DNA from: Streptomyces sp. NBC_01233
GTDB taxonomy: Bacteria > Actinomycetota > Actinomycetes > Streptomycetales > Streptomycetaceae
Assembly (NCBI RefSeq): GCF_035989305.1
Contig: NZ_CP108514.1
Coordinates: 3,534,501 to 3,598,500 of the forward strand
Reading direction: 5' to 3'
DNA: 64,000 nt
A program made the position numbers and the translations under genes. How positions within the stretch are numbered: position 1 is the stretch's first letter; the number at the start of each line of letters is the position of its first letter. This document shows positions 1 to 64,000 of the stretch, one piece after another. Under the pieces are notes generated by a model. The model saw only the letters and a list, made by a program, of their open reading frames with translations. It made no database searches and was not told the DNA's origin.

Positions 1-101
1 TCTGGGAGCACGAGCCGTCGGGGGAATGCGCCGTTCGGATTGCCGCAGAGGTCCAGAAGCGCCGTGCCCGCACAAGGAATACGGGCACGGGCGCGGTCTG
101 A
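1..101 (+). CDS. vsr: Vsr-type very short patch repair endonuclease, 3' end only
   Basis: Reading frame 3 is open from the window edge and ends at a TGA at 99-101. The last 32 residues begin WEHEPSGEC, which matches the C-terminal WEHE segment of Vsr DNA mismatch endonucleases, followed by a basic tail (QKRRARTR). Vsr nicks the T:G mismatches left when 5-methylcytosine deaminates. It is typically encoded beside a dcm-type methyltransferase, as here: the neighbour is convergent and its stop abuts this one. Only the tail is visible, so the assignment rests on one motif plus context. A possible hairpin at 62-90 lies inside this coding end and could terminate the opposing gene. Confidence 0.6.
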   Translation, partial: WEHEPSGECAVRIAAEVQKRRARTRNTGTGAV

Positions 102-1298
102 TCACGCCTGTCCGCGATCTCGCTCCCGGGCAGCCTGCAGGACCTCAATGATCGACTTGCCTACGGCAGCGGCCACTGGAGGCGGGAAGGCGTTCCCCAC
201 CTGCCGGTACTGGGCGGTCTTACCGCCGTCGAAATGCCAGCCTCTCGGGAATCCCTGAATGATCGCTGCTTGCTCCACCGTGAGCATCGGCCCATCGGGT
301 CCGAAGAGATCCCTGCCCTCGGATTCCTTCTTCTGGCAGGTCTCGGCATCATTCGCAACGCCGAGTCCCGAGACACCAAGCTGCTTCCAGGCTGCCTTGG
401 CCCGGCTGGGTCCGAGGTCAGCGCCACCATGCTTCTTCGAACCGCCAACAAGAGTGGGCGCAATGCCGCCCCCCTTGCCCTTCAGCTCAGCGTCACGGTC
501 TGTCGCCTTCTCGAGCCACGCGTCATACGCCTCGCGAGCGCGTTCCGCGTAGGCGCCCTTGAAGTAGGCCTTGTACCGGTCATGCATGGTCTGCTTGAGG
601 GCATCCGCGACGCTCACCGGATCCTCGTGCGTCGGGGACGGCCACTCGTACTTCAGGTCCTTGAGTACGTCGTTCCGGATGGCCACCAAGATGGCACGCG
701 GGCGCAGCTGCGGGACGCCAAAATCACTTGCCTCCAGGACACCCCACTTGCACACCGTGTAGTCGAGGCCTCTGACCTCGACTACATTCCCGTCCTCTTC
801 GCGGTACTTACCACCCTGCAGCTGGGCCATGATCCAGTCGCGGTAGTCGGAGAACTTCGGGTCCATGATCCCGCGGACATTCTCGATCATCACCGCGCGG
901 GGATTCAGCTGTTCAACCAGCTGCAGCATCCGGGGGAAGAGATCGCGGTCGTCATCCTTGCCCAGTTGCTTGCCCGCATGGGAGAACGGCGGACACGGAA
1001 CGCCTCCGGCCAGAAGATCCAGACCGTTTTGCCGCAGCAGCCTGCCGCTCTTCTCCAGATGCTTGTCGGGGTCGAACAGCTTGACGTCGGTTGGAGGTAG
1101 GAGGTCACAGTGCTCCTTCTCCCAGCTCCACTCCTTCCGCTCATCGATGTTCTTACGCAGCGTCCCAACCGCATGCGTATCGATCTCTACGAGCGCGAGG
1201 TGCCTGAAACCCGCTTGATGCAGTCCAATGGCCTGCCCGCCGGCTCCAGCACAGATCTCGACCGACGTGAACCTCGAACCTGAGTCAGTGCTGGTCAT
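102..1298 (-). CDS. dcm: DNA (cytosine-5-)-methyltransferase
   Basis: 398 aa. The C5-MTase motifs are all present in order: SAM-binding motif I (EICAGAGGQAIGL, about 14-26), catalytic motif IV GGVPCPPFS with nucleophile Cys102, motif VI ENVRG (139-143), motif VIII QLRPRA, and a C-terminal motif X RQVGNAFPPPVA. It transfers a methyl group from SAM to carbon 5 of cytosine in double-stranded DNA. The start has a strong ribosome binding site (AAGGAGG, 4 nt before ATG). It is convergent with vsr and divergent from an HNH endonuclease gene across a 153-bp gap, the usual layout of a type II restriction-modification locus. Target specificity cannot be read from sequence. Confidence 0.95.
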   Translation of the reverse strand: MTSTDSGSRFTSVEICAGAGGQAIGLHQAGFRHLALVEIDTHAVGTLRKNIDERKEWSWEKEHCDLLPPTDVKLFDPDKHLEKSGRLLRQNGLDLLAGGVPCPPFSHAGKQLGKDDDRDLFPRMLQLVEQLNPRAVMIENVRGIMDPKFSDYRDWIMAQLQGGKYREEDGNVVEVRGLDYTVCKWGVLEASDFGVPQLRPRAILVAIRNDVLKDLKYEWPSPTHEDPVSVADALKQTMHDRYKAYFKGAYAERAREAYDAWLEKATDRDAELKGKGGGIAPTLVGGSKKHGGADLGPSRAKAAWKQLGVSGLGVANDAETCQKKESEGRDLFGPDGPMLTVEQAAIIQGFPRGWHFDGGKTAQYRQVGNAFPPPVAAAVGKSIIEVLQAARERDRGQA

Positions 1299-1451
1299 GC
1301 ACCCTCCTTCCAGACTTACGCGACGGACACACCTTGCAATCCGCCCTTACAGAGGGTGACAGACCCCACTGACAACCCTCCAAGTGTGCGACACGATTCG
1401 GCTTAACCATTACTCCCCCACGTCACAACGAACGCTTGTACGATATCCGTC

Positions 1452-2207
1452 ATGCGAAGCCCTGCCTGGACATGGGATGAACTGCTGCTGGCCTGCGCGC
1501 TCGTAGTCAAGAACGGCTGGCGGGAGCTGCGGGTCGGCGATCCAGCTGTGACCGAGCTCTCTGACCTGCTCCGGTCCTTGCCTCTGCCCGAGCGTGGCGG
1601 CCTGGCCGAGCGTCTTCCCGAGTACCGGTCGGTTGGGAGTGTCTCCCGCAAGACCACGGATCTTGCTTCCAACCATCCCGGCTACTCGGGCAGGCCCACG
1701 AAGGGCGGGAGCCTGGACAAGCGGATCATCGAGGAGTTCCTCACTCGCGAGGCCGCGATGCTTCAAGCTGCACAGGCCATCGAGGCCGGCATCGGGTCCG
1801 GCCAGCTTGCCCTGATCCCCGAGCAGCCCGATGAAGCAGACGAGGACGGAACGACCGCTGCTGAAGGTCGACTGCTTGCACGGTGGGCGATCTCTCGCGA
1901 GCGGAACCCCGCATTGCGCAGGCGCAAGATCAGCCAGATCCACAAACTTGGACTGCCTCTTCAGTGCGCTGTCTGCACCTTCGACTTCAGTTCTGCGTAC
2001 GGGGAGCTTGGGGACGGCTACATCGAAGTGCACCACGCGCTGCCACTCCACATTTCGGGCCCGCGCGAGACCAAGCTGAATGATCTTGCCTTGCTGTGCG
2101 CCAATTGCCACCGCATGTGTCATCGCAGCCACCGCGGAGCGTCATGGCGTACGCCCGATGAGCTGAGGGCAGAGATGGAGCAGGTCGCGGGCCCTCCGCA
2201 GCGATAG
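1452..2207 (+). CDS. HNH endonuclease, probable restriction partner of the methyltransferase
   Basis: 251 aa. The C-terminal third is a zinc-ribbon HNH (beta-beta-alpha metal) nuclease: CAVC, then EVHHALPL, then LALLCANCHRMCHR. The N-terminal part begins WTWDELLLAC and contains ELSDLLRSLPL, which resembles the N-terminal DNA-binding region common to McrA-like HNH enzymes. It is divergent from the dcm-type gene, so it most likely acts as the restriction enzyme blocked by cytosine methylation. A methylation-requiring McrA role would be self-toxic beside an active methyltransferase unless the sites differ. The start lacks a clear Shine-Dalgarno sequence. Confidence 0.8.
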   Translation: MRSPAWTWDELLLACALVVKNGWRELRVGDPAVTELSDLLRSLPLPERGGLAERLPEYRSVGSVSRKTTDLASNHPGYSGRPTKGGSLDKRIIEEFLTREAAMLQAAQAIEAGIGSGQLALIPEQPDEADEDGTTAAEGRLLARWAISRERNPALRRRKISQIHKLGLPLQCAVCTFDFSSAYGELGDGYIEVHHALPLHISGPRETKLNDLALLCANCHRMCHRSHRGASWRTPDELRAEMEQVAGPPQR

Positions 2208-2235
2208 CCTCCAGGACTCCGCGACTGCACCCACC

Positions 2236-2874
2236 TCACGCCGCGCCCGTCTCGGCCTCGTAGTGGGTCTGGGCGCGGTCCAGGATGTCGTCCGGGTCGC
2301 AGCCCTGTGCTGCTAGCCAGTGGAGGACGTCGGCGATGAGATCAGCCACCGACTGCTCCACGGCCTGCGGGCGCCAGGCGGCGGGAGGGTGCGGGCTATC
2401 GGAGAGACCGCGGTAGGCCGCCAGGACGGCCGCTCCGCGTTGCACCCGACGGTACTGCCGGTCCGGCTGGAGTGCGAGTTCGCACCAGACCGCCTTGCCG
2501 GTTGCCGTCAGAACCGTGCCCCAGTCGACCGCCAGCGCAGCCAGCAGGTGCAGGCCCCTGCCGGACTCTTCTTCACGGGACGGCCGCTCCATCACGGGGG
2601 TGGTGTGGCTCTTGTCGTGGATCTCTACTCGAAGACGTGCCTCGGCAGGCTCTGACTCCATGACCAGCGTCGCGGACGTGCCCGCACCCACATGCTTGAT
2701 CACATTGGCCGTGAGTTCCGTGACGGCCAGCTGCGCATCTTCAGCGAGGGCCGGGAGGCCCCAGACAACAAGTTGATCTCTGACGATGCGTCGCAGGAGA
2801 CACAGTTCCGCAGCCTCCGCCGTGAACGGCAGAACACAGCGGGACCGGCGGTCGACAGACGGATATCCACTCAT
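2236..2874 (-). CDS. HATPase_c_2 anti-sigma-like ATP-binding regulatory protein
   Basis: 212 aa from the second in-frame ATG, which has GGGAGGGAG 4 nt upstream; an ATG 15 nt further up is less likely. The N box (AVTELTANVIKHV) and G box (EESGRGLHLLAALA) of the GHKL/RsbW-like ATPase fold are present. A C-terminal extension of about 70 residues is not part of that fold. In Streptomyces such single-domain ATPases sit beside XRE/DUF5753 and DUF397 genes (WhiJ/abaA-type loci) and are thought to act as regulators by protein-protein contact. It is divergent from that pair here. Confidence 0.88.
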   Translation of the reverse strand: MSGYPSVDRRSRCVLPFTAEAAELCLLRRIVRDQLVVWGLPALAEDAQLAVTELTANVIKHVGAGTSATLVMESEPAEARLRVEIHDKSHTTPVMERPSREEESGRGLHLLAALAVDWGTVLTATGKAVWCELALQPDRQYRRVQRGAAVLAAYRGLSDSPHPPAAWRPQAVEQSVADLIADVLHWLAAQGCDPDDILDRAQTHYEAETGAA

Positions 2875-2960
2875 GGAGCTCCCTCCCATGCCACGACAGC
2901 ACCGGCACCAGCCGTATCCGTACGACTGCGCTGCGTAGCGTCACGAGTGGAGTATCGCAT

Positions 2961-2987
2961 TGAGAAGTCTCACCATGTAACTTCTCA
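2961..2987. promoter_or_regulatory. Inverted repeat in divergent promoter region
   Basis: TGAGAAGT and ACTTCTCA form a perfect 8-bp inverted repeat separated by 11 nt. It lies in the 213-bp gap between the HATPase gene and the divergent XRE/DUF5753 gene. The position and near two-turn spacing suit a binding site for the dimeric XRE regulator encoded next door, which is inference. Confidence 0.4.
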
Positions 2988-3087
2988 CGAGAATCGTCCG
3001 GGTGAATCCCGACGGCGCAACGTCCGTCGCGCATAGCCTTGTTGCCTCCACTCCGGCAGCAGAACAGCACCTCGGGAGACGGTACGC

Positions 3088-3933
3088 ATGTCAGCCAGAG
3101 CAACCACCCGACGCCGACAGCTCGGGGCGACCATGCGCAAGCTGCGCGCCCGCGCGGGCATGACTCTGGAGGATGCCGGCCACCTCGTCGGAGTTTCCAA
3201 GGCAACCGTCAGCCGCTACGAGACTCAGGCAGGGCCGGTGAAGTGGCCCATCGTGGAGGCGTTGTGCCGCGAATACGGGGCCACGGATGCCGAGCTGAAG
3301 GCAGTCGTGGAGCTCGCGAAGGGCGCGAAGCGGCAAGGGTGGTGGAACTCCATCGCCGACTCGATTCCGGAAAGCATGAACCTGCTGCTCACCCTGGAGG
3401 ACGAGGCCGTGAGGGAGGACCACTTCAACTGCCTCTACGTTCCCGGGCTTCTCCAGACACGTGCCTACACAGAGGCCGTCCAGTACGCCTCGGAGATGAG
3501 GCTGCCGCCCGAGGAGATCGAACGGCTCGTCGATATCCGGATGAAGCGTCAGGAGATCCTCGACCGCCCCAAGCCACCGCACCTCTGGGCCATCCTCGAC
3601 GAGTCGGTGATCCGACGTGTTGTGGGCTCGCGACAGGTGATGAAAGCTCAGCTCGAGCGCCTCCTTGAGGCCAACGAGTCTCAGCACATCACCTTGCAGG
3701 TGCTGCCCTTCTCCAAGGGTGCGCACTCTGCCGCCATGGGCAGTTTCGTGATCATCGGCGGGCCCGAGCCATCCTTGGATGTCGTGTACGTGGACACTCA
3801 CGTAGGTTCGCTGTTCATGGAGCAGGACAAAGAGCTGGACCGCTACCGGCTTGCCTTCGAGTACCTCCGCGCACAAGCGTTGGACATGGCTGCATCATCA
3901 GCCCTAATCAAGCGTGTCCACGAGGAGTTGTAA
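3088..3933 (+). CDS. XRE-family regulator with DUF5753 (WhiJ/Scr1-like)
   Basis: 281 aa. The N-terminal helix-turn-helix lies at about residues 11-65 (GATMRKLRARAGMTLEDAGHL, then VSKATVSRYE). A long DUF5753 domain follows, with the typical NCLYVPGLLQTRAYTEAV segment. These are DNA-binding regulators of development and secondary metabolism in Streptomyces whose partners are DUF397 small proteins. The stop codon overlaps the start of the downstream DUF397 gene (TAATG), indicating translational coupling. The inverted repeat at 2961-2987 may be its operator. Confidence 0.93.
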   Translation: MSARATTRRRQLGATMRKLRARAGMTLEDAGHLVGVSKATVSRYETQAGPVKWPIVEALCREYGATDAELKAVVELAKGAKRQGWWNSIADSIPESMNLLLTLEDEAVREDHFNCLYVPGLLQTRAYTEAVQYASEMRLPPEEIERLVDIRMKRQEILDRPKPPHLWAILDESVIRRVVGSRQVMKAQLERLLEANESQHITLQVLPFSKGAHSAAMGSFVIIGGPEPSLDVVYVDTHVGSLFMEQDKELDRYRLAFEYLRAQALDMAASSALIKRVHEEL

Positions 3934-4139
3934 TGCACCTCATTTCACCGGCCATAGGCAGCGACGGCTGGGTCAAGTCCTCCTACAGCGGGGCCGAGCA
4001 TAGCGAGTGTGTCGAGGCCGCCCTCCTCGCCGGCTCAACCGCTGTGCGGGACTCCAAGCGACCGGCAGGAAGCACAATTTGGTTCAAGGATGCTGCCTGG
4101 CGCGCATTCTTGGACAGGCTGCACAACGACTGGGTCTAG
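3933..4139 (+). CDS. DUF397 small protein
   Basis: 68 aa, the usual size. It carries the DUF397 signature: WVKSSYSG near the N-terminus, a central CVEAA, VRDSKRP, and WFKDAAWRAFL at the end. DUF397 proteins accompany XRE/DUF5753 regulators and are believed to modulate them, possibly as antitoxin-like or co-regulator partners. It is translationally coupled to the preceding gene. Confidence 0.93.
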   Translation: MHLISPAIGSDGWVKSSYSGAEHSECVEAALLAGSTAVRDSKRPAGSTIWFKDAAWRAFLDRLHNDWV

Positions 4140-4221
4140 GCACGCCTCGCTGCGCGGAGCTTCCCCTGCGCCTGCATCCCTCGGTCGTACCGGCGGATGG
4201 GCGCAACGTGTCGGCGGTCGG

Positions 4222-4857
4222 TCAGCGGAAGTACGTGATGCAGGCGGGCAGGCCGCTGATCTCGACGGTTACGAGATGGGAGTGGGCCCGCCAGTCGGCC
4301 GTCTCGATGACTTCCTCGTGTTCGTCGAAGGGGCAGCCGTCCACCGCGACACGGTGCACCCCGTTGGGCTGGTAGCCGAACCGTCGGGACACGGCCCGGG
4401 AAGCCGCGTTGTCGGCGAACGCGGTGGAGGTGACACGGGTAGCGCCAAGGCCGTCGAAGGCGAGGGCGAGGGCGGCGGCCCGCATCTGGGTTCCGTAGCC
4501 CTGTCCCTGGAACCGGCTGCCGAGCCAGAAGCCGGTGCGAGCTTCGCCGGTCGTGGCGAAGTGGCGGGCGGAGAGGTTCTGCTGCCCGATGACCTGCTCG
4601 CCATGGAAGACGGCGAGCAGGAGGCGCCAGCTGTCGTGGGTCCAGTCTCCTCGCGCCCACCAGTGGTTCTGCACGACGTTCCGCGCTCGCTCCGGTGGTG
4701 GTGCTGACGCCCAGGGCTGCGGGAAGTACACGGCCCCGTCGGGGACGACGCCTTCGGCGGCCACTTGGGCGAGGGCGTCGAGTTCGGTGTCCGTAGGGAG
4801 ACGGAGGATCAGGTCAGGCGTGGTGAGTTCCAGGCCGGTGATGGGCCAGTGGCGCAT
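4222..4857 (-). CDS. GNAT-family N-acetyltransferase
   Basis: 211 aa. It has a RimJ/RimL-like GNAT fold: TPDLILRLPTDTELDAL at the start, a central GFWLGSRFQGQGYGTQM acetyl-CoA pyrophosphate loop (Q/RxxGxG/A), and AFADNAASRAVSRRFGY for motif B. It would transfer an acetyl group from acetyl-CoA to an amine of unknown identity. It is the last gene of a minus-strand run (peptide, MBL, APH, VOC, GNAT), 15 nt after the VOC gene, so co-transcription with the peptide cassette is possible. Confidence 0.88.
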   Translation of the reverse strand: MRHWPITGLELTTPDLILRLPTDTELDALAQVAAEGVVPDGAVYFPQPWASAPPPERARNVVQNHWWARGDWTHDSWRLLLAVFHGEQVIGQQNLSARHFATTGEARTGFWLGSRFQGQGYGTQMRAAALALAFDGLGATRVTSTAFADNAASRAVSRRFGYQPNGVHRVAVDGCPFDEHEEVIETADWRAHSHLVTVEISGLPACITYFR

Positions 4858-4872
4858 GGGCAGGCTCCGGAG

Positions 4873-5229
4873 TCAGGGCCCGTCGAGTCCGAAGATCGTG
4901 CCGAACGGGTCGACGAGCTGGCAGATGCGCCGGCCGGGTTCCACGTCGAGGGGGCCCCGGTGGTGGATGCAGCCAGCGTCCAGGAGGCGCTTGCGTTCGG
5001 TGTCGAGGTCTTCGGCGGGCCAGTACGGGACGGTGCTTCCACCGTGGGGGTTGGCTTTGGGGGACGCCTGGTGGAAGCCGAACTCGAGTCCGTCGAGGTC
5101 GAGCCAGGCGTAGACGGCGGTGCCGTTGATGTCGAGTTTGACCTCGGATCCGAAGATGTCGCCCCACCAACGGGCGGCGGCTTCGGGGTCGTCGACGAAG
5201 ACCATGACGGTGCGGATGCCGCGCAGCAC
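4873..5229 (-). CDS. VOC-family (glyoxalase/bleomycin-resistance fold) protein
   Basis: 118 aa with a GTG start preceded by AGGAG. A single vicinal-oxygen-chelate domain has two beta-alpha-beta-beta-beta modules: TVMVFVDDPEAAARWWGDIFG starts the first, and a C-terminal CQLVDPFGTIFGL ends the second. Family members bind metals or small molecules and include dioxygenases, isomerases and drug-binding resistance proteins. The substrate is unknown. It lies 50 nt downstream of the APH-like gene and 15 nt upstream of the GNAT gene on the same strand. Confidence 0.85.
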   Translation of the reverse strand: MLRGIRTVMVFVDDPEAAARWWGDIFGSEVKLDINGTAVYAWLDLDGLEFGFHQASPKANPHGGSTVPYWPAEDLDTERKRLLDAGCIHHRGPLDVEPGRRICQLVDPFGTIFGLDGP

Positions 5230-5279
5230 TTTGGGGTTCTCCTATGCGTCGGGAAGTTGGCACGGTACCGCTGTGCCGG

Positions 5280-6149
5280 TCACTCGTGGGCGCCGTGCAG
5301 GGAACGTAGGCCGGTGGCGCCGGCGAACGCTGTCAGGGCGCGTCTGAGGGTGTGGTCGTTCCACTGGGCGCCGAGTTCGTTGACGTGGTGCAGGTAGGCG
5401 TGGCGGACCCAGCGGGGCGACAGGTGCGGCTCGTCGCTTGCGATGTAGGCGAGCGTGATGAGGTCGGCCAGCCCCGTGATGTCGGGGCGGAGGGTTTCGG
5501 CGTCGATGAGAGCCAGGTGCCCGTCGCCGCGTCGACGGACGTGCTCCGGCTTGAGGTCGAGGTGTCCGAGGGGGACGTGGTCGGGACCGTGAGCCTCTCG
5601 GACGAGCTGGAGAAGCCGATGCCAGCCGTCGGCGTCGTTGATCCACTCCGGGGGCGGGGCGTCGACGGCGGCGCCGGCGCGCCACCTCGCCATAGCCTCA
5701 ATGACCGCCGGATGCCAGCGGGCGGCGACCGTGTGGATCGCGGCAACCGCCCGGATCAGCTCGTCAAACGCATCAGTGCTGGTGAGGGTGACGGCCTGAT
5801 CCAGGTAGTCAACGAGCAGGGTCCGGGAGGTGTCACAGACGCGGTGCAGGTCCGGCAGGACGCACTCGCCGGCCAGCAGCTCATACGCGAGGACCTCGCC
5901 TTGGTAGGCGGCTTCGTCCGCGTGCCGCTTCAGGACCCGGCGGGGAGGGCTGCCGAGGGCGAAGACGGCGGTGCGGTAGCGGGCGGTGAGGCAGTACACC
6001 GGGCCCGGCTCGTTGTCGTGGTGGCGGGCGAGGATGACGTGGGCCTGGCGTTCGGCGGCGGCCCGGTCGGTGGTGAGCGGGGTGGCCAGCCACCCGTCGG
6101 GCCTTGTGCGGGCGGCGCCGTCCAGCGGCCCGGCGGGGGCGGTGGTCAT
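5280..6149 (-). CDS. APH-fold phosphotransferase-like protein
   Basis: 289 aa from an ATG with GGAG 8 nt upstream. The long N-terminal open frame above it overlaps the MBL gene and is discarded. The aminoglycoside phosphotransferase/choline-kinase fold shows in a nucleotide-site lysine (RVLKRH, Lys74), the Brenner loop GHLDLKPEH with catalytic Asp198, and a metal-binding LIDAE with Asp216. The usual Asn of the HxDxxxxN loop is replaced by His. ATGA overlap with the upstream MBL gene indicates translational coupling. It could phosphorylate the product of the cassette or be a resistance enzyme. APH-like proteins also occur as maturation enzymes in some RiPP pathways (class V lanthipeptides, thioamitides). 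Confidence 0.85.
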   Translation of the reverse strand: MTTAPAGPLDGAARTRPDGWLATPLTTDRAAAERQAHVILARHHDNEPGPVYCLTARYRTAVFALGSPPRRVLKRHADEAAYQGEVLAYELLAGECVLPDLHRVCDTSRTLLVDYLDQAVTLTSTDAFDELIRAVAAIHTVAARWHPAVIEAMARWRAGAAVDAPPPEWINDADGWHRLLQLVREAHGPDHVPLGHLDLKPEHVRRRGDGHLALIDAETLRPDITGLADLITLAYIASDEPHLSPRWVRHAYLHHVNELGAQWNDHTLRRALTAFAGATGLRSLHGAHE

Positions 6150-7645
6150 GCCGGGGTCTCCTGGTGGACTCCGAGCGCGGCGAGGCTGTGGGCGTAGCAG
6201 CGGGCGGCGAGGTCGGGGCGCTGGTGCTCGCCGTAGATCGCGAAGAGGGCGTAGACCGGGGAGTCGAGGTTCTCGCCGATGTGCCAGCCCTGGTACGAGC
6301 CGCCGACGACATCCCAGACCTGGGCGCGGCCGAGGAAGACGGCGGCCAGGTCCTGGAAGTAGATCTCGATGCCGAAGGGATAAGCGGCCATGGCCTCCTC
6401 CCTGCTGGTCGGCTCCGCCTTGTCCCACCTGGGTCCGGTGATGTTCCACGCGTAGGTGTCGACGTCACCGGGGCGGCCCGGCGGGTCGAGCAAGCGGAGT
6501 GCGGCGCGGTGGGCGCCGAGGGCGCCGTGGAGGTAGTCGTGAATGCTTGTAGCGAGGGCGCCGGTGCGGGTGGCGATCAGCTCGCGGGCCAGGCGGGGCA
6601 ACTCCTCGGCCACCAGAGTCTCGGCCTTCTCCCATTCCTCCTTGTCCAGGGGCGGGGTGACAGGCGTCGGCTCGACGCGCTGCGGGGAGTCGATGAACGA
6701 CGCGAGTGCGGCGAGGGCGGTCTGCTCCGCCACGGGGTCGGGGGTGACCCAGGCAACGCGGGAGGTGGTGAGCGGGCCGTCGCCGACCGGGACGGTCAGG
6801 CGGTCGCCGGGGCGGGGGCCGTGCACGCGGAAGAGGTGCTGGAGCTTGTTTGCGGTGGCGGCCAGGGCCTTGTGGTCGGCGTAGAGGAAGGGGCCGTGGG
6901 GGCTGCGCGGCGCGGTGAAGCCGTTGCCACACAGGGCGACGTCGCGAACGCCGTCCAGGGGCTTGAGGTAGTCGATGAGCAGACCGTTGAGGATCTGGAC
7001 GCCGGTGGTGCGGTTGCGGGGGCCATCTAGGCCGGGGAGCAGATTGTTGTCAGCGCCGAGCGCTCCGAAGGGGACGGTCTGGGCATTGTTCGAGACGACC
7101 GCGAGCCTGGGCGGGGCGAGGGCGCCCTGGGCCAGCTGCTCGATGTAGAGGTCGGAGACGTCCGCGTCGACGCCGATGAAGACGTCGTTCCCGGTGGTGC
7201 CGGACAGGCGTACCAGGGGCTGGGAGACGCGCTTCTCCCAGAAGAGGGTGCGGGCGCCGGCAGGGTAGAGGGTGATCTCGATGTCGCCGACGTGCAGCGG
7301 CTGGGTGTGGTCCAGGCGATGAACGGCGAAGCCCAGGGCCTCGATCGCGTCGGTGACGGCGGCCGGGGTGGTGGTGCCGGTGTAGACCGGAACGGTGCGG
7401 GCGAGGAGGTCCAGAGAGGGCAGGTGGAAGTGGTCCAGGTGCTCGTGGCTGAGGATCACGGCGTTCGGGGCGGGCATGCCCTGGGTGTCCACGGTGCGGG
7501 GCGGCCAGATCGCGAACTCCAGGCTCCCGGCTCCGAAGGCGGGCGCAAGGATCGGGTCGAGGAGGACGGAGGAGAGGCCGTCGGTGATGTGCCAGGTCTG
7601 GTGGCCCAGGAAGGTCAGTTCCAGGCCGACGGGGGCGGCTGCCAT
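6146..7645 (-). CDS. MBL-fold metallo-hydrolase, UlaG-like, with extra C-terminal domain
   Basis: 499 aa from an ATG with AAAGGAG 6 nt upstream. The open frame extends further up but has no such signal and would swallow a hairpin and the peptide gene. The N-terminal half is a metallo-beta-lactamase fold: FLGHQTWHITDG opens it and SHEHLDHFH (His67, His69, Asp71, His72) is the metal motif. The C-terminal ~200 residues (containing YAWNITGPRWDKAE and GWHIGENLDSPVYALFAIYG) are not part of that fold and I do not recognise them. It lies between a 44-aa peptide gene and an APH-like gene. The substrate is unknown, and hydrolysis or processing of a modified peptide is only an inference. Confidence 0.85.
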   Translation of the reverse strand: MAAAPVGLELTFLGHQTWHITDGLSSVLLDPILAPAFGAGSLEFAIWPPRTVDTQGMPAPNAVILSHEHLDHFHLPSLDLLARTVPVYTGTTTPAAVTDAIEALGFAVHRLDHTQPLHVGDIEITLYPAGARTLFWEKRVSQPLVRLSGTTGNDVFIGVDADVSDLYIEQLAQGALAPPRLAVVSNNAQTVPFGALGADNNLLPGLDGPRNRTTGVQILNGLLIDYLKPLDGVRDVALCGNGFTAPRSPHGPFLYADHKALAATANKLQHLFRVHGPRPGDRLTVPVGDGPLTTSRVAWVTPDPVAEQTALAALASFIDSPQRVEPTPVTPPLDKEEWEKAETLVAEELPRLARELIATRTGALATSIHDYLHGALGAHRAALRLLDPPGRPGDVDTYAWNITGPRWDKAEPTSREEAMAAYPFGIEIYFQDLAAVFLGRAQVWDVVGGSYQGWHIGENLDSPVYALFAIYGEHQRPDLAARCYAHSLAALGVHQETPA

Positions 7646-7689
7646 GACGAACTCCTTTGCACGGTCGGTCAGGGTTGCCGGGGGTGTGA

Positions 7690-7721
7690 CGCGGAGGGGG
7701 ACATCGGACGCCCCCTCCGCG
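7690..7721 (-). terminator. Stem-loop between peptide gene and MBL gene
   Basis: A perfect 11-bp GC-rich stem (CGCGGAGGGGG pairing with CCCCCTCCGCG) encloses a 10-nt loop. It lies 22 nt after the peptide stop and 44 nt before the MBL start. There is no T-tract. Such a hairpin could act as a partial terminator or 3' stabiliser so that the peptide message exceeds that of the downstream enzymes, a layout common in bacteriocin and RiPP operons. Confidence 0.65.
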
Positions 7722-7743
7722 CCGGTACGCCGATCGGCAGGAT

Positions 7744-7878
7744 CTACCGGTGATAGGTGGTCGGGGAGTTGTTGGTCGTGCCAGTCGCGGCGAACGCCGT
7801 CACGCGCTGCTGAAGCCTGCGGACGGCCTCGGCGGTAACGGTCTGGCTGGTCTTCATCGGGGGCTTCACGCGGTGCAT
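7744..7878 (-). CDS. 44-aa peptide, candidate RiPP-like precursor
   Basis: This ORF encodes 44 residues beginning MHRVKPPMKTSQ and ending TTNNSPTTYHR. GGAGG lies 6 nt before the ATG, the best ribosome binding site in this part of the window. The middle (TAEAVRRLQQRVTAF) looks like an amphipathic helix suited to a leader, and the last ~14 residues are rich in Thr, Asn, Ser and Pro with a terminal YHR. There is no Cys. It is followed by a perfect stem-loop and then an MBL enzyme and an APH-fold protein on the same strand. The arrangement suggests a precursor peptide and its maturation enzymes, but I do not recognise the family. It could instead be a regulatory leader ORF. Confidence 0.6.
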   Translation of the reverse strand: MHRVKPPMKTSQTVTAEAVRRLQQRVTAFAATGTTNNSPTTYHR

Positions 7879-7985
7879 CGCGTACCTCCATCACTTGATC
7901 TTCGACGGCTGCGAATGCATCCGCCGTTCCCCGCCTCACTGAGGGGGCGACACCACCCTTTGTACGGGTTGGCGTTGTTCCAACG

Positions 7986-8015
7986 AAGCTACGGATAGCC
8001 GAAGTTGGGCCTCAA
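7986..8015 (-). promoter_or_regulatory. Candidate promoter of the peptide cassette
   Basis: On the minus strand TTGAGG and TAGCTT are separated by 18 nt, close to the Streptomyces SigHrdB pattern, about 110 nt upstream of the peptide start. A short inverted repeat, CGTTG-GAA-CAACG, immediately follows and could be an operator. Both are weak matches judged by eye. Confidence 0.3.
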
Positions 8016-8040
8016 TGTTCTTGCGGAAAATTGCGCACGT

Positions 8041-8886
8041 TCACGCGATGGTGTCGATGGCGGCGGTGATCGCGGAACGGGCTGCCGCCCCATAGATGGC
8101 CCGTCCAGCCAGTTCACCGAAGGCTCTCGCGTACAGCGAGATCTCCCCTGGCGATGTGATGGTGACGCGGGCCGACAGCAACTCGATGCCAACCTGAAGG
8201 TCGTCGTAGATGGTGAAACTCTCCAGCGTCCACAGTGGCCGTTCGGTTCTGACGGGGAGAATCCCGAGGGAGACCGACGGCAGGGACATGACTTCTAGGA
8301 GATACGCGAGCTGCTCGGCCGTGGTGGCGGCTGGTCCGATCCCTGAGTGGAGGACCGATTCCTCCACGAGCAGCGCGAAGCGGTGGCGGCCATCCCGGAT
8401 CACTTGTGACCGGGCCACTCGGGCTGCGGCTGCTTCTTCCACGTCGGTGGCGATCTGGTGGAGGGCGCCGTAAGCACCCAGGACAGCACGCGCGTATCTC
8501 TCGGTCTGGAGCAAGCCGGGTACCACGTTGGAGCAGTACACCCGGAACGATCGCGTGCGCTCGAAGAGGGGCACGACTTCCTGCTGAAGGTGGCGGAGGC
8601 CAGCCCGGTTCAGCCTCTTCCACTGCACGTACATGGAGTCGGCGGTACGGGCAGCGGCAATCAGGTCAGCGGACTGGTCCTCAGCACCACACGCCCGGCA
8701 CCAGGCGCGTATGTCGGCATCGGACGGCACAGCCCTCGCATGTTCGATGCGGGAGGTCTTCGCAGGGTCCCAGCCGCAGGCAACGGATAGTTCGTGCCCG
8801 GCCAGCCCAGCGTCCAGGCGCATGTCCCGCAGCCGTGCCGCGAGTGCGGAACGGGCTGCCTGGACGCTGGACAGAGGGGAGGGCAT
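8041..8886 (-). CDS. XRE-family regulator with DUF5753
   Basis: 281 aa. The helix-turn-helix is at about residues 14-60 (ALAARLRDMRLDAGL, WDPAKTSRIEH). A DUF5753 domain follows with CSNVVPGLLQTERYARAVL and the TLESFTIYDDLQ segment. It is a paralogue in type of the regulator at 3088-3933. It sits directly upstream of the peptide/MBL/APH cassette on the same strand, 162 nt before the peptide gene, and directly downstream of a DUF6879 gene, so it is a plausible cassette regulator. Confidence 0.92.
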   Translation of the reverse strand: MPSPLSSVQAARSALAARLRDMRLDAGLAGHELSVACGWDPAKTSRIEHARAVPSDADIRAWCRACGAEDQSADLIAAARTADSMYVQWKRLNRAGLRHLQQEVVPLFERTRSFRVYCSNVVPGLLQTERYARAVLGAYGALHQIATDVEEAAAARVARSQVIRDGRHRFALLVEESVLHSGIGPAATTAEQLAYLLEVMSLPSVSLGILPVRTERPLWTLESFTIYDDLQVGIELLSARVTITSPGEISLYARAFGELAGRAIYGAAARSAITAAIDTIA

Positions 8887-8916
8887 GGACGGCGATCCAG
8901 TTGGCGCTTGGGGCGG

Positions 8917-9450
8917 TCAGACCTTGTAGTCAGCGAACGGTACGGCGCGCTTCCACACGGTCTCGAACGCGGTGGCACAAAGGTCCGCCACACGCGGGTC
9001 CTCGCACATCTCCCCGCCCGCGGAGCCCCCGTTGCCTGTGAAGTGGTTCCACCGGATGACACGGTCGTCAATGAGCCAGAAGTCATTGCCAGGCAGTGCG
9101 ATGTCCGACGCCTCGCGACGGGGCAGGTACCGCACTTGTTCCCCGGCCGCGATGTTGACCGAGGCGCCCGCGTGGCCGTACCGGGCATAGTCGCTCAGCG
9201 GCTCGGACACGATGCGAGCCCGTCGGACCTGCACGCCCCGGGCTACGGTCCGACGGACCAGGTCGACCCACCCGCGCCAGTAGTCGGAATCCGGGTCGGT
9301 CTCGCGCTCCCCGGTGCTCAGCCACGAGGCGAAGCCCGCGGACTCGTGCGCGACGCCGTACGCGTCGCGCATCTCCAGGTGGACGGCTGAGTACTGTGCT
9401 GAGTCGAGCAGTTCGTCAAAGCTCGGTACGGGCTCGTTGTTCCGCGGCAT
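8917..9450 (-). CDS. DUF6879-family protein
   Basis: 177 aa with GGGAGG 6 nt upstream of the ATG. It shows the all-alpha/beta pattern of DUF6879 proteins: DELLDSAQYSAVHLEMRDAYG near the start, then a mixed region ending with DFWLIDDRVIRWNHF and VWKRAVPF. These proteins are widespread in Streptomyces beside XRE/DUF5753 regulators, and their function is unknown. The start overlaps the end of the upstream 82-aa gene by 35 nt and the next gene begins 30 nt later, consistent with one transcript. Confidence 0.8.
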   Translation of the reverse strand: MPRNNEPVPSFDELLDSAQYSAVHLEMRDAYGVAHESAGFASWLSTGERETDPDSDYWRGWVDLVRRTVARGVQVRRARIVSEPLSDYARYGHAGASVNIAAGEQVRYLPRREASDIALPGNDFWLIDDRVIRWNHFTGNGGSAGGEMCEDPRVADLCATAFETVWKRAVPFADYKV

Positions 9451-9664
9451 CGCACGCCTCCCTCAAGATCTGCACCATGCGGACTGGAATCCGGATTACT
9501 GCCTCGGTGTCCGGAATCGAACCAGTCTCCAGGCACTCGGCCTCGGTGGCCTGGTCGGCCTTCCACCCCTGCAACACCACATCGGCATTGTTCTCATCAA
9601 CCCACACGGTCGGGCACTGGCCCGTGTCCGTGTTGGGGTCGATCCCGACGAACCGTAGTGCCAT
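9416..9664 (-). CDS. Hypothetical 82-aa protein upstream of DUF6879
   Basis: 82 aa from an ATG preceded by GCAGGAGG. It starts MALRFVGIDPNTDTGQCPTV and contains DVVLQGWKADQATEAEC and IRIPVRMVQILREACDA, an acidic, soluble protein. I recognise it only as a companion of DUF6879 and XRE genes in actinomycetes. It is first in the minus-strand gene run that leads to the XRE regulator and the peptide cassette. A longer in-frame extension upstream is not supported by a ribosome binding site. Confidence 0.7.
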   Translation of the reverse strand: MALRFVGIDPNTDTGQCPTVWVDENNADVVLQGWKADQATEAECLETGSIPDTEAVIRIPVRMVQILREACDAAEQRARTEL

Positions 9665-10026
9665 GACCGCCTCCTGCGTCGAGCCGATTGCGACATCTTG
9701 CACGCTTCTCACCCAAGCAGGTGGGCGGCTCAATGCGCCATGCATGTAGTCAGGTTGGCTGTAATGCGTCGCGCCTAGACAGGGCGCCTGGCCCCTCGTG
9801 GGGTTGGGCGTGCGCGCTGCCAGGCTGGCGGTGAGCAGCGGCGCGTGCCCCCTGGCTCAGGGGGTGAGACGGTTCGGTCCCCGGAACGGAGACTGCTGAA
9901 GCTGATCCGCCGGGGCGGCGCAGCTGCGATGGCGCATCCCGTAGCTGCGGCGTCCCTGCGACAGTGCGGTTCCAGCCTCCTACAATGGAATGAGTCGCTT
10001 TTTCCGCCGCGTGCCCAGGGGGCGCG
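9665..10026. other. Intergenic region with candidate promoter, island/core boundary
   Basis: 362 nt without a convincing gene. On the plus strand GCGACA at 9957-9962 and TACAAT at 9981-9986 are 18 nt apart, a plausible vegetative promoter for the SRPBCC gene at 10027. This gap separates the lower-GC accessory block to the left from conserved chromosomal genes to the right. Confidence 0.5.
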
Positions 10027-10473
10027 ATGACTCAGCACGGCTCGCACAGGCTTCGCATGGTGCGGATGTTCCCGGCAGCGCCCGGGGTGGTGTTCCGGGC
10101 CTTGACCGATCCCGTGGAGCTGTCGAAGTGGTGGGGGCCGGACGGGTTCAGCATTCCGCGGGTGGAGAGCGATCTGCGGCCCGGTGGGGTCTATCGGATC
10201 GAGATGCAACCGCCGGAAGGGGAGTCCTTCTTCCTCACCGGCGAATTCCTGGAAGTGGAGCCGCCCGCCCTGCTGTCGTACACCTTCTGCTGGGAAGACC
10301 CCGACCCCGAGGACCGGGAGACGATCGTGATCCTGGAGCTGCACGACGACGGCACGGGCTCGACCCGGCTCGTCTTCGTGCAGGGCGGCTTCGCCACCGA
10401 GGGGCGGCTCGCCCTGCACGACGAGGGCTGGTCCCAGGGCTTCGACAAGCTTGAGGGGCTGTTGAGGGCCTGA
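10027..10473 (+). CDS. SRPBCC (AHSA1/START-like) domain protein
   Basis: 148 aa, a single Bet v 1-like helix-grip domain: FPAAPGVVFRALTDPVELSKWWGP at the N-terminus, a middle GGVYRIEMQPPEGESFFLTGEFLEV strand region, and the C-terminal helix GWSQGFDKLEGLLR. AHSA1-type proteins bind hydrophobic ligands, and the ligand and role here are unknown. It follows a candidate promoter at 9957-9986 and has no obvious operon partner. Confidence 0.88.
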   Translation: MTQHGSHRLRMVRMFPAAPGVVFRALTDPVELSKWWGPDGFSIPRVESDLRPGGVYRIEMQPPEGESFFLTGEFLEVEPPALLSYTFCWEDPDPEDRETIVILELHDDGTGSTRLVFVQGGFATEGRLALHDEGWSQGFDKLEGLLRA

Positions 10474-10487
10474 GGGCCGGATGCCCC

Positions 10488-10784
10488 CTAGCGGTCCGCC
10501 GCCGCGTATGCGGCCAGGGCCACCGTGGCGGCCGCGGTGAAGACCGCCGGCCAGGGGCCGATCTTCTTCGCCAGGGGGTGGGAGCCCGCGAATGCGGCGA
10601 TGTAGGCCGCGCCGAGGAGGGCCGTGGTCGTCGGGGACGTGCGGCGGTGCCATTCGCGGGCCGCGACGGTGCCGGCGGCCGCGAGGACCACGCCGCCGAG
10701 GGGGCGCTTGCCGGTCCAGCGGGCGGCGGCGTAGCCGCCGACGAGGCCGCCCGCGGCCACGAGTGAGGTGGGGATCTGCGCCAT
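10488..10784 (-). CDS. Small hydrophobic membrane protein
   Basis: 98 aa from an ATG with GGAGG 8 nt upstream; an upstream ATG adds 10 residues. Alternating Ala/Val-rich segments (LVAAGGLVGGYAAARW, GGVVLAAAGTVAARE, ALLGAAYIAAFAGSH, AVFTAAATVALAAYA) suggest three to four membrane spans. No catalytic motif is visible and I do not recognise a family. It is the downstream neighbour of another small membrane-protein gene on the same strand. Confidence 0.75.
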   Translation of the reverse strand: MAQIPTSLVAAGGLVGGYAAARWTGKRPLGGVVLAAAGTVAAREWHRRTSPTTTALLGAAYIAAFAGSHPLAKKIGPWPAVFTAAATVALAAYAAADR

Positions 10785-10823
10785 GGTGGGGGCCTCCAGC
10801 CGTTCGGACGTCACCGGTCGAGG

Positions 10824-11015
10824 CTAACGCGGCCGGCGGGTGAAGCGGCGCGCGGCCGCCACCCCCAGCACCACGACGGCTCCGCCGAGGACACCGGGCG
10901 GGAGGGTGTCCTGAACCGCACGGGGAAGCACGGCCATCACCCCCAGGATGATGAAGAACGCCACGGCGCAGCCCCCGAGAGCGACCAGGACGCGGGTGAT
11001 GAGGGTGTTGGGCAC
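10824..11015 (-). CDS. Small membrane protein, about 63 aa
   Basis: The GTG at 11015 is chosen because GGAG lies 6 nt upstream. The frame stays open to 11168, which would give 114 aa with a charged, non-membrane N-terminus and a triplicated GATTCGT motif in the DNA. Two hydrophobic stretches, VLVALGGCAVAFFIILGVMAV and GVLGGAVVVLGVAA, separated by a short loop, suggest a helical hairpin in the membrane with a basic C-terminus (RRFTRRPR). Function unknown. Confidence 0.55.
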   Translation of the reverse strand: MPNTLITRVLVALGGCAVAFFIILGVMAVLPRAVQDTLPPGVLGGAVVVLGVAAARRFTRRPR

Positions 11016-11046
11016 GCTGGGCTCCGGGTTGTCGTGCGGTTCCTGC

Positions 11047-11067
11047 GATTCGTGATTCGTGATTCGT
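11047..11067. repeat. Triplicated 7-bp direct repeat
   Basis: GATTCGT is repeated three times in tandem, upstream of the chosen start of the small membrane-protein gene. It is AT-richer than its surroundings. The function is unknown, and it may be simple slippage. Confidence 0.6.
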
Positions 11068-11277
11068 GCGACGCGTTCGGCCTCGCGCTCCACCGGTTCA
11101 ACGCCCGCCCGGGCGCCGCCGATACGGGCGGTCCGCGGCAACGTACGGAAGTCGGATTTGTCGCACACCCTCCGGATCCGCGCACCTGCCCTCCAGGGAA
11201 CCTCCCCGGCGTAGATTCACTCTCTGAGAGGGGCGATACGACCGAAGCCGCCCAAGCCGGCCCAAGGAGCTGCAAAC

Positions 11278-11814
11278 GTGATCTGTTATGGACCGGCCGT
11301 ACTGGACCTGTCGGACGAACTGGCCGACGCCTACAGCGAGGTCTTCTCCGCGCCGCCGTGGAACGAAGACGAAGAAACCATTCGCCAGTTCGCCGCCCGG
11401 CTCCAGGCCGACAGCCGCCGCACAGGTTTCCGTACCGCCTTCGCCCAGTCGGCCGTCGGCATCGAGGGATTCGCCACCGCCTGGCTGACCCCCAAGGCCT
11501 TCCCCACCGACCGAGCCTACGGGCAGGTCACCGCGCAGCTCGGCCGGCAGCGCGTACGGGAACTCCTCATCGGCGCCCTGGAGATCGACGAGCTCGCCGT
11601 ACGCCCGCACGCGCGCGGCCACGGCACCGGCCGCGCCCTCCTCGCCGAGATCACCGCCGACGCCCCGGACGCCCGCGCCTGGCTCCTCACCGCACGCGTG
11701 GCCACCGACACCGTCGCCACCTACCGCCGGCTCGGCTGGCACGAGGTCACCCCGCTGCCCGGAACGGAGAACGGCGTCGTCGTCTTCCTCGCCCCGAACC
11801 ACCCCTCGGCCTGA
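11278..11814 (+). CDS. GNAT-family N-acetyltransferase
   Basis: 178 aa with a GTG start and AAGGAG 8 nt upstream. GNAT motif A is visible as LEIDELAVRPHARGHGTGRALL (RxxGxG acetyl-CoA loop), followed by ARVATDTVATYRRLGWHEV, the usual motif B helix. The acceptor is unknown. It stands between divergent small membrane-protein genes and an orphan nuclease-fold gene that starts 35 nt later. Confidence 0.88.
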   Translation: MICYGPAVLDLSDELADAYSEVFSAPPWNEDEETIRQFAARLQADSRRTGFRTAFAQSAVGIEGFATAWLTPKAFPTDRAYGQVTAQLGRQRVRELLIGALEIDELAVRPHARGHGTGRALLAEITADAPDARAWLLTARVATDTVATYRRLGWHEVTPLPGTENGVVVFLAPNHPSA

Positions 11815-11848
11815 GCGTCGCCCGCACCCCACCGGGCATACCCGGGGC

Positions 11849-12883
11849 ATGATCACGCGCATCGCCGTCGCCCAGCGCCAGCAGAACACGGCCACCCACC
11901 ACCAGCTCAAGCGGGCCGGGATCCCGGCCGCCACCATCAGCGGCCGCAGCCGCCACGGAGGGCCCTGGCAAAGGCTCCTGCCACGGGTGTACCTCCTGCA
12001 GACCGGCCCGCCGGACCCCAGGCAACAGGCGCTGTCCGCCGTCCTGTACGCCGCCGAGCCCGCCGCCGATCCGCTGTCCGGGGCGACCGCCGCACTCACC
12101 GGCGGCGCCGCACTCGCGCTCCTCGGCATCCGCGGCGCCCCGCCCGACCCCCTGCACGTACTCGTCCGCTCCCCGCGCACGGTGGCGGCCGCCGGCCGCG
12201 TCCGCCCCGGCTCGACCTCACGCTGGCCCGCGACCCTCCACATCCACGGCGTCCCCAGCACCCGCCCGGTCCGGGCCGCCGCGGACTTCGCGGCCCGCAC
12301 CGAAGACCCGGACCTGGTCCGCTCCGTACTCGCGAACGTCGTCCAGGGCGGCTGGTGCCACCCGCACGACCTGCACGCCGAACTGCGCGCCGGCCGCATC
12401 CGACACCGCCCCGCCGTCCGCACGGCCGCCGCGGAACTGCTCGCCGGAGTCCGCTCGATCGCCGAAGGCCGCGCCCGCGACACCCTGGCCGCCACGGACC
12501 TCCCCGCCCCGCTGTGGAACGCCCGCCTCTACGGCCCGAACGACGCCTTCCTCGCCAGCCCGGACGCGTACTGGCCCGAGGAGGGGGTGGCGCTGGAGGT
12601 CGACTCCGCGGAGTACCACTACACGCGCGACTCCTGGCAGGCGACCCTGCACCGCCGGCTGCGCCTGGAGTCCCGCGGAGTCCTGGTCGCCAGTACGACC
12701 CCGGCGATCCTCCGGGACCGACCGGCCGACGTGATCGCAGCGCTGCGATCACTCCTCGCCCTGGGCGCGGCCCGCCCCGCGCCGCCGGGCGTCACCGCCC
12801 GCGGGCACGCCCAGCCGGAGCTGCCGCTTCCGGGGCCGTGGCCCACCCCTGGCTACGCCCCGAAGGCGCGGGACACCGAGTAG
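11849..12883 (+). CDS. Winged-helix plus DUF559/Vsr-like nuclease-fold protein
   Basis: 344 aa. The N-terminal ~60 residues (QQNTATHHQLKRAGI, PWQRLLPRVYLLQTG) resemble the winged-helix start of AbiEi-type antitoxins. The middle (SGATAALTGGAALALLGI, LHIHGVPSTRPVRAAADFA) is typical of actinobacterial proteins annotated as type IV antitoxin-like. The C-terminal part, EEGVALEVDSAEYHY followed by RLRLESRGVLVASTTPAIL, resembles the PD-(D/E)XK fold of DUF559 proteins. No partner toxin gene is adjacent, so it is likely an orphan. The 3' end overlaps the convergent DUF445 gene by 31 nt. Confidence 0.7.
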   Translation: MITRIAVAQRQQNTATHHQLKRAGIPAATISGRSRHGGPWQRLLPRVYLLQTGPPDPRQQALSAVLYAAEPAADPLSGATAALTGGAALALLGIRGAPPDPLHVLVRSPRTVAAAGRVRPGSTSRWPATLHIHGVPSTRPVRAAADFAARTEDPDLVRSVLANVVQGGWCHPHDLHAELRAGRIRHRPAVRTAAAELLAGVRSIAEGRARDTLAATDLPAPLWNARLYGPNDAFLASPDAYWPEEGVALEVDSAEYHYTRDSWQATLHRRLRLESRGVLVASTTPAILRDRPADVIAALRSLLALGAARPAPPGVTARGHAQPELPLPGPWPTPGYAPKARDTE

Positions 12884-14202
12884 ATCAACAGGCCCGCCAG
12901 GGCGCCGACCACCGTGCCGTTGATCCGGATGAACTGCAGGTCGCGGCCGATGTGGGCCTCGATCTTGCGGGAGGTGTGCTCGGCGTCCCAGCCCGCCACC
13001 GTGTCCGTGATCAGCGAGGTGATCTCGGTCCGGTAGGTGGTGACGACGTAGACCACCGCGCCCTCGATCCAGCCCTCCAGCTTCGCCTGCAGCCGGCTGT
13101 CGGTGGCCAGCCGCGCACCCAGGGAGGTCAGCGAGGCGCGGACCCGCAGGCGCAGCTCGCTCTGCTCGTCCTCCGCCGCCGAGATGATCATCGACCGGAT
13201 AGCCGACCAGGCGGAGGCGATCACGTCCTGGACCTCGTCCCGCGCCAGGATCTCGGACTTGAGGCGCTCCACCTTCGCGCGCGTCTCCGTGTCCGACTGG
13301 AGGTCGGCCGCGAAGTCCCGCAGGAAACGGTCCACCGCCCCGCGCGCCGGGTGCTCGGGCATGTCCCGCATCTCCGTGATGAAACGGAGCAGCTCCTTGT
13401 AGACGCGCTCGCCCACCTTGCGGTCCACGAACCGCGGGGTCCAGCCCGGGGCGCCGCCCTGGACCGCGTCCGTGATCGAGTCCCCGTGCGTGACGAGCCA
13501 GTCGTGGGCCTTGGCGCAGATGAGGTCGACGGCCCGGCGGTGGCCGCCGTCCGCGACGACCCGCTCCAGGGTCTTGCCGATGCCCGGCGCGATCTCGGCG
13601 GTCTCGGCGCGCCGGGTGATCGCCTCGCCGACAATGGCCTGTACGTCTGAGTCGCGCAGTACGGTCAGGGCCCCGCGCAGGGCTGCCGCCAGCTCGGCCG
13701 TGACCCGGTCGGCGTGGGCGGGCTCGGCCAGCCAGGCGCCGAGGCGGCCGCCGATGCCGAGGGCGTGGAGGCGGGCCCGGACCACGTCGGAGGAGAGGAA
13801 GTTCTCGCCGACGAACTCGCCGAGGGTGACGCCGAGCTGGTCCTTCTTCGTCGGGATGATCGCCGTGTGCGGGATGGGCAGGCCGAGCGGCCGCTTGAAG
13901 AGCGCGGTGACGGCGAACCAGTCCGCGAGCGCGCCGACCATGCCGGCCTCGGCCGCGGCCGCCACGTACGCGGCCCAGCCGCCGGCGCCCCAGGCGTGCT
14001 GGGCGTACTTGGCCAGTACGTAGACCAGCGCGACCAGGACCAGCAGACCGGTCGCGATGGTCTTCATCCGCCGGACCCCGCGCCGGCGCTCCTCGTCGGC
14101 GGCGTTGAACACGAACGCTCCGCGGGCGGGGGGCGGTACGGGTGGTGCGGACGGTGATGGTGGTGGCGGGGCGGTGCCTCCGGCTGTGCTGCGGTTCTCC
14201 AC
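12853..14202 (-). CDS. DUF445 membrane protein
   Basis: 449 aa from a GTG with AGGAG upstream; the frame remains open above it without a better signal. An initial proline-rich cytosolic segment leads to TM helix IATGLLVLVALVYVLA, then the DUF445 hallmark GALADWFAVTALFKRPLGLPIPHTAIIP. A long helical, charged region follows (many ARLHALG, TRAKVERLKSEI type helices), and the C-terminus is a membrane anchor AGLLIYSVSRAFGA. DUF445 proteins are membrane-anchored with a long coiled-coil middle. Their function is not established, although envelope roles are suggested. Confidence 0.88.
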   Translation of the reverse strand: MENRSTAGGTAPPPPSPSAPPVPPPARGAFVFNAADEERRRGVRRMKTIATGLLVLVALVYVLAKYAQHAWGAGGWAAYVAAAAEAGMVGALADWFAVTALFKRPLGLPIPHTAIIPTKKDQLGVTLGEFVGENFLSSDVVRARLHALGIGGRLGAWLAEPAHADRVTAELAAALRGALTVLRDSDVQAIVGEAITRRAETAEIAPGIGKTLERVVADGGHRRAVDLICAKAHDWLVTHGDSITDAVQGGAPGWTPRFVDRKVGERVYKELLRFITEMRDMPEHPARGAVDRFLRDFAADLQSDTETRAKVERLKSEILARDEVQDVIASAWSAIRSMIISAAEDEQSELRLRVRASLTSLGARLATDSRLQAKLEGWIEGAVVYVVTTYRTEITSLITDTVAGWDAEHTSRKIEAHIGRDLQFIRINGTVVGALAGLLIYSVSRAFGA

Positions 14203-14791
14203 GTGCTCCTGCCTTCCCCCGGGGGCGCCGGTTTTGTCTGCACAGCATCCGACTCCCGGGAACCCCGAGGAGTTCCCGCCACGCCCTTTCGCTCCCGCGG
14301 GGGCTGCGGTACGGGGCTGCCCCGCGCCCCGCCGTTTCGCTCCCGCGGGGCTGCGGTACGGTTCGCCCCGGGCCCGCGGTGTGGACGGGGCTGCGCCCCC
14401 GGCCCCGAGCACCGCCGGAGGACGGCTCGGGCCGCAGGCCCGACGAGCCGAGCCACCGCCGGGCTTGCCGCGAACCGCCGCGGCCGACGGGGCGGTGCCC
14501 CCAAGCCGACCGCCGCAGGCGCGCCGGGCAGCAGGCCCCCAGCCCGGCCACCGGCCCCTGTCCCGTCTCGCTGCCGCGACCGGCCGGTGTTCCCGGGCCC
14601 GAACCACCAGCCGTCCCGTGCCCTTTCCGGCCGGCGGCGGCCGGGGCGCCGCGGGGACGCAGGCTCCGGCGGCCGACGCACCGTCCAGCCGGAGGCCCGG
14701 TGACGGGCAGGGCCTCCGGGTCGGGCGCCAGCCCCGCAGGCCCCGCGAGGACGGGCAGGCCCGGCTTCGGGGGCTGCCGCAGGCCCCGCCG
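14203..14791. other. Gene-free region with a 27-bp direct repeat
   Basis: 589 nt between two minus-strand genes, with open frames only by GC bias. A near-perfect direct repeat at 14287-14314 and 14335-14361 (TTTCGCTCCCGCGG... ending CTGCGGTACGG, one base length difference) is separated by 20 nt. The remainder is proline/arginine-coding-like GC-rich sequence with no ribosome binding sites. The promoter of the DUF445 gene should lie at its left end. Confidence 0.6.
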
Positions 14792-15451
14792 CTACAGCTC
14801 TTTGCGGAGGGAGGGGCCGCCCAGCGGGGGTTTCGGGTTCTTGACCTTGATTTCCACGCCGCCCCAGAAGGCGAAGCCCGTGACGACCACCCGCGGGGCG
14901 CCCGGCCGGGACGGGCCCGGGCTGTGGCGCTGGTCGAAGGCGCCCATGAAGCCGAAGCCCCGTACGTCGAGCTCCACCCCGGGCGGCACCGTGATCTCGA
15001 TGCCGCCCATGATCGCGACGCAGTTGATGACCACCTCGCGCTGTGCGAAGTCCGCCTCGCGCAGGTCCAGCTCGCCGCCGCCCCAGAACGCCACCGCGTC
15101 GAAGCGGGCGGGCACCGTCCACCGGCCCTTGCGCTGGAACCCCGACATGACCGCGACGGCCAGCGTGGAGGTGCCCGCCCCGCCGATCCGCCCCGCCCAC
15201 GGCGCCGCCGCCGACCCGGCGACCGGTACCGGCTGTGCGGCCGGCCCCTCCGCCGCCGGCAGGTCCCGCGTCAGCGGTTCCAGTTCCGCGTACGTCCGGG
15301 ACTTGTACGCCGCCTCCAGCCGCTCCTCGAATTCCTCCATGTCGAGCCGGCCCTCGGCGACGGCGTCCCGCAGACGCTCCGCCACCCGGTCCCGGTCGGC
15401 ATCCGACGCCCTCAGCTCCGGCAACGGCTTCTCCGGCCGATCGTCACTCAT
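14792..15451 (-). CDS. DUF1707 (SHOCT-like) domain protein
   Basis: 219 aa. The N-terminus has the DUF1707 signature, PELRASDADRDRVAERL through GRLDMEEFEERLEAAYKSRTYAEL. The C-terminal half (FDAVAFWGGGELDLREADF, CVAIMGGIEITVPPGVELDV, VTGFAFWGGVEIKV) is a repeated beta-strand module like the LiaF/DUF2154 C-terminal domain. This pairing is common in Streptomyces envelope-stress-related proteins. No TM segment is evident. It ends far from the DUF445 gene and begins 134 nt from the ABC ATPase end. Confidence 0.88.
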   Translation of the reverse strand: MSDDRPEKPLPELRASDADRDRVAERLRDAVAEGRLDMEEFEERLEAAYKSRTYAELEPLTRDLPAAEGPAAQPVPVAGSAAAPWAGRIGGAGTSTLAVAVMSGFQRKGRWTVPARFDAVAFWGGGELDLREADFAQREVVINCVAIMGGIEITVPPGVELDVRGFGFMGAFDQRHSPGPSRPGAPRVVVTGFAFWGGVEIKVKNPKPPLGGPSLRKEL

Positions 15452-15585
15452 GCGCACCAGACTATGCAGGGTTTCCCGGGAGTTGTATGGGGAGGCCCTG
15501 GGCACGTCCCTGAGATCGACCCCGGTTTTCCCCTGATCGAGCCGACGAACCAGCCGCCGCAACAGCCGCCGGACCAGCCGAAGGA

Positions 15586-16569
15586 TCAGCCGCGGCCCGC
15601 GTACATGCGCGCGATCACGTCCTCGATGTCCGGCTCCCGCACCGACAGGTCCACCAGCGGGTACTCCGCCGCCACCGCCGCCACCAGCGGGGCCGCCGAC
15701 GTCCCCGCCGGGAACGCCAGCCACTGCCGCGGCCCCTCCACCTTCACCACCCGCGCACCCGCCACCTCGATCGGCGCGAGTTCCCGCTCCAGGTCCACCA
15801 CCAGGGTCCGCTCGCTCTCCCCCGCCGAGCCCGCCGAGCCCGCCGCGTGCAGACCGTCCAGTGCCCCGTCGTACATCAGCCGCCCGTGGTCGATCACCAT
15901 CACCCGCTCGCAGAGCTGCTCGATGTCCTGGAGGTCGTGGGTGGTCAGCAGCACCGTCGTCCCGAGCTCCTCGTTCAACTGCCGCAGGAAGCCCCGTACC
16001 TTCGCCTTGCTCACCACGTCGAGCCCGATCGTCGGCTCGTCCAGGTACAGCACCTCCGGATCGTGCAGCAGCGCCGCCGCGATGTCCCCGCGCATCCGCT
16101 GCCCGAGCGACAGCTGCCGTACCGGTACGTCGAGCAGCTCGGCCAGGTCCAGCCGGTCCACGCAGCGCTCCAGGTTCTCCGCGAACCGCGCCGCCGGGAT
16201 CCGGTACATCCGCCGCATCAGCCCGTACGAGTCCTTCAGCGGCAGGTCCCACCACAGCGTGGTGCGCTGCCCGAAGACCACCCCGATCCGGTGCGCGAGG
16301 CGCATCCGCTCCCGCGACGGGTCGATGCCCGCGACCCGCAGCCGGCCGCCGCTCGGGGTCAGGATGCCGGTCAGCATCTTGATCGTGGTCGACTTGCCGG
16401 CGCCGTTGGGCCCGATGTAGCCGACCATCTCGCCCCGGGCGACCTCGAAGCTGATCCCGTCCACCGCCCTCACCCGGCGTTTCTCCCGGCGCATCAGGCT
16501 CACCCGGCGCCGTACGTCGAAGACCTTCTCGACCCCGTCCAGCGAGATCAGCGCATCCGTGTCAGCCAC
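15586..16569 (-). CDS. ABC-2 exporter ATP-binding protein
   Basis: 327 aa from a GTG preceded by GGGGAG. Walker A is GPNGAGKST (53-61), the signature motif LSLGQRMR, Walker B VLYLDEPT and the switch His LLTTHD. The sequence after RRREKRRVRAVDGISF and the glutamine-loop stretch (GQRTTLWWDLP) match the DrrA/NatA-like ATPases that pair with two ABC-2 permeases. It powers export of an unknown substrate. It is the third gene of a permease-permease-ATPase operon, with only 2 nt between it and the upstream permease. Confidence 0.92.
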   Translation of the reverse strand: MADTDALISLDGVEKVFDVRRRVSLMRREKRRVRAVDGISFEVARGEMVGYIGPNGAGKSTTIKMLTGILTPSGGRLRVAGIDPSRERMRLAHRIGVVFGQRTTLWWDLPLKDSYGLMRRMYRIPAARFAENLERCVDRLDLAELLDVPVRQLSLGQRMRGDIAAALLHDPEVLYLDEPTIGLDVVSKAKVRGFLRQLNEELGTTVLLTTHDLQDIEQLCERVMVIDHGRLMYDGALDGLHAAGSAGSAGESERTLVVDLERELAPIEVAGARVVKVEGPRQWLAFPAGTSAAPLVAAVAAEYPLVDLSVREPDIEDVIARMYAGRG

Positions 16570-16571
16570 AG

Positions 16572-17534
16572 CTAGCTCCCCGTGCTTCGGTACGAACGGA
16601 CTCCCGCGCGCCACGCCAGCGACGCGGGCAGGAACACCAGGAAGGCGACCAGCGGGCTCAGGTACGCGACCCACCCGGGCAGTCCCAGCGGATCGGGCCG
16701 CCCCAGGACGTGCAGCGCGGGCAGCCAGTTGACGAAGGCGAGCGGCACGATGAAGGTGACCCCGCGCAGCAGGTCCTTCCCGAAGACCGTCGGCGGGTAC
16801 TGCAGCATCGTGCAGCCGCCGTAGGTGAAGGAGTTCTGCACCTCCGCCGCGTCCCCGGCGACGAACTGGAAGGCCGCCCCGGTCACCATCACCGCCGCGA
16901 AGATCGCCGCCCCGGCCACGATCATCACGGGCACCATCAGCACCTTCCCGGCCGTCCAGTCCACCTCCAGGGTCCAGAGCGCCCAGCCCAGCACCCCGAG
17001 CCCCTGCATGACCCGGCCCAGCCGGCGCAGCGCGAACCGGTCCGCCGCCACCTGTGCGAGCACCGGGACCGGACGCACCAGCATCGTGTCCAGCGAGCCG
17101 TCCCGGATCCGGGCACCGATCCGGTCGGTGTTCCCCATCAGCAGGTCCGCCAGGCCCAGGGAGGCCGAGCAGGACCCGTACAAGAGGGCGATCTCGGGCA
17201 ACGTGAAGCCGCCGAGGACGTCCACGTGGGAGAACATGATGAAGATCGCGACGAAGTCGAGCAGGGTGATCGCCGCGTTCCCGAAGGCGGACAGTGCGAA
17301 GGACGCCCGGTACGTCATCGTCGACCGGATCCACATCGCCACGATCAGCCCGTAGCCGCGCAGCCCCTCCCGGACCTCCCGTACGCGATCGCGCCCGCCG
17401 CGCGGACCCGCCCCCAGGGCCTTCAACTCCCGCCCCGGCACCGCCTCGACGACCCCGGCCGCCACTGCTCCCGCCGCCTCCACCCTCTCTACCGCCTCCG
17501 CCGCCTCCACCGCCTCCGCCTCCGCCTCAGCCAC
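16572..17534 (-). CDS. ABC-2 family permease (COG3694-like)
   Basis: 320 aa from a GTG overlapping the end of the upstream permease by 8 nt. The first ~35 residues are an Ala/Glu/Val-rich low-complexity extension. Six membrane spans follow, including ASFALSAFGNAAITLLDFVAI, VLMVPVMIVAGAAIFAAVMV and GWVAYLSPLVAFLVFLPASL. The central NTDRIGARIRDGSLDTMLVRP loop is typical of ABC-2 permeases of the DUF990 kind. It forms an exporter with the neighbouring permease and ATPase. Confidence 0.88.
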   Translation of the reverse strand: MAEAEAEAVEAAEAVERVEAAGAVAAGVVEAVPGRELKALGAGPRGGRDRVREVREGLRGYGLIVAMWIRSTMTYRASFALSAFGNAAITLLDFVAIFIMFSHVDVLGGFTLPEIALLYGSCSASLGLADLLMGNTDRIGARIRDGSLDTMLVRPVPVLAQVAADRFALRRLGRVMQGLGVLGWALWTLEVDWTAGKVLMVPVMIVAGAAIFAAVMVTGAAFQFVAGDAAEVQNSFTYGGCTMLQYPPTVFGKDLLRGVTFIVPLAFVNWLPALHVLGRPDPLGLPGWVAYLSPLVAFLVFLPASLAWRAGVRSYRSTGS

Positions 17535-18342
17535 CCTGGACCACCACCTTCCGCGTCGCCGCCGACTGCAGCAGCCGCCCGGCGCCCAGCAGTACGAGCG
17601 CCCACCCGGCCTGGAACCCCAGCGCCCCGGCCGCGCCCCCGGCCCCCGCGTGCTTGCCCAGCAGGACGTCCATCGGAACCTGCAGCATCGCCGCCCACGG
17701 CAGGACGCGCACGAACTCGCCGAAGTCGCCCGGGAAGACGGTCAGCGGCAGCAGCATCCCGGAGAAGAAGATCGAGACGACGGTGGCCATCATGTTGATC
17801 CCGGACCCGTCCATCAGCCAGAAGGCGAGCAGCCCCAGCAGGTAGCGCACCGCGAAGCTCACCACCAGTCCGAGCGCGACGGAGAGCAGGAACAGCAGCC
17901 AGCGCAGCGGATCGGTGGGCAGCGCCAACCGGAACGCCAGCGCCCCCGCCACCAGCGGGACCAGCCCGCGCCCCAGCAGCTGGAAGCCCGCCCGGCCCAT
18001 GTCGGCCGCGAGCCACCACATCTGAAGGTCCGCCGGCCGGTACAGGTCGACGGCGATGTCGCCCGTGCGCACCCGCTCCTGGATCTCCTCCTGGAAGCCG
18101 CCACCGATCAACGCCCCTGCGGCGAGCAGCGACTGGCTCACCCACACGAAGGTCAGGGCCTGCGCCTGGCCGTAGCCGCCGAGCCCCGGACGCTCGTCCC
18201 ACAGCGCGATGTACGTGTACGCGACGATGAATCCGAACGTGGTGTTGGTGAACACCCCGGCCGCGGTCGCCGTCCCGTAGGTGGCGTACCGCCTGAATCC
18301 CCCTGCCGCGACCGCCAGGTAGAGACGCACTCTCCGGCGCAC
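17527..18342 (-). CDS. ABC-2 family permease (COG4587-like)
   Basis: 271 aa with a GTG start and GGAGGG 5 nt upstream. Six predicted spans include TATAAGVFTNTTFGFIVAYTY and FLLSVALGLVVSFAVRYLLG. The cytosolic loop EEIQERVRTGDIAVDLYRPADLQ parallels the ...DGSLDTMLVRP loop of the partner permease, as expected for paralogous half-channels. It is the first gene of the ABC operon and divergent from the penicillin-binding protein gene across 174 nt. Confidence 0.9.
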   Translation of the reverse strand: MRRRVRLYLAVAAGGFRRYATYGTATAAGVFTNTTFGFIVAYTYIALWDERPGLGGYGQAQALTFVWVSQSLLAAGALIGGGFQEEIQERVRTGDIAVDLYRPADLQMWWLAADMGRAGFQLLGRGLVPLVAGALAFRLALPTDPLRWLLFLLSVALGLVVSFAVRYLLGLLAFWLMDGSGINMMATVVSIFFSGMLLPLTVFPGDFGEFVRVLPWAAMLQVPMDVLLGKHAGAGGAAGALGFQAGWALVLLGAGRLLQSAATRKVVVQGG

Positions 18343-18516
18343 CGTATCCCTCCGTTTTCCACGTCGTTCCTACGTCGGCCAAAGCGCGCGAGCTTAGTGC
18401 GGAGGGGCGATCCACGCGACCGATTTACGCCCGTCCGGAGCGGAATCACCGGCCATCGGGTAGACACCATGAGGTACAGAAGTGGATATTTCGAACGGCG
18501 TCGAGGAGTCCTGGAG

Positions 18517-21009
18517 ATGAGCGACCAGTCACCACCCCCGGGCTGGACCCCTCGCGACCCGGACACCCCGCCCGAAGCACGGAGACCACGGGCGAACCAG
18601 CGGCCCCGGCAGCAACCCGGGGACCGGCAACCGGAGGACCGGCAGCAACGTCAGTCCGAGCCGCAACCCCGCCCGCCCGCACCGGGGAAGAAGCCCCGCC
18701 GCAAGCGGACCGGCTGGCGCCGCCTCATCCCCACCTGGCGCATGGTCCTGGGTGCCGTCCTGCTCCTGGCCCTGCTCGTCGGCGGCGCCCTCGTCGCCGG
18801 CTACCTGCTGGTCGACATCCCGCCGGCCAACGCCGCCGCCACCGCCCAGTCCAACGTCTACCTCTACTCCGACGGCTCCCAGATCGCCCGCGACGGCGAG
18901 GTCAACCGCGTCAACGTGCCGCTCTCCCAGATCCCGCGGACCGTGCAGGAGGCCGTACTGGCCGCCGAGGACCGGGACTTCTACGCCGAACGGGCGGTGG
19001 ACCCCAAGGCGATGCTCCGCGCCGCCTGGAACACCGCGACCGGCAAGGGCACCCAGTCCGGCTCCACCATCACCCAGCAGTACGTCAAGAACTACTACCT
19101 GGGCCAGGAACAGACGATCAAACGCAAGGTCAAAGAGTTCTTCATCGCGATCAAACTCGGCCGCGAGAAGTCGAAGGACTACATCCTCGAGGGCTACCTG
19201 AACACCAGCTACTTCGGCCGCAACGCCTACGGCATCCAGGCCGCCGCCCAGGCCTACTACGGCAAGGACGTCAGCAACCTCACCACCGCCGAGGGCGCCT
19301 ACCTCGCCACCCTCCTCAACTCCCCCAGCGCCTTCGACGTGGTCGCCCACCCCCAGAGCCGCCCCCGCGCACTCGCCCGCTGGAACTACGTGCTCGACGG
19401 CATGGTCAAGAAGGGCTGGCTGTCCGAGACCGAGCGCGCCGCGACGCAGTTCCCCGAGCCCGGCAAGGTCCGCGCGGCCGCGGGCCTGTCCGGCCAGCGC
19501 GGCTACCTCGTGGAGGCGATCAAGGACTACATCGTCGAGAACAAGATCCTCGACGACAAGACCCTCGCCGAGGGCGGCTACCGCATCACCTCCACCATCG
19601 ACAAGCGCCGTCAGAACGCCTTCGTCGCCGCCGTCGACGAGCAGATGGTCGGCAAACTCGACCCCGAAAAGCGCAAGGCGGACCGGCTGGTGCGGGCCGG
19701 CGGGGTCTCCATCGACCCGGCCACCGGCAAGGTCGTCGCCATGTACGGCGGCATCGACTACACCAAGCAGTACGTCAACAACGCGACCCGGCACGACTAC
19801 CAGGTCGCCTCCACCTTCAAGCCGTTCGTCTTCGCGTCCGCGGTCGAGAACGACTCCCGCACCCAGGACGGCCGCCGGATCACCCCGAACACCGTCTACA
19901 ACGGCGACAACAGGCGCCCGGTCGTCGGCGGCCGGATCCGCTTCAACCCCGAGAACGAGGGCCGGGTCTCGTACGGGAACATCACCGTCAACACGGCCAC
20001 CGACCTCTCCGTCAACGCCGTCTACGCACAGATGGCGGTCGACGTCGGCACCAGCAAGGTCAAGCAGACCGCCATCGACCTCGGCATCCCCGCGGACACC
20101 CCGAACTTCGTTCCGGGCCCCGCCATGGCGCTCGGCACGATGCAGGCCAGCGTCCTGGACATGACCCAGGCCTACGCGACCCTCGCCGACCACGGCCGCC
20201 GCACCCCGTACACCTTCCTGGAGAAGATCACCAAGGGCGGCGACACGATCGGCCTGCCCGAGCGCACCCCCACCCAGGCCATCAGCCGCGAAGCCGCCGA
20301 CACCACCACCTCCATGCTGGTCAGCGTCGTGGACAACGGCACCGGTACGGCGGCCCTGGCCGCCGGCCACCCGGCCGCCGGCAAGACCGGCACCGGCGAA
20401 CTGGACCGCTCGGCCTGGTTCGCGGCCTACACCCCGAACCTCGTCACGGTCGTCTCGATGATGGGCCAGGACCCGGACACCGGGACCCTGCAGTCGCTCT
20501 ACGGCGCCCTCGGCGAGGCCCGTATCGGCGGTGGCGGCTACCCGGCCCGGATCTGGGCCGCGTACACGAAGACCGCCCTGGAGGCCACCGACCCCGTCGA
20601 CTTCGACCTGGAACTCCAGCCGGGCGCGGCGCAGCCCCCGCCCCCCTCCCCGGAATCCAACCCTCCGCAGGAGACGCCGGAGGACGAGTTCACGCCGAGG
20701 CCTCCGGTACGGCCGAGCCCGCCGACGGGCGGACAGACCCAGGGCGGCCGCGACAACGGAGGCCAGAACCAAGGGGGTCGCAACAACGGCGGCCAGAACC
20801 AGGGAGGACAGGACAACGGCGGCCAGGACAACGGCGGCCAGACGCAGGGCGGTCAGAACAACGCGGGCCAGGACAACGGCGGCCAGACGCAGGGCGGGCA
20901 GGACAACGGCGGCACCACCCAGGGCACCCAGGGGACGACGGGCACCCAGGGCGCCGACGGCGGGCCGGCCGAAGGCCTGCGCCCTCCACCGTCGGCGTTC
21001 CTCGAATGA
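18517..21009 (+). CDS. Bifunctional penicillin-binding protein (GT51 transglycosylase/transpeptidase)
   Basis: 830 aa from the ATG with AGGAG 8 nt upstream; the long upstream open frame is non-coding. It has a proline/arginine-rich cytosolic tail, one TM helix (about 76-98), then a GT51 domain with EDRDFY (Glu151) and GSTITQQYVKNYY. The transpeptidase domain has STFK (Ser432), SVN (Ser498) and KTG (Lys623). It polymerises and cross-links peptidoglycan at the outer membrane face. The C-terminal ~110 residues are Pro-rich and then a Gly/Gln/Asn repeat tail that is disordered and probably runs through the wall. Confidence 0.95.
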   Translation: MSDQSPPPGWTPRDPDTPPEARRPRANQRPRQQPGDRQPEDRQQRQSEPQPRPPAPGKKPRRKRTGWRRLIPTWRMVLGAVLLLALLVGGALVAGYLLVDIPPANAAATAQSNVYLYSDGSQIARDGEVNRVNVPLSQIPRTVQEAVLAAEDRDFYAERAVDPKAMLRAAWNTATGKGTQSGSTITQQYVKNYYLGQEQTIKRKVKEFFIAIKLGREKSKDYILEGYLNTSYFGRNAYGIQAAAQAYYGKDVSNLTTAEGAYLATLLNSPSAFDVVAHPQSRPRALARWNYVLDGMVKKGWLSETERAATQFPEPGKVRAAAGLSGQRGYLVEAIKDYIVENKILDDKTLAEGGYRITSTIDKRRQNAFVAAVDEQMVGKLDPEKRKADRLVRAGGVSIDPATGKVVAMYGGIDYTKQYVNNATRHDYQVASTFKPFVFASAVENDSRTQDGRRITPNTVYNGDNRRPVVGGRIRFNPENEGRVSYGNITVNTATDLSVNAVYAQMAVDVGTSKVKQTAIDLGIPADTPNFVPGPAMALGTMQASVLDMTQAYATLADHGRRTPYTFLEKITKGGDTIGLPERTPTQAISREAADTTTSMLVSVVDNGTGTAALAAGHPAAGKTGTGELDRSAWFAAYTPNLVTVVSMMGQDPDTGTLQSLYGALGEARIGGGGYPARIWAAYTKTALEATDPVDFDLELQPGAAQPPPPSPESNPPQETPEDEFTPRPPVRPSPPTGGQTQGGRDNGGQNQGGRNNGGQNQGGQDNGGQDNGGQTQGGQNNAGQDNGGQTQGGQDNGGTTQGTQGTTGTQGADGGPAEGLRPPPSAFLE
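20728..20914 (+). repeat. Gly-Gln-Asn repeat tract in the PBP C-terminus
   Basis: The DNA encodes repeats of NGGQNQGG, NGGQTQGG and QDNGG units. A 26-bp stretch is repeated exactly at 20827-20852 and 20872-20897, showing recent expansion. It is likely to vary in length among relatives. Confidence 0.85.
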
Positions 21010-21025
21010 GCGCCGACGAGCGCGG

Positions 21026-21346
21026 TCAGTGACCGGAAGTCACCTTCAGCCCCACCACGGCGACCAGCAGCAGACAGATGAAGAAGATCCGGGAGGCGGT
21101 GACGGGCTCGCCCAGCACCGCCATGCCGAGCACGGCCGCGCCGGCGGCGCCGATGCCCACCCACACCCCGTACGCGGTACCGATGGGCAGGGTCTTCGCG
21201 GCGTAGGACAGCAGCACCATGCTGGCGACGATCCCGGCGCCCGTGAACACACTGGGCCAGAGCCGGGTGAAGCCCTCGGTGAATTTCATGCCGATCGACC
21301 AGCCGACTTCGATCACACCGGCGACAACAAGAAGAACCCAGGCCAT
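21026..21346 (-). CDS. gdx: SMR-family guanidinium exporter (Gdx/SugE-like)
   Basis: 106 aa with GGAGG 7 nt upstream. Four TM helices of the small multidrug resistance family: MAWVLLVVAGVIEVGWSI carries the conserved membrane Glu13, followed by a WPSVFTGAGIVASMVLLSYAA helix and GTAYGVWVGIGAAGAAVLGM with the family GTAYAVWxG signature. The WSIGMK motif after the Glu is typical of the SugE/Gdx subtype rather than EmrE. The mRNA leader carries a sequence that closely matches the guanidine-III riboswitch, supporting guanidinium/H+ antiport as the function. Confidence 0.9.
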   Translation of the reverse strand: MAWVLLVVAGVIEVGWSIGMKFTEGFTRLWPSVFTGAGIVASMVLLSYAAKTLPIGTAYGVWVGIGAAGAAVLGMAVLGEPVTASRIFFICLLLVAVVGLKVTSGH

Positions 21347-21380
21347 GACGGCACCTCCGAGACATCGAGCGATACGGGGT

Positions 21381-21420
21381 GCGTCGTCTTGTCGTACCCG
21401 GTACGGCGCGTCTCGTCGGG
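21381..21420 (-). ncRNA. Guanidine-III (ykkC-III) riboswitch
   Basis: The 40-nt minus-strand segment runs CCCGACGAG ... GCGCCGTACC ... ACAAGACG ... CGC. As I recall the characterised class III guanidine aptamer pseudoknot, it has CCGGACGAG, GCGCCGUACC and GGACAAGACG in the same order and spacing. It ends 34 nt before the SMR gene start, and GGAGG lies between, so ligand binding could expose or shield translation signals. The match was judged by eye against the remembered consensus. Confidence 0.85.
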
Positions 21421-21461
21421 TTCTCCTCCACCGTAGCAAAAGGCGGGCAAAGGGCAGCGAA

Positions 21462-21491
21462 AAGGGCCGGTGACAAAGGCCACCGGCCCTT
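21462..21491 (-). terminator. Terminator hairpin downstream of GroES-like gene
   Basis: An 11-bp perfect stem (AAGGGCCGGTG with CACCGGCCCTT) encloses an 8-nt loop. On the minus strand it is followed by TT, 19 nt past the stop of the GroES-like gene and upstream of the riboswitch, so it insulates the two transcripts. Confidence 0.8.
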
Positions 21492-21510
21492 CTGCGTTTC
21501 CGTTCGGGTG

Positions 21511-21852
21511 CTAGAGGTAGAGCCCGGTGGAGTCCTCCGACCCCTCCAGCCGCTCCGCGGCCACGGCGTGCAGGTCCCGCTCGCGCATCAGCACGTACGT
21601 CGCACCCCGCACCTCGACCTCGGCACGGTCCTCGGGGTCGTACAGGACCCGGTCCCCGGGCTCGACCGTCCGTACGTTCTGCCCGACCGCGACCACCTCG
21701 GCCCAGGCCAGCCGCTTGCCCACCGCGGCCGTCGCCGGAATCAGGATGCCGCCGCCCGAGCGGCGCTCGCCCTCCGGCAGGTCGGACTTCACGAGCACGC
21801 GGTCGTGCAGCATGCGGATGGGCAGCTTGTCGTGGGTGGTGTTCTCGCTCAC
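21511..21852 (-). CDS. GroES-family co-chaperonin-like protein
   Basis: 113 aa with a GTG start. It resembles the GroES/Cpn10 beta-barrel: IRMLHDRVLVKSDLPEGERRSGGGILIPATA includes the mobile-loop position, and EVVAVGQNVRTVEPGDRVLYDPED corresponds to the later barrel strands. It is longer than GroES (about 100 aa), with a C-terminal tail EGSEDSTGLYL, and is not beside a groEL gene. It is probably a paralogue with a specialised or accessory folding role. Confidence 0.85.
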   Translation of the reverse strand: MSENTTHDKLPIRMLHDRVLVKSDLPEGERRSGGGILIPATAAVGKRLAWAEVVAVGQNVRTVEPGDRVLYDPEDRAEVEVRGATYVLMRERDLHAVAAERLEGSEDSTGLYL

Positions 21853-21895
21853 GACCCGAACCTACCTGCCCGCGGCCGCCCCGTGCCGCTCAGGG

Positions 21896-22216
21896 TCACG
21901 CGCGCCTGCGTCGTGCCGACAGGACAACCACACCGACCACACCCACCGCGAGCAGGGCGACCGGCACGATCCGCTCGGGGCGCGGAGTCCCGTCGTCGTG
22001 GCGCAGGCCGTCCCGCAGGTCCGTCAAGACGCGGTTCACCGTGGCGAAGGCCCGCCCGGCCGTGTGGTCGACGGTCGAGACGACCCGGGCCCGCGCGTCC
22101 CCGATGATCGTCTTCGGGTGCACGCGCACGCCGATCTCGTCGAGCGTCTCGGCGAGCTGCTCGCGGCGGCGGACGATGTCCGCTTCGATCTGTGCGGGAG
22201 TCCTGGCTTCGGGCAC
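21896..22216 (-). CDS. DUF3618 membrane-anchored protein
   Basis: 106 aa with a GTG start and GGAGG 7 nt upstream. The N-terminal helix ARTPAQIEADIVRRREQLAETLDEI is the DUF3618 signature, followed by VHPKTIIGDARARV. The C-terminus is a single TM helix, VPVALLAVGVVGVVVLSARRRR. It is divergent from bcp. The function is unknown; it is a small tail-anchored envelope protein conserved in Streptomyces. Confidence 0.88.
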   Translation of the reverse strand: MPEARTPAQIEADIVRRREQLAETLDEIGVRVHPKTIIGDARARVVSTVDHTAGRAFATVNRVLTDLRDGLRHDDGTPRPERIVPVALLAVGVVGVVVLSARRRRA

Positions 22217-22321
22217 CGCGCTGCCTCCGTCGTCGTGGTCCGGGTGGGGGGTAGTCCCCGGTGAACAGTCTGTCAGCTTAGTCTCGAGACGTAGCGATCC
22301 CCTCTTGAGGAGACTGTCCAG

Positions 22322-22789
22322 ATGAGCGAGCGACTCCAGCCGGGCGACACCGCCCCCGCCTTCACCCTGCCCGACGCGGACGGCAACGAGGTCTCGCTCG
22401 CCGACCACAAGGGCCGCAAGGTGATCGTGTACTTCTACCCGGCCGCCCTGACCCCGGGCTGCACCAAGCAGGCCTGCGACTTCACGGACAACCTGGACGT
22501 CCTGGCCACGGCCGGCTACGACGTCATCGGCGTCTCCCCGGACAAGCCGGAGAAGCTCGCGAAGTTCCGCGAGAAGGAGCACCTGAAGGTCACCCTGGTC
22601 GGCGACCCGGAGAAGGAGATCCTGACGGCGTACGGCGCGTACGGCGAGAAGAAGCTGTACGGCAAGACGGTCACCGGAGTCATCCGCTCCACGGTGGTCG
22701 TCGACGAGGCGGGCAAGGTCGAGCACGCCTTCTACAACGTCAAGGCCACGGGCCACGTAGCCAAGATCATCAAGGACCTGGGCATCTGA
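22322..22789 (+). CDS. bcp: Thioredoxin-dependent thiol peroxidase Bcp
   Basis: 155 aa, the family length. It has the peroxiredoxin fold with active-site region YFYPAALTPGCTKQACDFTDN; Cys46 is peroxidatic and Cys51 resolving, the atypical two-Cys Bcp arrangement. It reduces peroxides with electrons from thioredoxin. GAGG precedes the start. It is monocistronic, followed by a hairpin at 22808-22839. Confidence 0.95.
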   Translation: MSERLQPGDTAPAFTLPDADGNEVSLADHKGRKVIVYFYPAALTPGCTKQACDFTDNLDVLATAGYDVIGVSPDKPEKLAKFREKEHLKVTLVGDPEKEILTAYGAYGEKKLYGKTVTGVIRSTVVVDEAGKVEHAFYNVKATGHVAKIIKDLGI

Positions 22790-22807
22790 CCCACCCCCGC
22801 CCGACGC

Positions 22808-22839
22808 AGCGGCCCGCACCCCACCCGGTGGGGGCCGCT
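22808..22839 (+). terminator. Terminator hairpin after bcp
   Basis: AGCGGCCC pairs with GGGCCGCT, and an inner CACC/GGTG pairing extends the stem. It lies 19 nt after the bcp stop. No T-tract, as is usual for Streptomyces terminators. Confidence 0.6.
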
Positions 22840-22928
22840 CCGCTTATCGGACGAAACCGGCCGTAACCGCCCGACTATCGGTCCGTTACTCCATACGAGT
22901 GCCGCGCACGCGGCCGGTAAGGAGAGTG

Positions 22929-23552
22929 ATGGCGGTCCGATACACGCGAGAGCTGCTGGAAGCCGCGGCCCGCGAGACGAACAACTGGGACGACGCAGTC
23001 CGATGGTGCGGCGGCACGCCGACCAGCGGCAGCAGGCGCTATCTGCGGGCGAAGATGCGGGAAGCGGAGATCGACTGTTCCCACTTCCCCACGAAATGGG
23101 CCCGGCACACGGAGGAGCGGCTCCGGGAGCTGGCGGCCGAATCCACGTCCATCTCGGAGGTGGTCAGCCGACTCGGTATCAGCAACGTCGGCGGTAACCA
23201 GACACACATCGCGCGGCGGATCGCGGCTCTCGGCATCGGCACATCGCATTTCCTCACCACCCGGGGGCGCCCCAAGGGCTCTCTGGGGCCTGCGCTCTCA
23301 CTCAGGGACCCGCAGGACGGCCGAGTCCCCGGCGAGCGCTTGCGACGAGAGCTGCTGAAAGTCGGCGTTCCCGAGGAATGCGCCGAGTGCGGCGCTGGCA
23401 CGGTATGGAACGGCAAACCACTCCGACACGAGGTCGATCACATCAGTGGCGAGTGGTGGGACAACCGGCGGGAAAACCTCCGGATCCTGTGCCCCAACTG
23501 CCATGCGGCTACGGACACGTACCGCGGCCGCAAGGCGAGGAGGGCGGCATGA
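22929..23552 (+). CDS. HNH endonuclease with two SHF-type repeats
   Basis: 207 aa from an ATG with AAGGAG 4 nt upstream. The N-terminal half carries two ~50-aa units that each end in a DCSHF or GTSHF motif (YTRELLEAAAR... and HTEERLRELAAE...), probably helix-turn-helix DNA-binding units. The C-terminal HNH domain is CAECG, then LRHEVDHISGEWWDNRRENLRILCPNCHA, with zinc-binding CxxC pairs and the catalytic His. It overlaps the next gene by 4 nt (ATGA). This domain order resembles homing-type or phage-type HNH nucleases. Confidence 0.85.
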   Translation: MAVRYTRELLEAAARETNNWDDAVRWCGGTPTSGSRRYLRAKMREAEIDCSHFPTKWARHTEERLRELAAESTSISEVVSRLGISNVGGNQTHIARRIAALGIGTSHFLTTRGRPKGSLGPALSLRDPQDGRVPGERLRRELLKVGVPEECAECGAGTVWNGKPLRHEVDHISGEWWDNRRENLRILCPNCHAATDTYRGRKARRAA

Positions 23553-24418
23553 GCGAGGTCAAGTACACGCGGGACCTACTGAGCCGAACCGCGCCACTGG
23601 CGAACAGCTTGGTCGACCTCATGCGGCTTCTGGACGCCCCGCTGCTGGCCGGCCCTCGGCGATACCTGCGTGACAGGCTGGCTCACTACGGCATCGACAC
23701 GTCCCACTTCGTCGACGAGCCACTCCCTGAACGGGTCCGACAGCGCTACACGGAGGAACGGCTCCGCGAAGCGGCCGCCCACACGGACAGCATCACGGGG
23801 ATGCTGGCCTACATGGGCGTCGAGCCTTACAACAGCGCCCCCGTCCATATCGCCAGGCTCCTCGAACGGTTCGGGATAGACACGCCGCACTTCCCCAGCC
23901 GGGACACCCCTTCGTCACGTCGGCTGTTCGACCATGAGCAGATCGCACCCGCGGTCGCCGGCTCCAAGAGCATGGCGGGAGTCATGCGCACACTCGGCCA
24001 CCACCCCTTCGACGGCGCCGCACGCGCCAAAGCCAGGCGGAGCATCGAGGAATACGCGCTGTCGACAGAGCACTTCACGGGGCAGGGACACACGATCGGC
24101 CGCCCTTCCCCCGCACGCATGTCGTCGACGGAGATCCTGAGGCGACTTGAAGTCGGCTCCTCCCGCACCAAGACGGCGATCCTGCGCCGAGCCCTGGACG
24201 ACCTCGGAGTGCCACATGTATGCACGGAGTGCGGCATTGGGGACGTCTGGCGCGGCCAGAGACTCGTCCTGGAGATCGACCACGTGAACGGTGACCGGCT
24301 GGACAACCGCCGGGAGAACCTCCGATATTTGTGCCCCTCCTGCCACAGTCAGACGCCGACCTTCGCCAAACGATCAAGGGCGACCATCCCATCGCAACGG
24401 ACCCCCGTCGACCAGTAA
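23549..24418 (+). CDS. HNH endonuclease with three SHF-type repeats
   Basis: 289 aa, translationally coupled to the preceding paralogue. Three ~50-aa units end in DTSHF, DTPHF and STEHF, one more than in the upstream gene. The HNH domain is CTECG, then LVLEIDHVNGDRLDNRRENLRYLCPSCHSQT. The two proteins are clearly duplicates that differ in repeat number, suggesting different DNA targets or a heterodimer. The stop is 11 nt before a tRNA gene. Confidence 0.85.
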   Translation: MSEVKYTRDLLSRTAPLANSLVDLMRLLDAPLLAGPRRYLRDRLAHYGIDTSHFVDEPLPERVRQRYTEERLREAAAHTDSITGMLAYMGVEPYNSAPVHIARLLERFGIDTPHFPSRDTPSSRRLFDHEQIAPAVAGSKSMAGVMRTLGHHPFDGAARAKARRSIEEYALSTEHFTGQGHTIGRPSPARMSSTEILRRLEVGSSRTKTAILRRALDDLGVPHVCTECGIGDVWRGQRLVLEIDHVNGDRLDNRRENLRYLCPSCHSQTPTFAKRSRATIPSQRTPVDQ

Positions 24419-24429
24419 GGTGGTCGCAC

Positions 24430-24504
24430 GGGTCCGTACCCCAGCTGGCCAGAGGGCGCCGGTTTAGGTCCGGTGTGTCGTGGGTTCGAGTCCCACCGGG
24501 CCCA
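24430..24504 (+). tRNA. tRNA with UAG (Leu) anticodon, atypical short-variable-arm form
   Basis: It folds as a 75-nt class I tRNA. The acceptor pairs GGGTCCG with CGGGCCC (one G-U) and the discriminator is A. The anticodon stem GCCGG/CCGGT encloses loop TTTAGGT, giving anticodon TAG. The variable region is five nt (GTGTC), and the T arm is GTGGG-TTCGAGT-CCCAC. The D-stem is weak, with three C-G pairs (10-25 reversed relative to consensus). A normal bacterial tRNA-Leu has a long variable arm, which is missing here. CCA is not encoded. Identity is therefore uncertain despite the Leu anticodon. Confidence 0.75.
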
Positions 24505-24557
24505 CAGCAGCGGCCGGTCGTCTCGTCATGAGGTGACCGGCCGTCGCCGTTCGCGCG

Positions 24558-25181
24558 TCAGCCCAGGAGTTCGCGGACCGCCGGGACGAGGGCGCGGAAG
24601 GCCTGGCCCCGGTGGGAGATGGCGTTCTTTTCCGCCGGGGTGAGTTCCGCGCAGGTGCGGGATTCGCCCAGGGGCTGCAGGATCGGGTCGTAGCCGAAGC
24701 CGCCCGTGCCGGACGGGGTGTGGCGCAGGGTGCCCAGGAGGCGGCCTTCGACGACGCGTTCCGTGCCGTCGGGGAGGGCGAGGGCGGCCGCGCAGAAGAA
24801 GTGCGCGCCGCGGTGCTCGTCGGCGATGTCCCCGAGCTGGGCCAGCAGGAGTTCGAGGTTCGCCTTGTCGTCTCCGTGCGCGCCGGCCCAGCGGGCCGAG
24901 AAGATGCCGGGGGCGCCGTTCAGGACGTCCACGCAGAGGCCGGAGTCGTCGGCGACCGCCGGGAGACCGGTGGCCTGCGCGAGGGCGTGCGCCTTGAGGA
25001 GGGCGTTCTCGGCGAAGGTGACCCCGGTCTCCTTGACGTCGGGGATCTCCGGGTACGCGTCCGCGCCGACCAGCGTGTGCGGCAGACCGGCCTCGGACAG
25101 GATGGCGTGGAGTTCGGAGACCTTGCCCGCGTTGCGGGTGGCCAGGATCAGGCGGGGCGGCATGGAGGTCATGTCCCCCAT
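24558..25181 (-). CDS. rdgB: XTP/dITP diphosphatase (RdgB/HAM1)
   Basis: 207 aa as the longest form; ATGs 9 and 18 nt downstream are equally plausible starts. The Ham1 signature is LILATRNAGKVSEL at the N-terminus, then DVKETGVTFAENALLKA, a VADDSGLCVDVLNGAPGIFSARWAG active-site loop with the catalytic Asp, and GGFGYDPIL plus SHRGQAFRAL at the C-terminus. It hydrolyses deaminated purine nucleotides (ITP, XTP, dITP) to monophosphates, keeping them out of DNA and RNA. It lies in a same-strand cluster with a lipoprotein gene and rph. Confidence 0.95.
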   Translation of the reverse strand: MGDMTSMPPRLILATRNAGKVSELHAILSEAGLPHTLVGADAYPEIPDVKETGVTFAENALLKAHALAQATGLPAVADDSGLCVDVLNGAPGIFSARWAGAHGDDKANLELLLAQLGDIADEHRGAHFFCAAALALPDGTERVVEGRLLGTLRHTPSGTGGFGYDPILQPLGESRTCAELTPAEKNAISHRGQAFRALVPAVRELLG

Positions 25182-25203
25182 TATTTCCGGCTCGCCGACC
25201 CCA

Positions 25204-25584
25204 TCAGCCCGGGGTGCAGACCTTGGAGATCTCGCTGGCCGCGTCCGCGACCGGCTGGATGTCCGGGACGCTGTTGCCGCTCTCGATGGAGGTGCGGACG
25301 TTCTTCACGGCCGTGTTCATCGAGTCGATGGCCTTGCCCAGGTCGGCGTTGTCCGTCTGGTCGCCGATCTTCTTGAGGTTGGCCTCGATCTGGTCGAGCG
25401 CGTTCTGGGCGTCCTGCGGGCTGTTGCCCGCCTGGGAGACCGCCTGCTGGAGGTCGTTCGCGCCGTCGGTGATGGCCACCGCCGTGTTGGCGCAGTCCAT
25501 CGCCGTGGAGATCGCGTCGCAGGCGGACAGGGCCGGGACGGTCAGTACGGCGGCCACGGCTATGGCCGCGATGCGGAGCTTCAT
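25204..25584 (-). CDS. Small lipoprotein with helical domain
   Basis: 126 aa with GGGGAG before the ATG. The signal peptide LRIAAIAVAAVLTVPALSAC ends in a lipobox with Cys22. The mature part has two further Cys (DCAN, KVCT) that may form a disulfide, and long amphipathic helices (LQQAVSQAGNSPQDAQNALDQIEANL). I do not recognise a characterised family. It is an exported lipid-anchored protein between rdgB and rph. Confidence 0.82.
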   Translation of the reverse strand: MKLRIAAIAVAAVLTVPALSACDAISTAMDCANTAVAITDGANDLQQAVSQAGNSPQDAQNALDQIEANLKKIGDQTDNADLGKAIDSMNTAVKNVRTSIESGNSVPDIQPVADAASEISKVCTPG

Positions 25585-25619
25585 GCGGTTCTCCCCGGGA
25601 GCAGGATTCGGATGCGTGG

Positions 25620-25651
25620 ACGGGCGCACGGCTGTGACACCGTGCGCCCGT
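25620..25651. terminator. Terminator hairpin between rph and lipoprotein gene
   Basis: A perfect 12-bp stem (ACGGGCGCACGG with CCGTGCGCCCGT) with an 8-nt loop lies 38 nt past the rph stop on the minus strand. It separates rph from the lipoprotein/rdgB transcript. Confidence 0.75.
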
Positions 25652-25689
25652 GTCTTCCTAGACGCCGGGCCGGGCCCGGCGGTTGCCGC

Positions 25690-26415
<726 letters not shown>

Positions 26416-26522
26416 GGCTCCGAGCCTAGTCCCTGCGGTGGAACGCGAAGACCCCGTCCGGGTGGTTCCGGGACGGGGTCCGCTGTGGTGTGGGGCGTGG
26501 GGCCCGGACTAGGGGGTCCGGG

Positions 26523-26756
26523 TCACATCATGTCTTCGATGTCGGCGGCGATCGGGTCGGCGTCGGTGCCGATGACGACCTGGATCGCGGTGCCCATCTT
26601 GACGACGCCGTGGGCGCCGGCGGCCTTGAGTGCGGCTTCGTCGACGAGGTCGGGGTTGACGACCTCGGTGCGCAGGCGGGTGATGCAGCCCTCGACCTCT
26701 TCGATGTTGTCGATGCCGCCGAGCCCGGCGACGATCTTCTCAGCCTTGGTGGCCAT
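26523..26756 (-). CDS. nagF: PTS EIIB component, GlcNAc type (NagF)
   Basis: 77 aa from the ATG at MATKAEKIVAGLGG; an upstream ATG lies in the leader. EVEGCITRLRTEV contains the phosphoryl-accepting Cys of the glucose-family EIIB domain. It passes phosphate from EIIA (Crr) to incoming N-acetylglucosamine via the EIIC permeases. It is divergent from nagE1 across a 230-nt region holding a DasR-type operator, matching the nagF-nagE1-nagE2 organisation known in S. coelicolor. Confidence 0.93.
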   Translation of the reverse strand: MATKAEKIVAGLGGIDNIEEVEGCITRLRTEVVNPDLVDEAALKAAGAHGVVKMGTAIQVVIGTDADPIAADIEDMM

Positions 26757-26919
26757 GTGTTTCTCCCTGAGTGTTTCGAAGAACGGGTCTCGGCGCGGCC
26801 GGTACATGGAGAGCCACCCGTGCGGTCCGCTTTGTCACGGTAACGCACGGTTGGCGCATCTATGCGAGCGCATGACCGGCCTCTGTCGAATGATGACGAT
26901 CAGCAGCAACCTGCCCACA

Positions 26920-26935
26920 ACTGGTCTACACCAGT
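26920..26935. promoter_or_regulatory. dre operator (DasR binding site)
   Basis: ACTGGTCTACACCAGT is a 16-bp near-perfect palindrome matching the dre consensus (A-C/G-TGGTCTAGACCA-G/C-T) recognised by the GntR-family regulator DasR. It lies between divergent nagF and nagE1, so it can repress both. GlcN-6-P is the known DasR inducer. Confidence 0.9.
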
Positions 26936-26986
26936 GTGCCGCAAGTGTTGCGGCTGCCAAAAACGGGCCGGTCAGGGAGGACGCCG

Positions 26987-28288
26987 ATGAGCGCGAAGAG
27001 CGCCGCCGCAGTGCCGCAACCCAAGCGGTGGAACGGCCTGTTCCAGGGCCTGCAGAAGATGGGGCGGAGCCTCCAGCTGCCGATCGCCGTCCTGCCCGCG
27101 GCGGGCATCCTCACCCGGCTGGGACAGCCCGACGTCTTCGGCGTGGAGGGGCTCGGCTGGACGAACGTCGCCAGGGTCATGGCCAGCGCGGGCGGCTCCC
27201 TCCTCAACGCCGACCTCGGCCTCCCCCTCCTCTTCTGCGTCGGCGTCGCGATCGGCATGGCCAAGAAGGCGGACGGCTCCACCGCGCTGGCGGCGGTGGT
27301 CGGCTTCCTCGCCTACCGGGGGGTCCTGCGGGCCTTCCCCAAGCCCTGCCCGGAGGGGACCAGGGACGTCGGGGGCGGCTGCCTGGGGCCCGACTTCACC
27401 CTCGCCGAGTACACGTTCCAGAACCCGGGGGTCTTCGGCGGCATCGTCATGGGCCTGCTCTCCGCCTGGTTCTGGCAGCGCTACCACCGGGTCAAGCTGG
27501 TGGACTGGCTCGGCTTCTTCAACGGCCGCCGGCTGGTCCCGATCATCATGACCTTCGTCGCGATCGCCTTCGCCGTGCTCTGCCTGTGGATCTGGCCGCC
27601 GATCGGCGCCGGACTGGAGAGCTTCTCCGACTGGCTGGTGGGCCTGGGCTCCTGGGGCGCCGGCATCTTCGGCGTCGCGAACCGCGCGCTGCTGGTGATC
27701 GGCCTGCACCAGTTCCTGAACGTGCCGGTGTGGTTCCAGTTCGGCACCTACACCAAGCCGGACGGCCAGGAGGTTCACGGCGACATCCCGATGTTCCTGG
27801 CGGGCGACCCGAGCGCCGGGCAGTTCCTCTCCGGCTTCTTCCCGATCATGATGTTCGCCCTGCCCGCGGCAGCGCTGGCGATCACGCACTGCGCGAAGCC
27901 GCAGCGGCGCAAGGAGGTCGGCGGCCTGATGCTGTCGGTGGCCCTGACCTCCTTCGTCACGGGCATCACCGAGCCGCTGGAGTACTCCTTCCTCTTCGTG
28001 GCGCCCGCCCTGTACGTCATCCACGCGCTGCTGACGGGCGTCTCCATGGCGGTGACGTGGGCCCTGGGCGTCCACGACGGCTTCAGCTTCTCGGCCGGTT
28101 TGATCGACTACGTCATCAACTGGAGCCTGGCGACGAAGCCCTGGATGATCATTCCGATCGGCCTGGGCTTCGCGGTCGTCTATTACGCGGTCTTCCGCTT
28201 CGCGATCACGAAGTTCGACATCCCGACCCCGGGCCGGGAGTCGGACGAGGAGATCGAGGCGATGCAGGAGGAGACCACCAAGGCCTGA
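26987..28288 (+). CDS. nagE1: PTS EIIC permease, GlcNAc family (NagE1)
   Basis: 433 aa from the ATG with GGGAGGA 5 nt upstream. It has about ten membrane spans of the glucose-family EIIC, with FQGLQKMGRSLQLPIAVLPAAGIL at the start, KADGSTALAAVVGFLAY, GIFGVANRALLVIGLHQFLNVPVWF and the conserved SFVTGITEPLEYSFLFVAP (TEP(L/I)E substrate motif). It takes up and phosphorylates GlcNAc with NagF. It is controlled by the dre site at 26920-26935 and followed by a terminator hairpin. Confidence 0.93.
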   Translation: MSAKSAAAVPQPKRWNGLFQGLQKMGRSLQLPIAVLPAAGILTRLGQPDVFGVEGLGWTNVARVMASAGGSLLNADLGLPLLFCVGVAIGMAKKADGSTALAAVVGFLAYRGVLRAFPKPCPEGTRDVGGGCLGPDFTLAEYTFQNPGVFGGIVMGLLSAWFWQRYHRVKLVDWLGFFNGRRLVPIIMTFVAIAFAVLCLWIWPPIGAGLESFSDWLVGLGSWGAGIFGVANRALLVIGLHQFLNVPVWFQFGTYTKPDGQEVHGDIPMFLAGDPSAGQFLSGFFPIMMFALPAAALAITHCAKPQRRKEVGGLMLSVALTSFVTGITEPLEYSFLFVAPALYVIHALLTGVSMAVTWALGVHDGFSFSAGLIDYVINWSLATKPWMIIPIGLGFAVVYYAVFRFAITKFDIPTPGRESDEEIEAMQEETTKA

Positions 28289-28323
28289 ACCCGCTCCCCG
28301 GCAGGGCGGGAACCCGGTCCGTC

Positions 28324-28355
28324 AAGGGCCCTCGGATCACGATCCGGGGGCCCTT
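28324..28355 (+). terminator. Terminator hairpin after nagE1
   Basis: A 14-bp stem with one mismatch (AAGGGCCCTCGGAT against ATCCGGGGGCCCTT) and a CACG loop, 36 nt downstream of the nagE1 stop. Confidence 0.75.
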
Positions 28356-28428
28356 CGGCATACCCCGGGACGTGTGATCCAGGCCACAGGAAATCGAAGG
28401 TTCCTTATCTATCCCTCACCGTGTTACA

Positions 28429-28460
28429 ACTGGTCTACACCACAATTGGTGTAGACCACG
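28429..28460. promoter_or_regulatory. Two adjacent dre operators upstream of nagE2
   Basis: ACTGGTCTACACCACA at 28429-28444 and ATTGGTGTAGACCACG at 28445-28460 are two abutting matches to the DasR dre consensus, 90 nt before the nagE2 GTG start. The second half of the first site and the first half of the second also form a larger inverted repeat. Double sites suggest tighter DasR control of nagE2 than of nagE1. Confidence 0.85.
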
Positions 28461-28549
28461 AGGTGCGTTCGAGCCCCCGTGTATCCCCCCTTTCGAAGAC
28501 GCCGCCGTCCCCGTTTCCCCTGGCGACGCCTTGCCCACTGGAGGACCTT

Positions 28550-29827
<1,278 letters not shown>

Positions 29828-29849
29828 GCCCGCTCGTCCACACGTCGAA

Positions 29850-29882
29850 GCCCCCGCTCTCCCAAGAAGGGAGGGCGGGGGC
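29850..29882 (+). terminator. Terminator hairpin after nagE2
   Basis: A 14-bp stem (GCCCCCGCTCTCCC with GGGAGGGCGGGGGC, one G-U pair) and a 5-nt loop, 22 nt past the nagE2 stop. Confidence 0.85.
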
Positions 29883-29910
29883 TTCCGCGTGTTCCGGTAC
29901 GTCAGATGCT

Positions 29911-29946
29911 GATGCGTCGGATGCGTCGGATGCTTCGGATGCGTCA
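29911..29946. repeat. Four tandem 9-bp repeats
   Basis: GATGCGTCG, GATGCGTCG, GATGCTTCG and GATGCGTCA lie in tandem just outside the stop of the RNase Z-like gene. The function is unknown; it looks like a minor slippage array in the convergent intergenic region. Confidence 0.7.
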
Positions 29947-30696
29947 GACCTCGTAGACCGCGCCCGCGTACGCCAGGTCGACCCGGCCGCCGTAGACCGC
30001 GCGGGCGTCGGCGAGGTTCTGCGCCGCGTCCGTCCACGGCGGGATGTGGGTGAGGACGAGCCGGCCGACGTCGCCGCCGCGCGCGTACTCGCCGGCCTCG
30101 CGGCCGTTCAGGTGGAGGTCCGGGATGTCCTCCTTGCCGTGCGTGAAGGAGGCCTCGCAGAGGAAGAGGTCGGTGCCGTCGGCGAGCAGCCCCAGCTCGG
30201 GGCAGGCCCCGGTGTCCCCGGAGTACGTGAGCGAGCGGCCGCCGTGCTCGATGCGGATGCCGTACGACTCGACGGGGTGGGCGACCCGCTCGGCGCGGAT
30301 CTGGAACGGCCCGATCTCGAAGTTCCCGGACTTCAGGGTGCGGAAGTCGAAGACCTCGCTCATCGAGCGCTCGTCGGGGACGTCGTCGTAGGCGGTGGTC
30401 AGGCGCCGCTCGGTGCCCTCGGGCCCGTAGACGGGGATGGTGCCGCAGCGGCCGCCCTCGTGCCGGTAGAAACGGGCGACGAAGTACGCGCACATGTCGA
30501 TGCAGTGGTCGGCGTGCAGATGGCTCAGGAAGATCGCGTCGAGGTCGTAGAGACCGCAGTGGCGCTGGAGATCGCCGAGGGCGCCGTTGCCCATGTCGAG
30601 GAGCAGCCGGAAGCCGTCGGCCTCGACGAGGTAGCTCGAACAGGCCGATTCCGCGGACGGGAACGACCCCGAACAGCCGACGACGGTGAGCTTCAT
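29944..30696 (-). CDS. MBL-fold hydrolase, RNase Z/phosphodiesterase-like
   Basis: 250 aa with GGAGG upstream. The RNase Z/ElaC-type metallo-beta-lactamase fold shows in MKLTVVGCSGSFPSAESACSSYLVE at the start, the metal motif LSHLHADHCIDM, the YSGDTG strand with a bridging Asp, and a final LTHIPPW His. It lacks the long flexible arm of true tRNase Z, so phosphodiesterase activity on a cyclic or other small substrate is as likely as tRNA 3' processing. It is convergent with nagE2. Confidence 0.85.
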   Translation of the reverse strand: MKLTVVGCSGSFPSAESACSSYLVEADGFRLLLDMGNGALGDLQRHCGLYDLDAIFLSHLHADHCIDMCAYFVARFYRHEGGRCGTIPVYGPEGTERRLTTAYDDVPDERSMSEVFDFRTLKSGNFEIGPFQIRAERVAHPVESYGIRIEHGGRSLTYSGDTGACPELGLLADGTDLFLCEASFTHGKEDIPDLHLNGREAGEYARGGDVGRLVLTHIPPWTDAAQNLADARAVYGGRVDLAYAGAVYEV

Positions 30697-30935
30697 GGAG
30701 CGTGAACCTCCGTGGACGGTCCGTGGACGGAATGCGGGCCGTGCGTGCGTCGAGCGTAAGGCGCGAAACGTCCGGTCGCTCCTCCGCGGCGGGCCGTTGT
30801 GGGGGAAGTCACCGCCTGCACCACTCATACCCAGTAATGGCAAGCGGTCAGGTGTGCGGCCCTAGAGCACAGTGCCCATGCCGCCGTGCGGCCGTGCCGG
30901 GTGCCGGGTGCCGGTGGCGCGGCTACGGTCGAGAC

Positions 30936-31355
30936 ATGGACACGTCCTGGTGGCCGGCGGTGGCCGCGGTCGTGGCAGTGGCGCTGGTGGTGCTGGTCGC
31001 CGGGGGACGGCTGGGGCTCCCCCGCCGCGCCCCGTCGGCGCACGGGTCCGGTCCGCCGCCGCACCCGCGCGCCGGCGAGCTGTGGTCCTTGGCGGACGGC
31101 CGTACGTGTCTGGTCCTGGCGGTCCGGTCGGTACGGGGCCACCGCGCGCGGGTCGCGTGGATCACCGGGAAGTACGACGACCGGCGGGCCGGGGTGATCC
31201 CGCTGCCCCCGGGGACGGTGGGGGCGCAGGGCCGGGCGGCCTTCCTGGAGGCGGACCGTCCGGCGGAGGTGTCGCTGTGGGATTTCCGGACGCGGCGAGG
31301 GGTGCTGGATCCGGCGGTGTGGGACGAGATCAAGGGACTGGGAGGCGGGCAGTGA
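30936..31355 (+). CDS. Membrane-anchored hypothetical protein
   Basis: 139 aa. One N-terminal TM helix (WWPAVAAVVAVALVVLVAGG) is followed by a short linker and a compact cytosolic domain with GELWSLADGRTCLVLAV, ARVAWITGKYDDRRAGVIPLP and VSLWDFRTRRGVLDPAVWDEI. I do not recognise the domain; it is regularly found next to a DUF488 gene in Streptomyces. The TGA overlaps the next gene's GTG, so the two are translationally coupled. Confidence 0.75.
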   Translation: MDTSWWPAVAAVVAVALVVLVAGGRLGLPRRAPSAHGSGPPPHPRAGELWSLADGRTCLVLAVRSVRGHRARVAWITGKYDDRRAGVIPLPPGTVGAQGRAAFLEADRPAEVSLWDFRTRRGVLDPAVWDEIKGLGGGQ

Positions 31356-31708
31356 AACCGGTGATCCGCTTGCGGCGCGTGTACGACCCGCCGGAGCCGG
31401 GCGCGGACGGGCTGAGGGTGCTCGTGGACCGGCTCTGGCCGCGGGGCCTGGCGAAGGAGGCGGCGGGGGTGGACGAGTGGCCGAAGGCGGTCACGCCGTC
31501 GAACGAGCTGCGCAAGTGGTTCCACGGGGGCGGCTCCGCCGGGGAGTTCCGGCAGCGGTACGAGGCGGAGCTGGCCGGGTCGGAGGCGGTGGCGGAGCTG
31601 GCGCGGCTCCGGTCCCTGGCCGAGGCGGGCCCGCTCACCCTCCTGACCGCGGTCAAGGACCCGGCCGCCAGCCATGCGGCCGTGCTCGCTGACCTGCTGT
31701 CCGCCTAG
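31352..31708 (+). CDS. DUF488 family protein
   Basis: 118 aa with a GTG start overlapping the upstream stop. DUF488 signature: IRLRRVYDPPEPGADGLRVLVDRLWPRGLAKEAAGVDEWPK, then LRKWFHGG and LLTAVKDPAASHAAVL. Members are small MarR-associated or heme-related proteins of uncertain function. It ends at a long hairpin. Confidence 0.9.
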   Translation: MKPVIRLRRVYDPPEPGADGLRVLVDRLWPRGLAKEAAGVDEWPKAVTPSNELRKWFHGGGSAGEFRQRYEAELAGSEAVAELARLRSLAEAGPLTLLTAVKDPAASHAAVLADLLSA

Positions 31709-31729
31709 CCGGGCCGGCCCGGACCCGGT

Positions 31730-31778
31730 CCTCGAACGCCGGCGAGGCTGAAAGATCGAGCCTCGCCGGCGTTTGAGG
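31730..31778. terminator. Long GCCGGCGAGGC hairpin
   Basis: A 20-bp stem with one G-U pair (CCTCGAACGCCGGCGAGGCT with its complement) and a 9-nt loop, 22 nt after the DUF488 stop. A similar arm recurs at 38091-38126, suggesting a dispersed repeat family used as terminators. Confidence 0.8.
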
Positions 31779-31845
31779 CACGGGGTCCGGGGCGGAGCCC
31801 CGGGGGCGGGGCCGCACCCGAGACGGCCGGGCAGCCCCGCAGGGG

Positions 31846-33083
<1,238 letters not shown>

Positions 33084-33170
33084 GGCTGTCTCCAGTCGTC
33101 AGGGCGTATGCAGGGGCGTGAGAAGGTGCGGCGCGCGGTTCGTCGGCCCCCCGCGGAGGGGCTCTGGTGC

Positions 33171-33278
33171 TCAGACGGCAGGACAGATGGCGCTGGCGAG
33201 GCGGCACAGGTCGACGTGCAGCCGCGCCACGAGCAGCAGCCTGCCGGGCGTCTCGATGCTCACGTCGTGGGAAACCAT
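33171..33278 (-). CDS. Cysteine-containing leader peptide upstream of cysO
   Basis: A 35-codon ORF reading MVSHDVSIETPGRLLLVARL, then HVDLCRLASAICPAV. It closely matches the short leader ORFs annotated upstream of sulfur-metabolism genes in Streptomyces. Two Cys codons in the last third could stall ribosomes when cysteine is low and change folding of the 87-nt segment before cysO (which contains a CCCCTCC/GGGGGG hairpin). Confidence 0.85.
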   Translation of the reverse strand: MVSHDVSIETPGRLLLVARLHVDLCRLASAICPAV

Positions 33279-33355
33279 GCGGCCATGTTAACGATTCCCG
33301 GTCCCGGGTTTGGAGTGTGATCCCGCATCGTGGACGCCGACCGCTCACATGATGG

Positions 33356-33778
33356 TCAGTAGGCCTCGACGACCTGCACTTCTTCCTCGGTGATCACGCC
33401 GTCGACGATCCGGTACGAGCGGAACTGGAACGCTCCGAGGCCGTCCTCGTCCGCCGTCGAGACGAGGACGTAGTGCGCGCCGGGCTCGTTCGCGTACGTG
33501 ATGTCGGTGCGCGAGGGGTAGGCCTCGGTGGCGGTGTGCGAGTGGTAGACGATCACCGGCTCCTCGTCCCGGTCGTCCAGCTCGCGGTAGAGCTTCAGCA
33601 GATCCTTCGAGTCGAACTCGTAGAACGTGGGCGAGCGGGCCGCGTTGAGCATCGGGATGAACCGCTCGGGGCGGCCGGTGCCGGCCGGGCCCGCCACGAC
33701 GCCGCACGCCTCGTCGGGGTGGTCCCGGCGGGCGTGCTCGACGATCTGGTCGTACAGGGCCTGGGTGAGGGTCAGCAT
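33356..33778 (-). CDS. mec: M67/JAMM metallopeptidase (Mec-like)
   Basis: 140 aa; the further open frame upstream crosses a terminator. The JAMM zinc motif is VIVYHSHTATEAYPSRTD (HxHx7SxxD), with an N-terminal catalytic Glu (DHPDEACGV). In Mycobacterium tuberculosis Mec releases cysteine from Cys-CysO. Here it may also trim the GGSK end of CysO. It lies just upstream of the cysO leader on the same strand, 77 nt apart. Confidence 0.93.
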   Translation of the reverse strand: MLTLTQALYDQIVEHARRDHPDEACGVVAGPAGTGRPERFIPMLNAARSPTFYEFDSKDLLKLYRELDDRDEEPVIVYHSHTATEAYPSRTDITYANEPGAHYVLVSTADEDGLGAFQFRSYRIVDGVITEEEVQVVEAY

Positions 33779-33798
33779 GAGCGACAGGATAAGCAGAC

Positions 33799-33835
33799 GG
33801 GCCCTTGCGTACCGAGGAGTGGTACGCAAGGGCCC
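33799..33835. terminator. Perfect 15-bp hairpin
   Basis: GGGCCCTTGCGTACC pairs perfectly with GGTACGCAAGGGCCC around a 7-nt loop, between the permease stop and the mec start. It terminates the permease transcript on the minus strand. Confidence 0.85.
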
Positions 33836-33910
33836 ACATGGTGGACACAAGGGCCACGGGAGCGCGGTTCCCGGCCGTGGCGGGCGGCCGGGACCCACGG
33901 TCTTCGGGTG

Positions 33911-35350
33911 CTACGAAGCCTTGGTGAAGGCCGCGCCGCGCGGGTCGCGGGACTTCATCACCAGGTACGAGACGCCCAGGATCAGACCCCACAGCGGGGC
34001 GCAGTACAGCGAGACGCGGGAGTCCTTGTCGGCGCCCATCATCACGATGACCATGCCGATGAAGAGCAGCGCGAACCAGCTCGTGTACGGGGCGCCGGGC
34101 GCGCGGAACGCGGACTGCGGCAGCTCGCCGCGGTCGGCCTTGGCCCGGTAGCGGATCTGGCAGACCAGGATCATGATCCAGGCCCACATGCCGGAGATGG
34201 TGGCGAAGGAGACGACGTAGTCGAAGGCCTTGCCCGGGGCGACGTAGTTGATCCAGACGCCGACCAGCATCAGCCCGGCGGAGACGGTGGTGCCGATGAG
34301 CGGGGTGCCGCTCTTGGTGAGCTTGGTGAAGACCTTCGGGCCCTGGCCGTTGAGCGCGAGGTCGCGCAGCATGCGGCCGGTGGAGTACATGCCCGAGTTG
34401 CAGGAGGACAGGGCCGCGGTCAGCACCACGAAGTTGACGATCGCGGCGCCGATGCCGAGGCCCATGCGCTCGAAGGCGGCGACGAAGGGCGAGACGCCCG
34501 GCTGGAAGTGCGTCCACGGGACGACCGACAGGATCATGATCAGTGCGCCGACGTAGAAGACGGCGATGCGCCACGGCACGGTGTTGATGGCCTTGGGCAG
34601 GGTCTTCTCGGGGTCCTTGGACTCGCCGGCGGTGACGCCGACCAGCTCGACCGCGAGGAAGGCGAACATGACGATCTGCAGGGTCATCAGCGTGCCGCCG
34701 ATGCCCTTGGGGAAGAAGCCGCCGTCGTTCCACAGGTTGGTGACGGTGGCGGTGTCGGCCGCGTCGGAGAAGCCGATGGTGAGGATGCCCGCGCAGATCA
34801 GGATCATGCCGACGATGGCGGTGACCTTGACCATGGAGAACCAGAACTCCAGCTCACCGAAGAGCTTCACGGAGATCAGGTTGGCGGCGTAGAGGATGAC
34901 GGTGAAGATCAGCGCGTAGGCCCACTGCGGGAAGCTGTCGTGGGTCCAGTACGACATGTACTGCGCGGCGGCCGTGACCTCGGTGATGCCGGTGACCACC
35001 CAGAACAGCCAGTACGTCCAGCCGGTGACGTATCCCCAGAACGGGCCCAGGAACTCGCGGGCGTAGTCCGAGAAGGAGCCGGAGACGGGGCGGTACATGA
35101 GCAGCTCGCCCAGGGCCCGCATGATGAAGAAGATGACCAGGCCCGCGATCGCGTACGCCAGGATGAGGCTGGGGCCGGCCTTGGAGATCGCCTTGCCGGC
35201 GCCCAGGAACAGGCCGGTGCCGATGGCTCCGCCGATCGCGATCATCTGGATCTGCCGGGCGCCGAGCGTGCGGTGGTATCCCTCGCCGCCCTCGCCCTGA
35301 GTGCCCTCGCCGGGCGTCTTGCCGTGCTGCTCGACCTGCACAGAGGTCAT
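33911..35350 (-). CDS. Amino-acid permease (APC superfamily)
   Basis: 479 aa with 12 predicted membrane helices. Family signatures: LGARQIQMIAIGGAIGTGLFLGAG at the first helix, GELLMYRPVSGSFSDYAREFLGPFWGYVTGW, and EKTLPKAINTVPWRIAVFYVGAL. These are typical of AAT-family amino-acid:proton symporters (AnsP/GabP/CycA type). The specific amino acid is not predictable. The start chosen is the Met before SVQVEQHG; the upstream extension in frame reads into the control region. Confidence 0.9.
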   Translation of the reverse strand: MTSVQVEQHGKTPGEGTQGEGGEGYHRTLGARQIQMIAIGGAIGTGLFLGAGKAISKAGPSLILAYAIAGLVIFFIMRALGELLMYRPVSGSFSDYAREFLGPFWGYVTGWTYWLFWVVTGITEVTAAAQYMSYWTHDSFPQWAYALIFTVILYAANLISVKLFGELEFWFSMVKVTAIVGMILICAGILTIGFSDAADTATVTNLWNDGGFFPKGIGGTLMTLQIVMFAFLAVELVGVTAGESKDPEKTLPKAINTVPWRIAVFYVGALIMILSVVPWTHFQPGVSPFVAAFERMGLGIGAAIVNFVVLTAALSSCNSGMYSTGRMLRDLALNGQGPKVFTKLTKSGTPLIGTTVSAGLMLVGVWINYVAPGKAFDYVVSFATISGMWAWIMILVCQIRYRAKADRGELPQSAFRAPGAPYTSWFALLFIGMVIVMMGADKDSRVSLYCAPLWGLILGVSYLVMKSRDPRGAAFTKAS

Positions 35351-35719
35351 GTCTGGTGCGCCTTTCTCCACGCCGACCCGCGCCTTGACTGGCTGCGGAT
35401 CGGGTCCTCGATCCCCCCGGATACGGATGGAGTTGCACGCCGGCGGTCCGCCGGTCCAAGCGAGCCGGGGGACATGGGTGGCGTCCCTTCGGCAGTCGTG
35501 AAGATCTATCACGTGCTTACGGCTGCCCGAGGGGGAGAAATGTGGCGCAGGGCATCAAAAATTCAGGACAAAGGCGAGTGAATGGATCAGATCACCGCAT
35601 CGCGGTGATCTGATCGTTATCCGGATTTGAGCGTCCGCTGAGCGAACGTCGTACCCACTTGAGGATCTTCAGAGGATCTTCGGCGGGCCACAGCGGGCCA
35701 CGGGGTCACGGCGCTCGGG
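35351..35719. other. Intergenic region with palindromic hairpin
   Basis: 369 nt. At 35585-35615 a perfect 14-bp inverted repeat (GATCAGATCACCGC with its complement) with a 3-nt centre lies 105 nt past the DUF2017 stop. It may terminate clpS-DUF2017 or serve as an operator for the permease. A 10-bp direct repeat GAGGATCTTC occurs twice at about 35660-35680. No gene is evident. Confidence 0.7.
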
Positions 35720-36322
35720 TCACAGCGTCTCGATGAGCGTCTCCTGCAGCCCGCCCAGCCAGAGGTACGCCATCACCATCGGCTTGCGCGGGTCGTCGTC
35801 CGGCAGCCGGAACAGCGCCGCGCTCTCGTCGTCCTCGGTGATGTCGAGACGGGCCGCGAGGGTCAGGCGCAGGTCGTTGAGCGCGCCGAGCCAGCGCAGC
35901 GGCAGCTCCCCGGTCAGCTCCAGCACCGCCGCCCCGTCACCGGCCGGGGTGAGCCCGTCCAGGCTGCGCACGACGGCCAGCGCGTCCTCCCGCTTGCGGG
36001 TGCGCAGGTCGTTCTCGGTGAAGCGGCGGAACTCCGCCGAGTGGGCGCGCAGCTCCTCCGGGTCCTCCTTGGGCCCCGGCCCGTCCGGGCCTCCGTAGGC
36101 GTCGGGGAAGAGCCGGGCCAGCGCGGGGTCGGTCGGGGGCTCGGAGGGACCCTCGGCGAACAGCGCGGCGAGCGGGTCGGCGTCCTCGGCGGGCTCCGGC
36201 TCGCCGGGGCCGATGAGTTCGAGCATCTGGACGGCCAGGGAGCGCAGGATGGAGATCTCGATCTCGTCGAGCGCGATGGCGGCGCCGCCGCCGCCCTTCA
36301 GGGGCTGGAACGTGCCGCCCAT
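35720..36322 (-). CDS. DUF2017 family protein
   Basis: 200 aa. The DUF2017 pattern shows a first helix IALDEIEISILRSLAVQMLELI, an acidic proline-rich linker, and a conserved DALAVVRSLDGL region, ending in PRKPMVMAYLWLGGLQETLIETL. It is cotranscribed with clpS (TGATG overlap), the standard arrangement in actinobacteria. The function is unproven, but the context links it to ClpS-dependent proteolysis. Confidence 0.9.
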   Translation of the reverse strand: MGGTFQPLKGGGGAAIALDEIEISILRSLAVQMLELIGPGEPEPAEDADPLAALFAEGPSEPPTDPALARLFPDAYGGPDGPGPKEDPEELRAHSAEFRRFTENDLRTRKREDALAVVRSLDGLTPAGDGAAVLELTGELPLRWLGALNDLRLTLAARLDITEDDESAALFRLPDDDPRKPMVMAYLWLGGLQETLIETL

Positions 36323-36636
36323 CAGTTGCGGTCCTGGGAGAGGGTCGCCCACAGGCCGTAGCCGTGCATGGCCTGCACGTCGCGCTCCATTTCCTCGCGG
36401 GTGCCGCTGGACACGACCGCCCGCCCCTTGTGGTGGACATCGAGCATCAGCTTGTGCGCCACGTCCTTCGAATAGCCGAAGTACGCCTGGAACACGTACG
36501 CCACGTAGCTCATGAGGTTGACCGGGTCGTTGTGCACCAGGGTCACCCAGGGGACGTCGGGTTCGGGTACCGCGAAGGTCTCTTCGGCCGATTCGGTGCG
36601 TTCGATCTCTACAGGAGCAACACTCACTTGTCCCAT
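36322..36636 (-). CDS. clpS: ClpS N-end-rule adaptor
   Basis: 104 aa with the ClpS fold: [27 protein letters not shown] and [38 protein letters not shown]. The Asn-Asp (HNDPVN) and downstream helix residues bind N-degron side chains. It delivers N-end-rule substrates to ClpAP/ClpCP. It is 80 nt from divergent pncB. Confidence 0.95.
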
Positions 36637-36676
36637 GCTGCCACCGCGAAGGGCCCGTCGCACAAACGGGTCCTAG

Positions 36677-36697
36677 ATCTCGTCACTTTGACGAGAT
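36677..36697. promoter_or_regulatory. 9-bp perfect inverted repeat in pncB/clpS divergent region
   Basis: ATCTCGTCA-CTT-TGACGAGAT is a perfect 9-bp palindrome with a 3-nt centre, 20 nt upstream of the pncB ATG and 41 nt from the clpS ATG. It is consistent with a repressor operator for NAD salvage, possibly a NrtR-like regulator, but the identity is inferred only by position. Confidence 0.6.
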
Positions 36698-36716
36698 GTG
36701 CGCTAGCATCCGTGAC

Positions 36717-38045
36717 ATGAACCCTGCGGACCTGGGCCTGCCGGTGGACGTGCCGTCGACAGCGCTCTTCACGGACCATTACGAGCTCACGATGCTGCAG
36801 GCCGCCCTGGCCAACGGCACCGCCGACCGCCGCTCGGTCTTCGAGGTCTTCACCCGGCGGCTGCCCGAGGGGCGCCGTTACGGGGTGGTCGCGGGAACCG
36901 GGCGGGTGCTGGACGCGGTGGAGAACTTCCGCTTCGACGGCGCGGTGCTGGAGTTCCTGCGCGAGCGGGCCGTCATCGACATGCGGACCCTGGACTGGCT
37001 GGCCTCGTACCGCTTCTCCGGCGACATCTGGGGCTACCCGGAGGGGGAGGTCTACTTCCCCGGGTCGCCGATCCTGCGGGTCGAGGGCAGCTTCGCGGAG
37101 TGCGTGCTGCTGGAGACCGTGATCCTTTCGATCCTGAACCACGACTCGGCGATCGCCGCGGCCGCTTCCCGGATGTCCTCGGCGGCGGGCGACCGCCCGC
37201 TGATCGAGATGGGCGCGCGGCGCACGCACGAACTGGCGGCGGTGGCCGCGTCGCGGGCCGCGTACGTGGGCGGCTTCGCCTCGACCTCGGACCTGGCGGC
37301 CGGCTTCCGGTACGGGATCCCGACGGTCGGCACGAGCGCGCACGCCTTCACCCTGGTGCACGACAGCGAGCGGGACGCCTTCACCGCGCAGGTGGCCTCG
37401 CTGGGACGGGGCACCACCCTTCTGGTGGACACCTACGACGTGGCCGAGGCCGTCCGCACCGCCGTCGAGGTGGCCGGCACCGACCTCGGCGCGGTCCGGA
37501 TCGACTCCGGCGACCTGCTGCTGGTCGCCCACCGGGTGCGGCAGCAGCTGGACGAGCTGGGGGCGACGGCGACGAAGATCGTGGTCACCTCGGACCTGGA
37601 CGAGTACGCCATCGCCTCGCTGGCGGCGGCGCCCGTGGACGCGTACGGCGTGGGCACGCAGCTCGTGACGGGCAGCGGGCACCCGACGTGCTCGATGGTC
37701 TACAAGCTGGTGGCGCGGGCCGTCTCCGCGGACCCCAAGGCGACGCTGGCTCCGGTGGCGAAGAAGTCCACGGGCGGCAAGACCTCCATCGGCGGCCGCA
37801 AGTGGGCGGCTCGGCGCAGGGACGCGGAGGGCGTCGCCGAGGCGGAGGTCGTCGGGACCGGGCCGGTCCCCTCGGCCCTGGCCGACCACCAGCTGCTGAC
37901 CCAGCTGGTCAAGGCCGGCGAGGTGGTCGCCCGCGAGCCGCTGGAGGCCGCGCGCGAACGCCACTGCGCCGCCCGCGCCGGGCTGCCGCTGTCCGCGACG
38001 CAGCTCTCGCGCGGCGAGGCCGTGCTCCCCACGGAGTACGTGTAG
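36717..38045 (+). CDS. pncB: Nicotinate phosphoribosyltransferase
   Basis: 442 aa from the ATG at MNPADLGLP; an upstream ATG overlaps the palindrome. Hallmarks of the NAPRTase fold: FTDHYELTMLQAALANG at the N-terminus, GTSAHAFTLVHDSERDAF around the active-site His region, LVDTYDVAEAV and VRIDSGDLL near the phosphate-binding barrel. It makes NaMN from nicotinate, ATP and PRPP in NAD salvage. A nicotinamidase gene follows 209 nt downstream on the same strand, completing the pathway. Confidence 0.95.
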   Translation: MNPADLGLPVDVPSTALFTDHYELTMLQAALANGTADRRSVFEVFTRRLPEGRRYGVVAGTGRVLDAVENFRFDGAVLEFLRERAVIDMRTLDWLASYRFSGDIWGYPEGEVYFPGSPILRVEGSFAECVLLETVILSILNHDSAIAAAASRMSSAAGDRPLIEMGARRTHELAAVAASRAAYVGGFASTSDLAAGFRYGIPTVGTSAHAFTLVHDSERDAFTAQVASLGRGTTLLVDTYDVAEAVRTAVEVAGTDLGAVRIDSGDLLLVAHRVRQQLDELGATATKIVVTSDLDEYAIASLAAAPVDAYGVGTQLVTGSGHPTCSMVYKLVARAVSADPKATLAPVAKKSTGGKTSIGGRKWAARRRDAEGVAEAEVVGTGPVPSALADHQLLTQLVKAGEVVAREPLEAARERHCAARAGLPLSATQLSRGEAVLPTEYV

Positions 38046-38090
38046 CCGCAGCTCCGCAGCCCGGGCGCCGCCCCGGACCCCGCTCCTCGC

Positions 38091-38126
38091 ACGCCGGAGG
38101 GGCTGGAAATCCGGCCTCGCCGGCGT
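38091..38126. repeat. Imperfect GCCGG palindrome between pncB and pncA
   Basis: ACGCCGGAGGGGCTGG and CCGGCCTCGCCGGCGT form a stem with two mismatches and a G-U pair. It resembles the hairpin at 31730-31778 and may act as a terminator or belong to the same dispersed repeat family. Confidence 0.6.
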
Positions 38127-38254
38127 TGGGGGCGCGGGCGCGGAGCGCCGCAGGGGGTCTGGGGCGGAGCCCCAGTTTCGGGAAGGGGCGGGGTGGGGGA
38201 AGAGCCTCCCGCAGGGCCCGCCGCAGCACACCGTCAAGCCGAAGGGCACGCGAA

Positions 38255-38878
38255 ATGCACCGCGCACTGATCGTCGTCGACGTACAGAACGACTTCTGCG
38301 AAGGCGGCAGCCTCGCGGTCACCGGCGGAGCCGACGTCGCCGCCGCCGTCACCGAGTACATCGGCCAGGCCACGCCCGCGTACCGGCACGTCGTCGCCAC
38401 CCGGGACCACCACATCGATCCCGGTGCCCACTTCGCGCACCCCCCGGCGGAGCCGGACTTCGAGACCTCCTGGCCCGTCCACTGCGTCGCCGGGACCGAG
38501 GGCGTGGGCTTCCACCCGAACTTCGCCCCCGCCGTGGCCTCGGGCGCCGTCGCCGCCGTCTTCGACAAGGGCGCGTACGAGGCCGCGTACAGCGGCTTCG
38601 AGGGCGCCGACGAGAACGGGGCGACGCTCGGCCAGTGGCTGCGGGACCGGCAGGTCACCGAGGTGGACGTGGTCGGGATCGCCACCGATCACTGTGTCAG
38701 GGCCACCGCCCTCGACGCCGCCCGCGCCGGCTTCGGCACCCGGGTCCTGCTGGACCTGACGGCCGCCGTCGCCCCGCACACCGCCGCACGGGCCCTGGAG
38801 GAGCTCCGTGCGGCGGGGGTGACCCTGGTGGGCCACCAGGCGGGCCGGGGCGGCCACGAGGACGCCCAGGGCGGCTAG
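38255..38878 (+). CDS. pncA: Nicotinamidase (isochorismatase-fold)
   Basis: 207 aa. MHRALIVVDVQNDFCEGGSLAV gives the catalytic Asp and metal region, VATRDHHIDPGAHF the metal-binding His pair, and VGIATDHCVRATALDAARAGF the nucleophilic Cys. It deaminates nicotinamide to nicotinate, the substrate for PncB encoded just upstream. Only a weak GAAGGG is seen at the start. Confidence 0.93.
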   Translation: MHRALIVVDVQNDFCEGGSLAVTGGADVAAAVTEYIGQATPAYRHVVATRDHHIDPGAHFAHPPAEPDFETSWPVHCVAGTEGVGFHPNFAPAVASGAVAAVFDKGAYEAAYSGFEGADENGATLGQWLRDRQVTEVDVVGIATDHCVRATALDAARAGFGTRVLLDLTAAVAPHTAARALEELRAAGVTLVGHQAGRGGHEDAQGG

Positions 38879-38909
38879 GACGCGGCCGGGGGCCGTCCCG
38901 GGAGCCGTC

Positions 38910-39212
38910 CTAGGTCCCCAGCAGGGCCCGGATGGGGTGCCAGAGCTCCTGCGCGCGGTCGGGCGCCCCGCGCCACAGCAGGCCGTCCGGGTGGTGCAGG
39001 ACGGCCGTGACCTCGTCCGGCGTCGGCGGGTGCGCGTTGCCCCGCAGGTACACCGCACGCATCCCGAGGTTCCGCAGCCTGGTCAGGGCGCGGGCCCGGT
39101 TCGCGGCGTGCACCAGAACGCGGACACTTCCGCCCTCTCCGCACGGCCTCGGCAGCGTGAGCGCTACGACCACGCTGCCGCCTGGCAATCTGACGAAACC
39201 TCCATCGGGCAT
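38910..39212 (-). CDS. Hypothetical protein of about 100 aa
   Basis: The start at 39212 has GGGGGAG 9 nt upstream; an ATG 9 nt further up overlaps it. The sequence includes GGFVRLPGGSVVVALTL, NRARALTRLRNLGMRAVYLRG and HPPTPDEVTAVLHHPDGLLWRG, which looks like a small alpha/beta regulator or binding domain but matches no family I can name. It is convergent with pncA. Confidence 0.65.
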   Translation of the reverse strand: MPDGGFVRLPGGSVVVALTLPRPCGEGGSVRVLVHAANRARALTRLRNLGMRAVYLRGNAHPPTPDEVTAVLHHPDGLLWRGAPDRAQELWHPIRALLGT

Positions 39213-39262
39213 GGCTGTCATCTCCCCCGTCAATAAGAAACTCGTACCGGGCATCTAAACGC

Positions 39263-39298
39263 GATCGGCCGCCGCCCGCTAGAGGGCGACGGCCGATC
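39263..39298 (-). terminator. Terminator hairpin after M6 protease gene
   Basis: A 15-bp stem with one mismatch (GATCGGCCGCCGCCC/GGGCGACGGCCGATC) and a 6-nt loop, 26 nt past the protease stop on the minus strand. Confidence 0.8.
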
Positions 39299-39324
39299 AC
39301 GCTTTGACCTGCGGTTTTACCGAA

Positions 39325-41733
39325 TTACTTCGAGGAGGGGCCAACCTCGACGGTCATGACCTCACCGTCGTAGGTCTCCTTCAGGATCTTGATCTTGGTG
39401 TTGGTGTCAGTGACCTTCACCGATCCGGTCGGGTTCTCGTCGTAGTAGTACGTGCCCTTGCGGTCGTCGAAGACCAGCTTGGCCGGCTTCGGCTTCAGGA
39501 ACAGCGACTCGCCGTTCTTGTGCAGGGTGAACGCATCCGTCGAGTACGCGCTGAAGGCGGCGTCGTACGGCTGGATCTTGTTCCGCAGCAGGGTGCCGTC
39601 GGCCCACTTCATGGGCTTGGCGTTGGCGTCGATCGGAAGGATCAGACCCTGGCCCGGGTGCTGGCTGGTGTTGTTGTCCTTCTGGCTGGTGTCCCACTGC
39701 CAGATGAGCAGGCCGTCCTGGTACGGGTAGTGCTCGACCCAGTCGGGCTTGGTGTTGCCGAAGCCGAAGTTGTACGGGCCGACCTTGAGGGTCTGGTCGT
39801 ACGAGACGTAACGGCGGTTCTCGGCCAGGTAGTACTGCGCGTACTCCTTGCTGAAGCTGGCGCCGATGCGGGAGAAGCCCTTGCCCGTCCAGCCGTTGTC
39901 GCCGTTCTCGGCGCCGTCGGTGAACAGCGCGGAGCCGTCCGCGGTGAGGGTCACGGCGTCGGCGGTGAAGCCCTTGCCGCCCGCGCCTCCGTCCGTCTGG
40001 TAACGGAAGCGGAGGTCGACCTTCTTGCCCGCGTAGGCGTCGAGCGGGAAGTTCAGCGACTTCCAGGCACCCGAGACACCGGTGAGCGACGGGCTGCCGG
40101 AGGCGTCGGCCGGGAGGGCCGTGCCGTCGGCGGTGCCGGCGAGGGCGGTCCAGGTGGCGCCGCCGTCCGTGGACACCTCGGTGTAGAGGTAGTCGTAGTC
40201 GGCCTCGATGTCCCACCAGCCCTTGAGGGACAGCGCGGCGGACGTCTTGCCCGTCAGGTCCACCGACCGGGTGAGGGTGTTCTTGAGGTCGTCACCCATG
40301 CCGCTCCACCACTGGGCGGAACCCTCGGCGGGCGCGACGACCTCGGTCTTGACCTGCTTCTTCGGCAGCTCGACGACCAGGGCCTGCTTGTCCTTGGTGT
40401 TGAACTCCGAAACGCCCAGCTTGTGGGTGGACTTCGTCGCGGCCTTCGCCGTGTCGTAGTTCAGCCAGCCCAGCTGGAGCTTGTCCCAGGCGGTCATGTC
40501 GCCCGGGAGGTCGCCGATGGAGTCCTTGCCGGTGCCGAGCCAGGAGCCGGCCGACATCAGGGACCAGAAGCCGACCGAGTTCTCGCCGCCACCGGAGGTG
40601 TCGTAGAGGTCGGGCAGGCCGAGGTCGTGGCCGTACTCGTGCGCGAAGACGCCGAGGCCGCCGTTCTCGGGCTGCATCGTGTAGTCGCCGACCCAGATGC
40701 CGGAGTCGCCGATCTGGGTGCCGCCGGCCTTGTTGTTGTCCGGGCCGGTCTTGCCCGCCGCGGTGCCGTAGGCGTACCAGCGGTGCGCCCACAGCGCGGT
40801 CGTGCCCTGCACGCCGCCGCCGGCCGACTCGTCCTCGCCCGCGTGGACGATCTGGAAGTGGTCGATGTAGCCGTCGGGCTCGTTGAAGTTGCCGTCGCCG
40901 TCGAAGTCGTAGCGGTCCCAGAGGTCGTACTGGGCCAGTTTCGCCTTGATCTCGGCGTCGGTCTTCCCGGCCTTCTTCTGGGCCTCCACCCACGCGGTGA
41001 CGCCGTCCTTGACGGTGTCCCACACGTTGGAGCAGTTGGTCTGGCCGCAGTAGTTGGAGCCGTAACGGCCCTCGTTGTACGGGACCTTGACCCAGTCGGC
41101 GACCTCGCCCTCGACCGAGTAGCGGCCCGAGGAGGTCTTCTCGTAGTAGGTCTTCAGCGAGTCCCTGCCCTGACCCGACGCGAAGTACAGGTCCTGGAAG
41201 TACTCGCGGCTGAAGTCCTTGCGCCAGGCCGTGCTGTTGTCCTTCGCACGGTCCGGCTGGGCGATCGTGTTGTGCAGCGGACCGGGGGTGCCGCCGTACT
41301 TCGGAACCGCCGGCTGCGGGCCGGGGCCGTCCGGGTCGAACATGGTCGTGTTGTCGACCTGGTCGCCGAACTCGACGAGGATCGTGAAGATCTTGTCGGT
41401 CTTCTCGCGGCCGAGCTCGACGTACTTCTTGTCGTCGAGCTTGACGACCTTGGAGGCGCCGCGCTGCTCGACGCCCTTCTTGCCCTGGAGCACCTGGTCC
41501 AGGGCGGCCTTGCGCTGCTGGGCCTGCTGCTCGCTGAACGGGCCCTTCAGGTCGTGCTCGACGACCTTGGCAGGAGCGGTCGGGTCCTGCCGGTCGGCCG
41601 CAGGAGCCGGGGCCTTGCCCTCGGCCTGGGCCGCGGTGACGGTGAAGAAGGTGGCGCTTGTCGCACAAGCAGCCATGGTCACGGTGACGGCGGCAGCGCG
41701 TATCGCACGCCGTCTGGCGGAATTGCTGGTCAC
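39325..41733 (-). CDS. Secreted M6-family metalloprotease (immune inhibitor A-like)
   Basis: 802 aa with a GTG start. The signal peptide RRRAIRAAAVTVTMAACATS is followed by a propeptide, then a large peptidase domain with zinc-binding HEYGHDLGLPDLYD (HExxHxxGxxD; first His365), after the NVWDTVKDG and DGYIDHFQIVHAGEDES segments. A C-terminal beta domain has carbohydrate-binding-like repeats, with WWDIEADYDYLYTEVSTDGGATW typical of MAM/InhA folds. It degrades extracellular proteins. It is likely developmentally or nutritionally controlled, with a 415-nt promoter region upstream. Confidence 0.93.
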   Translation of the reverse strand: MTSNSARRRAIRAAAVTVTMAACATSATFFTVTAAQAEGKAPAPAADRQDPTAPAKVVEHDLKGPFSEQQAQQRKAALDQVLQGKKGVEQRGASKVVKLDDKKYVELGREKTDKIFTILVEFGDQVDNTTMFDPDGPGPQPAVPKYGGTPGPLHNTIAQPDRAKDNSTAWRKDFSREYFQDLYFASGQGRDSLKTYYEKTSSGRYSVEGEVADWVKVPYNEGRYGSNYCGQTNCSNVWDTVKDGVTAWVEAQKKAGKTDAEIKAKLAQYDLWDRYDFDGDGNFNEPDGYIDHFQIVHAGEDESAGGGVQGTTALWAHRWYAYGTAAGKTGPDNNKAGGTQIGDSGIWVGDYTMQPENGGLGVFAHEYGHDLGLPDLYDTSGGGENSVGFWSLMSAGSWLGTGKDSIGDLPGDMTAWDKLQLGWLNYDTAKAATKSTHKLGVSEFNTKDKQALVVELPKKQVKTEVVAPAEGSAQWWSGMGDDLKNTLTRSVDLTGKTSAALSLKGWWDIEADYDYLYTEVSTDGGATWTALAGTADGTALPADASGSPSLTGVSGAWKSLNFPLDAYAGKKVDLRFRYQTDGGAGGKGFTADAVTLTADGSALFTDGAENGDNGWTGKGFSRIGASFSKEYAQYYLAENRRYVSYDQTLKVGPYNFGFGNTKPDWVEHYPYQDGLLIWQWDTSQKDNNTSQHPGQGLILPIDANAKPMKWADGTLLRNKIQPYDAAFSAYSTDAFTLHKNGESLFLKPKPAKLVFDDRKGTYYYDENPTGSVKVTDTNTKIKILKETYDGEVMTVEVGPSSK

Positions 41734-42148
41734 TTGATGTCGTTCCCCTCCCGCGGCCGCGACGTAGGTCGGAACTTCTCCATAGGAGCGGGGGGTTCCG
41801 CGCGGCGCGCGTCTCAAGTGACGACATTTGACCGGAGAGAAGCAAGAAAAGACAGACCTTGACTTGCCCCTTACAACTGCACTATGCGGTCAGGGAGTTC
41901 CGGTATCCGGACGTTCCGCTGCCATACGGGGCGAAGGGCGCTTCCCGACCCCGCCGAAGGTCCGTCCCGTCCCCATTTCCCCCTCTGCCGCGGCGCGGAA
42001 AATGATCCCGTGCGCCCCCCGTGCTCCGGCACCGTGTGTTAGGTCACGCTTACCGGCGGTTCCTCTCGGGCATCTCCCGTCATAGAGTCACTTGACGCGC
42101 GACCTAGTTGAGCCGACTCCCCCTCCCCTCCCGAGGACGGATATCGCC
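41734..42148. other. Divergent promoter region, M6 protease/small membrane gene
   Basis: 415 nt with no gene. TCAAGTGAC occurs at about 41814 and, on the opposite strand, at about 42086, each near a flanking gene, in contexts sharing a GCGCG neighbour. This inverted duplication could be a binding-site pair. No clear hairpin was found. Confidence 0.4.
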
Positions 42149-42463
42149 ATGCCGCGTCCGACTGTCGCACAGCTCGCCTACGGGTCCGCCACGGTCATCG
42201 TGTCGACGATCGCCATGCTGCTGCTCTCGCAGACGAGCACCGGGCTCGGGGTCGCGGTCATCTCCGCAGCCGCGCTCGCCCTGGGTCTGCTCGTCGCCCT
42301 CACCGTGCCCGTGCCGCGCCGCCGCGGCCGCCACGCGGCCGGTACGAGGGCCTCCGCGGCCCCCGCGCCCGCCGCGGAGCCCGCCTCCCACGAGGGTGCG
42401 ACGCCGGCCGCCCGGGTGCCCGACCCCCGGACCGCCGAGGCCGAACACCCCGTCCACCACTGA
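42149..42463 (+). CDS. Small two-span membrane protein
   Basis: 104 aa. Two hydrophobic stretches (YGSATVIVSTIAMLLLSQ and GLGVAVISAAALALGLLVALTV) are followed by an Ala/Pro-rich cytosolic tail ending PVHH. No recognisable catalytic motif. It is a conserved type of Streptomyces membrane protein, divergent from the M6 protease. Confidence 0.7.
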   Translation: MPRPTVAQLAYGSATVIVSTIAMLLLSQTSTGLGVAVISAAALALGLLVALTVPVPRRRGRHAAGTRASAAPAPAAEPASHEGATPAARVPDPRTAEAEHPVHH

Positions 42464-42554
42464 GCGACGCGGTGCGGGCGGCCTCCCCGGAGGGAGACCG
42501 CCCGCTGTGTGCTGCGCCGCTGCTCCGGTGCTCTGGTGCCGCGCTGCGTACGCG

Positions 42555-43283
42555 TCAGGTCGACTGGACGACGACGGTCTTGGCCGCCTTGTCGTGCAGG
42601 CCCTGCTGGTAGGGCTTGTCGACCAGGATCGAGATGAACACGACGATCCACCAGAGGCCGCCGCAGCAAGGGACGAGACACGGCAGCCACAGGGCGCACG
42701 CCCGGCCGAGGGAACTCTTGGACGGGGGCACTCTGCCGTCGTTGAGCATGGCGACGCGCAGACCCATCGCCTTCTTGCCGAGGGTCCTGCCGCTCTTGGC
42801 GTTGAAGTACCAGTCGTACGCGATGTAGGCGACGATCGCGATCAACAACCACAGAAAGAAGGCGCCGTTGTACCAGCCGGCGGCCGCGTCGGGCACGTCC
42901 TCCCCCGCATCGGCGTCGCCCATGTCCCAGTTGACGCTGAACCCCACCAGGAGGAACCAGACGAGCCAGACCGGGATGCCTACGACGAGCCAGTCGATGA
43001 TGCGCGCGACGATCCGCTTGCCGGTGTCCGCGAGCGGCGGCATGCCTGCGAGCGGGTCGGGCATGCCGGAGCCGCCGCCGTAGGGGTCACCGCCGCCGTA
43101 CGGGGGAGGCGGGGGCGGGTATCCGCCGGCGCCCGGGCCTCCCGGGGGCGGCGGGGCTCCGCCGCTTCCGGGGGGCGGCGCCCCGTACGGCGAACCGCCC
43201 GGCGGAGGCGTCGGTTCCTGGGGCTTCTTGCGGAACGGGTCCTCCTCGGGCGGCTCGCCCGGCGGCGGCTGGTCGGTACTCAT
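42555..43283 (-). CDS. RDD-family membrane protein
   Basis: 242 aa. The first ~75 residues are Pro/Gly-rich and disordered. The RDD domain follows, with ADTGKRIVARIIDWLVVGIPVWLVWFLL, WYNGAFFLWLLIAIVAYIAYDWYF and the conserved SGRTLGKKAMGLRVAML (RTLGK motif), and it ends in a third span and HDKAAKTVVV. RDD proteins are transport-related or support envelope proteins. It is followed by another RDD gene on the same strand, so the pair is likely cotranscribed. Confidence 0.9.
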   Translation of the reverse strand: MSTDQPPPGEPPEEDPFRKKPQEPTPPPGGSPYGAPPPGSGGAPPPPGGPGAGGYPPPPPPYGGGDPYGGGSGMPDPLAGMPPLADTGKRIVARIIDWLVVGIPVWLVWFLLVGFSVNWDMGDADAGEDVPDAAAGWYNGAFFLWLLIAIVAYIAYDWYFNAKSGRTLGKKAMGLRVAMLNDGRVPPSKSSLGRACALWLPCLVPCCGGLWWIVVFISILVDKPYQQGLHDKAAKTVVVQST

Positions 43284-43402
43284 GGCCCGAGTCGAACCCG
43301 GCTCCGTCACCCCCGCAACGGGACGGCGTCCGTTCGGGGGAGACGTCCGGTCGGCTGCGCCGGTTGCCTCCGGCGGGTCGGCAGGGGGCCGGTCGTGCCG
43401 GG

Positions 43403-44950
<1,548 letters not shown>

Positions 44951-45202
44951 GTCCCCAACTCCGATCGTGGCTTGAGGCTTGTGCAAGGGAGGACCATAGC
45001 CAAGAACCTCGGCCCGACAGGTCCGGTAACGGGAGAATCCAAGCCATTGAGCGAACGTCGCCCCAACGCTTTTCGGTCAGCCGAATGAATTCAGCCAATC
45101 TCCGGTTCGTTGCAGGAACTCGCGTCATACCCGGGCACATCGGCGCTCTCTCGGGGTGTGGGGCGCCATCAGGCCCCGGCACCGAACCGAAGTGAGGCCG
45201 TC

Positions 45203-45682
45203 ATGCACCACCCCGTCATCGAGCGCGAGCTGGAACTGAAGCTGGTCCTGTCCCCCGAGCGCAGCATCCCCGTCCCGGCCCGGCTCCTCTACCTCACGGA
45301 CGACCCGTACGCCGTCCACATCACCTTCCACACCGGCTCCAGCACCCCCGTCAACTGGACCTTCGCCCGCGAGCTGCTCGTCGAGGGGGTCTTCCGCCCG
45401 TGCGGCCACGGCGACGTCCGGATCTGGCCCACCAAGGTCGACAACAAGTCCGTCCTCTGCATGGCGCTCAGCTCCCCCGACGGCGACGCCCTCCTGGAGG
45501 CCCCCGCCGGCTCCGTGTCGGCCTGGCTGGAGCGCACCCTGCGCATGGTCCCGCCCGGCACCGAGGCAGAGCGGCTCGGCCTGGACGCGGCCCTGGCCGA
45601 GCTGCTCACCCCGACCCCCGCCGATGACCTGTGGCTGCGCGACCCGTGGCCGTCGGACGAGTCTGCGGACGGGGACCTGTGA
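45203..45682 (+). CDS. ssgG: SsgA-like sporulation/cell-division protein
   Basis: 159 aa with GAGG upstream. SsgA family (SALP): RELELKLVLSPERSIPVPARLLYLTDDPYAVHITFHTG and a strand/helix core WTFARELLVEGVFRPCGHGDVRIWP. SALPs guide septum placement and wall remodelling during sporulation. The gene order (M6 protease, RDD pair, GlcD oxidase, HppD) matches the SsgG locus as I remember it, so ssgG is the likely identity, with other SALPs possible. Confidence 0.88.
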   Translation: MHHPVIERELELKLVLSPERSIPVPARLLYLTDDPYAVHITFHTGSSTPVNWTFARELLVEGVFRPCGHGDVRIWPTKVDNKSVLCMALSSPDGDALLEAPAGSVSAWLERTLRMVPPGTEAERLGLDAALAELLTPTPADDLWLRDPWPSDESADGDL

Positions 45683-45716
45683 TGCCGGACGGCCCCGGTA
45701 CCGTACGGCCGGCGCC

Positions 45717-45746
45717 GGAGTCGGAGTCGGAGTCGGAGTCGGAGTC
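45717..45746. repeat. GGAGTC hexamer array
   Basis: Five tandem copies of a GGAGTC unit lie between ssgG and the stop of the glcD-like gene, overlapping the last codon. It is a small slippage-prone array with no evident function. Confidence 0.8.
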
Positions 45747-47127
45747 AGAAGAGCTTGCCCGGGTTGAGGAGCCCCAGCGGGTCGAAGGCCTGCTTGACGG
45801 CGCGCTGCATCTCCAGCCCCACCGGGCCGAGTTCGCGGGCGAGCCACTCCTTCTTCAGGACGCCGACCCCGTGCTCGCCGGTGATGGTCCCGCCCAGCTC
45901 CAGCCCCAGCGCCATGATCGCGCCGAAGGACTCGCGGGCCCGCCGCACCTCGTCCTCGTCGGCGGGGTCGAAGCAGACGATCGGGTGGGTGTTGCCGTCT
46001 CCGGCGTGCGCGCAGACCCCGATGAGCAGGTCGTGGGCGCGGGCGATGGCGGCCGTCCCGTCCAGCATCTCGCCGAGCCGCGAGCGCGGTACGCACACGT
46101 CGTCGATCATCGTCGCGGGCCGCAGGGCCTCCAGCGCGGGGAAGGACATCCGGCGGGCCTGCAGCAGCAGTTCCGACTCCGCCTCGTCCTCGGCGGGCAC
46201 GACGGCGGTGGCCCCGGCGGCGGTGCACAGCTCCCCCACGGCCGCGAGGTCCTCCGGGGCGTGCGGGGTGTCGAAGGCGGCCATGAGGAGGGCTTCGGTG
46301 GCCTCCGGCAGGCCCATCTTGCCGAGGGCGTTGACGGCGCGGACGGTCGTACGGTCCATCAGTTCCAGCAGCGAGGGGGTCAGGCCCGCCTCCATGACGG
46401 CGCAGACGGCCTCGCAGGCGGCCGCGACCGAGGGGAACTCGGCGGCCAGGGCGAGCTGCCGGGGCGGCGCGGGCCTGAGCGCGAGGACGGCCTGGACGAC
46501 GACGCCGAGGCTGCCCTCGGAGCCGACGAAGAGCCGGGTGAGGTCGTATCCGGCGACGCCCTTCGCGGTTCGGCGGCCCGTGCGCAGCAGCCGCCCGTCG
46601 GCCAGGACCACGTCGAGGCCGAGCACGTACTCGGCGGTGACCCCGTACTTGACGCAGCACAGGCCTCCGGAGGCGGTGCCGATGTTGCCGCCGATGGTGC
46701 ACTGCTCCCAGCTGGAGGGGTCGGGCGGGTAGTACAGGCCCTGTTCGGCGACGGCACGTGAAAGCACGGCGTTCACCACGCCCGGCTCGACGACGGCGAT
46801 CCGGTCGACGGCGCTGATCTCCAGGATCCGGTCCATCTTCACCAGGGACAGCACGATGCAGCCGTCGCAGGCGTTGGCGCCGCCCGACAGGCCCGTGCGG
46901 GCGCCCTGTGGGACGACGGGGATCCGTAGGGCGGTGGCGGTGCGCATGACGTGCTGGACCTGTTCGACGGTCCGGGGCAGTACGACGACGGCCGGGGTCC
47001 CGGCGGCGCAGAAGCCGGCCATGTCGGTGGCGTAGGAGGTGGTCACCTGGGGGTCGGTGAGCAGGGCGTCGGCCGGGAGCCCTTCGAGGAGGTTCGCTCG
47101 CAGACGTGCGGAGAGATCGTCATCCAT
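45745..47127 (-). CDS. FAD-linked oxidase, GlcD-like
   Basis: 460 aa. FAD-binding PCMH-type domain: TPAVVVLPRTVEQVQHVMR, RIPVVPQGARTGLSGGANA and PSSWEQCTIGGNIGTASGGL. The C-terminal FAD-linked oxidase domain ends with CAHAGDGNTHPIVCFDP, ITGEHGVGVLKKEWL and AFDPLGLLNPGKLF. It oxidises a 2-hydroxy acid, such as glycolate or D-lactate; the substrate is unassigned. GlcE/GlcF partners are not adjacent. Confidence 0.9.
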   Translation of the reverse strand: MDDDLSARLRANLLEGLPADALLTDPQVTTSYATDMAGFCAAGTPAVVVLPRTVEQVQHVMRTATALRIPVVPQGARTGLSGGANACDGCIVLSLVKMDRILEISAVDRIAVVEPGVVNAVLSRAVAEQGLYYPPDPSSWEQCTIGGNIGTASGGLCCVKYGVTAEYVLGLDVVLADGRLLRTGRRTAKGVAGYDLTRLFVGSEGSLGVVVQAVLALRPAPPRQLALAAEFPSVAAACEAVCAVMEAGLTPSLLELMDRTTVRAVNALGKMGLPEATEALLMAAFDTPHAPEDLAAVGELCTAAGATAVVPAEDEAESELLLQARRMSFPALEALRPATMIDDVCVPRSRLGEMLDGTAAIARAHDLLIGVCAHAGDGNTHPIVCFDPADEDEVRRARESFGAIMALGLELGGTITGEHGVGVLKKEWLARELGPVGLEMQRAVKQAFDPLGLLNPGKLF

Positions 47128-47251
47128 GGGACCAGCCTGGCACCCCGGTGGGGCCCCTCCCAGAGGTCGTCGCGGGACCATCGGTGTGAACACGCCCGCG
47201 CCCCTCTTCGGGCACCTCCGCGAACTCTTCATATTGACGCACAGTGACCCC

Positions 47252-48793
47252 ATGGACCGTATCGACGAGGAAACGCAGACACCGGCGCCGCCCGTGACCT
47301 TCACCGGCCGCAAGACGCTCGTGGCCGCCGCGGTCGCCGTGGTCCTGATCGCCGGGGCCCTGCTGATCCGCCCCGCCCGGACCGGTGACGACGCCCGCCC
47401 GCCGGGGCCGAGCGAGCGCGCGGCCTCGGCGGTGGGCATGGGTGCGCCCGCGGCCGCGGTGGACCTGACGGCGCTGGTGGCGGACCGGGAGAAGTGGGTC
47501 GCGAAGCACGCGGACGACGACGCCTCGTGGGCGGTCCTCGGCTCCGCCTACCTCGAACAGGCCCGGCGCACGGCGGACTCGGGCTGGTTCCCGAAGGCGG
47601 AGAAGGCGCTGAAGCGCTCGCTGGAGGTCCGCCCGGCCGAGAAGGGCAACTTCGACGCGATGACGGGCATGGGCGCGCTGGCCAATGCCCGTCGGGACTT
47701 CGGGAACGCCAAGAAGTGGGGCGAGCTCGTACGGGCGCAGGCGCCGAAGCGGTGGACGGCGTACCCGGTGCTCGTGGACGCGTACACCGGGCTCGGCGAT
47801 TACAAGGGCGCCCAGAAGGCGATGGAGCTGCTGCTGGAGCTGCGGCCGGGCCTGGCGGCGTACGTGAGGGCCTCGCAGGTCTACCGGGACCGCGGCTGGC
47901 GCGAGGACGCGGTGATGTCGATGGAGCAGGCGGCGGGCGCGGCGAAGGCGCCCGCGGAGAAGGCGTACGCGCTGTTCCGGCTCGGGGAGCTGTGCTGGGA
48001 GCGGGGCGACGCGACGGAGGCGCTGCGGCACTACGAAGGCGCGCTGCGGACGGATCCGGCGCAGGCGGAGGCGCTGGGCGGCCGGGCCCGTGCGCTGGCC
48101 GCGCTGGGACGTTCCGGGGAGGCGGTGCGGGACTACCGGCTGGCGCTGGGGCGGACCCCGGTGCCGCAGCTGGCGCGGGAGCTGGGCGAGCTGCTGGAGT
48201 CGCTGGGCCGGGCCCAGGAGGCACGCGTGCCGTACGACATGCTCGGTTCGATGACGGCGCGGGACGGGCAGAACGGCGTCGACGACGACGTGGTCCTCGG
48301 CCTGTACGAGGCGGACCACGGTGATCCGGAGGCGGCGGTGCGGCGCCTGTCGCAGGAGTGGTCGCGGCACAAGAGCGTGCAGGTCGCGGACGCGCTGGGG
48401 TGGGCCCTGCACCGGGCGGGCGAGGACGCGGCGGCGCTGGAGTACGCGAAGAAGGCCACGGAACAGGGCCTGCGCAGCGCCGACTTCTCGTACCACCGGG
48501 CGATGATCGAGCGCGGCCTCGGGGACGTGGCGGCGGCCCGCCGCCACCTCCAGGAGACCATGCGGACGAACCCGTACTTCTCGCCGCTGCGCGGGCCGCT
48601 GGCGAAGGAGGCGCTGACGGCGATCGGCCAGCCGGCGCCGGGCGGCCCGGAGCACCTGCAGCCGGCCACTCCGTGGGTCGAGCCGGAACTGCCCAAGCCC
48701 AACCCGACGCCGAAACCGAAGGCGTCGCAGGAACCGAAGGAACCGAAGGCGTCGCAGGAGCCGAAGCCGGCTCCTTCCCCGTCCACCCGCTGA
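47252..48793 (+). CDS. Membrane-anchored tetratricopeptide-repeat protein
   Basis: 513 aa. An N-terminal TM helix, TLVAAAVAVVLIAGALLI (about 22-40), precedes an extracytoplasmic array of TPR helices such as WAVLGSAYLEQARR, AYPVLVDAYTGLGDYKGAQ, AYALFRLGELCWERGDATEALRHY and DALGWALHRAGEDAAALEYA. The C-terminus is a Pro/Lys-rich tail. TPRs mediate protein contacts. The location, divergent from GlcD and convergent with hppD, gives no specific clue. Confidence 0.85.
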   Translation: MDRIDEETQTPAPPVTFTGRKTLVAAAVAVVLIAGALLIRPARTGDDARPPGPSERAASAVGMGAPAAAVDLTALVADREKWVAKHADDDASWAVLGSAYLEQARRTADSGWFPKAEKALKRSLEVRPAEKGNFDAMTGMGALANARRDFGNAKKWGELVRAQAPKRWTAYPVLVDAYTGLGDYKGAQKAMELLLELRPGLAAYVRASQVYRDRGWREDAVMSMEQAAGAAKAPAEKAYALFRLGELCWERGDATEALRHYEGALRTDPAQAEALGGRARALAALGRSGEAVRDYRLALGRTPVPQLARELGELLESLGRAQEARVPYDMLGSMTARDGQNGVDDDVVLGLYEADHGDPEAAVRRLSQEWSRHKSVQVADALGWALHRAGEDAAALEYAKKATEQGLRSADFSYHRAMIERGLGDVAAARRHLQETMRTNPYFSPLRGPLAKEALTAIGQPAPGGPEHLQPATPWVEPELPKPNPTPKPKASQEPKEPKASQEPKPAPSPSTR

Positions 48794-48861
48794 CCGGGAC
48801 CGGCCGTCCGGCCGCGGCCCTCCCCTCGCGGGGCCGCGACGCCGTCGGCCGGGACACGGGC

Positions 48862-48889
48862 GGGCCCCCCGGCGTCGGCCGGGGGGCCC
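48862..48889. terminator. Bidirectional terminator, TPR gene/hppD
   Basis: A 9-bp stem GGGCCCCCC/GGGGGGCCC with a 10-nt loop lies in the convergent gap, serving both transcripts. Confidence 0.7.
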
Positions 48890-48907
48890 GGAAGCCGCGC
48901 GGGCGGC

Positions 48908-50103
<1,196 letters not shown>

Positions 50104-50194
50104 CTGTACAAGCTGACCAGTCTGAGCGCAGGATGGCTGAAACATCTGTGCACTATGACCACCCACGAGCACGCGTGGGCACCCGGAGGCGTCC

Positions 50195-50674
50195 ATGGGC
50201 ATCGACGAACTCGACGGCCGGCTCATCGTCCTGCTCGCCCGCGAGCCCCGGATCGGGGTCCTGGAGGCCTCGCGCCGCCTCGGCGTGGCCCGCGGGACCG
50301 TACAGGCCCGCCTCGACCGGCTCCAGTCGAACGGGGTCATCCGCGGCTTCGGCCCGCAGGTCGATCCGACGGCCCTCGGGTATCCGGTGACCGCCTTCGC
50401 CACGCTGGAGATCAAGCAGGGGCAGGGGGCCGACGTACGGGCCCACCTGGACGGGGTGCCGGAGGTACTGGAGCTGCACACCACCACCGGGCACGGGGAC
50501 ATGCTGTGCCGGCTCGTGGCCCGGTCCAACGCCGACCTGCAGCGGGTGATCGACCGCGTCGTCGGGTTCGAGGGGATCGTCAGGGCGTCGACGGCGATCG
50601 TGATGGAGAACCCGGTACCCCTGCGGATCATCCCGCTGGTCGAGCAGGCGGCCAAGGACGACACCCGGCCCTGA
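50195..50674 (+). CDS. Lrp/AsnC-family transcriptional regulator
   Basis: 159 aa. N-terminal winged HTH (IDELDGRLIVLLAREPRIGVLEASRRLGVARGTVQARLDRLQSNGVI) and a C-terminal RAM ligand domain (VTAFATLEIKQGQGADVRAHL, VLELHTTTGHGDMLCRLV). It is divergent from hppD, so regulation of tyrosine catabolism in response to an aromatic amino acid is the simplest reading. Confidence 0.93.
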   Translation: MGIDELDGRLIVLLAREPRIGVLEASRRLGVARGTVQARLDRLQSNGVIRGFGPQVDPTALGYPVTAFATLEIKQGQGADVRAHLDGVPEVLELHTTTGHGDMLCRLVARSNADLQRVIDRVVGFEGIVRASTAIVMENPVPLRIIPLVEQAAKDDTRP

Positions 50675-50721
50675 GCCCGGAAGGACCCCGGTTTTCCGGA
50701 GCCCAAAGTTCCAAAGAAGAC

Positions 50722-50757
50722 GTTGCAAAGAAATGATTGCAGAGATTTCTTTGCAAC
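50722..50757. promoter_or_regulatory. 13-bp perfect inverted repeat operator
   Basis: GTTGCAAAGAAAT and ATTTCTTTGCAAC form a perfect 13-bp inverted repeat separated by 10 nt, ending 14 nt before the start of the ArsR-like regulator. It is far AT-richer than its surroundings. The symmetric site at the regulator's own promoter suggests autoregulation together with the coupled MFS gene. Confidence 0.85.
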
Positions 50758-50771
50758 TCTACGGTGGGGCC

Positions 50772-51428
50772 ATGGCCAAGAACCCCGACCCGTTGGAGCC
50801 CGTCGAGCCCGAGCTCCGCGCCCTCGACGCCCGCGCCCTGCGCGGCCTGGCCCACCCCCTGCGGATGAGCCTGCTGGCCACCCTGCGCCGGGACGGCCCC
50901 GCGACCGCCTCCCAGCTGGCCGAACGCCTCGGCGAGTCCAGCGGCGCCACCAGCTACCACCTGCGCCAGCTCGCCGCGCACGGCTTCGTCGAGGACGCGC
51001 CGGAGCACGGCAAGGGCCGCGAGCGCTGGTGGCGGGCCGCCCACGAGGGCACCCGCTTCGACGAGACGCTCGTCGACGGCGCCGACGAGGCCACGCGCAC
51101 CGCGGCCGACGTCTTCCTGCGCCAGATCGCCGCCACCCACGCGCAGGAGGTCGACACCTGGCTCTCCACCTCGCACACCTGGCCCACCGAGTGGCGGACC
51201 GGCTCCGACTTCAGCGACTTCACCCTGAGGCTGACCGCCGCGCAGACCGATGAACTGGTCCACCAACTGCACGACGTGATCAACCGTTACCGCGATCTGC
51301 CCGCGGAGGAGGGCACGGAGACGGTCCGTTTCCACACCCACGCCCTCCCGCGCCGCACCGGCGAGGCGCCCGGGGGCGCCGGCAGCCGCCCGTCGACCCG
51401 GTCCGACGGCACCCCGCACGCCCGGTGA
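50772..51428 (+). CDS. ArsR-like winged-helix regulator
   Basis: 218 aa. HTH_20/ArsR fold: ARALRGLAHPLRMSLLATLRRDGPATASQLAERLGESSGATSYHLRQLAAHGFVED. The C-terminal half is an extra helical domain common in actinobacterial ArsR-like regulators that control efflux pumps. The start at ATG 50772 lies just downstream of a 13-bp palindrome. Its TGA overlaps the GTG of the MFS gene, so regulator and pump form an operon. Confidence 0.92.
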   Translation: MAKNPDPLEPVEPELRALDARALRGLAHPLRMSLLATLRRDGPATASQLAERLGESSGATSYHLRQLAAHGFVEDAPEHGKGRERWWRAAHEGTRFDETLVDGADEATRTAADVFLRQIAATHAQEVDTWLSTSHTWPTEWRTGSDFSDFTLRLTAAQTDELVHQLHDVINRYRDLPAEEGTETVRFHTHALPRRTGEAPGGAGSRPSTRSDGTPHAR

Positions 51429-52720
51429 ACCGGCGCCCGCTGGCCGCCGTACTGGCCGCCAACACCATTTCCATAGCCGGAAGTTCACTCACCCTCATCG
51501 GCGTCCCGTGGTTCGTGCTGCAGACCACCGGCAGCGCCGGCCGGGCCGGGGTCGTCGCCTTCTGCGCCACCCTCCCCGTCGTCCTGGCGGCCCTGATCGG
51601 CGGACCGGTCATCGACCGGATCGGCCGCCGCCGGATCTCCGTCGCCTCCGACCTGATCAGCGGCCTGTCGGTCGGCGCGATCCCGCTGCTGCACCACGCG
51701 GGCGTGCTCGACTTCTGGATGCTGTGCGCGCTGATGGCCGTCGGCGGCCTCGTGCACACCCCCGGCCTGACCGCCCGCGGCGTGCTCCTGCCGAACCTCG
51801 CCGAGCACGCCGGCACCACCGTCGCCCGCGCCGCCAGCCTCTACGACGCGGTCTCGCGCGGGGCGCGGATGATCGGGGCCGCCGTGGCCGGCGTGCTGAT
51901 CGCGGCGTTCGGCGCCGAGACCGTGCTGCTGCTGGACGCGGCGACCTTCGGGGCGTCGGCGCTCCTGGTCGCCGCGTTCCTGCGCGGGGTCCCGGCCGCC
52001 GAGCCGCAGCCGGCCGCCGGGAAGGTGTCCTTCGCGGCGTACCGCACCGAACTCGCCGAGGGCTGGGCCTTCCTGATCCGCTCCCGGCTGCTGCTGGGCA
52101 TCACCGTGATGGTCATGATGACCAACGGCCTGGACCAGGGCTGGTCCTCGGTACTGCTGCCCGTGCACGGCCGGGACCACCTCGGCGGCGCCACCACGCT
52201 CGGTCTGATGATCTCCCTCTTCGGCGGCTTCGCGCTGCTGGGCGCCCTGCTCTACGGGGTGTGGGGCGAGCGGTTCCCGCGCCGAGCGGTGTTCACGGGG
52301 GCCTTCCTGCTCTCCGGGGCGACCCGGTACGCGGTGGCCGCCTTCACCGACACGCCGCTGCCGCTCGCGGTGACGATGGCCCTGGCCGGCCTGGGCGTGG
52401 GCGTGCTCAACCCGATCCTGACCACGGTCATGTACGAGCAGGTGCCGGAGGAGCTGCGCAGCCGCGTCTCGGGGGTGACCATGGCGGGCTGTGAGCTGAC
52501 CATGCCGATGGGCGGGCTGGCGGCGGGCCTGCTGGTCGACGGGTTCGGGGTCGGCCGGGCGCTGCTGCTGTTCGGCGGCACCTACCTGCTGACGACGCTC
52601 GCCCCGCTGGTCTTCCCGGCCTGGCGCGGCCTGGACCGGGGGCCTTCCGTCAGCAGGACGGAACGTCCTCTCCCCGCTTCAGCGCACGCAGGGAGTCCAC
52701 CGCGTCCGTCAGCGAAGTGA
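51425..52720 (+). CDS. MFS efflux transporter
   Basis: 431 aa with a GTG start overlapping the regulator. Twelve predicted spans: first RPLAAVLAANTISIAGSSLTLIGVPWFVLQ, then the GGPVIDRIGRRR loop-2/3 motif typical of MFS, and GTYLLTTLAPLVFPAW near the end. It resembles the MFS_3/enterobactin-exporter-like group. It is likely a drug pump controlled by the coupled regulator. The last 71 nt overlap the convergent Lon-like protease gene. Confidence 0.88.
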   Translation: MNRRPLAAVLAANTISIAGSSLTLIGVPWFVLQTTGSAGRAGVVAFCATLPVVLAALIGGPVIDRIGRRRISVASDLISGLSVGAIPLLHHAGVLDFWMLCALMAVGGLVHTPGLTARGVLLPNLAEHAGTTVARAASLYDAVSRGARMIGAAVAGVLIAAFGAETVLLLDAATFGASALLVAAFLRGVPAAEPQPAAGKVSFAAYRTELAEGWAFLIRSRLLLGITVMVMMTNGLDQGWSSVLLPVHGRDHLGGATTLGLMISLFGGFALLGALLYGVWGERFPRRAVFTGAFLLSGATRYAVAAFTDTPLPLAVTMALAGLGVGVLNPILTTVMYEQVPEELRSRVSGVTMAGCELTMPMGGLAAGLLVDGFGVGRALLLFGGTYLLTTLAPLVFPAWRGLDRGPSVSRTERPLPASAHAGSPPRPSAK

Positions 52721-53447
52721 CGGGGACCAGCCGCAGCCCCTCGGGGAGTTCCGACCGGGCGTCCGCGCACTCGGCCTTCGGTACGAGGAACACGCTCGCC
52801 CCGTCGCGCCGCGCTGCCTGGGTCTTCAGGGCCACCCCGCCGACGGCGCCGACCGTGCCGTCGGCGGTGATGGTTCCCGTACCGGCGATGCTGCGTCCGC
52901 CGGTGAGATCGCCGCCACTGCCGTCGCCGTCGAGCTTGTTGACGACGCCGAGGGAGAAGAGGAGCCCGGCACTCGGACCGCCGACGTCGGCGAGGTTGAG
53001 CTCGACCTTCACGTCCTTGGGGTCCTTGCGGAGATAGCCGAGCGCGGCCTCGGCCGCGGCCGACTGCGACTTGGCCATTTCCTCCAGGTTGTGCTTCTCG
53101 ATCTCCTCGTCGCTTCCGCCCGAGGAGTAGACGGCCTCCTTGGGCATGACCGCCTGATCGGTCTTGAACCAGTGGCCGACGAGCTCGTGCAGCCGCATGG
53201 TCGAGGAGGGACCGGTGGCCCGGATGGTCGTCATCCGCAGCTGGCCCTCGGTATCCCGGACGGGCGCCCCGGTGACGGTGATGACCGGCTTGCCCTTGTC
53301 GGACCCCAGCACGTCGGACGTGGGGCCGGGAACGGCGACCACGAAGGGCAACGGCGCGAAGGCCGCGGCGACGAACAACCCGACCACGGGCACGGCACAG
53401 ACGGCCAGGGCAACGGGACGCGACAGACGTGTGAGGCGTGAGAGCAC
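52650..53447 (-). CDS. Lon-like (YlbL-type) membrane-anchored protease
   Basis: 265 aa with a GTG start and an N-terminal TM (RPVALAVCAVPVVGLFVAAAFAPL). An extracytoplasmic segment follows, then the Lon S16 catalytic domain: ADVGGPSAGLLFSLGVV with the nucleophile Ser, GTGTITADGTVGAVGGVALKTQAARRDGASVFLVP with the general-base Lys, and DAVDSLRAL at the end. The PDZ usually seen in YlbL proteins is reduced or absent. It probably processes membrane or secreted proteins. It is convergent with, and overlaps, the MFS gene. Confidence 0.88.
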   Translation of the reverse strand: MLSRLTRLSRPVALAVCAVPVVGLFVAAAFAPLPFVVAVPGPTSDVLGSDKGKPVITVTGAPVRDTEGQLRMTTIRATGPSSTMRLHELVGHWFKTDQAVMPKEAVYSSGGSDEEIEKHNLEEMAKSQSAAAEAALGYLRKDPKDVKVELNLADVGGPSAGLLFSLGVVNKLDGDGSGGDLTGGRSIAGTGTITADGTVGAVGGVALKTQAARRDGASVFLVPKAECADARSELPEGLRLVPVTSLTDAVDSLRALKRGEDVPSC

Positions 53448-53516
53448 CCGCCCAATCTAGCCGCACACGACTTCGGCCCGGCCGGACCACCCCTTCAGCC
53501 CCGCCGGGCCACTTCG

Positions 53517-53568
53517 GCCCCGCCGGCGTGTGAGGCGCTCTTTCAGCCCCGTCGGCGTGTGAGGCGCT
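53517..53568. repeat. Duplicated GC-rich 22-bp element
   Basis: GCCCCGCCGGCGTGTGAGGC and GCCCCGTCGGCGTGTGAGGC (one difference), each followed by GCT, lie in tandem, 5 nt apart, in the gap upstream of the Lon-like gene. A truncated copy lies at about 53494. It is a dispersed intergenic repeat typical of Streptomyces. Confidence 0.7.
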
Positions 53569-53670
53569 GGGGGTCCCCCCGGACGGAGTCTGGGGGAGGG
53601 TCCGGGGGCAGCGCCCCAGGAAACGGCGCCGCACCCGGCAGACGACCGGGAGCCCCGCCGAGCCCGCGGC

Positions 53671-54312
53671 TCAGCGCAGCGCGTCGGCCACCTCGCGCGC
53701 CGCGTCCACCACCCTCGGCCCCACCCGCTCCGGCACCGCATCGGCCAGCATCACGACCCCGACGCTGCCCTCCAGCCCGGTGATCCCCACCAGCGGCGCG
53801 GCAGCGCCGCTCGCGCCCGCTTCGAGCTCGCCGTGCGTCAGCGTGTACCCGGGTTCGATGAGGGAGCCCTGACGGGCGGCCAGGATGGCCCGCCCGGCGG
53901 CCCCGCGGTCCAGCGGGTGGCGGAAGCCGGCCCGGTAGGCCACGTGGTAGTCCGTCCAGGTCGGCTCCACGACGGCGACGGCGAGCGCCTCGGTGCCGTC
54001 GACGAGGGTCAGGTGCGCGGTGGCCCCTATGTCCTCGGCGAGCGATCGCAGCGCGGGCAGGGCGGCCTCGCGTACGAGGGGATGCACCTGCCGGCCCAGC
54101 CGGAGCACGCCGAGCCCGACGCGGGCCCGGCCGCCGAGGTCACGGCGGACCAGGGCGTGCTGTTCGAGCGTGGCGAGGAGCCGGTAGACCACGGTGCGGT
54201 TCACACCGAGGCGGTTGGAGAGCTCGGTGACGGTCAGACCGTGGTCGGTGTCGGCGAGCAGTTTGAGGACTCTGAGCCCTCTGTCGAGAGTCTGGGAGGT
54301 TTCCGCGGTCAC
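53671..54312 (-). CDS. IclR-family transcriptional regulator
   Basis: 213 aa from a GTG with GAGAGG upstream. N-terminal HTH_IclR: LDRGLRVLKLLADTDHGLTVTELSNRLGVNRTVVYRLLATLEQHALVRRD. The C-terminal effector domain has LRSLAEDIGATAHLTLVDGTEALAVAVVEP and AGRAILAARQGS. It is shorter than most IclR proteins (about 250 aa). The ligand is unknown. Its promoter lies in a 372-nt region shared with the LAETG surface-protein gene. Confidence 0.9.
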   Translation of the reverse strand: MTAETSQTLDRGLRVLKLLADTDHGLTVTELSNRLGVNRTVVYRLLATLEQHALVRRDLGGRARVGLGVLRLGRQVHPLVREAALPALRSLAEDIGATAHLTLVDGTEALAVAVVEPTWTDYHVAYRAGFRHPLDRGAAGRAILAARQGSLIEPGYTLTHGELEAGASGAAAPLVGITGLEGSVGVVMLADAVPERVGPRVVDAAREVADALR

Positions 54313-54684
54313 GACGCCTCTCCCTCTTTCGGTGGGCGGCGGTGACTCTCGGGGTGGAACGCCGCCGGTCCCGCGGCGGCGCACGGAGAGGCCGCCGGTA
54401 GCGGCCATGGCACCGGCTGCGCTCCCGCGGCGGCGCTGCCACGGTGCGTTCGATGCGGGGACAGTAGCGAGCAGGTCCGCTCAGCGGAAGGGCTCGTCCA
54501 GAATCCGGGCGCGTGCTACCTGTTTATGCCGGTTCCTGATCGCTTCCGGTGTCGATTCGTAACCTCAATTGCCACAGGAGCTCTTTACCGCCCCGTTACT
54601 CTGATCATGTTCAAAAGGATGGTCATTCGGCTCGGGGGGGATGCGCTCACGCGCACCTGGGCCGTTCCAAGGGGGAAAATCCGT
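54313..54684. other. Divergent promoter region, IclR/LAETG protein
   Basis: 372 nt without a gene. It includes GC-rich stretches near the IclR start and an AT-richer zone (54530-54620) with possible promoters for the surface-protein gene, none convincing enough to mark. The in-frame upstream ATG of the surface-protein frame lies here but lacks a ribosome binding site. Confidence 0.4.
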
Positions 54685-56049
54685 ATGAAGCTCAAGCGCA
54701 TCGCCATGGTCGCCGCCGCCGCGGTGGTCGGCCCGACGGTCCTGATGGCCACGCCGGCCATGGCCGACGAGGTCCGCAACCCGGCGGTCACGACCCCGGA
54801 CGCGGCGCCGAAGGACGACACCGCCCCGGAGACCGGAGAGACCCCGCAGGCCCCGGAGGCGTCGAAGCCCGAGGCCGGGCAGCAGCCGACTGCCCCGGAG
54901 GCCCAGCCGAAGCCGCAGCCGGCCGAGACGGTCACGCCCGGGGGCGCCGGAACGACCGACCGGAAGGCCGCCGCCTCGGCCCCGAAGCTGACCTTGGACG
55001 GCCTCCCGAAGGAGTTCACGTCCGGCGCCGGCTGGAGCGAGTTCTCCCTGCACGTGGACAACTCGGGCCGCCCCGCCGTCGACGACTACTCGCTCGAACT
55101 GGTCCTGTGGACCCTCGACACCTTCGGGTGGGAGGCCGGCGACATCCGGACGGAGGTCTACGCGCCCGACTCCAAGGGCACCTGGGGCTGGCACGCCGTC
55201 GCGGCGGAGGGATCCGAGGAGGTCTACAGCCTCGGCCTCGCCGACGTCGACGTCGAAAACAACGAGGTCTTCGACCTCAAGCTTCGTATGAAGTTCGGCA
55301 AGGACACGCCGCCCTCCCGCTTCTCCCTGTCCACGACGGCCGAGGGCGGCACCGCGGACCGCGTCCGGTACGAGTCCAAGGTGACCTCGCCCGACGAGCA
55401 GCAGCAGAACAACGGACCGAAGGTCGCCCTGCAGGGCCTGCCCGCCGGCGGCTTCACAGCGGGCGGCGCGTGGCAGCCGTTCTCGCTCGGCGTCGACAAC
55501 TCCGGCAAGGAGAAGATCGACGACTACGGCTTCGCGGTCTTCTTCGACAACAACAGCGAAACCCTCAAGTCGAAGCACCTCGCCATCGAGGTCTGGGACG
55601 GCGAGCGCTGGGTCGACGCCAAGAACGACCCGTCGGGCCAGGCGGCCTGGACGATCATCGACCGCGCGGTCGGCAAGGACGCGAAGTTCGACATCCAGCT
55701 GCGGGCCAGGTTCACCGCGGACGCCCCGGTCGGCTCGATCTTCCTCGTCGTGCTCGCGGACGACCACGGCGTGGACGGCATCACGTCCGACGTGGCCTTC
55801 GCCTACAGCTCGATCACCGCGGGCACCCCCGACGGCGGCGGCGACACCGGCAACACCGGCAACCAGCCGAAGCCCGACGGCGGCTCCACCCCGGTCAAGG
55901 ACACGCCCCCGGTCACCACCGGTGGTCAGCTGGCCGAGACGGGCACCGACGCGGCCACCAGCTGGGCCCTCGGCGGGGCCGGCGTGGCGCTCGCCATGGG
56001 CGCGGCCCTGGTCGCGGGCACCGGCCGCCGCCGTCGCCCCACCGCGTAA
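54685..56049 (+). CDS. LAETG-anchored surface protein with duplicated domain
   Basis: 454 aa with GGGGGA upstream. Signal peptide LKRIAMVAAAAVVGPTVLMA ending TPAMADE. A Pro/Glu-rich linker is followed by two copies of a ~135-residue beta domain: first LDGLPKEFTSGAGWSEFSL, then LQGLPAGGFTAGGAWQPFSL, each followed by VDNSGR or VDNSGK and DDY. The C-terminus is a classic cell-wall sorting signal: LAETG, a TM helix (ALGGAGVALAMGAALVAGTG) and RRRRPTA, suiting class E sortases (LAxTG). It is likely displayed on the wall. The domain function is unknown. Confidence 0.9.
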   Translation: MKLKRIAMVAAAAVVGPTVLMATPAMADEVRNPAVTTPDAAPKDDTAPETGETPQAPEASKPEAGQQPTAPEAQPKPQPAETVTPGGAGTTDRKAAASAPKLTLDGLPKEFTSGAGWSEFSLHVDNSGRPAVDDYSLELVLWTLDTFGWEAGDIRTEVYAPDSKGTWGWHAVAAEGSEEVYSLGLADVDVENNEVFDLKLRMKFGKDTPPSRFSLSTTAEGGTADRVRYESKVTSPDEQQQNNGPKVALQGLPAGGFTAGGAWQPFSLGVDNSGKEKIDDYGFAVFFDNNSETLKSKHLAIEVWDGERWVDAKNDPSGQAAWTIIDRAVGKDAKFDIQLRARFTADAPVGSIFLVVLADDHGVDGITSDVAFAYSSITAGTPDGGGDTGNTGNQPKPDGGSTPVKDTPPVTTGGQLAETGTDAATSWALGGAGVALAMGAALVAGTGRRRRPTA

Positions 56050-56075
56050 CCACGGGGATACGGCATAAGACCGTC

Positions 56076-56123
56076 ACAGGGGACGGGGCCCGCGCGACGC
56101 TCCGCACGGACCCCGTCCCCTGT
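56076..56123 (+). terminator. Terminator hairpin after LAETG gene
   Basis: ACAGGGGACGGGGCCC pairs with GGACCCCGTCCCCTGT (a ~15-bp stem with one mismatch) around a 16-nt loop, 27 nt past the stop. Confidence 0.7.
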
Positions 56124-56145
56124 TCTGTGTGACATCACCGCCAGG

Positions 56146-57930
56146 TCACCGCATGCGGGTGGCCCACTCCTGCACCTTCTTGATCCGCTCGCGCAGCTGC
56201 CCCGCCGTCGCCTCCGCACTCGGCGGCCCGCCGCACACCCGGCGCAGCTCCGTGTGGATCACCCCGTGCGGCTTGCCGCTCTGGTGGACGTACGCGCCGA
56301 CCATCGTGTTCAGCGACTTCCGCAGCTCCAGCAGCTCCTTGTGCGAGACCACCGGCCGCCGTTCCGCCGGCAGCTCCAGCAGGTCCGCCTCGGAGTCCGG
56401 CTTGCGGCGGCTGTGCGCGATCTGCCGCGACTGCCTCTTCTGCAGCAGCATCTGCACCTGGTCCGGCTCCAGCAGTCCGGGGATGCCGAGGTAGTCCTGC
56501 TCCTCCTCGCTGCCCGGGTGCGCCTGCATGCCGAACTCGGCGCCGTCGTAGAGCACCCGGTCGAAGACCGCGTCGGACTCCAGCGCCTCGAAGGACATCT
56601 GCTCGTCCTCGCCGGTGTCCTCGTCCTCCTGCCGGTTCGCCTCGTCCATCTCCTTCTCGGACTCGGCGTACGGGTCGTCCTCGCCCTGCTTCTTCGGCTT
56701 GTCGAGGACGTGGTCGCGCTCGACCTCCATCTCGTTGGCGAAGCCGAGGAGATAGGGAATGGTCGGAAGGAACACGGACGCGGTCTCGCCGCGCCTGCGC
56801 GAGCGCACGAAGCGCCCGACGGCCTGGGCGAAGAACAGCGGGGTCGAGATCGTCGTCGCGTACACGCCCACCGCGAGGCGCGGTACGTCGACGCCCTCGG
56901 ACACCATCCGGACCGCGACCATCCAGCGGCTGCCGTCCTCACTGAACTCGTCGATCCGCTTCGATGCGCCGGTGTCGTCGGAGAGCACCACGGTCGCCTT
57001 GCTGCCGGTGATCTCCCGCAGCAGCTTGGCGTAGGCGCGCGCCGAGTCCTGGTCGGAGGCGATCACGAGGCCGCCCGCGTCGGGGATGCCCTTCCTGACC
57101 TCCGTCAGCCGCTGGTCGGCGGCGCGCAGCACGTTCGGCATCCAGTCGCCGCGCGGGTCCAGCGCGGTGCGCCAGGCCTGCGAGATGGCGTCCTTCGTCA
57201 TCGGCTCGCCGAGCTTGGCGGCGATCTCGTCGCCCGCCTTGGTGCGCCAGCGCATGTTGCCGCTGTAGGAGAGGAAGATGACGGGCCGGACGACGCCGTC
57301 GCCGAGCGCGTTCCCGTAGCCGTAGGTGTAGTCGGCGGACGAGCGGCGGATCCCGTCGTTCCCCTCCTCGTACGAGACGAAGGGGATCGGGTTCGTGTCG
57401 GACCGGAAGGGCGTGCCGGTCAGGGCCAGGCGCCGGGTCGCCGGGTCGAAGGCCTCCAGGCAGGCCTCGCCCCAGGACTTCGAGTCACCGGCGTGGTGGA
57501 TCTCGTCGAGGATGACGAGGGTCTTGCGCTGCTCGCACCGGTTGCGGTGCAGCATCGGGCGCACGCCGACACCCGCGTAGGTGACGGCGACCCCGTGGTA
57601 GTCCTTGCTGAGCGGCCCGGCGGAGTACTCGGGATCCAGCCGGATGCCTATCCGCGCCGCGGCCTCCGCCCACTGCTTCTTCAGGTGCTCGGTCGGCGCG
57701 ACCACGGTCACCTGCTGGACCACGTGGTGGTGCAGCAGCCAGGAGGCGAGGGTCAGCGCGAAGGTGGTCTTGCCCGCGCCGGGGGTCGCGACCGCGAGGA
57801 AGTCCCGCGGCTGCTTCTCGATGTAGCGGTCCAGCGCTCCCTGCTGCCAGGCGCGCAGTTTGCCCGCCGTACCCCAAGGGGCGCGGCCGGGGAAGGCGGG
57901 TGAGAGGTGGTGGGAGGCGGTAGTAGTCAC
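56146..57930 (-). CDS. Superfamily 2 DEAD/DEAH-box helicase
   Basis: 594 aa. Motifs in order: Q/W patch near KLRAWQQGALDRYI, motif I ATPGAGKTT, Ia VVAPTEHLKKQW, II LDEIHH (DEIH), III TGTPFR, then RecA2 with V (SEGVDVPRLAVGVYATT) and VI (QAVGRFVRSRRRGE). The C-terminal ~200 residues are acidic and then helical (SRQIAHSRRKPDSEADLLEL). It resembles the type III restriction/XPB-like group of conserved actinobacterial helicases. It probably acts in DNA repair or nucleic-acid remodelling. It is convergent with the LAETG gene. Confidence 0.9.
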   Translation of the reverse strand: MTTTASHHLSPAFPGRAPWGTAGKLRAWQQGALDRYIEKQPRDFLAVATPGAGKTTFALTLASWLLHHHVVQQVTVVAPTEHLKKQWAEAAARIGIRLDPEYSAGPLSKDYHGVAVTYAGVGVRPMLHRNRCEQRKTLVILDEIHHAGDSKSWGEACLEAFDPATRRLALTGTPFRSDTNPIPFVSYEEGNDGIRRSSADYTYGYGNALGDGVVRPVIFLSYSGNMRWRTKAGDEIAAKLGEPMTKDAISQAWRTALDPRGDWMPNVLRAADQRLTEVRKGIPDAGGLVIASDQDSARAYAKLLREITGSKATVVLSDDTGASKRIDEFSEDGSRWMVAVRMVSEGVDVPRLAVGVYATTISTPLFFAQAVGRFVRSRRRGETASVFLPTIPYLLGFANEMEVERDHVLDKPKKQGEDDPYAESEKEMDEANRQEDEDTGEDEQMSFEALESDAVFDRVLYDGAEFGMQAHPGSEEEQDYLGIPGLLEPDQVQMLLQKRQSRQIAHSRRKPDSEADLLELPAERRPVVSHKELLELRKSLNTMVGAYVHQSGKPHGVIHTELRRVCGGPPSAEATAGQLRERIKKVQEWATRMR

Positions 57931-58045
57931 GGTCTCCGGTTCGTCGCTCTCGGCAGTCGTACGTAGGACAACCGGGCCACCTTACCGGGACGGGCCCGCC
58001 CCTCGCGGAGGGACAGGCCCGTGACCTCGCGCGGTGCGGCGAGCG

Positions 58046-58477
58046 TCACACCGACCGGCGCAGCAGTGCCCGCAGCCGGCCGGCGATCCGCGCGACATCC
58101 GTCTCGTGCCCGGCGGCCACGTCGACGACCAGACCGTAGGCGGCCTCCTGGTCCACGTCGCCGGGGTCGGCCCCGTTCACGGCGAGGAAGGTGGCCGCGG
58201 CGAGGAAGGTGGCCGCGGCGAGCCAGGCGGTGCGCTTGTTCCCGTCGACCAGGGGGTGGTTCGTCGCGATGCCGTGGAGCAGCGCGGCGGCCTGCTCGTA
58301 CGGGTCCTCGTACGCCGGAGTCCCGAACATGCGGGCCCGCGGCCGGTGCACCGCCGACTCCAGCAGCCCGGGGGCGCGCAGTTCGACGGGCTGGTCCTGG
58401 GCCAGGCAGGCGTGCCGGGCCAGGTCGAGGACCTCGGCGAGCGTGAGGTGGCGCACCGGGACGGCGGCGGCGCTCAT
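58046..58477 (-). CDS. Fic/Doc-family toxin
   Basis: 143 aa; the longer frame upstream overlaps the antitoxin. The Fic motif HPLVDGNKRTAW has all key residues (HxFx(D/E)GNxRxxR pattern with His and Lys as in Doc). The N-terminal part LTLAEVLDLARHACLAQDQPVELR and LLESAVHRPRARMFG are Doc-like. It likely phosphorylates EF-Tu (Doc) or AMPylates a target. The helix just after the motif contains a perfect 6-residue duplication (AAATFL twice) from an 18-bp DNA duplication, which may affect activity. Its ATG overlaps the antitoxin stop (ATGA). Confidence 0.88.
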   Translation of the reverse strand: MSAAAVPVRHLTLAEVLDLARHACLAQDQPVELRAPGLLESAVHRPRARMFGTPAYEDPYEQAAALLHGIATNHPLVDGNKRTAWLAAATFLAAATFLAVNGADPGDVDQEAAYGLVVDVAAGHETDVARIAGRLRALLRRSV

Positions 58478-58674
58478 GCGCCGAGCCGCTTCAGCAGGGG
58501 CGCGTGCCGCTGCGCGAGCCGCAGCGCCTCGGCCCCGACCCGGTCCCGCTCGGCCCGCAGCCGCGCCCGTACGGCGTCCAGCGCGAGCTCCTCGGGCGTT
58601 TGGCCGGTGGCGTCGGCAAGGTCGGCGCATTCCGCGCGCTCGGCGTCGGACAGCCGGATGATCAGCTCGTTCAT
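58474..58674 (-). CDS. Cognate antitoxin of the Fic toxin
   Basis: 66 aa. MNELIIRLSDAERAECADLA is a ribbon-helix-helix-like start, followed by the helical RLRAERDRVGAEALRLAQRHAPLLKRLGA. Its small size, immediate upstream position and ATGA overlap with the toxin gene indicate a Phd-like antitoxin that binds DNA and neutralises the Fic protein. Confidence 0.85.
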   Translation of the reverse strand: MNELIIRLSDAERAECADLADATGQTPEELALDAVRARLRAERDRVGAEALRLAQRHAPLLKRLGA

Positions 58675-58727
58675 GGCCGGAACGGTAATGCGGCGGTCGG
58701 CCGAGACGCAGCCGAATTCCCCGGTGC

Positions 58728-60182
58728 TCACGCCTCGGCGGGCTCCAGCCGGGTCGCCACCCACGCCCCCACCAGTGCCACGCAGGCCATCGGCAGGAAC
58801 ACCACTACGAAGGCGGCGGGGTGCGAGGCCGACGCCCCGTCCGTCAGGGCGTGGGAGGCGCCGACGGCTCCACCCCCCAGTGCGGCGAAGGCGGCGCCGC
58901 CACCCGCCAGCAGGACCACGTTCGCCAGCGCGTCGGAGATCTGCAGCGCGGCGGAGTTGGCCCCCGCCTCCTCCGGCGCCGACAGCTTCAGCAGCAGCAC
59001 GCTCGTGGAGCCGATCACCAGTCCCATGCCCAGGCAGCCGACCGCCCAGGCCAGCGCCAGCGTCCACACCGGCACGGACTCGATCAGCACGGCGGGCGCC
59101 GCGGCGATGGCCAGGGCCACCATCACCATCCCGGTCACCATCAGCCGTTCCCGGTACGGGGCCATCCGCCCCTTCGACTGCACCCACGAGCCGCCCGCCC
59201 AGGTCACACCGCCGAGCGCGAGCGAGAACCCGGCCAGCGTCGGGCTCAGCCCCCGCTGGGTGACCAGCATCAGCGGTACGAAGCTCTCCGCCGCGATGAA
59301 CGAACCCGCGGCCACCCCGCGCAGCAGCACCACGGACGGCAGTCCGCGCCGCGCCAGGTACGTCCCGCGCGGCAGCAGCCCCAGCACGGCGGGCACCAGC
59401 AGGGCCGCCCCGGCGATGCCCGGCACCAGCGACAGCCACCGCAGGTCCTGGGCGGCGTACTGGAGCAGGCCCGCGCCCAGCGAGATCCCGAGGGCCAGCC
59501 GGATCCGCCGCCGGTCGAAGGCCACGGGCGGCGCGCCGGGGTCGACGGGCCCGGACGCGGTCCGCCGGATCGCGGGCAGGGCCACCATCAGCGGTACGAC
59601 GACCAGGGCGGGGATCCCGAGGAACACCCACCGCCACCCGAGGTGCTCGGTGACCGTCCCCGAGGCGAGCGGCCCGACGATCGAGGGGACCACCCAGCTC
59701 GCGGCGAAGGCGGCCATGATGGCGGGTCGCAGCCGCTCCTCGTAGGCCCGGCTGACCACCACGTACAGGGCGACGATGACCAGCCCGCCGCCGAAGCCCT
59801 GCACGGCCCGGCCGAGCACGAACACCCACATCGCGCCGGCGGTCCCGGAGACGACGAGCCCGGAGGCGAACGCGGCGATGCCGACGGCCAGCGGCCGCAG
59901 CGGCCCCTGCCGGTCGGCCCACTGCCCGGACAGGACCATGCCGAAGAGGCTGGTCGTGAAGTAGGCGGAGAAGGCGAAGGCGTACAGCCCGATCCCCTCC
60001 AGCTCGCGCGCGGCGACGGGCATGGCCGTCCCCACGGCGGTGGCCTCGAAGGCGATCAGGAAGACGACGGAGATGATCCCGATGCTGAGCGTCCGGTACG
60101 CGGGCCCGAGGATCCCGCCCTGCTGCAGGGGCGGGATCGGTGTTTCGGTTCTCTGGGGCACGCGCGGCTCAAGGGCACTCAT
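58728..60182 (-). CDS. MFS drug transporter
   Basis: 484 aa, about 14 spans of the DHA2-like MFS group: SIGIISVVFLIAFEATAVGTAMPVAAREL, SGQWADRQGPLRPLAVGIA (loop 2-3 motif), GRAVQGFGGGLVIVALYVVV (motif C-like), and a final LAGGGAAFAALGG then AAFVVVFLPMACVALVGAWV. It exports an unknown compound, probably a drug or metabolite. No regulator is adjacent; the Fic/antitoxin pair lies downstream on the same strand. Confidence 0.9.
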   Translation of the reverse strand: MSALEPRVPQRTETPIPPLQQGGILGPAYRTLSIGIISVVFLIAFEATAVGTAMPVAARELEGIGLYAFAFSAYFTTSLFGMVLSGQWADRQGPLRPLAVGIAAFASGLVVSGTAGAMWVFVLGRAVQGFGGGLVIVALYVVVSRAYEERLRPAIMAAFAASWVVPSIVGPLASGTVTEHLGWRWVFLGIPALVVVPLMVALPAIRRTASGPVDPGAPPVAFDRRRIRLALGISLGAGLLQYAAQDLRWLSLVPGIAGAALLVPAVLGLLPRGTYLARRGLPSVVLLRGVAAGSFIAAESFVPLMLVTQRGLSPTLAGFSLALGGVTWAGGSWVQSKGRMAPYRERLMVTGMVMVALAIAAAPAVLIESVPVWTLALAWAVGCLGMGLVIGSTSVLLLKLSAPEEAGANSAALQISDALANVVLLAGGGAAFAALGGGAVGASHALTDGASASHPAAFVVVFLPMACVALVGAWVATRLEPAEA

Positions 60183-60363
60183 CGCCCCAGCGTAAGGTGC
60201 GTAGCCCCATCTCGACCCTGTCTATTCGACGGATCCCGCCCTCCTCCCGGAGACCTAGGCCTGCGGTCCCTGTGAACGCGGCATGGCAGTCGTGTTGCAC
60301 CCGCCGCGGAAGCCTTCCCGCTCCCCCGCGCCCCCCGTACGGTCGTGCACATCACCACCTCAC

Positions 60364-60435
60364 AGCCGTGTGCCCGAGTGGTTGAGGGACTCGCCTGCAA
60401 AGCGGGTTACGCCGGTTCGATTCCGGTCACGGCTT
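60364..60435 (+). tRNA. tRNA-Cys (GCA)
   Basis: 72 nt. Acceptor AGCCGTG/CACGGCT, D-arm CCCGAGTGGTTGAGGG, anticodon stem CTCGC/GCGGG with loop CTGCAAA (anticodon GCA), T arm GCCGG-TTCGATT-CCGGT. The discriminator is U (T in DNA) at 60435, which is the Cys identity base. CCA is not encoded. A degenerate copy of its 3' half lies at 61114-61146. Confidence 0.92.
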
Positions 60436-60495
60436 CGCGGCGAGCCGCTCGGGGGCAGGCGCACCCCCGAGCGGCTTTCGCCTTGTCCGGCCGCC

Positions 60496-61056
60496 TTAGG
60501 TGCTGCCGCACCCGGTCTGCTGCTTCGCGTAGTCGGCGTACTTCTTCATGAGCTCGACGAGCACCGGGCGGGACTCGCCGGGCTTCTTCCCGTCGACGGA
60601 TCCGCTCAGCCACAGCTCCAGCTCGAAGGAGTCCGTGGCCCCCTTGCAGGAGAGGAGGGCGGCGGCTCCGGTGTTCCACACCTTGCCGTTCTCCACCGTG
60701 GGGATCGGCTCGGCGTCCACCTTCTCCAGCGGCCAGAAGACCCCCTGACCGAGGGGCTGGCGCTCGGCCCACGCGAGCACCCCGCTCTTGCCGTCGACGT
60801 AGATGTTGCAGGTCACGCCGGGTCGTTGCGCATTCAGCCTGAGGTCGTACGGAGAGTCGACCGTGACCTCGTCGCCCCTGCCCAGCAGGGGGGACAGGTC
60901 TGATGGCGTGAAGGCGCCGAAGCACGTCTCGGGCCGTACCTTCGAGGCGGCCAAAGGTTTCTTCTCCTCGGCGCAGCCGGAGAGCAGGGCGACGCCCGCG
61001 GCAAGGGCGACCGTCACCACCAGCGTGGCGCGCGTACGGGCGGCAACACCGGGCAT
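60496..61056 (-). CDS. DUF3558-like lipoprotein
   Basis: 186 aa with GGGGAG upstream. Lipoprotein signal ATLVVTVALAAGVALLSGC ends in lipobox Cys28. The mature part resembles DUF3558, with four Cys (ETCFGAFTP, VTCNIY, LLSCKG, QTGCG). It is lipid-anchored and the function is unknown. A second, related lipoprotein gene lies upstream on the same strand. Confidence 0.82.
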   Translation of the reverse strand: MPGVAARTRATLVVTVALAAGVALLSGCAEEKKPLAASKVRPETCFGAFTPSDLSPLLGRGDEVTVDSPYDLRLNAQRPGVTCNIYVDGKSGVLAWAERQPLGQGVFWPLEKVDAEPIPTVENGKVWNTGAAALLSCKGATDSFELELWLSGSVDGKKPGESRPVLVELMKKYADYAKQQTGCGST

Positions 61057-61113
61057 TCAGGAACTCCCCTGCGAGGAATCGACGAGGTCCCGGCCCGCGC
61101 CGTGCCCGTTCGT

Positions 61114-61146
61114 CGGTTGGATGCCGGTCACGGCGTCGCGGCGGGC
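61114..61146 (+). repeat. Degenerate copy of tRNA-Cys 3' end
   Basis: 33 nt here match 60413-60445 (T-loop, T-stem, acceptor and 10 nt downstream) at 29 positions. It overlaps the stop of the lipoprotein gene on the minus strand. This looks like a direct repeat from an old integration or duplication that bracketed the 186-aa lipoprotein gene. Confidence 0.6.
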
Positions 61147-61748
61147 AGCCCCGTGGCTTGCCCGGGCAGCCCACCGCCGTCCCGACAGCCCAGCTCCTGG
61201 GCCAGGGCGCGGGCGGCGGAGTGCGCGATGACCAGGTAGTCGTTCCCGAGCTCGGCCTTCCAGGTGCCCTGTTCCCACTGGTTCTCGAAGGTGGTGGTGA
61301 CCCTCAGGGTCCCCACTGTCCCGACCCGGGAGCTCTCGCAGTCGAAGGCGATCGCCCGCGCGTTCTCCCTGCTCATCACACGCACACCCTTGCCGCGCTC
61401 CCCTTGGGGACCCGGCCGCAGCCGGATCTCCCCGACCCGGCTGCCCGATCCGACCTGTCCCGTCGCCAGACACACCGGTACGGGACGTGCGTCGTCCACG
61501 GCCTTGGCCATGACCGCCGCGCTCACGGCCTGGTCGTCGTCCGGCACCAGGTACGAAGCCTGGAGCACGCGCTGCAACGCCTCCCCGGCCGCCGCGTCGA
61601 GCAACCCGGGACAGGCGTCGCCCGTCGCCGCGATCGGGTTCTTCACCGGAGGCTCCTTCCCCTCGGTGTCGGACCCGCATCCCGCGAGCAGGAGCGCACC
61701 CGCCACGAGCCCCGAGAGCCGCACCGCCCGTGTCCTCGTCCAAGCCAT
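61128..61748 (-). CDS. Lipoprotein
   Basis: 206 aa from the ATG at MAWTRTRAVRL. Signal and lipobox LSGLVAGALLLAGC (Cys24), then KEPPVKNPIAATGDACPGLLD and further Cys (VCLATGQ, DCESS, LGCRD) that suggest disulfides. It has a conserved ATTF-ENQWEQGTWKAE end. I cannot name a family; the layout and Cys pattern are similar in type to the adjacent DUF3558-like lipoprotein. The stop lies in a degenerate tRNA-Cys repeat. Confidence 0.78.
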   Translation of the reverse strand: MAWTRTRAVRLSGLVAGALLLAGCGSDTEGKEPPVKNPIAATGDACPGLLDAAAGEALQRVLQASYLVPDDDQAVSAAVMAKAVDDARPVPVCLATGQVGSGSRVGEIRLRPGPQGERGKGVRVMSRENARAIAFDCESSRVGTVGTLRVTTTFENQWEQGTWKAELGNDYLVIAHSAARALAQELGCRDGGGLPGQATGLPAATP

Positions 61749-61792
61749 TCCTCGCCCCTTCTCCGCACCGGTGCTTCGGGCTGCTGCGCCGC

Positions 61793-64000
61793 TCACGACT
61801 TGCCGGCCGCCGATGCCACTTGGTCGCGTCCGGCCGAATGGCCGTTGGTGGTCTCCCGGGAGGCGGCTCCAGCCAGTACGTCGATGTCCGTCTGCGACAT
61901 ACCCGTTCCGGCCGCCGCGTTGATCACAGCGCTTCTCGCCGCATCACTCGCCCTCGTCTGGGCATCGGCGTACATCCTGGACACGTCATTCTCCGTGTCA
62001 CCCGTCAGCTCCTGGCCATCCTTCTTGGCCTCGTCGACGAAGTGCTCGGTGACGTCCTCCTGCACCCACTCGACGATGTCGCCGGCCAGAGGCACCAGTT
62101 CGAGGTATTTGCCGCCCGCCGCGGTGATGCCGCGGTTGATCCACTTGGCGTTGTCCTCGACGCCCTTGACGTACTCCTCCGCCTTGTGGGCGGCTTCGGA
62201 GTGCATGTTCTGGGCTCTGGCCTCCGTAAGCATTCCGGCGATCTCGCCGCCGGGATGGACGGCGTTGCCGATCGCCGCGTCCACGAGCCCGTTGTCACCA
62301 CGATGCACGATGAGGTCGCTGACGAGGACCCCGGTGAAGGCCTGGTTGGCGTTGGTGATCGCTCCATAGGCCTCCGGATCCTGGCCCACGGCGCCCAGGA
62401 AGCGGGCCATATCCGACTTGTTGAACTCGGCCATCTCTCCGGAAACCTTGATCTGGCCGCCGCCGTTCTCGGCGGACGCCTGCAGGTCGGGAATGTACTC
62501 GGCGGCCATCTGGCCGAAGTGCCCGGACAGGCCCGCCAGCGGAGCGTCTGTTTCGCTGTCGGGCGCCTTCACGACCAGCTCCGGCTTGTCGCCGATCTTC
62601 TCGACGACCCGTTCCATGACGGCCGCCATCTCCTTCGTGTGCGCGACCGGCGGGGAGTCCTCGTCGCCGGGGCTCCGGTGGGAGACCGCCGCCATGAGGG
62701 CGTCGCCGAGCGCCTGCTGGGCCGGGTGGAGTTCGCCGGTCCTCGTGATGTCGAAGCTGTCCATGTAGGGCTTCTTGTCGAGCATGTAGTCGACCATGCC
62801 CCGGTCCTTGCCGTGTTGGCCGCCGACCGGCTTGTCGTCCTTCGTGACGATGCCGTCCTTGTCGCTGTCCTCGCGGACCGGCTCGTTGAAGAAGGCCGTC
62901 GCCGCGTCCGGGTTGTTGCCCAGCGCCTCCATGAGCCCGGTCAGCGGGTAGAAGCCGCGGCCGTCCGTGCCCTGGCTGAGGACCGCCTCCATGGCGTACG
63001 GGGTGTGGAACTCCCACGCCTGCGGGTCCTTGCGGTCCATGGCGACCATGTCGCGGCCGACCGAGGTCAGGAACTCCGTGTCGTACTTCCCCTCGCGGAT
63101 CAGCGCGCCGAGGGCCTGGTAGCCGTAGATCTGCCGCACGCCCCCGAAGACGTCCATCTCCTTGCGGCCCGCCCTCATCAGCTGGGTCGTCCAGGCGGCG
63201 TCGAGGTGGTGGGGGACGTCCTTGTGCGTCGCGAGGCCGAGCATCGCGCCCATGTCGCTCTGGATGTTCGCGACCATCAGCGCGCGGTCCTTGCCGGCGG
63301 CGCCCAGGCTCGTCGCGTCCAGGGACAGCTTGGAGTACATCTCCAGCGTGCCCTCGGCGCCGATCGTGCGGTAGAAGCCCGTCGAGAACTCGGGGTCCCC
63401 GCGGTTGTCGTCGAGCAGCTCCTCCAGCTCGCGCAGCGCCTCGACGTTGCGCGCCGTGCCGCCCTCGCCGGTGACCTTCTTCATCAGGTCGGCGGCGCGG
63501 GCCGCCTGTTCGGCGTCGAGGGTGCCGAACCTGGGTCCGCTGAAGTCGTGTTCGTCCGCGACGTTCGCCCGGAGGGTGCGGACCAGGGAGTCGTCGGCGT
63601 CCTGGGCGTCCTCGACCGCCCGGTTGACGCGGGACTGCCAGGCATTGCGGTTCGCGTTCAGGGTCTGCTGGTAGTCGGGGTCGTGCCGGGCCGCGTTCCG
63701 GTCCGCCTCGGTGGGCAACGGGATCGCGGTGACCCGCCCGGTGGCATCGATCCGGAAGCCGGCCGCCGGCGCGTCCGCGGCGAGCTTCTTCAGTGCGTCC
63801 TGGACGGCCTTGAACGTCGCGTGCGCGTCGGCGAGGACCCGGTGCATGCCCTTGGCGGCCTTGGCCGCGTCCTCGAACTCCTTGGCCGTCTTGTCGACGA
63901 ACCCCCGCGCCACCCCTGCGGTGACCCCGCTCCACTCGGCCTTGTCGGACTTCGCCTTCATGCCCTTGCGGGCGGCCTCGGCCATCTCGTCCAGTTTGCC
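61793..64000 (-). CDS. Large hypothetical helical protein (5' end cut by window)
   Basis: At least 730 aa; the frame remains open to the window edge, so the start is not visible. Long helical segments lead (GVARGFVDKTAKEFEDAAKAAKGM, LADAHATFKAVQDALKKL). A middle conserved region includes STGFYRTIGAEGTLEMYSKL and LGLATHKDVPHHLDAAWTTQLMRAG, then a DSDKDGIVTKDDKP EF-hand-like loop. The end contains AGRDQVASAAGKS. It resembles large actinobacterial proteins linked to type VII secretion (DUF6571-like), but that assignment is tentative. No signal peptide is visible. Confidence 0.7.
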   Translation of the reverse strand, partial: GKLDEMAEAARKGMKAKSDKAEWSGVTAGVARGFVDKTAKEFEDAAKAAKGMHRVLADAHATFKAVQDALKKLAADAPAAGFRIDATGRVTAIPLPTEADRNAARHDPDYQQTLNANRNAWQSRVNRAVEDAQDADDSLVRTLRANVADEHDFSGPRFGTLDAEQAARAADLMKKVTGEGGTARNVEALRELEELLDDNRGDPEFSTGFYRTIGAEGTLEMYSKLSLDATSLGAAGKDRALMVANIQSDMGAMLGLATHKDVPHHLDAAWTTQLMRAGRKEMDVFGGVRQIYGYQALGALIREGKYDTEFLTSVGRDMVAMDRKDPQAWEFHTPYAMEAVLSQGTDGRGFYPLTGLMEALGNNPDAATAFFNEPVREDSDKDGIVTKDDKPVGGQHGKDRGMVDYMLDKKPYMDSFDITRTGELHPAQQALGDALMAAVSHRSPGDEDSPPVAHTKEMAAVMERVVEKIGDKPELVVKAPDSETDAPLAGLSGHFGQMAAEYIPDLQASAENGGGQIKVSGEMAEFNKSDMARFLGAVGQDPEAYGAITNANQAFTGVLVSDLIVHRGDNGLVDAAIGNAVHPGGEIAGMLTEARAQNMHSEAAHKAEEYVKGVEDNAKWINRGITAAGGKYLELVPLAGDIVEWVQEDVTEHFVDEAKKDGQELTGDTENDVSRMYADAQTRASDAARSAVINAAAGTGMSQTDIDVLAGAASRETTNGHSAGRDQVASAAGKS

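Follow-up and report, generated by a model that had tools for sequence, protein, structure and literature searches.

What does a 44-codon ORF encode when it is followed, on the same strand of a Streptomyces contig, by a strong hairpin and by genes for an MBL-fold enzyme and a kinase-like protein? The window considered here, which is the whole stretch of 64,000 nt that was analysed, comes from Streptomyces sp. NBC_01233 (NZ_CP108514.1), and the cassette lies entirely on its minus strand with the following features.

8917..9450, minus strand: DUF6879 protein (Pfam), which adjoins the cassette in loci L005 and L009 too
8041..8886, minus strand: XRE/DUF5753 regulator upstream of the peptide (Pfam and locus maps)
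7885..7889, minus strand: Shine-Dalgarno-like GGAGG (read from the sequence), 6 nt upstream of the peptide ATG
7744..7878, minus strand: precursor-like peptide ORF of 44 aa, MHRVKPPMKTSQTVTAEAVRRLQQRVTAFAATGTTNNSPTTYHR, with a conserved middle VRRLQQRVTAFAATG and the C-terminus PTTYHR
7690..7721, minus strand: 11-bp perfect inverted repeat (hairpin) between the peptide and MBL genes
6146..7645, minus strand: MBL-fold enzyme of 499 aa, its C-terminal domain without a Pfam family (Pfam, profile and alignment evidence)
5280..6149, minus strand: APH-fold kinase-like protein of 289 aa, overlapping the MBL gene by 4 nt (6146-6149)
4873..5229, minus strand: VOC protein, glyoxalase/bleomycin-resistance fold (Pfam and locus maps)
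4222..4857, minus strand: GNAT acetyltransferase (Pfam and locus maps)

The peptide ORF, for which a preliminary description of this DNA had noted a GGAGG at good spacing, is borne out in that respect and is well conserved in relatives. The eight type A peptides, including that of the decayed locus L009, share 17 invariant positions in alignment, and dN/dS over the last 30 codons is 0-0.30 in comparisons with 10 orthologues, indicating at the sequence level that purifying selection acts on the peptide. The peptides of all 20 intact Streptomycetaceae loci end in Tyr-X-(Arg/His) (TYHR, TYHH, SYHH, YTR or YVR), with Tyr at position -3 and Arg or His as the last residue; the YHR end predicted earlier is thus real and broadens to this form in relatives. 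Cys is absent from every peptide aligned, both in the dN/dS comparison and in the peptide alignment sets. Types A and B have what is looked for in a RiPP, namely an encoded precursor with a conserved recognition region and core under selection at the protein level. A point against a RiPP reading is that the C-terminus hardly varies, in contrast to many RiPP cores.

The perfect 11-bp stem-loop reported between the peptide and MBL genes is unlikely to be fortuitous, since a stem of this length was reached by none of 200 dinucleotide shuffles of the intergenic stretch. An MFE hairpin is present in all 21 Streptomycetaceae stretches examined, at about 6 to 24 nt (by eye) from the end of the peptide ORF, and five of 13 pairs have changed on both sides among 12 type A stretches, a pattern indicating that compensatory changes preserve the hairpin.

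The MBL protein was previously called UlaG-like, a label that fits only loosely, as its metal site differs from the canonical arrangement. Lactamase_B_3 is matched with an E-value of 8e-9 at residues 9-130 only, and the best solved-structure matches of the MBL profile are to NAPE-PLD (E 1.2e-6) and SaxA (1.2e-3); the match to NAPE-PLD/UlaG/SaxA hydrolases is, however, limited to the first 80-90 residues. That the profile is nearest to hydrolases (NAPE-PLD) speaks against a RiPP reading. Across 20 MBL sequences H69, D71, H72 and D160 are invariant, whereas the second type C MBL has Asn at H67. Beyond that region the same 20 sequences have no invariant His and, in contrast to those hydrolases, no recognisable motif-3 His, with His275 retained solely in type A, L015 and L008. 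The canonical hydrolase set (HxHxDH with motif-3 and motif-5 His residues) is thus incomplete and the metal site is non-canonical; with no motif-3 His to be recognised, the MBL sequence does not reveal the chemistry, a further point against the RiPP reading. The C-terminal domain, said beforehand to be unrecognised, indeed matched no Pfam family, a further difference from those hydrolases, and its identification as SCP2 (probability 2.2; one SCP2 locus, L131, was left out of this comparison) or as an alkyl-sulfatase C-terminal domain (probability 0.1) was rejected.

The kinase-like protein had no match in the Pfam scan, being too divergent for PF01636, but in a profile-profile comparison with 12 PF01636 members encoded in the same genome it gave a probability of 94.9 (E 4e-8; 0.07 for a reversed control), and the APH fold proposed for it, like its 4-nt overlap with the MBL gene, is upheld. 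K74, E85, D198, D216 and E218 are invariant in 11 kinase-like sequences; these include the predicted ATP-binding Lys (K74), catalytic Asp (D198) and metal-binding Asp (D216) of the fold, with His203 standing in place of the Brenner Asn. The VOC and GNAT genes, mentioned earlier as a possible same-strand extension, both recur in relatives: VOC follows the kinase in 10/10 type A and 3/6 type B loci mapped, and GNAT closes the cassette in 8 of the 10 mapped type A loci.

How constant is this association? Each of the 21 distinct loci at which the MBL is intact (20 of them in Streptomycetaceae) has a short ORF; an MBL homologue lacking one upstream, named beforehand as what would refute the cassette, was not found among them. 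The three loci at which the ORF is missing (L049, L054 and L055) are all MBL remnants that lack the MBL N-terminus. The MBL was found in 8/343 Streptomyces genomes and strong peptide-profile matches (E < 1e-17) in 6/336, from samples that overlap but are not identical; those six coincide with the type A/B genomes, likewise six, among the eight with the MBL, and the enzyme genes are consistently linked to the precursor (21/21 loci; 6/6 strong peptide matches). In an Actinomycetota sample (346 genomes, E 1e-15) the window genome was the sole intact match, two others being N-terminal MBL fragments, and among 349 genomes of the phylum of Caenimonas (E 1e-25) the sole match was Caenimonas, the seed genome; both counts come from samples in which at most four candidates were scored per genome. 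The cassette or a remnant of it occurs on five of 72,556 plasmid records. The family is rare, yet well conserved. The peptide, the hairpin, the gene order and the kinase residues are conserved and the genes co-occur, and because relatives share the short ORF, the selection on the peptide, the hairpin and the gene order, the cassette is real.

Caenimonas, a betaproteobacterium, has the same MBL and kinase pair with a GG-type peptide that ends GGGLTYHYQQGPN, its tail starting LTYH, and in a tree of 20 MBL sequences from 17 loci (midpoint root) the TYH-type loci including Caenimonas are grouped with a support of 1.0. The genes run in the order peptide, HlyD, C39-peptidase ABC exporter, MBL, kinase and phosphatase, with overlaps from the exporter gene onward. 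The exporter has TIGR03796 as its best NCBIfam match (442 bits, where the cut-off is 853) and matches PF03412 (E 1e-32), and the precursor, minus its first five residues, matched no NCBIfam model. The HlyD and C39-peptidase genes resemble those of GG-leader (NHLP/bacteriocin) export, although the exporter is under the TIGR03796 cut-off and no such exporter was recognised in types A and B. The GG motif and the exporter genes fit an exported product. Type C loci encode a peptide, two MBLs, a P-loop kinase in place of the APH-like kinase and an MFS exporter, and two of the three add an Stf0 sulfotransferase and an aldo-keto reductase (AKR). Candidates for a leader peptidase or exporter are thus C39 ABC in Caenimonas and MFS in type C; the type A/B stretches mapped contain no recognised dedicated protease or exporter, which we note as a point against a RiPP reading, as is the lack of a strong counterpart to the hairpin in Caenimonas, where the 47-nt gap 3′ of the peptide gene has nothing comparable (-11 kcal/mol).

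Several known systems share parts of this arrangement. Class V lanthipeptide and thioamitide precursors lie beside an APH-fold kinase in Streptomyces, and the kinase takes part in dehydration (PMC7794033, PMC9486802). A precursor adjoining an APH-fold kinase in Streptomyces is what our cassette has in common with them. In those pathways the kinase works with a HopA1-type lyase, whereas here an MBL stands where they have the lyase, the kinase is too divergent for PF01636, and the aligned peptides have no Cys where a core with Cys and Ser/Thr is expected; a Pfam scan of eight window proteins gave no match to a HopA1-like lyase, YcaO, a flavoprotein or radical SAM. In PQQ biosynthesis the MBL-fold PqqB hydroxylates a conserved Tyr of the short precursor PqqA, and a short precursor with a conserved Tyr next to an MBL-fold enzyme is the likeness here; homology to PqqB itself was rejected (hhalign probability 0.5, at least one PqqB sequence, L093, being incomplete). 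CmlA uses the Glu of a GEH motif as a diiron ligand and acts on carrier-bound amino acids. Residues 7-172 of our MBL resemble its MBL domain (hhalign probability 98.2, E 4e-14), but the CmlA N-terminal domain is absent and the invariant Glu137 is not aligned with the Glu of GEH, and a CmlA-type diiron hydroxylase was rejected. The preliminary description knew of no pathway pairing an APH-like protein with such an MBL, and we agree: the open-access literature searched yielded no pairing of an MBL, a kinase-like protein and a short peptide.

We therefore predict, with a probability of roughly three in four, that the cassette belongs to an undescribed RiPP class whose substrate is the Tyr-containing C-terminus. 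The layout of precursor plus maturation enzymes proposed at the outset is supported by the conserved peptide and its linkage to the MBL; the product is a prediction. The 44-aa peptide would be the precursor, with the conserved stretch around residues 19-33 as a putative leader, PTTYHR as the core, and Tyr at -3 together with the basic final residue as its conserved substrate. The hairpin may serve to keep precursor output above that of the enzymes. The MBL would modify the core through its non-canonical metal site, with Tyr as the likeliest, though still tentative, target. The kinase-like protein would transfer phosphate to, or activate with ATP, the core or product; we put action on the peptide at about even odds. 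VOC and GNAT may be tailoring enzymes or may protect the producing cell, and the XRE regulator may control the locus. It is possible, though we would not favour it outright, that the class spans Actinomycetota and Pseudomonadota and uses a new, probably redox, MBL modification of the C-terminal Tyr (TYH/SYH in APH-linked forms) with APH-type or P-loop phosphoryl transfer to make a tiny exported antibiotic, metallophore or signal.

The main rival to the RiPP reading is a regulatory leader peptide, on which ribosome stalling at the C-terminus would refold the hairpin and switch on a resistance-type operon of MBL, APH, VOC and GNAT, as in erm/cml-type attenuators. Peptide, hairpin and gene in succession are also an attenuator architecture, the short ORF is followed by the strong hairpin in all 21 Streptomycetaceae stretches, the Tyr and final residues are strictly conserved, and the APH, GNAT and VOC folds are typical of self-resistance. 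We nevertheless consider it unlikely: by eye the main hairpins exclude the MBL ribosome-binding site and are followed by no T-tract except TTTT in L016, conservation extends to the middle of the peptide, type C operons include genes for export and tailoring, and Caenimonas has a GG motif, no comparable hairpin, and HlyD and C39-peptidase exporter genes between peptide and MBL. Slightly less likely again is a secreted or cytosolic signal whose C-terminal fragment is sensed by the adjacent XRE protein in an RRNPP-like manner, the MBL and kinase being outputs or serving to activate or degrade it. The short conserved C-terminus is pheromone-like, some loci are on plasmids, and loci other than the one in the window have a different, divergently transcribed XRE regulator, which in 11/16 mapped type A/B loci adjoins the peptide, measures 430-440 aa and has a long C-terminal part; its TPR match is weak, however (Pfam E 0.034; PDB best 0.16), a profile of four such regulators (A10) matched no peptide-sensor structure, the window regulator is of the XRE/DUF5753 type, and, to our knowledge, known RRNPP systems require neither MBL nor kinase. 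A mobile module of the defence or toxin-antitoxin kind, made up of peptide, MBL and kinase, is very improbable despite the plasmid records, the patchy spread among Streptomyces and the commonness of kinases in such systems, since types C and D carry export genes and PADLOC, run on the P0001-P0003, L008 and L020 proteins, had no match for the peptide, the MBLs (4-5) or two APH1 kinases, so that a known anti-phage system was rejected, weak matches being limited to IetA and TRIP13 for the P-loop kinase and to PD-T4-6 for the second L022 kinase.

If the RiPP reading is correct, the family would constitute a new RiPP class with a pair of maturation enzymes absent from the open-access literature searched, and the residue acted upon would be indicated as the Tyr at -3. 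An MBL and a kinase with a short ORF ending Y-x-R/H would then serve as bait in genome mining, the cassettes being small and easily expressed, and the MBL would provide a further precedent, beside PQQ, of an MBL-fold enzyme acting on Tyr in a peptide.

The cassette lies on the minus strand at positions 5280-7889 of the window, within a 10.3 Mb Streptomyces genome (G000), and has the arrangement that the preliminary description had read from it.

Features of the cassette in the window
7744-7878, minus strand: 44-aa peptide ORF, with GGAGG 6 nt ahead of the ATG
7690-7721, minus strand: hairpin with a perfect 11-bp stem
6146-7645, minus strand: MBL-fold protein, 499 aa
5280-6149, minus strand: kinase-like protein, 289 aa, its gene overlapping the MBL gene by 4 nt

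This cassette is real, conserved and RiPP-like, and it most likely belongs to an undescribed RiPP-like class, in which the peptide would be the precursor. No such pathway was found in searches of the open-access literature on RiPPs with an MBL or metallo-hydrolase, a phosphotransferase, PqqB or CmlA, and it is possible that the pathway is described elsewhere. The words 'lactamase' and 'metallo' are absent from the main text of the decRiPPter paper (PMC7794033).

Profile searches matched the MBL in 8 of 343 Streptomyces genomes and in 10 of 394 Streptomycetaceae genomes, two of the latter (G1173 and G1095) holding remnants; among 346 Actinomycetota genomes only that of the window has an intact MBL, and Caenimonas is the sole match among 349 genomes of its phylum. 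A scan of genome contigs with the window MBL gave 8 loci, and tblastn matched 5 of 72,556 plasmid records, one being a remnant; in four plasmid copies the peptide is annotated as a hypothetical protein. Once duplicates are merged by contig and place, 21 distinct intact-MBL loci are counted.

Intact-MBL loci by peptide ending
Type A, 11 loci (window, L002-L007, L010, L045, L014, L053): PTTYHR, PTYYHR or PVTYHR
Type B, 6 loci (L015, L046, L047, L048, L051, L052): TYHH, SYHH or YTYHR
Type C, 3 loci (L016, L017, L050): AYTR, HYVR or HYTR
Type D, 1 locus (L008, Caenimonas koreensis)

MBL homologues without a short ORF had been named as evidence against the cassette, and a short ORF is present in all 21 of these loci (types A-D). 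The anticipated YHR-type ending recurs as Tyr at −3 and a final Arg or His in 20/20 Streptomycetaceae peptides. The type C ORFs were chosen by eye from listed ORFs with a possible ribosome-binding site ahead, so support for those three consists of position and common ending; the 53-aa Caenimonas peptide reflects our choice of an ATG preceded by AAGGG, the reading frame being longer (148 aa from a TTG). Three remnants (L049, L054 and L055) retain C-terminal MBL parts only, with no such peptide seen within 1.5 kb upstream, and in the decayed locus L009 (3858-4345) the peptide is intact and the MBL breaks off after ~38 residues, reading on into what remains of a GNAT. The TYH/SYH-type loci group in one clade (support 1.0), separate from the YTR/YVR type, when the MBLs of 17 loci are placed in a tree with a midpoint root.

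Seventeen positions are invariant among eight type A peptides, that of L009 being one of them, and eight positions among 12 peptides of types A and B. Over the last 30 codons dN/dS is 0 to 0.30 between the window peptide and 10 orthologues. With the 55 pairs taken together, synonymous and nonsynonymous differences number 73 and 104 in the last eight codons, and 125 and 119 in codons −20 to −9. Constraint at the peptide end is thus uneven: P, Y, H and R are constant, and Ser/Ala, Asn/His and Thr positions vary. With E up to 0.01 allowed, the peptide profile matched 15 of the 336 Streptomyces genomes searched; six matches are strong (E <1e-17), each in a genome that also encodes an MBL of type A or B, and the nine weak ones, eight within frames of >500 residues, are taken as chance.

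The peptide-to-MBL stretches of the 19 intact Streptomycetaceae loci folded with shuffles, together with that of L009, all yield a strong minimum-free-energy hairpin (20/20; z −1.7 to −4.8), as does L015, folded without shuffles. The stem is uninterrupted for at least 10 bp in 15 of the 20; L003, L006, L016, L045 and L052 have a broken stem or a longer loop. In the test for an uninterrupted stem, 137, 23, 42 and 155 of 200 shuffles equal L003, L016, L045 and L052 respectively, none of which is significant, and 4/200 equal L006. Base pairing is kept in 98.1% of cells across 12 stretches of type A and falls to 50-69% with shifted partners, and 5 of 13 hairpin pairs show both-sided changes; the covariation score was reached by 0/500 shuffles and the number of pair types by 42/500. 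The 47 nt from peptide to HlyD in Caenimonas fold only to −11 kcal/mol.

Neighbourhoods were mapped for 10 of the 11 type A and all six type B loci. The VOC and GNAT genes, which in the window lie 3′ of the kinase gene on the minus strand and had been suggested as a possible extension of the cassette, are present in 10/10 (VOC) and 8/10 (GNAT) mapped type A loci. Six of these ten also have a divergent XRE regulator of 439 aa together with a methyltransferase, and two have another divergent XRE; neighbours are XRE/DUF5753 and DUF6879 in the window and DUF6879 in L005. Among the type B loci, VOC lies on the opposite strand in 3/6, and a second kinase is present in 3/6. All three type C operons encode a tandem pair of MBLs together with a P-loop kinase and an MFS exporter, and two of them also an Stf0 sulfotransferase and aldo-keto reductase; these operons, with short peptides ending AYTR, HYTR and HYVR, lie at L020 7314-14228, at L050 6901-13401 and, on the reverse strand, in L021. 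The type D operon (L008 1297-7899) runs from a GG-type peptide with C-terminal end GGGLTYHYQQGPN through HlyD, a C39-peptidase ABC exporter, MBL and kinase to a histidine phosphatase, its genes overlapping from the exporter onward.

Adjoining the cassette, window 2236-4139 is a WhiJ-type neighbourhood, with an XRE/DUF5753 regulator (Pfam) between an anti-sigma-like ATPase and a DUF397-like small protein (both by eye). At 102-2207 a cytosine-C5 DNA methyltransferase gene and an adjoining HNH-like gene on the opposite strand (both by eye) are possibly a restriction-modification pair. A Guanidine-III riboswitch (Rfam RF01763) immediately 5′ of a small transporter gene, SMR-like by eye, at 21026-21447 is an ordinary guanidine exporter layout, and the tRNA-Thr called by ARAGORN at 17892-17982, with no Rfam tRNA model reported there at cut-off, is possibly a false call.

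Invariant residues among 20 MBL sequences include H69, D71, H72, H74, E137, R139 and D160, with no invariant His at the expected motif 3 or motif 5 place; the second type C MBL has Asn in place of His67. The top structure match is NAPE-PLD (E 1.2e-6), and matches to CmlA structures are weak (E 0.013-0.015). Nine CmlA-type proteins align with the MBL by hhalign at 98.2 across residues 7-172, but the CmlA Glu is unmatched, and for this reason we do not claim a diiron enzyme. The MBL might oxidize Tyr or, on a separate line of reasoning, act as a hydrolase.

The APH fold proposed for the second enzyme holds up: although a Pfam scan gave no match, its profile matches 12 APH-family proteins encoded in the window's own genome (probability 94.9), and the Lys, the catalytic Asp and the metal Asp line up. 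The Brenner-motif Asn is His in 11/11 kinase sequences. The predicted kinase may act on the peptide, or may inactivate the product in the producer. The P-loop kinase of type C, which sits 3′ of the MBL, has another fold, and the pairing of the MBL with a differently folded kinase suggests that the pathway would need phosphoryl transfer or ATP activation as one of its steps.
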